Source: a virus
Virus record (IMG/VR): IMGVR_UViG_3300003621_000016
Coordinates: 1 to 32,754 of that record
Strand: one strand, 5' to 3'
DNA: 32,754 bases
The notes under the pieces were generated by a model. It searched no databases, had not been told where the DNA came from, and worked only from the letters and a program-made list of their open reading frames with translations. Of this stretch, positions 1 to 32,754 are shown piece after piece (position 1 is the stretch's first letter; the number at the start of each line of letters is the position of its first letter). The translations under genes and the position numbers were made by a program.

Positions 1-71
1 TATCCCTGATGTACCATCAGCACCATCGTTACCATCATTTCCATCTACTCCTGATATCCCTGATGTACCAT
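1..71. repeat. direct repeat within collagen-like coding region
   Basis: The 17-base word tatccctgatgtaccat occurs at 1-17 and again at 55-71, a period of 54 bases (18 codons). It encodes the recurring Gly-Thr-Ser-Gly-Ile part of the Gly-X-Y repeat, so the amino-acid repeat is backed by near-identical DNA, as expected for a repeat that expands or contracts by slippage or recombination. Confidence 0.7.
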
Positions 72-474
72 TAGAACCAGAGGATAGTGAACTTAGATCT
101 ATGTTAACCAAATCACCACCAGAAGTTGTGAATATTAAGTTTGATGTATTCTCGTTGAAGCTAGCTCCCACAAATTCGTCACCCGTTGATGAACCTCCAC
201 CGCCAGCTACTTTTCTCCATAGCCTAATGTCGGAACCGTTTATTTTAACTACTTCAGAAAAAGTGTTGTTTGAACTACTGTAGCTAAACTCTGTGTGTGA
301 TTCTATACAAACATAAAGTGATGTTGTACCATTATCGCTTATTATATAAGTGAATTGACCTGATTTAAAGTCTTGGGGTATCCATTTTATTATCTCTAAC
401 GTCTTTAAATTATCGTCTAGCTCGTTATGTGTTAATGGTCTGGATAGGTTTGACCTGAGTATTAAATTTGACAT
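1..474 (-). CDS. tail-fibre-like structural protein with collagen-like repeats, N-terminal part (cut by window edge)
   Basis: An open frame of exactly 158 codons begins at the ATG at 474-472 and runs off the left edge without a stop. The protein starts MSNLILRSNLSRPLTHNEL, and two short segments follow the pattern of an aromatic strand, a Tyr-x-Cys strand (residues near SLYVCIESHTE) and a Trp (IRLWRKV), which also recurs in the giant protein at the right end of the window. From about residue 132 the chain becomes Gly-X-Y (GSNGTSGISGVDGNDGNDG and on), the collagen-like triplet found in many phage fibres and thought to form a trimeric stalk. A poly-Gly linker (GGGGSS) precedes it. The ATG follows an A-rich leader with no Shine-Dalgarno site. 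The role as a fibre or fibre-associated virion protein is inferred from the repeat type and its likely late-type upstream motif; host receptor specificity would lie in the missing C-terminus. Confidence 0.75.
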   Translation of the reverse strand, partial: MSNLILRSNLSRPLTHNELDDNLKTLEIIKWIPQDFKSGQFTYIISDNGTTSLYVCIESHTEFSYSSSNNTFSEVVKINGSDIRLWRKVAGGGGSSTGDEFVGASFNENTSNLIFTTSGGDLVNIDLSSLSSGSNGTSGISGVDGNDGNDGADGTSGI

Positions 475-509
475 ATCTTTTTTTAATTTCTATAACTTTA
501 TTGTTACTC

Positions 510-519
510 TATATAAATA
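510..519 (-). promoter_or_regulatory. TATTTATATA motif, candidate phage late promoter element
   Basis: On the minus strand the gap before the fibre-like gene contains TATTTATATA, preceded by TAAC, 35 bases before the ATG. The same 10-mer occurs in the gaps before the structural genes starting at 23796 and 28714. No TAnnTTTG box is present in this gap. The function is inferred from recurrence only; the gap is very AT-rich. Confidence 0.4.
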
Positions 520-565
520 GTTATTAATTATATAAAACACGTTAGGTTATTTACTTTATTATAAA

Positions 566-603
566 TAAAAAAATAATAGCCCCTTAGATTTATCGCCTAG
601 GGT
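566..603 (-). terminator. rho-independent-like terminator after clpP
   Basis: Immediately after the clpP stop codon the minus strand reads CCCTAG, a nine-base loop and CTA(A)GGG, forming a short GC-containing stem with one bulged A, followed by a TATTATTTTTTTAT run. Placement directly downstream of clpP and the T-run support intrinsic termination. The stem is short, so it may be weak. Confidence 0.55.
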
Positions 604-1263
604 CTATTTTCTATCCATAACTGCGTCTATCATCCCATATTTTTTAGCTTCATCAGATTTCATCCAGTAGTCCCTCTCAGAGTCTTTATAAACTTTACTA
701 TATTTCTGACCACTGTGTAATGATATTATATCGTACAATTCCTTTTTAAGCTTACCTATTTCTCTAGCAGTTATCTCTATGTCAGTAGCTTGTCCTTCAG
801 CACCACCTAGTGGTTGGTGTATCATGACTCTTGAGTGTGGTAGTGCATATCTCTTACCTTTGGCACCTGCACATAATAGTACTGCACCCATTGATGCGGC
901 TAAACCAGTACATATAGTGGATACTTCTGGTTTTATATACTGCATAGTATCATAAATCCCTAGACCAGAATATACTGAACCCCCTGGCGAATTTATATAT
1001 ATTTGGATATCTCTATTTGGGTCCATAGATTCTAAAAACAGTAGTTGAGCTTGAATTATGTTAGACACTTGGTCATTTATACCTGTACCCAGGAATATGA
1101 CTCTTTCCATCATTAGTCTGGAAAACACGTCCATTTGAGTTACATTCATTTCTCGTTCTTCCATGATGTATGGTGTGACAGAACTTTTAAAGTTATTAAG
1201 TGATTCTGATTTTATACCCATATGCATTGTGGCATATTTACTAAATTCTTTACCTAGATTCAT
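604..1263 (-). CDS. clpP: ATP-dependent Clp protease proteolytic subunit, Bacteroidota type
   Basis: ClpP is the serine peptidase that forms two stacked heptameric rings and degrades proteins fed by a Clp ATPase. The 219-residue length is normal. The catalytic Ser124 sits in GLAASMGA, His149 in RVMIHQPLGG and Asp194 in YKDSERDYW, so the triad is intact; the substrate-binding NSPGGSV is at 91-97. The N-terminal extension with KEFSKYATMHMGI and the run QMDVFSRLMMERVIFLGT are what I recall from Bacteroidota ClpP rather than proteobacterial ClpP, which suggests capture from the host. No Clp ATPase partner (ClpX or ClpA) is visible in the window, so it would need the host ATPase or act as a subunit mixed into host ClpP. 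It has its own likely promoter and terminator and is separated from the gene upstream by 46 bases. The start is the ATG after an A-rich leader. Confidence 0.97.
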   Translation of the reverse strand: MNLGKEFSKYATMHMGIKSESLNNFKSSVTPYIMEEREMNVTQMDVFSRLMMERVIFLGTGINDQVSNIIQAQLLFLESMDPNRDIQIYINSPGGSVYSGLGIYDTMQYIKPEVSTICTGLAASMGAVLLCAGAKGKRYALPHSRVMIHQPLGGAEGQATDIEITAREIGKLKKELYDIISLHSGQKYSKVYKDSERDYWMKSDEAKKYGMIDAVMDRK

Positions 1264-1298
1264 GTTTTTTTGTTTTTTTATAATTAAATTTATTTATA

Positions 1299-1329
1299 CA
1301 AATATAGTTTTATTTATTGGTATAACCAA
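1299..1329 (-). promoter_or_regulatory. clpP promoter, Bacteroidota type (TTG-N20-TATATTTG)
   Basis: The minus strand carries TATATTTG at 1306-1299, an exact fit to the Bacteroidota -7 consensus TAnnTTTG, with a TTG at 1329-1327 and 20 bases between them, matching the -33 element spacing. The predicted transcript would start around 1294 and leave a leader of about 30 A-rich bases before clpP. The -33 part lies inside the 3' end of the upstream gene. Confidence 0.6.
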
Positions 1330-2797
1330 TAGATTCTTTAAAAATAGTGATATGTTCATCATTAATTTCTGAACGTAACTTTTCCTCAAATTTGGATATA
1401 GAATAAGCACTACTAACATTTAACCCAAACTCACCATTACGCATTTTTTTATCAACCCTATCCATTATATTGTGTAAATCGTCTGTTATCTGAATATCAT
1501 TTAAGCTGGCTGCGTCAAATGTTATGGTCATATAAGACGGTGTCACTAAATAGGTCTCCAATATTTTACCACTTACGTTTCTTATTTCTAATAACCCCCC
1601 AATATTACGTACATTTTTATTACTTATTTTAACCACAGCTTTATATTTTTTACGTAAATGTCTTTTTATAGAACTAATTAAAGAATTTTTAAGATAATAA
1701 ACCCCTGTTGATTCGGTGCTATAGGTTAAAGATTCAAAAATTTCATCAAAAAAATTGACTAATTTAGTCGAAAAACCTGGTTTTAAGGTGATACCATAAA
1801 TCTCTTCTAGGTACATAGCTTTTTCGATTATATATTTTATATGTTTTAAATCAAAGCCTCTTAGTGCATCTCTGTGCTTGGATATAAAGTTCATACCCCA
1901 AGCCCTTGTATAACCATTAGAAAAAATTATATTCCCATCATTATGGAATTCTTCTGTAGGGTTGGTGGGTATTACGTTATTATAGATTTCTTCTGTTGAA
2001 GTTATGTCAGTCCAATTGTAACCTAACTTATTATATATGGATAGGTTATCCATATCAACCCCCTTAAATCTTAACGCTTTTTTTACTATATCTGGGTTAT
2101 TTATGTAATTTATGTCTGATATATAATCAGCTATATCCATACCTCGATACAACTTCTTATTAAATCTAAATGTCTTCGCTACATTAATAATATCATTAGT
2201 ATTATAAGTTATTTCGTATTTGGATAAAAATCTACTTAATACGTACCTAGTTAAGATGTCTTTATCATCACCAATCTTACTTGATATTTTGTAGTTTGGT
2301 TGGGTGTTTCTGATTAGAGTAGTTAAGATTCTATTTAATTCTTCTGAACCGAATAGTGTCGAACTAAGCAATTCTCTTATTAAAAATATAATGCGGTCAT
2401 TAACTATATTTACCCTAACATAATTAGGTCTATTGTTATTACTATGATATATGCTAAACCCTGGCTCGTTTCTGTTTAACGTTAAACTAGTATATTCTTT
2501 TATCTCATCTATTAGTTTATACTGCTCATAACCGTTTTTAAATTTTCTGGGGGTAGCTGATTTATGAGTTACATACTTTTTAAGTATTACCTTGCCGACC
2601 TCTAAATCTTCTTCTACAACTATTGTCTCTCTGTGAACACTAGCATCTATTCGGTTCTTCATACCGTTATTAAAGGTTTCTTGGTTAACAAGAGTTTGAC
2701 TCTTAATGTTGGTACCATCATCAATAATTAAGTATAAGTTCTCGACGCTTATCTTATCTAATAAGGTTAAGGAGGGTTTGGTATCATTGACCTTCAT
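1310..2797 (-). CDS. uncharacterised 495-residue protein, possible remote ADP-ribosyltransferase-like fold
   Basis: I do not recognise this protein. It is soluble-looking, mixed alpha/beta and basic-to-neutral, with no signal peptide or membrane helix. Two stretches hint at the R-S-E class of ADP-ribosyltransferases: KLYRGMD at residues 215-221, as in the Tyr-Arg-Gly strand that supplies the NAD-binding Arg, and FSNGYTRAWGMNF at 292-304, similar in spacing to the Ser-Thr-Ser motif followed by an alanine helix. A convincing Glu-x-Glu third motif is not visible, so the resemblance is weak. Its start overlaps the preceding gene by 14 bases, implying translational coupling with 2784-3107, and its 3' end contains the clpP promoter. 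It could be a host-takeover protein or an unrelated structural accessory. Confidence 0.85.
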   Translation of the reverse strand: MKVNDTKPSLTLLDKISVENLYLIIDDGTNIKSQTLVNQETFNNGMKNRIDASVHRETIVVEEDLEVGKVILKKYVTHKSATPRKFKNGYEQYKLIDEIKEYTSLTLNRNEPGFSIYHSNNNRPNYVRVNIVNDRIIFLIRELLSSTLFGSEELNRILTTLIRNTQPNYKISSKIGDDKDILTRYVLSRFLSKYEITYNTNDIINVAKTFRFNKKLYRGMDIADYISDINYINNPDIVKKALRFKGVDMDNLSIYNKLGYNWTDITSTEEIYNNVIPTNPTEEFHNDGNIIFSNGYTRAWGMNFISKHRDALRGFDLKHIKYIIEKAMYLEEIYGITLKPGFSTKLVNFFDEIFESLTYSTESTGVYYLKNSLISSIKRHLRKKYKAVVKISNKNVRNIGGLLEIRNVSGKILETYLVTPSYMTITFDAASLNDIQITDDLHNIMDRVDKKMRNGEFGLNVSSAYSISKFEEKLRSEINDEHITIFKESIGYTNK

Positions 2798-3107
2798 TTT
2801 CAGATTTTTTTGGGTTTATATTTGAGCTATAGACAAAATCCCCATCCGAATTTATACCATCTATACTAATAACCCCATCTTCAAGTAAAACGTTAAAAGA
2901 TTCTTCTATTATAATAGACTGAGCCTTATCTAGGGTATTAGTTAGTTGATCTGGTGTTATATGGTGATAACCATCTTTTTCATGGTTACTCTCTAAAACT
3001 TTTGTCAATAGATTAGATACGAGTTCACGGTCCATAAACACACCAGAACGACCGAAAAAGTCTTGATCGTCCAACAAACTCATTACATACTTTAAATATT
3101 CTTTCAT
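2784..3107 (-). CDS. uncharacterised 107-residue protein
   Basis: This small acidic protein has no motif I can name. The N-terminal half (MKEYLKYVMSLLDDQDFF to about residue 70) is predicted helical by eye, and the C-terminal part contains short strands around VISIDGINSDGDFVYSS, an arrangement seen in small winged-helix-like or adaptor proteins, but that is a guess. It lies 23 bases after the 3131-3487 gene and overlaps the next gene by 14 bases, so all are probably one transcript ending after clpP. Confidence 0.75.
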   Translation of the reverse strand: MKEYLKYVMSLLDDQDFFGRSGVFMDRELVSNLLTKVLESNHEKDGYHHITPDQLTNTLDKAQSIIIEESFNVLLEDGVISIDGINSDGDFVYSSNINPKKSENEGQ

Positions 3108-3130
3108 ACCACGAAAGTATGAATAAATTT

Positions 3131-3487
3131 TTATACCACCAAATTATCTCCGTAGTTTTTTTCGATATCAATTATATCTCTCTTTTCCCACATAGGTATT
3201 TGATTATAATAAATTATAAATTCTCTATACTCTTCACGAGTAATAGCGAATGATTCTATCTCCGTATCTTCAAAGATACTATTTTTTTTACTATTAAAAT
3301 AAAGACTACCCACCCTAGAATTATGTTCATTATCAGAATTTTGTATCTGATTTACTGCTAAATATTGGTGGTCACCATCTGGTGATATAAAATATATTTT
3401 AAACGTATTATTGATATAATCACTAACGCTAAATTTACAAATGAACAAGTTGTTCATCTCTATTAGTTTATTTACGAAATCTACCAT
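3131..3487 (-). CDS. uncharacterised 118-residue protein, first gene of clpP operon
   Basis: The protein begins MVDFVNKLIEMNNLFICKF and seems to alternate short strands and helices. It has no recognised domain, signal peptide or membrane segment. The ATG follows an A-rich leader (CCAAAAAAG). It is the first gene after a candidate TATATTTG promoter at 3547-3540, so the 3131-3487, 2784-3107, 1310-2797 and clpP genes can be one early-type operon. Confidence 0.75.
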   Translation of the reverse strand: MVDFVNKLIEMNNLFICKFSVSDYINNTFKIYFISPDGDHQYLAVNQIQNSDNEHNSRVGSLYFNSKKNSIFEDTEIESFAITREEYREFIIYYNQIPMWEKRDIIDIEKNYGDNLVV

Positions 3488-3506
3488 CTTTTTTGGTTTT
3501 TTAGAC

Positions 3507-3515
3507 TATTTATTA
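3507..3515 (+). promoter_or_regulatory. TATTTATTA motif before the plus-strand gene
   Basis: On the plus strand ACTATTTATTATTA occurs 45 bases before the ATG at 3561. It is a near match to the TATTTATATA word seen before structural genes and especially to the version before the gene starting at 10214. The evidence is similarity in an AT-rich gap, so this is weak. Confidence 0.25.
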
Positions 3516-3539
3516 TTACTTGTGAGTATAATAAGACTT

Positions 3540-3547
3540 CAAATATA
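3540..3547 (-). promoter_or_regulatory. candidate Bacteroidota-type promoter (TATATTTG) for the clpP operon
   Basis: TATATTTG on the minus strand is identical to the boxes before clpP and the primase gene. No clear TTTG lies 19-21 bases upstream (that region reads CTTTTTCCC), so support is the -7 box and its place 50 bases before the first gene of the operon. The box lies very close to the plus-strand gene start at 3561, so the two divergent units would share this control region. Confidence 0.45.
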
Positions 3548-3560
3548 AATACATTAAATT

Positions 3561-3992
3561 ATGGGAAAAAGAGTAATTTTTACAGAAAAACAAATAAAAA
3601 TGATAGCCGAGGCTGAGGAATCTAAGATGAGAGATATTGATCTAGAGGATACATTAGCCAAACAGTTGGGTGATGATGATAGCGATAGAAGAATTGAGTA
3701 CCCAAATAATGATGAAGAGGTGATTGATGTGGATAACGAAGATATTGATACGGATGTAGATACGTCTATGGATGTTGAGCCTGAAGCTGATAGTGATATA
3801 GCTATGAAAGACCTAAAGGGTGCTCATGAATTGTTGGAGTATTTAGATAAAATGGAGGAAGCTAAGTCTATTTTAAGTAAAGTAGCCGCTAAAGAAGATG
3901 ACGATAAACTTAAATCTAGAATATATAGTCATTATGAGAAGGCACAGAAATTAGTTTTCGAACTAATAAAGGAATTCGGTATAATTCACTAA
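3561..3992 (+). CDS. very acidic 143-residue protein, only plus-strand gene
   Basis: This is the single rightward gene in the window. The protein has a short basic N-terminus (MGKRVIFTEKQIKMIAEAEE), a central stretch from about residue 36 to 85 made largely of Asp and Glu (DDDSDRR, DVDNEDIDTDVD), and a helical C-terminal third (GAHELLEYLDKMEEAKS). No known domain is seen. Such acid-rich phage proteins are sometimes DNA mimics or binders of basic host proteins, but nothing here proves that. The gene is flanked by a divergent control region and by a strong terminator at 4037-4067, so it is expressed as a single-gene transcript, unlike everything else here. Confidence 0.85.
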   Translation: MGKRVIFTEKQIKMIAEAEESKMRDIDLEDTLAKQLGDDDSDRRIEYPNNDEEVIDVDNEDIDTDVDTSMDVEPEADSDIAMKDLKGAHELLEYLDKMEEAKSILSKVAAKEDDDKLKSRIYSHYEKAQKLVFELIKEFGIIH

Positions 3993-4036
3993 CATTATAT
4001 CAACAAAATTAGTATTAAATTTTAAAAACAATGTAC

Positions 4037-4067
4037 GTGGCGTCTAATTTGGGCGCCACTACTTTTT
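4037..4067. terminator. bidirectional terminator between convergent genes
   Basis: The stem GTGGCGTC/GGCGCCAC (one T-G pair) with a seven-base loop is at 4037-4059. On the plus strand it is followed by TACTTTTTAG; on the minus strand it is followed by GTACATTGTTTTTAAAATTT. It lies between the ends of the plus gene (3992) and the minus gene (4082) and can stop transcription from both sides. Confidence 0.8.
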
Positions 4068-4081
4068 AGTATACCTAGGTT

Positions 4082-4717
4082 TTATCTGGTACTAACCCTG
4101 GACATCCAACGTCTGGATATACCGTGATTATCTTCTAACGAATCATAAACTCGCCTTATAGTTTCGTGTGTTGGGTCATTAAAGAATATAAAATTATTTA
4201 AGTTGTTCGAATAACTAAAATTTTTAATAGTATCGTTTAATCTTTGCGAATCTGAGCTATTCTTTAGTACGAATACATCTATAAATTCATTTTCAAAGTA
4301 CTCTATAACTAACTTATTATTTATAGATATAACCACTTTAGTTTCATTACCTAACAAAAACTTTTTAACTATACCCTTAAAGTCGTAAACTACCCCACTA
4401 TTTTTGTGTTTAAATTTCTCCTCTATAGTATACGGTCGTATTTTCTTTATGATAAAATCTCCGTTAGTTTTAACTTTAACAAGGGCACCCATGTCGTTTC
4501 TAAAATGTTTTATTGACGTACCCTTTTTAGGACCAGTTAACACTAACTCGTAATCGGTTTCATTACCCAACCAATCATACTCCTTAGGGAAGTAACTACT
4601 GTTAGTATCCAAAGCGTCTTTATATAACTTTAATGACTCCGAGTACGTTCTAGCCGAACCAACAATTTTAACTCGCTTACCAGAGTTGTATAAAACTATT
4701 TTATAGGGTTTGTTCAT
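4082..4717 (-). CDS. uncharacterised 211-residue protein
   Basis: I do not recognise this protein. It opens with a strand-rich part, YKIVLYNSGKRVKIVGSARTY, followed by a helix (SLKLYKDAL), and a second region EYDWLGNETDYELVLTG. This looks like a small alpha/beta domain that might be shared among several accessory proteins in related phages. The C-terminus is Arg-rich (SRRWMSRVSTR). It is the last gene before the bidirectional terminator and follows the 4723-4941 gene by only a few bases, so it belongs to the leftward accessory operon. Confidence 0.8.
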   Translation of the reverse strand: MNKPYKIVLYNSGKRVKIVGSARTYSESLKLYKDALDTNSSYFPKEYDWLGNETDYELVLTGPKKGTSIKHFRNDMGALVKVKTNGDFIIKKIRPYTIEEKFKHKNSGVVYDFKGIVKKFLLGNETKVVISINNKLVIEYFENEFIDVFVLKNSSDSQRLNDTIKNFSYSNNLNNFIFFNDPTHETIRRVYDSLEDNHGISRRWMSRVSTR

Positions 4718-4722
4718 ATAAC

Positions 4723-4941
4723 CTACTGTCGCTTTATTACGAATACAATATCACCTATTATAATATCAAAACTTTTCCTAGATTTATAACCTAAACCAGT
4801 TTTGTTCATATGTCTATATACCTCTTGCTGTAGACTCTCATGATTATCGGATGACAACCTTAGTTCAATCTTTATACTAGACTCAACATCGATCTTACCA
4901 GTAATACTTTTAGTTATATCGTTAAGGTCTTTTAGTCTCAT
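4723..4941 (-). CDS. uncharacterised 72-residue protein
   Basis: A small protein with two parts: a short helix (MRLKDLNDITKSITGK) and strands (SSIKIELRLSS, IIGDIVFVIKRQ). No known family recognised. Its ATG overlaps the end of the 4938-5144 gene by four bases, the usual sign of translational coupling, and it ends just before the 4082-4717 gene, which supports it being real in spite of its size. Confidence 0.65.
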   Translation of the reverse strand: MRLKDLNDITKSITGKIDVESSIKIELRLSSDNHESLQQEVYRHMNKTGLGYKSRKSFDIIIGDIVFVIKRQ

Positions 4942-5144
4942 ATATATTTAAATACTTTATTTATAAACTTTTTGAATTTAACCCACCTACTAGGTTCTTC
5001 TTTGATGTAAGTGTTTATATCGTTAATCTTGTCACCTAAACCGTTTTTAATTTGTTTTATATAGTTTGATTTATGTCTGTCAATATCTAACCTGTCTTTC
5101 TTTAGCTCCCTTTCGTAACTCCTATAAGCTCTATCATCTTCCAT
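4938..5144 (-). CDS. small highly charged 68-residue protein
   Basis: The chain is rich in Lys, Arg, Asp and Glu (AYRSYERELKKDRLDIDRHK) and ends in an aromatic/basic amphipathic helix (WVKFKKFINKVFKYI) that could sit on a membrane surface or bind nucleic acid. No family recognised. It is packed between the methyltransferase gene (one base away) and the 4723-4941 gene (four-base overlap), which argues for a genuine gene. Confidence 0.65.
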   Translation of the reverse strand: MEDDRAYRSYERELKKDRLDIDRHKSNYIKQIKNGLGDKINDINTYIKEEPSRWVKFKKFINKVFKYI

Positions 5145-5145
5145 A

Positions 5146-5727
5146 TTATTTCTTTATATGTATTGTGAAGTCTTCATTCCCTAGATAACCATATAATAAA
5201 TCAACTTTACCTATTTTAGATAGTAGGTTATGGATCTGATCCTTATCATATGTATTTAAAGGGTGTAAACCACTTTCTTTTGTTAAAAAGTTAAACGCGA
5301 CACCTTTGTTGGCTTTGTCGTAAGATAGTTTAACGACATTGTATATCTGTTCTAAGGTGGTGTTTACAGTGAACACGCCTGAACCAATTATATAGTCCAC
5401 ATCATTTACACTATTTATATCCCCCGAAACTCCAACCATAAAATTTTTATCTGGGTATAAGGATTTGGCCTTATCTATATAGTTTGGATTTATATCAATA
5501 CCTAAGTAGTCTATGTCTTCTAACCCAACTTCTTTTATATAGTCGTTTAAGTGACCTAATCCACAACCATAATCCAATACCTTATCATTATTCCGTATTC
5601 CAATACGGAATAACGCCTCAAACCTACCATACTGGTTATCCCTATCTGTCCACCCAACAGAGCTGGGGTTTGTCACATCAAAATGGTTTAGATAAGTGTT
5701 GTAAAACTCTATTAATTTATTGCTCAT
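5146..5727 (-). CDS. class I SAM-dependent methyltransferase
   Basis: The 193-residue protein shows the Rossmann-like methyltransferase core: motif I VLDYGCGLG at 50-58 binds S-adenosylmethionine, and YLGIDINP at 74-81 supplies the acidic residue that holds the ribose. VAFNFLT near residue 145 is the next core strand. There is no DNA-methylase (N/D)PP(Y/W) motif, so DNA base methylation of the N6/N4 type is unlikely. The substrate may be a small molecule, sugar, protein or RNA and cannot be named. The start overlaps the preceding membrane-protein gene by 11 bases. Methyltransferases of this general type are common among accessory genes of large marine and gut phages. Confidence 0.9.
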   Translation of the reverse strand: MSNKLIEFYNTYLNHFDVTNPSSVGWTDRDNQYGRFEALFRIGIRNNDKVLDYGCGLGHLNDYIKEVGLEDIDYLGIDINPNYIDKAKSLYPDKNFMVGVSGDINSVNDVDYIIGSGVFTVNTTLEQIYNVVKLSYDKANKGVAFNFLTKESGLHPLNTYDKDQIHNLLSKIGKVDLLYGYLGNEDFTIHIKK

Positions 5728-6073
5728 TCGGTAATTTTGATTCTATTAATAATTCAAGTAGGTATATATGGTATATAACACTGGATATAAATGCGGCATC
5801 AAATATAGTAAATATAAAGTACCTTATTGTGTCTGGGGTGTAATTATTAACGTATTCAATGTATAGTATCTTTGATGGAGAAAAACCTAGACCTATACTA
5901 AATAATAACCCTACCCAAAAACCAGTACACATCATACAGTTAATTAATTTACCTAAGTAATTAAGTTTTTTCGTTAATGTCTCTCTGATTGGTTTAAATA
6001 TCTTACTCTGGACTATTATGGTTGACACACCATAACAACCTATTATAAAATATAATACATCAAACAATATCAT
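5717..6073 (-). CDS. DUF1360-like membrane protein
   Basis: The 118-residue protein has hydrophobic segments at about 4-22, 50-65, 85-100 and 97-113. The core NCMMCTGFWVG at residues 45-55, with the Cys-x-x-Cys pair followed by Thr-Gly-Phe-Trp, is the hallmark I associate with the DUF1360 family of small membrane proteins, found in bacteria and phages and of unknown function. The pair could bind metal or form a disulfide. It lies between an acidic unknown (one base gap) and the methyltransferase (11-base overlap), so the three are likely made together. Confidence 0.8.
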   Translation of the reverse strand: MILFDVLYFIIGCYGVSTIIVQSKIFKPIRETLTKKLNYLGKLINCMMCTGFWVGLLFSIGLGFSPSKILYIEYVNNYTPDTIRYFIFTIFDAAFISSVIYHIYLLELLIESKLPNEQ

Positions 6074-6074
6074 T

Positions 6075-6596
6075 TTAACTATTTTCTATTTCTAATTCGT
6101 TACCCTCATCGACTTCTTCAGTTTCTAACACCTCATCGTTTTCTGCCTCAATAACTGATTCATTTTCTAGTTGAGGGTCCTCTTCTTCTGACTCTAGTTT
6201 AGTTTGGGGGTTAGGTTTGGGTAGTACAGATAAAGGGGTCTCAAAAGATAGAGAAGTCAATTCTTCATAATCTAACTTACCAAAAATATCTTTAAGTTCA
6301 GATATCTTCTGTGTGAAAAGTTCTTGTTTCTTTTCTAGATTCACGTTATACTCTATAATCTCAACAAACATATCGTAAAGCTCTTCTAGGGAGGATTTTT
6401 GAGAATACATTACGTAATAATTAAATCCTGTTTCTTCAGAAACTTTTTGTTTCTTGACTTCAACTCCTTCTTTTATGTGTTCGTCTAATATATTCCATTT
6501 AGGGTTCAACCAATAGTCGATAATATTAACACCCTTATTTACCCTTAAACCAATTAAGTTTTCGGGGTAGTTCTTAAACATTTGATCTATTTTCAT
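6075..6596 (-). CDS. uncharacterised 173-residue protein with acidic tail
   Basis: The first 115 residues look like a folded helical domain with a coiled-coil stretch (NVNLEKKQELFTQKISELK). A Pro-rich linker (SVLPKPNPQTK) follows, and the last 45 residues are almost all Glu, Asp, Asn and Ser. I do not recognise a family. It overlaps the upstream small membrane protein gene by four bases and is followed after one base by the DUF1360-like gene, which suggests a membrane-linked role, though the protein itself has no membrane helix. Confidence 0.75.
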   Translation of the reverse strand: MKIDQMFKNYPENLIGLRVNKGVNIIDYWLNPKWNILDEHIKEGVEVKKQKVSEETGFNYYVMYSQKSSLEELYDMFVEIIEYNVNLEKKQELFTQKISELKDIFGKLDYEELTSLSFETPLSVLPKPNPQTKLESEEEDPQLENESVIEAENDEVLETEEVDEGNELEIENS

Positions 6597-6802
6597 AATT
6601 TAATTCCGTTTATGATACTTGTAATTACGTATGATACCGACATACCTAAATAAACTAATTCACGTATTGTTAATTTAAATTTTACTGGTTCTGAACTTAA
6701 AATGTTTCTTATGAACGAAAATGAGTGTCTGATTATGACTAAAATAGATAACACTAGTGATAATAATAACACTTTATTTAATAACGATATAATTACTTCC
6801 AT
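6593..6802 (-). CDS. small membrane protein, two helices
   Basis: A 69-residue protein with a first hydrophobic helix at about 4-24 (LLNKVLLLSLVLSILVII) and a second, weaker one at about 49-66 (ELVYLGMSVSYVITSII), joined by a basic/polar linker. Size and topology fit a small phage inner-membrane protein such as a holin or superinfection-type protein, but no family is recognised and the position, away from any endolysin, does not help. The leader before the ATG is A-rich with AAGG directly upstream of the start. Confidence 0.65.
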   Translation of the reverse strand: MEVIISLLNKVLLLSLVLSILVIIRHSFSFIRNILSSEPVKFKLTIRELVYLGMSVSYVITSIINGIKL

Positions 6803-6841
6803 ACCTTTTTTTTATAAAAGTACTAATAATATTTCGTATTA

Positions 6842-7315
6842 TCAATGATTCTTCAGAAAATACTTGTCCATAGTTTTAAATATCTCACAAAATAAATCGT
6901 AATCTGATTTAGTTTTAGGGATATCCATTGTCATAGTATCCTCCCAAGAGGTTATTAGTTTTGCGTTTAGCGTATTAGTTTTCTTAGGGTTATCATAAAA
7001 TATATCAGTAAAGTAATTTAAGAAATAATAATAGTGTTCCCCTTTAGATTGTAGGTATATATTTTCTTTAGCGAAATTATTTATATTATTACTCCAACAC
7101 CAGTTAAAGTGTGATAATAGCGCGTTTTGGTTATCTATGGTGTCGTCACCTAAATAGGTATCAATTATTAAATACGTTAAAGATATACTAAACTCCTTAA
7201 ATAGGTCAACTCGCTCAGAACTTATATTGTTAATTGTGTTAAGATAAGTTATCTGTTCTTGAGTTAGCTCTTTCGAGAAGTAATCCATGAATTTATTTAA
7301 TTTGTTTTTATCCAT
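6842..7315 (-). CDS. uncharacterised all-helical 157-residue protein
   Basis: The protein is predicted helical by eye over almost its full length, with many aromatic residues (HYYYFLNYFTDIFYD) and a Trp pair (FNWCWSNN). No catalytic motif, signal or membrane segment stands out. It is the first gene after the perfect hairpin at 7333-7370, so it may start a new leftward transcript or depend on read-through. No TAnnTTTG box was found before it. Confidence 0.75.
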   Translation of the reverse strand: MDKNKLNKFMDYFSKELTQEQITYLNTINNISSERVDLFKEFSISLTYLIIDTYLGDDTIDNQNALLSHFNWCWSNNINNFAKENIYLQSKGEHYYYFLNYFTDIFYDNPKKTNTLNAKLITSWEDTMTMDIPKTKSDYDLFCEIFKTMDKYFLKNH

Positions 7316-7332
7316 ATTAGGGGTTATATATA

Positions 7333-7370
7333 ATAAATAAGGGCCTCTTATGCAAGAGGCCCTTATTTAT
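7333..7370. terminator. perfect 17-bp hairpin terminator
   Basis: Positions 7333-7349 and 7354-7370 are exact inverse complements with a four-base loop (ATGC); the core is AAGGGCCTCTT. On both strands the distal part of the stem is AT-rich, giving CCCTTATTTAT as a U-rich end. It lies 19 bases after the stop of the 7390-9864 gene and very likely ends the transcript coming from the replication block. The symmetry means it can act in both directions. Confidence 0.85.
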
Positions 7371-7389
7371 TTAGATATGTTAAAATAAA

Positions 7390-9864
7390 TCATAAAATAC
7401 CTTTTTTACTAACGCTCTTTAAGAACATTTCGTTCTCATTAACTAAATTAGTTTTTCTTTCCACGTTTATAACTTCTTGTTCGTAAGAGAACATTTTTTT
7501 AATCTTATCTAACTCTTCGTTAACCTTACCATTCTTAGTAGTTTCTTCTTCTTCCTCTTCGGTTGATATAGGTCTTGAAGTATAATCTTTATCTGCATTA
7601 CCCTGGTTTTCTTTGGCTGCATCAAATATCTTCTCACCAGCTTTGCTTTCATTATCTATGTTAGCTTCAGCCCCAAGGGTTTCTTCGTCACGCTTAACTG
7701 AATGTCCAGTCTTAACTTCCATCTCAACTCTCTCCTTATACTCATCAGAAGGTTCGTTAGTGTAATCTAGGTTTAAAGCATTTTTATAACCTAAAGATGA
7801 TTCTTTAGCCTCTACGTCTGATTCTGTCTCCATTTCTGGTGAGAATTTTTGGTTTTTTAAGTTATCTACTTTTTCTTCAGTTGATTCTTGTGATTCTTCA
7901 GCGTCTTTAATACCCTCTTCACCTTCTTTCTTGGCATTCGTTTCGTTTTCAGCGTCAACAAATTTACCTTTTATTGGTTCAAACTTAGACAGCTCTGCTT
8001 CTTCTAGGAAGTCTTCATCGCTATCCATGTCTAATGTAGACATCTTTTCGATATTCTTTAAGTCACTCATCGTTGGTTCTTTCTCATCAGAGAAATCGTC
8101 TTCAGTTTCGCTTTTTCCATCACTTTTACCTTCTTTTCTATCCGTATAGTCTTGGATAAAGTTTCGTTTCTTATCAACTTTAGGTTCCAATTCACTTACG
8201 GTGTCTAACGCGTTTAATAAAGCGTCTTCGTTATTCAACCCGCTTTTGTCTAGAAACCCTCTTTTAGCTGGTGATGTTAATAACAATAATATACTTTGGT
8301 TACCACCTTTAGAGAATAACCTATCGTAGTATTCTATATGGTTCTCTTCACCACTTTTCTGTATGAAATCTATAAACTCATCCGCATCAGCATTAGCGCT
8401 AGACGCAAATGATCTAAAATAAGCATTAAACATTTCTTTTATTGTATCTGGTGCTAGAATCTTAGCGACATTACCTAATGCGACTTCAATACTATTCATA
8501 AATTGGTTAAATTGCCTCAATTCGGTTTCGTATTGTTGCGAATCTGATTTAGTTTTAACAGCTTCGTCTGACAATTCTTCAATAGTTTCAGGTAATTCTT
8601 GAGCCATTGATTTTTCCTTTTCGTCACTACTATGACCAAAAGTTTTGTGAACTAGATTATCTAAGTCTTTGTGAAATTCGTCTTCTTTATTAACTTCTTT
8701 TTCTGGCGCTTCCATTTCATTCATTATGAAATCGAATACTTGGTCCATACTTTCTTTAGATGTAGCAATGTGATCTTGTGCCCAATCATGACCATTATCT
8801 AAAAGCTCTTGTACTTTAGTTTCGTCAAGTGCTAATAATATATCAGACTGTCTTCTCATCTGTTCTAAATTAGAAAAAAACATATACCTTTCATCATCCT
8901 CATTAATGGCTGCTCTAGCATTATCTTCTATAGGACCTTCAGATGTAGTTTTTGAGGCATTACAATACTCAGTTATGTATCCTTTCATTTCGTTGGTACA
9001 ATCACTTTCGTCAGTACTCATAGTACAAGATTTGATCATTTCCAAACATATATCCGAATCTTCCATCATACTTCTACATTGCCCTTCATAGGTCTCACCT
9101 TCTTCAATTGTTTCTGGTAAAAACCCTTCTTTAACCAAAGTTTCGTACATGCATTCAGCAAGATCTTTATTTTCCATTATGCTGTCCATGCATTTAGATG
9201 CTAACTCAGCGGTTAATTTAATATTTTCCATTTTATCGGTATTTTCTAGTATATTATATTTTAGTTCTATTGACTCGTCTAATTTTTCTGGTATAGAGTC
9301 TTCGTCTAATCCCATCTCTTCGGCCTGTGTTATGTATTTACCTCTGATTAATTTGGCTACGTGTTCTGGTGAACTCTTGCTTTCTTTAGCAACGTGAGAA
9401 CAATAATCATAACAATTATCACACATATCTTCTTTTGTCTCACCAATCAATTTAATTGGTTTATCTAAAGCGCCTTGTGAACAGTAAGGGAAAGCCAAAC
9501 ATTTAGGTTCTATACTTACGATTTTACCTCCGTTGTACGCAGTACCTTGTTTTAGATCAGCCCCGAACCATTCCATTAAATCACCTTCGGTAACCATTTC
9601 ACCTTCGTTGCTATATATATGTTCTTCAACATACCCTTGTGGTGGTTCAACTACAGTACCAACACCATCAGCATTTTTAACATTCTTGTCAGCCCAGGTG
9701 TAGAATAATCTGCTATTCAATTTCTTTTTATTTATCACACTTAATGGTCCTATAAAACCACCGTATGTTGGGCTACCTGGTACTCCAAGTGTGGACCCTA
9801 AAGATACTGATTCATTAAGTTCTATCGTCTCTTTAATTTTATTTAATAAATCCTGTTTTTTCAT
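7390..9864 (-). CDS. large acidic protein with Cys-rich N-terminal third, unknown function
   Basis: The 824-residue protein is unlike any family I can name. It seems to have three parts. Residues 1-121 look folded and Gly-rich. Residues 122-301 hold all twelve cysteines, including CDNCYDYC (148-155), a C-x9-C pair (263/273) and further spaced pairs, which suggests metal binding or disulfides in helical hairpins. Residues 302-824 have no Cys and are extremely rich in Glu, Asp, Lys and Ser, with long charged, probably disordered stretches (STEEEEEETTK near 755) and a helical end (EELDKIKKMFSYEQEV). Possible roles are a scaffold or internal virion protein, or a chaperone-like host-interaction protein. 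It directly abuts 9864-10214 (one-base overlap) and is followed by a strong terminator. Confidence 0.85.
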   Translation of the reverse strand: MKKQDLLNKIKETIELNESVSLGSTLGVPGSPTYGGFIGPLSVINKKKLNSRLFYTWADKNVKNADGVGTVVEPPQGYVEEHIYSNEGEMVTEGDLMEWFGADLKQGTAYNGGKIVSIEPKCLAFPYCSQGALDKPIKLIGETKEDMCDNCYDYCSHVAKESKSSPEHVAKLIRGKYITQAEEMGLDEDSIPEKLDESIELKYNILENTDKMENIKLTAELASKCMDSIMENKDLAECMYETLVKEGFLPETIEEGETYEGQCRSMMEDSDICLEMIKSCTMSTDESDCTNEMKGYITEYCNASKTTSEGPIEDNARAAINEDDERYMFFSNLEQMRRQSDILLALDETKVQELLDNGHDWAQDHIATSKESMDQVFDFIMNEMEAPEKEVNKEDEFHKDLDNLVHKTFGHSSDEKEKSMAQELPETIEELSDEAVKTKSDSQQYETELRQFNQFMNSIEVALGNVAKILAPDTIKEMFNAYFRSFASSANADADEFIDFIQKSGEENHIEYYDRLFSKGGNQSILLLLTSPAKRGFLDKSGLNNEDALLNALDTVSELEPKVDKKRNFIQDYTDRKEGKSDGKSETEDDFSDEKEPTMSDLKNIEKMSTLDMDSDEDFLEEAELSKFEPIKGKFVDAENETNAKKEGEEGIKDAEESQESTEEKVDNLKNQKFSPEMETESDVEAKESSLGYKNALNLDYTNEPSDEYKERVEMEVKTGHSVKRDEETLGAEANIDNESKAGEKIFDAAKENQGNADKDYTSRPISTEEEEEETTKNGKVNEELDKIKKMFSYEQEVINVERKTNLVNENEMFLKSVSKKGIL

Positions 9865-10214
9865 TAGTTAGCTGCGTTTTTTAGATCGTTAGCCCAGAAA
9901 GCTCTTCTAGTCCATAATTGTTTGTATAGTTGAACTAGTACGTTTCTACTTATTTCAACAACCTTATTTTCTAAATCTTTATCACTTTTCACAGTGTCTT
10001 TGAACGTATCCTTAACAATATTCTTAACTCTAGTCTCAAACTGGGAACTACGGTTTATTTCTAAGAAATCTTTAATCTCTTTTTTAACCATAGATTTTAT
10101 ACCATCTTTATCGGTTTTAGTTAACTCTTCGTTAATCAATGAGTTGGTATCAATCTCAATTAAACACTCTTTAAGGTGTTGTTCTAGTTCAGAATCTGTT
10201 ATTTTTACTTTCAT
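9864..10214 (-). CDS. uncharacterised 116-residue helical protein
   Basis: The protein is mostly helical and charged and ends in a distinctive aromatic stretch, LYKQLWTRRAFWANDLKN. I do not recognise a family. The stop codon overlaps the start of the 824-residue protein by one base, so the two are probably coupled and may act together. The gap before this gene holds a TATTTATATT word, related to that before structural genes, which raises the possibility that this pair is expressed late and is part of the virion or its assembly. Confidence 0.75.
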   Translation of the reverse strand: MKVKITDSELEQHLKECLIEIDTNSLINEELTKTDKDGIKSMVKKEIKDFLEINRSSQFETRVKNIVKDTFKDTVKSDKDLENKVVEISRNVLVQLYKQLWTRRAFWANDLKNAAN

Positions 10215-10228
10215 TATCTAAGTTTATT

Positions 10229-10238
10229 AATATAAATA
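10229..10238 (-). promoter_or_regulatory. TATTTATATT motif, variant of candidate late element
   Basis: On the minus strand AAAACTAACTATTTATATT precedes the ATG at 10214 by about 14 bases. It matches TATTTATATA at nine of ten positions. The upstream AAAACTAA is also found before the TATTTATA at 14250-14243. In an AT-rich gap this is suggestive only. Confidence 0.3.
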
Positions 10239-10268
10239 GTTAGTTTTTTATAAATGTTAAATATTAAC

Positions 10269-10847
10269 TTAATTACTTAATTGTGTTAGTTTAATTAAAT
10301 TATTCCTCCCTATCTGGGGATCATCGTATGTTCTACTAACTAGTTTTAATAAGTTTAACAAATCACCACTTAAAGTAAATGATCCTGATACAGTATTAAT
10401 CATTACATCTTCCTCGTCAGTATCGATAGTAATCTCTTTAACGACATCTAAGGACGGGTTTTTAATAACGTCAGATGTTATAATAACTCTACTATTCTCA
10501 ACCCTTATATTTACGTATGGTAACAATAAACCAGTAGATTTTATTAACTCAGATACTGAATCTTTAAACGCGTCCATATCAATATTAACGTCATCAGATT
10601 TACTCAAATAACCCACTGTGTTTATACCATCAAAAGTAATTTTTTCACCAGATTTGTTATCAATTTCTTCTGGTTCGGTTTTAATAACCTCATCTTCACC
10701 TAAATTATTATATAGGTGGTTACTATCCTTTGGATCTATGTTAGTCACACCTGGTATAAAAGATTCGTTTAGGTGAGCGTCTTTAACTTTTTTTATTAAT
10801 GATTTTATGTCATCATAATTCTTGTCGTGATTAAATCCTCTACTCAT
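10269..10847 (-). CDS. uncharacterised 192-residue protein
   Basis: A polar N-terminal half (MSRGFNHDKNYDDIKSLIKK, then an Asp/Glu/Asn-rich linker) leads to a compact alpha/beta domain from about residue 85, with strands YVNIRVENSRVIITSDVI and KEITIDTDEEDVMINTV and a helical end. No family recognised. It overlaps the amidase-like gene upstream by eight bases, which ties the two in expression. The lack of any signal peptide suggests a cytoplasmic or virion protein. Confidence 0.75.
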   Translation of the reverse strand: MSRGFNHDKNYDDIKSLIKKVKDAHLNESFIPGVTNIDPKDSNHLYNNLGEDEVIKTEPEEIDNKSGEKITFDGINTVGYLSKSDDVNIDMDAFKDSVSELIKSTGLLLPYVNIRVENSRVIITSDVIKNPSLDVVKEITIDTDEEDVMINTVSGSFTLSGDLLNLLKLVSRTYDDPQIGRNNLIKLTQLSN

Positions 10848-11451
10848 AACTTTTGTTTATTAATTTAGTTAACTTTTTAAAATCAAATGCTGGTGATAAG
10901 TCGTAATAATTTTTACTATAATTACTTCTATTAAGTATCCCTTTGTGTTGATCTGGTTTATCTATTATTATATTAGTCCCTACAAAGTCTTTTTCAATCC
11001 CATGCTTTAAAGATAAATAGTCTATTAATTCTACAAGTTTAGTATATTGTATTTCGGTGTAGTTGGCCCAAACCTTCTTACCCCTCCAAGGTATGTTTAT
11101 TACGCTTTTTGTGTAGTAGGAACCTTTCCAATCAACTAGTTTACCAGTAATAACATCTTTATGTAACCACCCAACGTTTTCTAAAGCTACCGTTATACCA
11201 TTTTTCTCTATACCATACTCCGATAACATATCATTATAACTATTAACATCGTAATGTTGGTATACATCACCATCTCTAGAAATAGAAAAACACGGTACCT
11301 TGGTGTATTTACCATTGTACCGTGTTTTTATTTTAACCAAATACTCCTCAAAAGTACAAGTCGTATTTGTTAGAATTATTTGTTTTTTCTTAGCTTTTGT
11401 TTTTGTGGTATGTTCTTTATCTTTAAAATAAAACTCTTTATTTATTTCCAT
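10840..11451 (-). CDS. amidase_2/PGRP-like protein with apparently degenerate zinc site
   Basis: The order of elements fits the N-acetylmuramoyl-L-alanine amidase (Amidase_2/PGRP) fold, which cuts the peptide from the glycan in cell-wall peptidoglycan: first strand QIILTNTTCT (24-33), the central VPCFSISRDGDVYQHYD (52-68), the strand GITVALENVGWL (85-96), the helix QYTKLVELIDYL, and the end RSNYSKNYYDLSPAFDF (175-191), which corresponds to the family's H-x-D-x-SPAF end. However, the zinc-binding His expected in the first strand is Asn29, and the one expected before DLSPAF is Tyr182, so the metal site looks lost. It may bind peptidoglycan or a muropeptide without cutting it, or be active by another route. 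There is no signal peptide. It sits beside a membrane-protein gene, overlapping its end by 14 bases. Confidence 0.65.
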   Translation of the reverse strand: MEINKEFYFKDKEHTTKTKAKKKQIILTNTTCTFEEYLVKIKTRYNGKYTKVPCFSISRDGDVYQHYDVNSYNDMLSEYGIEKNGITVALENVGWLHKDVITGKLVDWKGSYYTKSVINIPWRGKKVWANYTEIQYTKLVELIDYLSLKHGIEKDFVGTNIIIDKPDQHKGILNRSNYSKNYYDLSPAFDFKKLTKLINKSYE

Positions 11452-12343
11452 CTTTTTTAAAAACCATTATACTATCATCGTATTTATTATCCTCTATAGT
11501 ATCCTCTATAGTATCCTCTATAGTATCTTCAGAAACTACGTTTACCGTATCTTGGTTTTCGAAGTCTTGTATATCCATGTCTTCTACCATATCATTCATC
11601 ACCATATCCAACGCATGGTCTTCGTCCCATTCTTCTTTTAGGTCAATTTCTTCTGGTTGCGAATTTTCTCTATAAGCTGCAATATTTTCATAATACTCTG
11701 ATAATGATTCTTCATCTTCTAACTCATGATTTTTATCATAATCCCACCCAATAAACGGGTCTTCATCCACATCTTCGTCCAAGTTATCACCATATGTGGT
11801 CCATCTATCAATCTGATCGTTATAGTCATCTAAATCATCTTCAATATCCTCAACCACTTTTTCTGAAGATACATTTTCTTCATTTAAAACCTTTTCAGGT
11901 GCTGGATCTTCGGATGGTCTAATATAATCAACTAGTGATTTTATAAAACCTAAAGCTACTAGAGGTAATATCGCTCCACTAACAATTGACATGACTCTTT
12001 TTTGAAAAATTGGTTCGAAATCAACCAAACCAAATAATTCTGACCAGGTTTTAAAGTCTTCCAGGTTATTGTACGCATAATAAGTGTTACCCATAGCTTG
12101 CATTGCGGTCAATATGAAGAATAGTGCCCAAACTATACTTTTGTTCATTTTTTTTAGGGCTATTATTGAAGCTAATGATGCCGCAGCACCAACTTCAAAA
12201 GCTATAGCTAATGTAACTGCTAACCATTTTGGGTTTGATAACTCAAAGAAGTCTATTACGTGTATCGTTGATATAATAGATACCATAACGTATAAAGTTA
12301 CGAAAGTACCTATAATGAAATTCTTGCTTAGTTTCTCTCCCAT
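11438..12343 (-). CDS. four-helix membrane protein with long acidic cytoplasmic-type tail
   Basis: Hydrophobic helices lie at about residues 9-29, 40-63, 69-87 and 117-137. The second is unusually rich in small residues (FEVGAAASLASIIAL). From residue 144 to the end the chain is dominated by Asp and Glu, finishing with three TIED units. No known transporter or channel motif is visible. Its neighbours, an amidase-like protein downstream and a zincin upstream (one-base overlap, TAATG), make a holin-like or envelope-modifying role conceivable, but the long tail is not typical of a holin. It may be a membrane anchor for a phage complex. Confidence 0.8.
   Translation of the reverse strand: MGEKLSKNFIIGTFVTLYVMVSIISTIHVIDFFELSNPKWLAVTLAIAFEVGAAASLASIIALKKMNKSIVWALFFILTAMQAMGNTYYAYNNLEDFKTWSELFGLVDFEPIFQKRVMSIVSGAILPLVALGFIKSLVDYIRPSEDPAPEKVLNEENVSSEKVVEDIEDDLDDYNDQIDRWTTYGDNLDEDVDEDPFIGWDYDKNHELEDEESLSEYYENIAAYRENSQPEEIDLKEEWDEDHALDMVMNDMVEDMDIQDFENQDTVNVVSEDTIEDTIEDTIEDNKYDDSIMVFKKDGNK
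11491..11526. repeat. three tandem 12-base repeats inside a gene
   Basis: The unit cctctatagtat is repeated three times without mismatch. It encodes the Thr-Ile-Glu-Asp units near the C-terminus of the membrane protein and adds in-frame length, so copy number can vary without breaking the gene. Confidence 0.85.
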
Positions 12344-13869
12344 TACTTTATCATGTTTTTAAATATAAGTTTAGATTCATTTATCTCCTCAAGTATTTCG
12401 TCTATAGATTCTACACTTTTTTTAATAGGGGCTTTAAGTAATTTAGCTACGTCACTCATTGACACCATATCCCCGTGTATCTCTTGTTCACCTTCGACCT
12501 CATTAACTTTATCTATGTGTTTGTTTATAGATTTTATGATAATGTTAGCTGTAGTCGTTATTACATCTAGGTTACCGATTATACTATCTTTAGTACCTTT
12601 CCAAAGAGCGATATAATTAACCGCATATTTTAACCCTGGTACATCAAAAGATTTTAAAACAACATAAGCAACTGATTCTGCCTGTAATTCTAATACCTCG
12701 CTAATATCTCTACCAACGTAAGCGTCTAATATATGTTTAGTTTTTTCACCTAACTTATCTTTATCTTTACCACTTTCTGCTTTTGTTTTAAGGAATTTCT
12801 GATGCATTAGCTCGTGAGCAAATTCATGTATAGAAACAGAGGCCTTACCTATGCCCTTAGTGTCACTAGAAATTCTTATTTTACCACTAGCCGAATAACC
12901 CTTCTCCTTGCCTTTAGCATCCTCTATAGCGAAGTCGATACCGTAATCATCATAAACTTTAACCATTGCTTCAAATATTCTGTCAGCAATTTCGTTTTCT
13001 GTTTCATCAAACCACTCTAAATCAACACTTTCTGGTTGTTCGTACTCAGATCCGTCCTCTTTTATAACATCCTTTGTATCGTAAACTGGGTATAATACAA
13101 ATGGCATTGAAGCGACTGGTGCTTTAAGTATTTTATTTAATTCTTTTTGTTTATCTGGTGTCATCCCACCCTTGTTTCTTTTTAGGAATTTTTCAGTTCT
13201 TTCTTTTTTAACCGACTCTGTTGGTGGTTTTAGTGTGGGTCTCCAAATTAAAATCTGTTTAGCGTCTTCTTTTGGTTTTAAACCTAATTTAGACCAACCA
13301 GTTTTAGAGTTTACTTTAGTTGCATCTTCGTTCTGTATAAATATTAACAATTGGTTAGTGAAGGAATAGTTAGGGAATTTACTTAAGAAATCAAAGTACT
13401 CTTTAATCTTAGTGGTTAACCTTATCGTGTCCACTTCTTCTGCCAATTCTGTGATAAAACCTTGTATTTTCTTAGTGATATCATCTTTTGTTACATTAGC
13501 TTCTGGTGATACTGGTGCGGTTGAAATAAAATCTTTAATATCCTCTAACTTAGCTATGATCTCGTTAGCCTCATTAGATTGGTTTAACTTTTTATTAGCT
13601 TCCGCAACCGCGTTTTTAGCTATATCAATAACTTGTTCGATAGGCTTAAATTTGTCGTTTAACCACCATTGCTTGTTCTTACCGTCCCACATAAAACCAT
13701 GTTTTTTTAATATATCTTTAACGGATATAACTTCAGATGTAGCCTTATTGTTGTCCTCTATATCTGAGACTATAACAACTCTACTTGACCCAAATTGGTC
13801 TTTGGTTACCTTGGATAGCGTAAGAGCTTCGTTAATATTTTCGTTTGTGATGTGTTTGTGTAATAACAT
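12343..13869 (-). CDS. ArdC-like protein: ssDNA-binding domain plus M78-type zincin
   Basis: Three regions can be seen. Residues 25-85 contain KDILKKHGFMWDGKNKQWWL, a small domain seen attached to phage and plasmid DNA-interacting proteins. Residues 145-212 fit the ArdC N-terminal single-strand DNA-binding domain: YSFTNQLLIFIQNEDATKV, GWSKLGLKPKEDAKQILIW. Residues 290-410 are a zinc metallopeptidase domain with SIHEFAHELMHQ (His348, Glu349, His352) and the downstream Glu398 in LELQAESVAYVV, the usual third ligand region of this group. ArdC proteins of plasmids protect incoming DNA from restriction; phage members are presumed to do the same. Here it lies inside a long leftward operon with overlapping genes on both sides. 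The substrate, if peptidase activity is real, is unknown. Confidence 0.85.
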   Translation of the reverse strand: MLLHKHITNENINEALTLSKVTKDQFGSSRVVIVSDIEDNNKATSEVISVKDILKKHGFMWDGKNKQWWLNDKFKPIEQVIDIAKNAVAEANKKLNQSNEANEIIAKLEDIKDFISTAPVSPEANVTKDDITKKIQGFITELAEEVDTIRLTTKIKEYFDFLSKFPNYSFTNQLLIFIQNEDATKVNSKTGWSKLGLKPKEDAKQILIWRPTLKPPTESVKKERTEKFLKRNKGGMTPDKQKELNKILKAPVASMPFVLYPVYDTKDVIKEDGSEYEQPESVDLEWFDETENEIADRIFEAMVKVYDDYGIDFAIEDAKGKEKGYSASGKIRISSDTKGIGKASVSIHEFAHELMHQKFLKTKAESGKDKDKLGEKTKHILDAYVGRDISEVLELQAESVAYVVLKSFDVPGLKYAVNYIALWKGTKDSIIGNLDVITTTANIIIKSINKHIDKVNEVEGEQEIHGDMVSMSDVAKLLKAPIKKSVESIDEILEEINESKLIFKNMIK

Positions 13870-13872
13870 AAT

Positions 13873-14238
13873 TTATTTCTTTTTCTCAATAACTTTTATT
13901 TTATTATCAATAATTTTTTTCTTATCAATAATATCAAATTGTAATTCCATCATACTTTTATTCCTATCGTACTTGGATATACTATTATTAACCCAATCCA
14001 AGATCTCAGATTTAGCCTTGTAATCTATCAGGTTTATTTGCTCCTCACTAATGAGTAATGCCTTTAAGTCAATGATACTATCCCTTTTTTGTTCTAGGTC
14101 GTTGGTTAAAATAACTTTATGTTTTTCTAATTTATTGATGGTACCGTTCTTACTACAACCCCTAATCATCATTATTAGGAATAATGTGATGAATGCGGCT
14201 AAACCGTATTTACTAAAAAAATTTTTTATCTTTTCCAT
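13873..14238 (-). CDS. single-pass membrane protein with coiled coil (spanin-like architecture)
   Basis: A short basic N-terminus is followed by one hydrophobic helix (residues about 11-26, LAAFITLFLIMMIRG), then a Cys and about 90 residues of mostly helical, heptad-like charged sequence (KLEKHKVILTNDLEQKRDSI). This N-in topology with a periplasmic coiled coil is the layout of inner-membrane spanin (Rz-like) proteins, but the layout alone is common and no outer-membrane partner is seen nested in it. The Cys does not sit in a proper lipobox (MIRGC has Arg at -2). It is three bases from the ArdC-like gene. Confidence 0.7.
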   Translation of the reverse strand: MEKIKNFFSKYGLAAFITLFLIMMIRGCSKNGTINKLEKHKVILTNDLEQKRDSIIDLKALLISEEQINLIDYKAKSEILDWVNNSISKYDRNKSMMELQFDIIDKKKIIDNKIKVIEKKK

Positions 14239-14242
14239 ATCT

Positions 14243-14250
14243 TATAAATA
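14243..14250 (-). promoter_or_regulatory. TATTTATA motif between sigma gene and 13873-14238 gene
   Basis: The minus strand reads AACTAAATATTTATAAG just before the ATG at 14238. The word is only four bases from the start codon, too close for a standard promoter serving that codon. It may be chance or act on a leaderless transcript. Confidence 0.15.
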
Positions 14251-14268
14251 TTTAGTTTTTATTTAAAA

Positions 14269-15075
14269 TCACATTAATTCGAAAATACTACTCGAATAGA
14301 ACCTTATTTTCTTTATCGCCTTTTCTTTTATTTGCCTAACACGCTCTTTGGTTAGTTTTAGATCTACCGATATATCCTGTAATGTTGATTCATCACAATC
14401 TAAACCGAAATATCTTGTTATGACTAACCGCTCCGTCTCATTAAGTTCCATTAGAACCTTTTTTAAAGCACGATTTAAGTTCGCTTGTTCATTGTCGTAC
14501 ATATCATCAGGTTTTAATGAGGAGACGTCTTCGGTCTTGTCGTATAAACTTAAACCGTCTTCATCATACTTATCGTCTAAATTAGATACTGATGGTAGGT
14601 TGGCGTATTTTGTACTACTAACAGCCTGTTTCTCTTCAGTTAAGTTAGTAGCCATTTCCATGTTCTCTTTCCTGACCTCATTAATTACATTTATAGGTAA
14701 CCTAATAGTCCTAGAATTATCATTAAGAGATTGTATTATAGATTGTTTTATCCACCATACGGCATAAGATAGGAATCTCACCTCATCTTGCTCGTAATTA
14801 AACCTTTCGGCAGCTTTTAGTAAACCTAAGTTACCTTCTGATATTAAATCACTTAAAGATAAACCGTTGTTTTGGTATTTTTTGGCAACAGTTATTACGA
14901 ACCTAAGGTTTGAGTATATTAGTTTATCTTTAGCCCCAGACTTGCCTGATCTAATTTCTTTTAGTAACAAGTGTTCTTCTAACCTAGTCATAGGCTCGTG
15001 TTTCCTTACATCATGTAAATAGTTGATGATTTCATTCTGGTCAATCCAGTGCGACGTATCTATTTTATAATTCAT
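14269..15075 (-). CDS. sigma-70 family RNA polymerase sigma factor, gp55-like role
   Basis: Sigma factors direct host RNA polymerase to promoters. Region 2 is well kept: SNLRFVITVAKKYQNNGLSL at 55-74, SEGNLGLLKAAERF and SYAVWWIKQSIIQSL at 103-117, then RLPINV. Region 4 is clear at 205-262, with ERLVITRYFGL and the helix-turn-helix ending TKERVRQIKEKAIKKIR. The region-3 helix-turn-helix found between them in Bacteroidota RpoD is missing; instead there is a polar stretch of about 65 residues with only a region-3.2-like SNLDDKYDEDGLSLYD. The 268 residues are somewhat short for RpoD. The closest functional parallel is T4 gp55, the late-gene sigma factor. It probably reads the TATTTATATA-type elements before structural genes. 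It overlaps the previous gene by 11 bases. Confidence 0.92.
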   Translation of the reverse strand: MNYKIDTSHWIDQNEIINYLHDVRKHEPMTRLEEHLLLKEIRSGKSGAKDKLIYSNLRFVITVAKKYQNNGLSLSDLISEGNLGLLKAAERFNYEQDEVRFLSYAVWWIKQSIIQSLNDNSRTIRLPINVINEVRKENMEMATNLTEEKQAVSSTKYANLPSVSNLDDKYDEDGLSLYDKTEDVSSLKPDDMYDNEQANLNRALKKVLMELNETERLVITRYFGLDCDESTLQDISVDLKLTKERVRQIKEKAIKKIRFYSSSIFELM

Positions 15076-15700
15076 TGTTTGATCTATATTTTTTTAATAT
15101 TAATTTTTCTTCTTCAGTTAAACTACCATAGCCATGCTCAATTATTTTATCCAATATAGGGTCAACGACACTCATGTTAACCTCTATGTCTTTTATATGG
15201 TCATCTATATCCTCTTTTTTAGTTTCTTTAGCAAACTTTATCTCTTCATTTAGTATATCAATATATTGTTCTCTAGCATTGGCTACCATATCAACAAAGT
15301 ACTGCACCTTATTTAATATCATATCGTTGTGTCTAATAGGACCTTCCGTATATAAATGCTTATAATAATCTTCTATAACGTGTTTAGAATAACCTCCTTT
15401 AGTTACATCAAAAAGGAAGAACGATTCGGCATATTCTGAGTACATCTTCTTAAAGAAGTTATCTAAATAACCCATATTCTCTTTAGAGTTAAATATTATT
15501 ATTATGGAAGCTGGTCCAAACACCCACTTTAATTGATGGTCGTTGTCTAGTATAGGTTTTAAACCGTGTTTTAAGTTATTCGGATATTTACCGACAAAAA
15601 ACATTATATATTTCCTAGATTTTTTAGTGAAGATTTTAGTGTAGATATTAAATATAAAATACCTTATCTTGAATATAATCATATTAATCATTTTATCCAT
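15065..15700 (-). CDS. uncharacterised 211-residue protein between gp46-like and sigma genes
   Basis: After a basic, aromatic N-terminus (KIRYFIFNIYTKIFTKKSRKY) comes a folded part with an alpha/beta look (MFFVGKYPNNLKHGL, SIIIIFNSKENMGYL). A long helix follows, and the end reads LDKIIEHGYGSLTEEEKLIL. That last motif resembles the short C-terminal tail found on several Bacteroidota proteins, such as rhomboid-type ones, of the form LDKI-x3-GY-x-SLT-x-EEK. I do not know its function. The gene is four bases from the gp46-like gene and overlaps the sigma gene by 11 bases, so it may be an accessory factor for transcription or recombination, by analogy with gene order only. Confidence 0.8.
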   Translation of the reverse strand: MDKMINMIIFKIRYFIFNIYTKIFTKKSRKYIMFFVGKYPNNLKHGLKPILDNDHQLKWVFGPASIIIIFNSKENMGYLDNFFKKMYSEYAESFFLFDVTKGGYSKHVIEDYYKHLYTEGPIRHNDMILNKVQYFVDMVANAREQYIDILNEEIKFAKETKKEDIDDHIKDIEVNMSVVDPILDKIIEHGYGSLTEEEKLILKKYRSNNEL

Positions 15701-15703
15701 AAT

Positions 15704-18073
15704 TTAAACTACTTGTGATATATTATCAACCTTTTCAACCTTAACTATATTATCAGCCCAGTCCTGTATATATGGGTTATGACTTATGATCCATATATGG
15801 TCAAATAAGGATTTTAGTTTATCAAAAAACAGACCTAATTTATCTAAATTATCGTTAGATACTTTACCAGTAACTTCATCAAAGATAATAATATTTGGTT
15901 TAGGTAACGAACATATTTTACTTAAAACACACCTTAGGGCTAAAGAACTTACAGTTTTTTCATATCCAGAGCCAGATGATAAAGGTTTGTTAACCCCAGT
16001 CTCATTATCGTTCATCCAAAACTCAATCTCACCTTTTAGGTTCATCTTAACCTCTAAATCGAAGTCCGCTGTATCTGATAATAATATCCTTAAATGACTA
16101 TTTATTAACGGTATCATAGTACCTAAAACCATCTTTGATATACCGTTCTTGCCATATATATCTAGATACACCCTGAATATCTTATCTAACACTTCTTCCC
16201 TTTTTAATTCCACTATTAAATCATCACATTCTTTTATTTTGGCTTTAGATAACGTTATATCATTATTCAAACCATTTATCTGTAACATCAAGGAATCCTT
16301 TTCATTGTTTTCTTGTTGTATTTTAAATTTTAGTTTCTGTAAGTCAGTGTCTATCTCCTTGTTGAGGGTTAGGGCTTCTTTGGCTAATCTATATTTGTCT
16401 AGTTTATCGTTACCCCTACTTAGAGTATCGTTTAGGTTAGATAATTCCATTCCTTTATTTTGTAACAATAACTCACCTTTGTGGAATTGGTCCCATAAAT
16501 CTTTTAATATCTGATCACTTTCAATCGATTTACTTAAAGATTCGATCTCATCGAATAGGTCTTTTTGTTTAGCAATTAAACCATTTAATTTATTCTCATT
16601 ATCCTTTATCTCATTCTTATGATCAACACCCTCTAATGGTCTTTGACATGACTGACATATCTCACCTTCTTTAAGGTTAGTTATGGTTTTTTCTAACTGA
16701 GATATCTCGATTTTAAGTTCTATCTGGTTATCATTTAAACTCCTTAAATTTGTAACTTTTGTTGAGTACGAATCAACATCAAATTCTTTTTCTGGCTTTG
16801 GGTTTTCTTTTTTTAGATTATCTATCTCAGACTTTTTGTCTGTTATCATCTTACTAACTTTGTCTATACCAGCCGTTATGTCAGTTTCAACTATCTTATA
16901 TAACTCAGTATCTATGTTATTCACCCTACGGGAGCTTAGTCTGTCTCTATCCTCATCAAAACCCTTAAGTGTGGCAACTTTATTCTCTAACTTATCACTT
17001 AATACCTCTATAAACTTTTTATTGTTGAGTATTTTATCGTTCTCATCCTCAATCTTACTTAATATATCTTGACTGTTGTTATGATATAATTTAGATTTTT
17101 CTTTCCATTCTTGATGTTTTTTCTTGGCTATCTTTTCCTTTTCTCTAAAAAACTCTAAACCAATGAATTTGGTTAGTATTCTACCTCTTTCGGTTGGTTT
17201 TGTTTTAATTAGGTCATCTAGGTTGTCACCAGTTGTTAGTATGGTTATTAAAAAGTCGTCATAAGAACCAACATATGTTTTGATAAGATCATCTGTGAAC
17301 TTTCTTTGTTCACCATTTAATTGTTTTACACCACCATTAGGTAGTACCTGGTAGAAATCTAGTGTGCTTTTACAATTATATGTACCGTCTTTAGCTTGTT
17401 TCCTTTTTATAGATCTTTTTATAACATAGGAATCACCTTCTATTTCAACCAACCCTTTAACTACAACACTATCCTCATCAGAATATCTGTTGAAGACATC
17501 TATCATCTTATCGGTTTTAGTGGTTACCCCAAAAAATAAGAATAATAATAAATCCACAGTCATCGTTGTCTTACCACCAAAGTTCGCTGGATTAGACATA
17601 ACTGAAGTTATACCCATTTTGTTAGTGAAGTTTATTCTGTTGTCGTCACCAAAAGACAGAAAATTAGAAAACTCAACCTTCTTTATTTTGAATTTTTTGT
17701 ACCTATTGGTTTGTTCTTTATAATCTTCTAACTCCACATTAACCGTGTTATCTAGTTTCATTAAATAATCCATATTAACCGATAACGAGTTGTCAACTAA
17801 ATAGGCTTCTATTAGTTTCTTTTGGTAATTTTCGTCTAATATAACCTCTGAAGCATCAGCCGTACCTTCAGCTATAACACCGCTGTTTTTGGCCGTTATA
17901 GGTTTGAATATAACCTTAACCCTAGTTGTTTTATATTTTTTCTGGAAATACTTCTCGACTTGTTTCTCTCTGTAACTCGAGTGGTTGTCTAATGTATCTT
18001 CCCATATGACTTTGATGTAATTCTTGGTGTCATATAAACCGTTTTCGTTTGTCTCTTTAATCATATACGTCAT
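15704..18073 (-). CDS. SbcC/Rad50-like recombination ATPase, gp46-like, with extra N-terminal domain
   Basis: With SbcD this protein forms a nuclease that processes DNA ends for recombination-dependent replication and host DNA breakdown (T4 gp46/gp47). The ATPase N-lobe begins near residue 128 (FKIKKVEFSNFLSFGD). The P-loop region at 160-170 is SNPANFGGKTT, keeping GKT but with Pro at the usual first Gly. Coiled coils flank a zinc hook, CQSC at 473-476. The C-lobe has the ABC signature LSSGSGYEK at 698-706, Walker B IIIFDEV at 728-734 and the H-loop His765. The first 125 residues are an additional domain not found in T4 gp46 as I know it. It overlaps the acidic 139-residue gene by 17 bases. 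ATG at 18073 is used; a second Met lies at residue 4. Confidence 0.93.
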   Translation of the reverse strand: MTYMIKETNENGLYDTKNYIKVIWEDTLDNHSSYREKQVEKYFQKKYKTTRVKVIFKPITAKNSGVIAEGTADASEVILDENYQKKLIEAYLVDNSLSVNMDYLMKLDNTVNVELEDYKEQTNRYKKFKIKKVEFSNFLSFGDDNRINFTNKMGITSVMSNPANFGGKTTMTVDLLLFLFFGVTTKTDKMIDVFNRYSDEDSVVVKGLVEIEGDSYVIKRSIKRKQAKDGTYNCKSTLDFYQVLPNGGVKQLNGEQRKFTDDLIKTYVGSYDDFLITILTTGDNLDDLIKTKPTERGRILTKFIGLEFFREKEKIAKKKHQEWKEKSKLYHNNSQDILSKIEDENDKILNNKKFIEVLSDKLENKVATLKGFDEDRDRLSSRRVNNIDTELYKIVETDITAGIDKVSKMITDKKSEIDNLKKENPKPEKEFDVDSYSTKVTNLRSLNDNQIELKIEISQLEKTITNLKEGEICQSCQRPLEGVDHKNEIKDNENKLNGLIAKQKDLFDEIESLSKSIESDQILKDLWDQFHKGELLLQNKGMELSNLNDTLSRGNDKLDKYRLAKEALTLNKEIDTDLQKLKFKIQQENNEKDSLMLQINGLNNDITLSKAKIKECDDLIVELKREEVLDKIFRVYLDIYGKNGISKMVLGTMIPLINSHLRILLSDTADFDLEVKMNLKGEIEFWMNDNETGVNKPLSSGSGYEKTVSSLALRCVLSKICSLPKPNIIIFDEVTGKVSNDNLDKLGLFFDKLKSLFDHIWIISHNPYIQDWADNIVKVEKVDNISQVV

Positions 18074-18476
18074 AATTATCTTTTGGTGATTTACTTATAA
18101 TAGTAACTGGTACTCTTTTAGCCTCGCTTTTAACTTTATAGATCGGTTCTTTTGGCGTTGCGTCATCTACAATGATCTCCTCAACACTAACTTCTATACT
18201 TTCTTCAGAACTAACTTCTATACTTTCTTCGATGACGGGTTCTACAACCTCATCAACACTTTCTTCTATCATCTCCTCTTCAATATTAGTATCAACATGG
18301 GTTATATCAGAACTTTCTTTATCGAAAAATAGTGCGAATGAATCACCGTACTTCTCCATATCAAAACCTTTTGTTAAAGCACCAGATATAAACGATTCAA
18401 CATCATCTATATCATTAACCTTACAAAAAGCTATTATATCAGCATATAATGAGTTATCTATATTAACCTTACCCAT
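18057..18476 (-). CDS. acidic 139-residue protein between gp47-like and gp46-like genes
   Basis: The first 45 residues form a likely helical domain (LYADIIAFCKVNDIDDVESF, ending GFDMEKYG) that I have seen as a small module in proteins of other large phages, without a function. Residues 55-108 are dominated by Glu and Val (EEMIEESVDEVVEPVIEES), with two copies of the SSEESIEVS type. The end is basic. It lies between the two partners of the recombination nuclease and overlaps both genes (8 bases with SbcD, 17 with SbcC), so it is likely made in equal amounts with them. A regulatory or adaptor role for the complex is inferred from position only. Confidence 0.75.
   Translation of the reverse strand: MGKVNIDNSLYADIIAFCKVNDIDDVESFISGALTKGFDMEKYGDSFALFFDKESSDITHVDTNIEEEMIEESVDEVVEPVIEESIEVSSEESIEVSVEEIIVDDATPKEPIYKVKSEAKRVPVTIISKSPKDNYDVYD
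18187..18230. repeat. two-copy 20-base repeat, period 24, inside a gene
   Basis: ctaacttctatactttcttc occurs at 18187-18206 and 18211-18230. It encodes the EESIEVS-type repeat of the acidic protein. Confidence 0.8.
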
Positions 18477-19266
18477 TTACTAAAATTTCTTTATTTTCGT
18501 CTATATCCGTTATATCGGTTATTTTAAATGTCAAATACTTTATAGGATTTTCTATGTCATGGAATTCGTTAGTGAATTTATTGTCTTCAGACAAATGTAC
18601 GAAATTAAAACCATGTTGACTAATAGTTTCTCCATAATTTTGTTGTATTAGTGATCCTACCATTATAATAGGTGTTTCTCCAGACTTAAATACTTGTCTT
18701 TTATGTATATCACCACATAGAACTAGATCACAATGTCTGAATTTGGTTAATTCGGCTCCGTGAGTAAATTTAAACCCCATTTCATTAACAGCACCAACTA
18801 TAGTTCCGTGGTAAAGGCCTATGTAGGTACCTTTATGGGGCCTCATTTCTAGGGCTTCTGGTGCCATATGGTTATCGAATATACTAAACACTGACCAAAC
18901 AACATTATCGTCTTTATATAACCCTGATTTAGTGTAATAAGATATATTATCAACTCTTAGAGTGTTTATTATGGGTGTCAAAGCATCCATACGCTCTTTA
19001 TTCTGCTCAACCACATCGTGGTTACCTGGTATTATAACCACTTTACCAGTAACGGATGAACACTCATTTAAAAACCAAGAAACTTCGTTCACTAGCTCTG
19101 GACTAATCTGATTCCTAGAATGGACTATATCACCAGCTATGACTATTCTGTCTGGTTCCATAGTCTTCATCTGATCTATAAAGTTCTCGCAGATAGCTCT
19201 GAACTCATCATGTCTTTGTATATTCCTGAAGTGTATGTCTGCAATATGCGCTATTTTTTCTATCAT
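18469..19266 (-). CDS. SbcD/Mre11-like nuclease, gp47-like
   Basis: This is the metallophosphoesterase partner of the SbcC-like ATPase; together they cut DNA ends. All the family motifs are present: DIH (Asp10, His12), GDIVH at 45-49, PGNHD at 80-84, LYHG at 151-154 and GDIH at 185-188, which bind the two metal ions. The 265-residue length is short compared with bacterial SbcD (around 400) and somewhat shorter than T4 gp47 (339), so the capping domain is reduced. It overlaps the preceding nuclease gene by four bases and the acidic gene by eight, inside a tight operon of DNA-metabolism genes. Confidence 0.95.
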   Translation of the reverse strand: MIEKIAHIADIHFRNIQRHDEFRAICENFIDQMKTMEPDRIVIAGDIVHSRNQISPELVNEVSWFLNECSSVTGKVVIIPGNHDVVEQNKERMDALTPIINTLRVDNISYYTKSGLYKDDNVVWSVFSIFDNHMAPEALEMRPHKGTYIGLYHGTIVGAVNEMGFKFTHGAELTKFRHCDLVLCGDIHKRQVFKSGETPIIMVGSLIQQNYGETISQHGFNFVHLSEDNKFTNEFHDIENPIKYLTFKITDITDIDENKEILVNG

Positions 19267-20006
19267 AATATCATTTTTTTCATCTTATAAAATTCAATTA
19301 GCATTTCAGCCTCTTTTTTCATATATGTTATTGGTATCAATTTAAATTTTTGTATATTTTTGTCCCAGTATAGTAACCCTCCTCGATTAAACTTTTTACC
19401 AGTTTCTCTTTCGTACATCAAAGCATAAACGGATAACTGAATAGTGTAATCGTTATATTGACAATGGGCTAGGTGATCTAAGGGGAAGTGCAGGAACTCC
19501 CCATACTTGTTTTCGTAATTAAATCTTTTATTAGTTTTAAAATCCCATACATTGAATAGTGGTTTATCGGCTATATCTTCTATAATGTCAGCCGTACCAG
19601 CAATACCTTCTAATTCATTGAACTCTAGGCTCATTATATGCTCTGGTTTTAAATGTTTACTTTCCACTAAACTCAATTCTTCGACTTCACAAACCTCTTT
19701 AAGGGCGTTTATGACTAGTTTTTCGAACTCATCTCTTGGTGAGTACATTCTATTGGGGGCTAACAGGAATCTTTCACATATTTCGTGTAGAGCTGTTCCG
19801 TACTCATTAGCCAATCTGTTTATTTCTCTCCATTCGGCGATAACATCATCTTTATGAATACCTTTTCTCTCAGCAATTCTAGTCGCATGGAACTCTTCAT
19901 CAAATTTATCTTTAAATGTACCTAAGATAGTTGTTACAGAAGTATATTTAACGTTAGGGTGTTCCGTATTACTGTATGTGTGTGTAGCTTCATCTAAAGT
20001 TTTCAT
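19263..20006 (-). CDS. PD-(D/E)XK nuclease of RecB/Cas4-like type
   Basis: The 247-residue protein has the full active-site pattern of the RecB-like nuclease family: YGTALHEICERF (His74, Glu75), GIAGTADII with Asp140, VWDFKTNK with Asp155 and Lys157, and IQLSVYALMYER (Gln190, Tyr194), the QxxxY motif that marks RecB and lambda-exonuclease relatives. No iron-sulfur cysteines flank it as in Cas4, so a plain RecB-like exonuclease is the better call. The place between primase and SbcD genes, with four-base overlaps on both sides, indicates DNA end processing in replication or recombination. It could also be used in host DNA degradation. Confidence 0.9.
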   Translation of the reverse strand: MKTLDEATHTYSNTEHPNVKYTSVTTILGTFKDKFDEEFHATRIAERKGIHKDDVIAEWREINRLANEYGTALHEICERFLLAPNRMYSPRDEFEKLVINALKEVCEVEELSLVESKHLKPEHIMSLEFNELEGIAGTADIIEDIADKPLFNVWDFKTNKRFNYENKYGEFLHFPLDHLAHCQYNDYTIQLSVYALMYERETGKKFNRGGLLYWDKNIQKFKLIPITYMKKEAEMLIEFYKMKKMIL

Positions 20007-20965
20007 TCTTTTAATCTTTTACTTGTTTGTAATAACTTTTTCAAATTCTCTGGACCATAAGTTTCGTTATATGATGAAATATCTAAACCATCTGGTAATT
20101 CGGTCACTAAAACCCTTTTGTATAACCTACCAGCATCTAATTTATTATATATTTTTATTGCGTCAGTCATAGCGTCTGGGTCTAAAGCTATGATAATAAA
20201 ATTTTTAGCTTTAAAATATAACTCACTAAACAGTTTGTCCGATAATTTTTTACCTAATAACGGTATGCTGTTTGGTACTACTATATGATCAAACACACCT
20301 TCTACTAGAAATACTGGTTTGTCCCAATCAATAAACCTTTCATTGAAGATTAGTTTTTGTTTTTCGGCCTTAGGGTTTAGGTACTTAAACTTACTCACTT
20401 TTGGGTTGACCGTCCTAGTAACAAAAAAATTTAATTTATTTTCCTTATCGTATGACGGTACTAAGAGTCTATCTTGGTATTTACCACTCAAACAAACACC
20501 TATGTCATACTTTTCTATTTGTTTGTTAGTTATACCTCTGTTATATAAATAATTGAACGCACCATTGAACCTATTGGTCTCTAATTTACCGTGTAATTTA
20601 ATATATTCTTCAGGGAGGGTTAGTATATCTATTTTTTCACTAACGGTTTTAAACTCATTAAACTTAAATTTTAGATCGTAAAATTCTCTAAGGGTGGTTC
20701 TGTCTGAGTATTTTTTGAATAGTTTGGATAACCTACCTTTAGTATCGTCAATATCACCACAAGACCAACAGTTATATAAACCATCAATATAGGTGACTTC
20801 GAGATTACCTTTGCCATCAAACTCCACCCCTTTTGAGGCAGAACAATTTGGGCAGTCGAAACTAACCTGACCGTTACGCCTGTGGTGTTTTCGGGGTTCC
20901 CCTAAGAAATTTTCCAATAAAGAGAGTAATTTGTCAATCTCTAAATCTCGATCAAATGTTGTCAT
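20003..20965 (-). CDS. DnaG-type primase with zinc finger and TOPRIM domain
   Basis: The enzyme makes RNA primers for lagging-strand synthesis. The zinc-binding domain is seen as CPNC (Cys38, Cys41) and CWSC (Cys66, Cys69). A TOPRIM domain follows with LVEGVFD (Glu222) and ALDPDA (Asp262, Asp264). RLLVPSYDKENKLNFFVTR at 166-184 is typical of the RNA polymerase domain start. At 320 residues it is compact, similar to T4 gp61 (342), with no helicase part. A longer frame opens with a TTG at 20983, but that codon lies inside the TATATTTG promoter box, so I place the start at the ATG at 20965. This is the first gene of the replication/recombination operon. No helicase is visible in the window. Confidence 0.92.
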   Translation of the reverse strand: MTTFDRDLEIDKLLSLLENFLGEPRKHHRRNGQVSFDCPNCSASKGVEFDGKGNLEVTYIDGLYNCWSCGDIDDTKGRLSKLFKKYSDRTTLREFYDLKFKFNEFKTVSEKIDILTLPEEYIKLHGKLETNRFNGAFNYLYNRGITNKQIEKYDIGVCLSGKYQDRLLVPSYDKENKLNFFVTRTVNPKVSKFKYLNPKAEKQKLIFNERFIDWDKPVFLVEGVFDHIVVPNSIPLLGKKLSDKLFSELYFKAKNFIIIALDPDAMTDAIKIYNKLDAGRLYKRVLVTELPDGLDISSYNETYGPENLKKLLQTSKRLKE

Positions 20966-20971
20966 ACGTGG

Positions 20972-21003
20972 CAAATATAACAAATGATTTTATTATAACC
21001 AAA
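20972..21003 (-). promoter_or_regulatory. primase operon promoter, Bacteroidota type (TTTG-N20-TATATTTG)
   Basis: The minus strand has TTTG at 21003-21000, 20 bases, and TATATTTG at 20979-20972, an excellent fit to the Bacteroidota -33/-7 promoter. Only six bases (CCACGT) separate the -7 box from the ATG at 20965, so the transcript would be leaderless or nearly so. It is immediately after the terminator of the resolvase gene and would start the whole leftward replication block. Confidence 0.7.
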
Positions 21004-21014
21004 CTTTATATAAA

Positions 21015-21049
21015 AAAACCCCAAACAATGTTTAATTATTTGAGGTTTT
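21015..21049 (-). terminator. rho-independent terminator after the resolvase gene
   Basis: On the minus strand AAAACCTCAAA and TTTGGGGTTTT pair (one T-G) around a 13-base loop and are followed by TTTTATAT. It lies about 20 bases after the resolvase stop codon, and just before the primase promoter, separating the structural block from the replication block. Confidence 0.8.
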
Positions 21050-21068
21050 CGGTTTGGTTGTGTTTTGT

Positions 21069-21671
21069 TTAATCTATCAGACCTGTCATACGCATATAAG
21101 CCAAAGTTACAACGTAAGCGTCTGACATATCGTAATTTTCTTTTTTAAGTACTCCCTTTTTGTTATAGAACCAGTTAATTTGTGGTTCTCTAGAATTAAC
21201 TAAATCCCATATAACTTTTTTCTTATCAGTATCTTTAGGTAGACCACCGAATAAAACTAATTTTTTACTACTACCGACTTGCATTAATTCAGGGAAAGCG
21301 TTTTTACGAGCTTCATAAGTACTTATGTATTCTGGCGTAGTGTTAAATGTGTCATAACATATTTTGGTTACCATACCATTAAACCTTAATAGCGTACCAA
21401 CAGTTCTAACGTTATTCGATCTAAGTAAAGGTTCTTCTATTAACACATGTTTTATATCCATGTTTTTATACTTCTGTATAAAATCGGAAAATAAATCAGC
21501 TTTTTTAAGTAATTCCTCTGTTTTACTTTCGGGTACTGGTTTAGCTTTCGGTGAAATATGCGTTAACTCCAAAAGTTCCCCCTTATTATTAAATAAGGAT
21601 ACCCCTATTGTTTTAGTTGATACGTCTAGTCCAAGTAAGTAATATTCTTCTTGTATCTCTTTTGATCCCAT
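21069..21671 (-). CDS. RuvC-like Holliday-junction resolvase (RNase H fold)
   Basis: The protein (200 residues) has the three-acid pattern of RuvC-like nucleases: GLDVSTKTIGVSLF at 14-27 (Asp16), VLIEEPLL at 77-84 (Glu79/80) and the C-terminal YDMSDAYVVTLAY at 180-192 (Asp181, Asp184). RuvC-like enzymes cut four-way DNA junctions, needed before packaging, as gp49 does in T4, by a different fold. The gene lies at the downstream end of the structural block, 13 bases after the 619-residue structural gene, with its own terminator, which fits late expression together with virion genes. The exact substrate is inferred from the family. Confidence 0.85.
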   Translation of the reverse strand: MGSKEIQEEYYLLGLDVSTKTIGVSLFNNKGELLELTHISPKAKPVPESKTEELLKKADLFSDFIQKYKNMDIKHVLIEEPLLRSNNVRTVGTLLRFNGMVTKICYDTFNTTPEYISTYEARKNAFPELMQVGSSKKLVLFGGLPKDTDKKKVIWDLVNSREPQINWFYNKKGVLKKENYDMSDAYVVTLAYMRMTGLID

Positions 21672-21684
21672 GTTTATATGTCTT

Positions 21685-23544
21685 TTATAATCTTATTTTT
21701 ACGTTAAATGAAACAACGTCGTACCAATATTTTTTAATTGGTTGTGTGGGTTTACATATAGCTAATAGGTTACCGTCAGCATCGTGTATCCCTAATTGGG
21801 TTACAATAACTGGGTACAAATCCCCATCAGTTGTTTTAAATGAGGCATAATCCTCTATTTGTTCAACCCCTTGTAAATCTTTAGCTGTATCATTAGATGT
21901 TTTAAAGAACTCGTCTGAAGATGCTAAACATACGATATTTAAGGATTTTTCTGTATTATAACTATTATATTCCACTGTTGACACCTGAGTATCTGTGTAG
22001 ATAAACTGCGTACTGTCCCAAACTACATTACTACCGTCTTTAGTTACGATTAGCTGGTTTGTATCACCAGTAGTGGTTGTTCTAACATCACCTCTTGTAG
22101 ATCCAGTAAAACCGTTAATTAGGTCATAATTTTTATATACGTTGGTTGATCCAGCCGTTACGATATCACCCAAAAATACATTCTTAAAATAAGAGTCTAC
22201 TATAGTTGGGTGGGTTATCACGATGAAACCTTTGTCCAAGTAAGCCACACCGACTGCCTTGTCGTTTTTGTAATTGTAGGTTGGTTTTTCTTGACCTTTA
22301 GGTGTGAATACTTTAGTTCCGTTTATCACCTCGGTATAACCATCACCCCAATTGTTAAAATTAACCGATGGTGGTGCTATAGTGTCAGAAAATAGTAAAG
22401 CCACATTACTCTCGTAAGTATTTTCTGTGGTTGATCCTATGTCTGGTCTAACCCCTACCGAACTAACACTTATACTACTATCCGATAATTTCTTATCTAG
22501 GTTATTGTTTATGTGAGCTTCGCTGTATGTACTATATATCTCTATTAAAGAGTTTGTAGCACTCGTATAGTCTTTTACACCTAACCTTTTTTCGTCAGCG
22601 TTTGAGCTATCAACCCCGTTGTAATATGGTAACGTTAATTTTATTGTCTTACCATCGATTATTTCGCCATATTTGTTATTAGGTATCTCTAATACTAAAA
22701 ACATATCATTAGGTACTGGTAGATTCCAAGGCTTGTTAGTCTCAAACTCATTACAACCTATTGTTTGCATTACAGTACCGTAATGTTCGCCAGTATAACC
22801 CGTCGTTGGGTGTGTTACTAAAGCATCTGTTGTTCCTGTGTATGAAGATGTTATTTCAGTCCATTTATAGTTAACACCGTTCTGTTTAACAGCTACAACA
22901 TCTGTGGATGTAGCAACATCTAATACACCGTAAGCCGACCTAGAGTATTTTTTATATTCTTCATCGGTTACTGGTAAGTTTAGTGATTTAAGTAAATTAG
23001 CGAAAATGGTATTATTATCTTGTCTACCAACAAAAAACCCTGGTAACACATCTGTTGTGTTTAGATCTGGGTTCTGATATTCGTGAGCTAATTTCTGGTA
23101 CCCATCGTTTAAATCAAAAGGTACTGTCTCGTTAACAACGACAACGCTCTCTACTGGTTTCAATATCTCGTAGTTGGTTGGGTCGTAATCATATTCTATG
23201 TAACCTCTACACGTACCACCAAATTGGGGTTGAGAGAATTCAGAGTCATCATACGATAAAGAAAAAAGATACGAATATCCTCCGTTGGCCGCTACAGCTT
23301 CAGGTTGGTTTGTCAAGTCTGGGGCTGCCTGGAATTTACCGATAACAGTATTTGTTGATATGTTTGTTAATTTTGTGTTTAGTCCGCTATTACTAGAAAC
23401 TTCAGTATGTGTTATCACTACTTGTTGGTTTAATGCAGGAACGTATTTTGGTTTCTCTAGGAAAAAGAACTCAGCTACACCGTTTGTGCCCGTTGATATC
23501 GTTCTGGCGTAGTATGGTAATCTAACTTTTAGTATTGCACTCAT
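21685..23544 (-). CDS. virion structural protein, tail or baseplate type (619 residues)
   Basis: The protein is beta-rich, with many Thr, Ser, Asn and Gly and few Cys, and no enzymatic motif, as usual in tail components. Its last 60 residues follow the pattern LYPVIVTQLGIHDADGNLLA then CKPTQPIKKYW and a final alternating strand. This resembles the C-terminus of the 907-residue protein (IVAIGKFSEPITRKY) and phage tail-collar/baseplate modules of the type TEIGLYDxxGNLLAVGK. The start is ATG at 23544, seven bases after the stop of the 23551-23796 gene, with an A-rich leader. The exact position in the particle cannot be told. Confidence 0.8.
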   Translation of the reverse strand: MSAILKVRLPYYARTISTGTNGVAEFFFLEKPKYVPALNQQVVITHTEVSSNSGLNTKLTNISTNTVIGKFQAAPDLTNQPEAVAANGGYSYLFSLSYDDSEFSQPQFGGTCRGYIEYDYDPTNYEILKPVESVVVVNETVPFDLNDGYQKLAHEYQNPDLNTTDVLPGFFVGRQDNNTIFANLLKSLNLPVTDEEYKKYSRSAYGVLDVATSTDVVAVKQNGVNYKWTEITSSYTGTTDALVTHPTTGYTGEHYGTVMQTIGCNEFETNKPWNLPVPNDMFLVLEIPNNKYGEIIDGKTIKLTLPYYNGVDSSNADEKRLGVKDYTSATNSLIEIYSTYSEAHINNNLDKKLSDSSISVSSVGVRPDIGSTTENTYESNVALLFSDTIAPPSVNFNNWGDGYTEVINGTKVFTPKGQEKPTYNYKNDKAVGVAYLDKGFIVITHPTIVDSYFKNVFLGDIVTAGSTNVYKNYDLINGFTGSTRGDVRTTTTGDTNQLIVTKDGSNVVWDSTQFIYTDTQVSTVEYNSYNTEKSLNIVCLASSDEFFKTSNDTAKDLQGVEQIEDYASFKTTDGDLYPVIVTQLGIHDADGNLLAICKPTQPIKKYWYDVVSFNVKIRL

Positions 23545-23550
23545 TTTCTC

Positions 23551-23796
23551 TTATTTTATTAAAATTTGATTTTTTATTGTAACGTTTTTTGATATCGCGT
23601 AAACGTTATCGTTATAATCACCAGTAACATCAGTAACGATTTGATCTACTGTTGTTAGTGCGTTATAGTTTCCATCTTCATCTGAAACTGAAAATGATGC
23701 AGGTATAAAACCTTGTTCTAAAAGTTTTCTTCTACCTAATTCTGTTAGATAAACTTTGATTTCATCGGTATCTCCGTTTTGTGGTACAAACCCCAT
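23551..23796 (-). CDS. small structural protein with LT-x-x-GR N-terminal module (81 residues)
   Basis: The protein begins MGFVPQNGDTDEIKVYLTEL and continues GRRKLLEQGFIPASFSVSDE. This is the same module seen at the N-termini of the 126-residue (EIYLTDKGRESF) and 907-residue (NVKLTAQGRRNL) proteins in this block. It consists here of little more than the module, followed by a strand-rich tail. The pattern suggests a shared docking or tail-assembly role. It is the first gene after an 87-base gap with a TATTTATATA word. Confidence 0.75.
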   Translation of the reverse strand: MGFVPQNGDTDEIKVYLTELGRRKLLEQGFIPASFSVSDEDGNYNALTTVDQIVTDVTGDYNDNVYAISKNVTIKNQILIK

Positions 23797-23854
23797 ATTG
23801 TTTTTTATTTAAAAGTATTAATTTTATTTTATAAGTCAAGTTATTATTACTTAT

Positions 23855-23864
23855 TATATAAATA
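23855..23864 (-). promoter_or_regulatory. TATTTATATA motif, candidate late promoter element
   Basis: The gap 23797-23883 is otherwise plain AT-rich sequence without hairpins or TAnnTTTG. It holds TATTTATATA on the minus strand, 58 bases before the start at 23796, identical to words before the genes starting at 474 and 28714. Confidence 0.4.
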
Positions 23865-23883
23865 TAACTATCATCGAATTTTT

Positions 23884-24489
23884 TTATGTATTTACTAAAA
23901 TTGTTGTGATAACAATATCTTCGTTTATTTCATCACCACCTTCAATATTAGATAATGCCTTTAGGTTAAAAGTGAAGTCTATTATACCAACCCTTTTATT
24001 AGGGGTGTTGGTACTATTACCATAATAGTGTTTTTTTAATACACCTAAACTTTTAACCTCATATAGAGCAGAAAACTCGAGTTTGGTTAGAGGTGGGATT
24101 ATTTTATTGGACCCTATAATACCTAATTCACTAACTATTGTTAATATACCAGTAGTAAAACCGTTAACTTTTACGATATATTGTTGGTAATGTTTATTGT
24201 CGGATTCATAGTCGTTACCCTTTGTTGCCGTTACGTTAGAACCAACAGATCTACTGTCCGAATCTCTAACTCTAGCACTTTTGTAAGTAATATCATTAAA
24301 ATATATAGATTTAGTATTCGTGTTTAAAATATTAAATTTACCATCTTCTTCTAGTGTCCTAAACTTATCAGTGTTACTACTAATACTTACCGATGGTGTG
24401 TTAATATAGTGACCTATCTTAGGTATAGCAAAGCTAAACTTAGGCATTACTTTAGTCACTTTTGTTCCGTAAATTGGTATTGAAGCCAT
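23884..24489 (-). CDS. virion structural protein (201 residues)
   Basis: The chain is beta-rich with no signal, membrane or catalytic features: MASIPIYGTKVTKVMPKFSF, a central polar loop (SARVRDSDSRSVGSN) and a hydrophobic C-terminus with alternating strands (FTFNLKALSNIEGGDEINED). No family recognised. It is the last gene of a unit that starts at 28714 (12 bases after the 24502-25611 gene), followed by a gap with a promoter-like motif for the next unit. A tail or baseplate part is likely by position only. Confidence 0.7.
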   Translation of the reverse strand: MASIPIYGTKVTKVMPKFSFAIPKIGHYINTPSVSISSNTDKFRTLEEDGKFNILNTNTKSIYFNDITYKSARVRDSDSRSVGSNVTATKGNDYESDNKHYQQYIVKVNGFTTGILTIVSELGIIGSNKIIPPLTKLEFSALYEVKSLGVLKKHYYGNSTNTPNKRVGIIDFTFNLKALSNIEGGDEINEDIVITTILVNT

Positions 24490-24501
24490 ATTTTATTTAA
24501 A

Positions 24502-25611
24502 TTAATTTGAACCTGCTGATGATGATGCGCTAACCCCTGTTGACGATGCGTCTGGTAATGCTGGCCCCGCTTGAGTTAATAAGGCTGACGAAGTTGTTGT
24601 TGACGCTGGGTAGGCGATCTGTTCGTAAGTTATTATAGTTTGTGAAAAAGTACCGTTATAATCAACAATTATTTTCATATCTTTACTGCCTTTACAAATA
24701 TTAGCGTCAAACTCAGATAAAGAAGATGTGTCAAGTTCTGCGGTTACTCTAAATAAATAACCTCCTCTCATGACAGAGAAGGGGCTGCCGCCTAACTGGT
24801 TTTCGAATAAATCTATTGCGAATCCGTTGGATGGTCCATTGAATGTTGGTGTGTTAAATGATTTTATCGCATAAAAAACATCAGAGTAAACTGTTATCGA
24901 TATCGGAGAACCGAAATTCGAAGAATACTCGTTTGCTTCAATGTAGGTTACGTTTGCTGTTACTGGGGGTGATGGAAAACCTACCCCTTTATACCCTATT
25001 TGATACTCTTTAGATTCTGGGATATATGACACATCTATGTCGTCACCAGAAATACTGACATTGTTTGAGTATATATTCCCAAGACCAATAGGTACGTAAC
25101 CTTCCTCTAGAGGATTTTCCGTAGTGTTTTGGTACAAAGGGTTATTAAAATCATATACACATAGGTTCGATAATTTAAGTTTTCTTTTGTTGTTACCTAG
25201 TACAGCATATAGGCTAGTAACTATATTATAACCACTATCGCCCACTTCAAACCCGTAAGCATCCCCATCGAAATTAAAATAAAAATCGAACTTAGTGTAG
25301 TACTTTTCGCCTTTAACTAGTTCGTTAGTTTTTCTGATTTGGGTATGACTTAAATTGTGGGTCCTATTAGTATATGAGTTATCTCCAATGAAAGCGTTAC
25401 CCATAATTTTATTATGGTACTCAGATGTCTCTGGAACGCTTCTGTATGACCCGTTAATGAAAATAAATCTATTTAAGTCACTAGATTTTAGGGGATAAAA
25501 GTCAAAATTCTCGATTAAACTATCTAACCCTTTAGCACTATACGAATTGTAATCATATGGTGATTTAAGGTGTAACCCATTGATATTCTTAAGATTGTAT
25601 TGTTTATACAT
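24502..25611 (-). CDS. virion structural protein with low-complexity C-terminus (369 residues)
   Basis: The N-terminal 300 residues alternate Gly/Asn/Ser-rich loops and aromatic strands (KYYTKFDFYFNFDGDAYGF), typical of fibre or baseplate beta structures. The last 30 residues are Ala/Ser/Thr-rich (PASTTTSSALLTQAGPALPD and ASSSAGSN), a flexible end. No enzyme motif. The start overlaps the 25611-25991 stop by one base. Function beyond virion part is unknown. Confidence 0.7.
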   Translation of the reverse strand: MYKQYNLKNINGLHLKSPYDYNSYSAKGLDSLIENFDFYPLKSSDLNRFIFINGSYRSVPETSEYHNKIMGNAFIGDNSYTNRTHNLSHTQIRKTNELVKGEKYYTKFDFYFNFDGDAYGFEVGDSGYNIVTSLYAVLGNNKRKLKLSNLCVYDFNNPLYQNTTENPLEEGYVPIGLGNIYSNNVSISGDDIDVSYIPESKEYQIGYKGVGFPSPPVTANVTYIEANEYSSNFGSPISITVYSDVFYAIKSFNTPTFNGPSNGFAIDLFENQLGGSPFSVMRGGYLFRVTAELDTSSLSEFDANICKGSKDMKIIVDYNGTFSQTIITYEQIAYPASTTTSSALLTQAGPALPDASSTGVSASSSAGSN

Positions 25612-25991
25612 TACTCTTTAAATGTTGTTATTGTCAAATCTTCGACCTGTAAATCTGGGTCGTAAGCGATGTAATTATTTTCAGCTGATTGTCTAACCCC
25701 TAAGAACCCGTTCTTAAAATCAATATCGTTGTCAATAGAACCTCTATTTGAGGTTTGTGTATATACATTGTTGCTACCATTAACCTCAACGGTACCTACG
25801 TATTTAACTGTAGGTATTGTCTGGTCTGATATTATTGTAGGGTCGAAACTATCTAATTGTTGGTAGTTAGTATTATCTATTAGAGAAAAAGATTTAATCT
25901 CATTCTTCAATCCGTTATTAACGAAAGATTCTCTACCTTTATCCGTAAGGTATATCTCAAAACTATATTTATTTCTCTTAAAAAATCCCAT
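25611..25991 (-). CDS. structural protein with LT-x-x-GR N-terminal module (126 residues)
   Basis: It begins MGFFKRNKYSFEIYLTDKGR and continues with SFSLIDNTNY, the module also seen in the 81- and 907-residue proteins: strand, Leu-Thr-x-x-Gly-Arg, amphipathic helix, then a Phe/Ser strand and a DxxxY turn. The remaining part is strand-rich (TVKYVGTVEVNGSNNVYTQT). It overlaps the 907-residue protein's stop by one base, so both are coupled. A tail or baseplate role is inferred. Confidence 0.8.
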   Translation of the reverse strand: MGFFKRNKYSFEIYLTDKGRESFVNNGLKNEIKSFSLIDNTNYQQLDSFDPTIISDQTIPTVKYVGTVEVNGSNNVYTQTSNRGSIDNDIDFKNGFLGVRQSAENNYIAYDPDLQVEDLTITTFKE

Positions 25992-28714
25992 TAGAAGTCT
26001 ATTGTTACTTGTAGTACTAACATATCAGAATTATATTTCCTAGTTATTGGTTCTGAAAATTTACCAATAGCCACTATCTCATCACTATTATCTTTTATAG
26101 CTATTTCAGTAAAAGCAACTTTATCCTGATCCGAATTAAAGGTAGGATTAGTGGTTGATATATACTGATTCGGTAATACATTACACGTTAATTGTGTTTT
26201 ATATATCGTAGCCTTAATATCAGTTTCTATGTTACCATAAAATATAACTTCGTCACCGAACGTGTGTTTGTTAGGTTCGTTTACTTTTGGTATCTCGATA
26301 TAGTCAGATAAATTATAGATATCTAATTCACTATTGTCAAGTATGTTTTGATCAATATTAACTCTTAGTGCGCTTATTGTATCTTTTGTTAATATATTAG
26401 TATTAACTGTTTGACCTAACCCAGAATTATCTAAGTAGAACATCGTTATCTCACTACCCTGAGCAGGAACAAAATTTAATTCGACTCTTCTGTCATCTAT
26501 GGTTTCGTTATTAACGAAAACACCGTAAGTGCTTGATGATAGTAATACACCCTTGTAAAATAACCACACCGTAGAATTATTAGGTTGTTTATTTAGTTTC
26601 AGTGACACCCTGTTAGGTGGTGTACTTGATTTGTATATAGAATCCGAATTAGTATTAGAATCTATTACTGATAATGCTGGTACTGTTATAACCTCTTTTA
26701 CTGTTTTAGCGGTATTACTTTTACCTATTAAATAATAGATTTGTAATAAGTCGTTATTAGTACCATAACCTTGATTAAACACTATAACACTCTTACCGTT
26801 TGGTCCAGTAGCATATCCTTCAGGATGGTGATAATAGATACCATCTGAAAGTGTATCGTCTGAGGCTTCTTTTTGTACAACACCGTTATATATGACTATT
26901 ATCTCACCAACTGGTACATTACCTAATTCGAATACATCAAATAAAGTAGTGTCTATAACACTGTGTGTTGGTATTGAATCTGTAGCGTAATCAAATATAT
27001 CGGCATGTAACTCAAAATTAGTTCCGTCTACATTCATGACACCTGTAACACACCCATTGGTACCTAAGTAGGTACTTACGTCTGTGTAAGCCCAGTTACC
27101 AGGATCTGGTTTTATTTGACTTTCCGATTTTTGCCATAACAATAATACCTGGTTAGTTTTAAACCCTAACCCAGATGTATCGTCATAGTCCGTTAGGTAT
27201 GAAAATTCGTTATAGTTTGGTTCAGAATTTATCTTATTAAATTCGAACATAACGTCTTTAGGGGAATCTGTATTATTACTTATTGTTGTATAATCCTCGC
27301 AATGCATCCCAGTTATACCCTCTGTATCATTAAGTAAGTAAGATACGTATAAAAATTCGCCTGGTTGTAATACCCCTAGTGTACTAGTGTTACCACATAT
27401 ACCAGGTTCTGTTAGTGTTAACTTTGGTTTAGGTAATGTCCAATTTCTATTACTTTTATATGATAACACTGTTAATAACTCAGGGTCTTCAATAATTATC
27501 ACTTTTTCATCTACAAGTACTTTACCCACCACGTTTTTATTAGCTTCTTGATCTATTAGATCATAGTATTGGAAGGTGGTTCCTATGCCTTCAGAGGTAC
27601 TCATCGATTTTAATTCAGTATCAGTAATGAATGTATACCCAATTTCATTAAATGTTGTGCCGCTGTATTGTTTTTTATGCCACATTAAATAGGGTATCTT
27701 TAATTTCATGGTTGATTGTTTGAAACCCTCACCGTAAAAATTTGATACTGTATTATTCGTATAATGTATTAACCCTATTTTTGAATTAGTATCGTACTTG
27801 TTAAAATTTATTGCCGCCCCTAAGTAAGAGTTTGATACGGTATCGTATTTAGATTTATCATCTATTGATTCTAACCCAATCACATCTTCTATGTGAATTA
27901 TGTTCATATTCCATACTGGTACATCTAAGTCTGACTGAGTGTTGTTGTTGGAAAAATCTAACAGACCTCCTTGCCAATAAGCTACTGGATTCTCTTCATC
28001 GTAATAATCTTTTATAGTATCCTTACCAGGATAAATAAAAGCTGTGATGTTTGCAACTCCCTTAGGTAGCTTTCTATCTAATGTTATATCTATCACCGAA
28101 CCTATCGTCATACCAGTTAAACTCTGGTTATCACCATTATCAGCAGTACCGATTTTGTCAACCACGTACCATAGGTATTGTGTCGCTGAAGATGTTATCT
28201 CTGATGTTTGTGTATATGCAGTGGACCCGCTTATGTAATCATCACTTTCGTATTTAACGAATATAAAGTCGCCTGGTTTAAGATCAATGTAATCAACGTT
28301 TTTAGTGGTACCACTGGTGTAATCAAAAGATATTTCTTTTGTGTCCCCGTTAGTGGTACTAGTTATGTTATGTAAACTACATAATACTTTGGATGGTGAT
28401 GTTGTACCAGAATAGTCAAAGAAACCTCTCTCTTTTGCCGTAGCGTAAACTTCGTTTGGTATCGAATTTACTACGGTTATTGGGTTTGAAATATCTAATT
28501 GGCTACTTTTACCTACTGGGTAGGTTAACCCTATCTGATTTTCAGAGGGTCTGAGTATATTAACACCACTTTTATCATCACTGGAATAATCCATTTCGCT
28601 ATCACCCAGAGTAAAGTTACTGAATGTTAGTTTACCAGCCGCTAAGTTCCTTCTACCCTGGGCTGTTAGTTTAACATTAACTACTGGGTCGTTCTTTTTA
28701 ATTGTATAGCTCAT
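25991..28714 (-). CDS. large virion structural protein (907 residues), tail/baseplate type
   Basis: The N-terminus carries the LT-x-x-GR module (VNVKLTAQGRRNLAAGKLTF, then FTLGDSEMDYS). The middle, some 800 residues, is beta-rich with Gly/Asn/Ser/Thr loops. Near 640-760 are two segments of the type VIVIYNGVVQKE and STVWLFYKGVLLSS, each with a strand-Tyr-x-Gly-hydrophobic pattern, as in repeated fibre domains that carry a short loop. The end, FTEIAIKDNSDEIVAIGK and SEPITRKY, resembles the C-terminus of the 619-residue protein. Such domain layout (fixed N-terminal module, variable middle, fixed C-terminal module) suggests that both ends dock into the particle. The ATG follows an A-rich leader (ACAAAAAAA). 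Confidence 0.8.
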   Translation of the reverse strand: MSYTIKKNDPVVNVKLTAQGRRNLAAGKLTFSNFTLGDSEMDYSSDDKSGVNILRPSENQIGLTYPVGKSSQLDISNPITVVNSIPNEVYATAKERGFFDYSGTTSPSKVLCSLHNITSTTNGDTKEISFDYTSGTTKNVDYIDLKPGDFIFVKYESDDYISGSTAYTQTSEITSSATQYLWYVVDKIGTADNGDNQSLTGMTIGSVIDITLDRKLPKGVANITAFIYPGKDTIKDYYDEENPVAYWQGGLLDFSNNNTQSDLDVPVWNMNIIHIEDVIGLESIDDKSKYDTVSNSYLGAAINFNKYDTNSKIGLIHYTNNTVSNFYGEGFKQSTMKLKIPYLMWHKKQYSGTTFNEIGYTFITDTELKSMSTSEGIGTTFQYYDLIDQEANKNVVGKVLVDEKVIIIEDPELLTVLSYKSNRNWTLPKPKLTLTEPGICGNTSTLGVLQPGEFLYVSYLLNDTEGITGMHCEDYTTISNNTDSPKDVMFEFNKINSEPNYNEFSYLTDYDDTSGLGFKTNQVLLLWQKSESQIKPDPGNWAYTDVSTYLGTNGCVTGVMNVDGTNFELHADIFDYATDSIPTHSVIDTTLFDVFELGNVPVGEIIVIYNGVVQKEASDDTLSDGIYYHHPEGYATGPNGKSVIVFNQGYGTNNDLLQIYYLIGKSNTAKTVKEVITVPALSVIDSNTNSDSIYKSSTPPNRVSLKLNKQPNNSTVWLFYKGVLLSSSTYGVFVNNETIDDRRVELNFVPAQGSEITMFYLDNSGLGQTVNTNILTKDTISALRVNIDQNILDNSELDIYNLSDYIEIPKVNEPNKHTFGDEVIFYGNIETDIKATIYKTQLTCNVLPNQYISTTNPTFNSDQDKVAFTEIAIKDNSDEIVAIGKFSEPITRKYNSDMLVLQVTIDF

Positions 28715-28725
28715 TTTTTTGTTTT

Positions 28726-28735
28726 TATATAAATA
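28726..28735 (-). promoter_or_regulatory. TATTTATATA motif, candidate late promoter element
   Basis: TATTTATATA on the minus strand precedes the ATG of the 907-residue structural protein by 11 bases, in a 30-base gap after the giant protein's stop codon. The distance gives a very short leader if it is the -10 element. Confidence 0.35.
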
Positions 28736-28744
28736 TGGTTATTC

Positions 28745-31700
28745 TTATAATACTATGAAGTCATTTGGATCAACGGTACTTAATTCGATAAAGTTAGCAC
28801 CTTCAAAATCTAACTTAACCACTCTGTCCTCATACATATCTTTTAAGGTTATTGTTCTAGTCTCTACTCCACCTACCGATGTTTTATCAGCCTTAACAAA
28901 AGTGTTATTTATACCGTTATCGTTGTCATCAAATAACACATATTCGTCAGCGATACCATTTTTATACCTAGTCGCATTCTTAAATATATCGTATTCAACC
29001 GATATCTGTATATTACCACCTTCTTGTATAAATAACGTATCATCAACACTGCTATTACTATTTATAGTTTTAGCTGTTGTGTAACCATTATTATCGATAG
29101 TTTTTAATGTTACTTGAGAAGACCCTGCTTGGTTTATTATTAACCTAACTACTGGGTTGTTAGTACTCGATAACTCTGAAGGTGTTGGTGGTGCTGTTTG
29201 TATTCTACCGAATATATCATCTACCTGCTTCTCGTTAAAATCGAATAACGTACCAAATATAACTTTCGCGTTATGTCCGCAAGGGTTAGTTATGGTTAAT
29301 CCACCAATAAACTCACCAGTTTTAGGTAAATTGTTCTCGTCTCTTTCATAATAATAATCCATTATTAAATCAGAACCAGATTTCCTAAATCCAGTTAAAC
29401 CGTAACTATATGAATCTCTAAGGTTATCGTCCTTAGCATCATATAATTTGTTTAAACCATTAATTAATTTGGTATCGTGAGTCGTGCCGCTAAAAGAGGT
29501 TTCAGTAAACGCGTCTCTAATCACTAAATTATTATCAAAGAAATATAAATCATTCTTTGTTGCTTCATCTAGTGAAACTACTTCACCATCATATATTTTA
29601 ATGCTGGTCCTGTCTTTATATAGTGTGTATTTACTAACTAACATAAAATCCATTTCATCCCAATTAGTAGTATCTGTATGCGGTTCATTTGTTAAAACAC
29701 CACTACTTTTAGTTTTGTACAATACATTTCTGTCTAGAACATATTTCTCATTATTATACAATGATGATGGGTCATACGCCTTCGTGTTTGAATACTCGTA
29801 TATGCTATTATCGTTTTGGTCGGAACATAGTAAGTCGAATAAATTCGATATATTATTATTCGTTTTATCCTGATTTAGCTGTATATTATTATTGTGACTG
29901 TTACCAGATGTTAGATCAGTATAATCGTTTTGTATCAAATTAGTATCCATCGTATAACCAGTGTATATTGATCCAGTAGTACCAGTATACGGAAAAGACG
30001 CACTACTGGAGGTTAATAGACCAATATTATCAACACCATCTAATTGGTTGTTAGTTAAAGTAGGTGTGTCGATGTAATTAGGTACCATATCAGAAAGTAT
30101 CTTATCGGAACCACTGTTATGGTTGTAATATGCGTACCCTACACCACCAGGTTCAGTTGGTAGTAGGTTTGGTATTCTTAATGATGCACTTGATATGTCC
30201 AAGTTGTCCCATTCTGCTGCTTTAGTGGAGTCCCATTGATAAGAGTGTCCAGTTAAATACAGACTTATATCCGACCCGCTTATCTTGTCGTTAGAATTTT
30301 GATTTAATGTAATACCAGTAGGGTTTAATTTCATCCAAGAAATAGGTCCCCCGCCACTGCTTGTTATAACCTCAGTACCTGGTTCGTTATTAGCGCTCTC
30401 GTCTATTTTTAGCCAAAAGCTATAGTCTGTAGACGCCGAACCATTCTTATGCAAGACAAAACTACCTAACTTATATTCTTTTGTGGGATCATAAGTTAGT
30501 GGTTTATTGTAAACATACTCTATTAAGTTGTATGTTGAGCCAGTACCAGGTAATTTTATTATATCACCTAAATCCAAAGTATCGGAAATGGTACCAGTTA
30601 ATATTTTAGCCTCCTCGTATGTATAAGGTTTGTGGTTGGTTCTAACGATACCATTTTTCTGGTGTTTGTCATAACCGATTGGTTTAAAGGATTTAAGATC
30701 GTACCTTTCTATTGGTATGAAACAACTTCTTGCACCATTAGGTTGATAAATAGGGTGTATATTTAGATTGGTTACCCCACCAGATTCTTTTCTTAAATGA
30801 TTTGTCGTTATATCTTCTATACAGACATATAACCTATCAACATTTTTATTCTCTATTGTAGTGGTACCATCATCTCCCTCAACAACAATATCTGTATTTA
30901 ATAAGGTTACTTTAACTATATCGTTTATACCGTAATTGTTTATGTTTTCAGAGAATTCTGGTACAACACTAAGTATATCTTGATACAATTCTGTTTGGTA
31001 TACCGCATTTTCCTTTTTCCAGTATCCAGTAATGGATTGATATCTACTCTTAGATAAAAAACTGGTCTTAATGTTACCTGAATAATCAATTAAATCATAG
31101 TCAGCTAAACCTTCGTCATAACCCTTAAAATCTATTGTCGACCCAGTCGGACTTATAATACTGTCGTTTAAGTAAGAACTTAGGAAAGGGAAATTTGGTT
31201 TATTTAATTTAACTGACCTGGGTTCTGGTGTTTTACCGAATATGATACTTTTAGATAGCCCAGTATTTTCTAGTTCTTGAGGTGTATTACCTAAATAATT
31301 ATTACTAGAAGTTATCGTATGTGTGGTTGTAATACCTGGGTAAGATTGGTTTAGATTCGATACCGCGCCAATATTTTTACTTCTAACCTTAAACTCAAAA
31401 TCAATTTTATCGTTATTATACTTTTTTTCGTAAGAAGTTACATCACCTATAGTACTGGTTGTTTTATACTTATTATAGTATTTCCCGAATATTAGACCGA
31501 AATTTTTGTCTTCGTCATATGTTTGAGCGACAACCAGTTTAGGTCTAAATTTATAAGTATCGGTATTTGAATTAACCCTAAACATATAGTGATCGACATT
31601 ATAATTATTATCATCACCTACTGGTTCTATAGACATGGCCTCTTCAACGTAATGTCCGTCTAGTATTGTTCTACCTGCATTGAATCCCACTCTAAATCTT

Positions 31701-32754
31701 GGGTCGTCAATTGCTGAATAGGTTGTTGGATTAATGTAATCTATTTCAATTTTCTCGTATCTAGATAATCTACAACCTATCGTCTCTGGGTAAATAGTTA
31801 AATATAGTCTCGTATCTACTTTGAATAGAGATTCTGTGATTATGTTAGCTATCCTATCCTGAGGTTCGTCAGAACCACTGAAACTAAATATTTGTTCGTG
31901 AATTATTTCGTTGAACTGGTCTTGTAATCTTATTATTACGTTTTGGGTAGCCGTCTGGTCAGATTCAAAATATAGGTCTGACTCAAATTTTAAGTATGAG
32001 TTACTCTTAACTAGATAGAAACCATCACCTAAACCTATATGGTTATTATCCACATCAAAATTATCGTTAAGTGATTTAATGTTGATAAAATTTGTTTCGT
32101 CAGGTGTTAATGTTAACGTCTCTTCTAGGGTTTGAGTCAGTATCTCTTCTTCTTTGGGTAGGTAGAAAGGACCCACATTTTCATCTTTTAGAGAGTAGAA
32201 CCCATCAAAAGTTAACGTTGATGAGTCACTAATGTATAGCTCATCATTAAGTATATTATCTGTAACCTTATATGTTTCGTTAGATGTGGCCCCACTAAAT
32301 ACTTGGTATAGGTATAGATCTTTTGTTAGATTAAACGATATAACGTCTTTAAGTGCATCTATCCTCTTTTTATTAATTAAAGCTGGACTCAAATGCATAT
32401 AAGGGTCTGTTTTGGTTCTAGACATATAAGACTGATACATACCAGGTATAATAGTAGTTGTGGTAACTCCTGTAGGTGTGGTTGTTGTACCAGTAACACT
32501 TATGTCGTCAACAATGTAGTATACCGATCCGTGTTTAATTATATCATCTTTGTAATATAATTCACCATCAGTCCAGGTGTTGTTTTTTCTAAATGGTATA
32601 ACCCAGTTACCAGCTGTACCGTTAATCGCATTAATTGGTTCTGTAATTGCCGTATCCAATGAATAACCATAATATATAGGTTGTCTTATCGATAATTCTT
32701 TGTCTGTTTCATCTAAATAAGTACTATAATTAGTAGTTGTATAACCTAACCCAC
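28745..32754 (-). CDS. giant virion protein, tail fibre or baseplate type, C-terminal part (open at right edge)
   Basis: The frame is open to the window edge: the codon at 32659-32657 that could be read as a start is TTG, and codons upstream to 32753 have no stop (ending in reading order GLGYTTTNYSTYLDETDKEL), so at least 1336 residues are seen. It is beta-rich with no catalytic motif. Three separated segments look like carbohydrate-binding modules of the CBM5/12 type, an aromatic residue, Tyr-x-x-Gly/Asp, a Val strand with Tyr, and Pro...Trp: around 32500-32610, 30330-30500 (YDPTKEYKLGSFVLH, NEPGTE, PISWMKL) and 29650-29810 (VLYKTKSSGVLTNEP, TNWDEM). Binding to surface glycans is inferred. 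Many short repeats of Ser/Thr/Asn/Gly loops link them. Confidence 0.85.
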   Translation of the reverse strand, partial: GLGYTTTNYSTYLDETDKELSIRQPIYYGYSLDTAITEPINAINGTAGNWVIPFRKNNTWTDGELYYKDDIIKHGSVYYIVDDISVTGTTTTPTGVTTTTIIPGMYQSYMSRTKTDPYMHLSPALINKKRIDALKDVISFNLTKDLYLYQVFSGATSNETYKVTDNILNDELYISDSSTLTFDGFYSLKDENVGPFYLPKEEEILTQTLEETLTLTPDETNFINIKSLNDNFDVDNNHIGLGDGFYLVKSNSYLKFESDLYFESDQTATQNVIIRLQDQFNEIIHEQIFSFSGSDEPQDRIANIITESLFKVDTRLYLTIYPETIGCRLSRYEKIEIDYINPTTYSAIDDPRFRVGFNAGRTILDGHYVEEAMSIEPVGDDNNYNVDHYMFRVNSNTDTYKFRPKLVVAQTYDEDKNFGLIFGKYYNKYKTTSTIGDVTSYEKKYNNDKIDFEFKVRSKNIGAVSNLNQSYPGITTTHTITSSNNYLGNTPQELENTGLSKSIIFGKTPEPRSVKLNKPNFPFLSSYLNDSIISPTGSTIDFKGYDEGLADYDLIDYSGNIKTSFLSKSRYQSITGYWKKENAVYQTELYQDILSVVPEFSENINNYGINDIVKVTLLNTDIVVEGDDGTTTIENKNVDRLYVCIEDITTNHLRKESGGVTNLNIHPIYQPNGARSCFIPIERYDLKSFKPIGYDKHQKNGIVRTNHKPYTYEEAKILTGTISDTLDLGDIIKLPGTGSTYNLIEYVYNKPLTYDPTKEYKLGSFVLHKNGSASTDYSFWLKIDESANNEPGTEVITSSGGGPISWMKLNPTGITLNQNSNDKISGSDISLYLTGHSYQWDSTKAAEWDNLDISSASLRIPNLLPTEPGGVGYAYYNHNSGSDKILSDMVPNYIDTPTLTNNQLDGVDNIGLLTSSSASFPYTGTTGSIYTGYTMDTNLIQNDYTDLTSGNSHNNNIQLNQDKTNNNISNLFDLLCSDQNDNSIYEYSNTKAYDPSSLYNNEKYVLDRNVLYKTKSSGVLTNEPHTDTTNWDEMDFMLVSKYTLYKDRTSIKIYDGEVVSLDEATKNDLYFFDNNLVIRDAFTETSFSGTTHDTKLINGLNKLYDAKDDNLRDSYSYGLTGFRKSGSDLIMDYYYERDENNLPKTGEFIGGLTITNPCGHNAKVIFGTLFDFNEKQVDDIFGRIQTAPPTPSELSSTNNPVVRLIINQAGSSQVTLKTIDNNGYTTAKTINSNSSVDDTLFIQEGGNIQISVEYDIFKNATRYKNGIADEYVLFDDNDNGINNTFVKADKTSVGGVETRTITLKDMYEDRVVKLDFEGANFIELSTVDPNDFIVL

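Follow-up and report, generated by a model that had tools for sequence, protein, structure and literature searches.

The window analysed here is a 32,754-nucleotide stretch of DNA from an uncultured T4-like phage (IMG/VR record IMGVR_UViG_3300003621_000016, positions 1 to 32,754) that encodes an ArdC-like zincin flanked by two genes for putative membrane proteins (Table 1). The preliminary description of this DNA had proposed a 508-residue reading frame containing an HEFAH zincin and an ELQAES motif, and had placed it beside membrane proteins. The reading frame is borne out and lies on the minus strand, which had not been given; both motifs are present and the numbering of H348 and E349 is correct. 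The neighbouring genes do encode proteins with TM-like segments by hydropathy, one in the 121-aa protein and three in the 301-aa protein, and the stop codon of the ArdC-like gene overlaps the start codon of the latter (TAATG). Homologs of the protein include two at 79 and 85% identity and further ones at 61-68%, and the possibility of a chance open reading frame is ruled out by close homologs (67-85% identical) and conserved synteny. The gene lies outside the head gene cluster and adjoins sigma, SbcC/D and primase genes. The phage sigma-70 factor contains regions 2 and 4 and adjoins the SbcC/SbcD-like genes. The ClpP-like protease, about 91% identical between contigs, is the most conserved gene of those compared with the window.

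Table 1. Genes, domains and motifs in the 32,754-nucleotide window (residue numbers refer to the 508-aa protein; a slash marks a cleavage-like site)
Feature	Residues	Position	Strand	Remarks
ArdC-like zincin ORF	1-508	12343..13869	minus	ATG start
Predicted N-terminal propeptide / capsid-targeting sequence	1-14	13828..13869	minus	MLLHKHITNENINE; predicted cut INE/A after residue 14
Clade-specific N-terminal alpha/beta module	~15-95	13585..13827	minus	W61/W68/W69; alignment and predicted structure
Diverged ArdC-N-like domain, putative ssDNA-binding	128-270	13060..13488	minus	limits approximate
Gluzincin metallopeptidase (MPTase) domain	293-459	12493..12993	minus	limits approximate
HEFAH (HExxH)	348-352	12814..12828	minus	
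ELQAES	394-399	12673..12690	minus	E394 aligned with metal ligand E229 of R388 ArdC
Predicted C-terminal propeptide	499-508	12346..12375	minus	SKLIFKNMIK, after INE498
121-aa protein, one N-terminal TM-like segment		13873..14238	minus	directly upstream of the ArdC-like gene; hydropathy
301-aa protein, three TM-like segments		11438..12343	minus	hydropathy
ClpP-like protease		604..1263	minus	Pfam E 2.8e-79
824-aa Cys-/Glu-rich protein		7390..9864	minus	
116-aa protein		9864..10214	minus	N-terminal xE site
192-aa protein		10269..10847	minus	
Phage sigma-70 factor		14269..15075	minus	

By its sequence profile and catalytic residues, the 508-aa protein is assigned to the ArdC family. A tblastn search with the protein matched plasmid ArdC/LtrC sequences across both domains in 1811 of 72,556 plasmid records (best E ~1e-12 among the matches listed), and 8 of 50,697 phage records were also matched. 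The window protein taken alone is sub-threshold for Pfam ArdcN (14.9 bits vs a cut-off of 22.6). Four relatives (L061, L063, L064 and L067) pass the cut-off, with E values of 1.7e-6 to 9.6e-10, and 6 of 11 clade members match at E<=10. When a profile of 59 sequences was used in hmmsearch, ArdC of plasmid R388 was recovered at E 2.4e-10 (6sna) and 6.3e-10 (6i89), while IrrE reached only 0.0046 and is thus not the closest family by profile. H348, E349, H352, E394 and Y419 are invariant in the 59 sequences, and the profile alignment pairs them with H201, E202, H205, E229 and Y255 of R388 ArdC (PDB 6I89, 6SNA), which likewise consists of an ArdC-N domain and a gluzincin. An 11-protein mixed alignment with plasmid and phage ArdCs has the same five residues invariant, together with, among others, Y168, S169, N172, W192, A397 and E398. 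With the five aligned plasmid proteins the window protein shares 20-28% identity. It differs from R388 ArdC in having an N-terminal module and terminal head-type propeptides, in carrying L393 where R388 ArdC has the nonconserved E228, and in being encoded by a phage rather than a conjugative plasmid.

The predicted fold agrees with this assignment. The three best Foldseek matches of an AlphaFold2 model built from the 59 sequences (pLDDT 80.5) are all R388 ArdC (6i89, E 7.7e-6), which is also the top match in VIA-align (Z 8.5, rmsd 3.9, 139 residues). With low Foldseek TM-scores (0.18-0.37) and a high rmsd across the two domains (15-16), the ArdC match is one at the level of the family and not a close superposition. 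Sequence profile, predicted fold and catalytic residues support the earlier proposal of an ArdC-like protein that is a candidate anti-restriction factor, an activity that would follow from its homology to ArdC. PADLOC and NCBIfam returned nothing credible for the protein, and BFVD contained no match with E <0.001. After ArdC, the fold comes closest to IrrE (Z 7.0, rmsd 2.7, 92 residues), and Spartan is a weak match (Z 4.3-4.4). The kinship to these proteins, the complete set of catalytic residues and the nearby DNA-repair genes would fit a protease that, while the phage replicates, removes DNA-crosslinked proteins or cuts a host repressor, with no part in anti-restriction. Such a role is quite improbable, since ArdC, and not IrrE or Spartan, gives the best two-domain match; what links the protein to those two proteases is the gluzincin fold.

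The extra N-terminal module of the preliminary description is confirmed: it is conserved throughout the phage clade and predicted at pLDDT ~70-94 after residue 10. Its label of Trp-rich is generous for a module with three tryptophans, and it may, as proposed there, direct the protein to a specific target. The module is absent from the plasmid ArdCs that were aligned, among which the Campylobacter protein carries its own N-terminal region. Matches to DUF5710 are sub-threshold (3 of 11 members, best E 0.081), and structural matches have Z scores of 5.5 and below; neither is strong enough to give the module a name.

Residues 1-14 and 499-508, which the preliminary description passes over, resemble the head propeptides of T4-type phages. 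In the accounts of T4 head maturation consulted, the prohead protease gp21 cuts after L/I-X-E, internal proteins are directed to the core by propeptides of 10-19 residues, and both ends of Alt are cleaved (PMC9026906; also PMC7411985). The predicted N-terminal propeptide fits this pattern in both length (14 residues) and sequence (INE/A), and its end resembles those of the T4 internal proteins IPI (ITE/A) and IPII and IPIII (both IAE/A) in database records.

The N-terminal site was followed in an alignment of 11 clade members that fall into three divergent groups and share 34-85% identity with the window protein. The alignment left out near-duplicates (L032, L062, L065, L066, L068, L069 and L034/L036, the last two with the N-terminal site VNE/A), and L071-L073, which match the query (29%) and have another N-terminus with no such site; L035 is three codons short in it. 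A site of the form [ILV]-x-E/[AS] closes a leader of 11-14 residues in 11/11 members, which are not independent of one another. The variants at column 14 are INE/A, INE/S, VNE/A, LRE/A, LYE/A, LEE/A, LDE/A and IME/A. P3 is thus I or L, except for V in L035, while P2 varies among N, R, Y, E, D and M, and only M1, E14, L16 and L18 are invariant before residue 35. In the model, residues 1-10 have pLDDT <50 and the first strand spans residues 16-23. At the C-terminal end, the window protein has INE/SKLIFKNMIK and the members of a distant group have VDE/NLYL, IDE/NLYL, LDE/DLYL or VDE/GFDLYL. The control set consisted of 110 other ArdC-family proteins (the distinct ATG-start proteins from 139 loci given). 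An N-terminal site within residues 6-20 occurs in 8 of these, six of which are look-alikes of one group, and none of the 110 has both sites.

Several ArdC-like proteins of related phages have other termini. In the protein at L059:1935-3818 the INE site keeps its usual place, and a C-terminal extension of about 100 residues is present. Other phage ArdC-N/IrrE-like proteins (L072:4614-6509 and L073:4590-6506) start with MTYKDFFKE, and the neighbour of the one in L072 starts with MKYKDFFINED. It is possible that the MTYKDFFKE-type start is a different leader, in phages without an S77 match; searches of the L072 and L073 contigs turned up neither the S77 protease nor Gp23.

The idea that terminal xE motifs are common throughout these proteomes was rejected. 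Across the proteome, N-terminal xE sites are conserved in 5 of 52 families (4.6 expected), and the pattern [LIV]NE[ASTG] occurs at 5 N-termini of the relative G002 (3.1 expected); neither is enriched. The 39 ortholog pairs shared by G002 and G010 have four N-terminal sites against 1.5 expected, and the one in the tail sheath protein probably arose by chance. An aligned xE site near either end is found in 5 of these 39 orthologs (scaffold, protease, a 126-aa protein, tail sheath and the ArdC-like protein). In the absence of proteome-wide enrichment, the argument from the sites rests on their conservation within this ArdC-like family and on the 110-protein control.

No prohead protease or capsid gene was found in the window's own 35,107-bp record, and the link to the head machinery therefore runs through relatives. 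G002 (153,961 bp) encodes Gp23 (E 3.7e-73) and an S77 protease (E 6.2e-20). Both genes are also present in G010 (168,871 bp) and G013 (206,296 bp), whose ArdC-like proteins are 34-35% identical. Among the records searched, these three alone gave matches to the S77 protease (3 of 20) and to Gp23 (3 of 19). Most records lacking them are short, and G003 (165,848 bp) ends beside the place of the head module as judged by synteny; no head genes were found in G001, a 75-kb fragment. The gp23 sites of relatives, MLNE/SVALG (twice) and LLTE/STTS, align with FLTE/AEIGG of T4, and the scaffold proteins of relatives have C-terminal sites LNE/S and LNE/A. The likeness of the sites in the ArdC-like protein to these bears on the idea that the zincin cuts itself or other head proteins and that the xE sites are its own targets, autoprocessing having been proposed for the MPTase domains of polyvalent proteins (PMC5512222, in the part consulted). 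That idea is hardly credible here, as the same phages encode an S77 protease, which is the expected cutter of such sites.

Two closely related loci differ in what follows the leader. Between L070 (G013) and L033 (G003), 10 of the 11 genes compared are 79-98% identical, but the ArdC-like proteins are only 29% identical. Nucleotide identity is 21-30 of 30 until about bp 60 of the ArdC-like gene, beyond which it is 3-11 of 30 (background), and similarity returns downstream near the last bases of the old gene. The retained ~57-60 bp cover the leader with its site and the beginning of the first strand. An extra 58-aa ORF (L070:6541-6717) lies between the swapped allele and the next gene. The crossover point could have fallen at the end of the leader by chance. 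Among the internal proteins of T4, which are reported to be diverse, the targeting sequence alone is conserved (PMC3012670). They have in common with the ArdC-like protein these varied mature parts behind a kept leader and, in Alt, the cutting at both ends (PMC9026906) that is predicted for the window protein. The mature parts themselves are unrelated, a small inhibitor of a Type IV enzyme in the case of IPI and a two-domain ArdC/zincin in that of the window protein. An exchange of this kind would presumably suit a gene in conflict with the host better than a housekeeping repair gene of the Spartan or IrrE type. It also speaks against a head morphogenesis protein that retains the ArdC fold and is packaged for assembly and not for defence. 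Assembly roles are reported for T4 IPIII and for DarA/Hdf of phage P1 (PMC9026906 and PMC12810830, as far as consulted), but a core protein with a complete catalytic set, replaced in a near relative by a version only 29% identical, is very unlikely.

The terminal signals suggest that the protein is packaged in the phage head, and by a slight balance of probability the phage packs it there as an ArdC-type anti-restriction factor and injects it with the DNA. The 14-residue leader would dock the protein to the prohead core in the manner of the T4 capsid-targeting sequences, perhaps assisted by the 10-residue tail. A prohead protease of the T4 gp21 type would then cut INE14/A and INE498/S, and the freed ArdC-N/zincin protein of ~484 residues would enter the cell together with the phage DNA. 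Once inside, its ArdC-N part may shield that DNA or hinder the restriction enzymes of the host. The substrate of the zincin may be a host protein bound to DNA or the protein itself, and the zincin need not be required for anti-restriction. Packaging, cleavage, injection, ssDNA binding and anti-restriction are what we infer for the window protein. A related and somewhat favoured view of its origin is that T4-like phages took up the ArdC of conjugative plasmids and converted it to an internal protein ejected from the head, with propeptides at both ends, acting at DNA entry and with its body swapped behind a constant leader.

An ArdC-type factor that is made only inside the infected cell and never packaged, with terminal motifs that are incidental or serve folding, is unlikely. 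R388 ArdC is needed in recipient and not in donor cells (PMC7213743, as far as consulted), and this explanation would agree with the location of the gene away from the head cluster and with the lack of genome-wide enrichment of terminal sites. It accounts poorly for N-terminal sites in 11/11 members with a variable P2, for sites at both ends and for a leader kept across the allele swap, and a protein made after entry would presumably come late for the restriction of incoming DNA. Head-type propeptides would supply the delivery mechanism for an injected ArdC, and presence in the virion becomes a prediction, where the preliminary description had counted a structural role in the virion as a refutation. 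Mutation of H348/E349 may say little about restriction, because R388 ArdC with a substituted metal ligand (E229A) kept its activity in conjugation to Pseudomonas putida (PMC7213743, in the part consulted).

Packaged and ejected anti-restriction proteins are exemplified by DarA, DarB and DdrB of phage P1, where the prohead protease cuts DarA. The Dar proteins are different from the window protein and have a different packaging route, and the part of the account consulted does not describe a T4-type leader for them (PMC12810830). Iyer et al. (2017) described polyvalent proteins that pair ArdC-N with MPTase and predicted their co-transfer with DNA (PMC5512222, as far as consulted). ArdC is known from plasmids, and its export with DNA has been proposed but was not needed in the tests with R388. 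In the open-access papers searched, no report of a head-packaged ArdC was found. If the proposed packaging is correct, a phage ArdC with head-packaging signals would show that this protein can also travel with DNA, and would extend the internal-protein strategy of T4 to a DNA-binding metallopeptidase. A leader ending in [ILV]xE/[AS], in a phage that also has an S77 protease, would moreover serve as a sequence rule by which to find other injected counter-defence proteins among uncultured phages.

The Bacteroidota host named in the preliminary description is not established. A genome scan kept 80 of 99 relatives, all 22-29% identical and none starting before query residue 84, and so identified no prophage or host. 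The C-terminal half of the capsid protein of the relative L003 is 43% identical to that of Flavobacterium phage immuto and 41-42% identical to those of a Microcystis phage and an uncultured phage; a paper on Baltic Flavobacterium phages does not mention immuto.

Three other genes of the window encode proteins with xE motifs near the N-terminus. The start of the 824-aa protein, IELNE/SVSLG, nearly repeats the gp23 site MLNE/SVALG of L003; no homolog with a known function was found for this protein, and no family could be assigned to it confidently. The site of the 116-aa protein is LINE/EL in the window and LVNE/SL, LVSE/EL, PINE/AL or VITE/AL in relatives, and the protein is perhaps another head or core protein. 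In the family of the 192-aa protein, all members compared contain [LIVM]NE within the first 45 residues.
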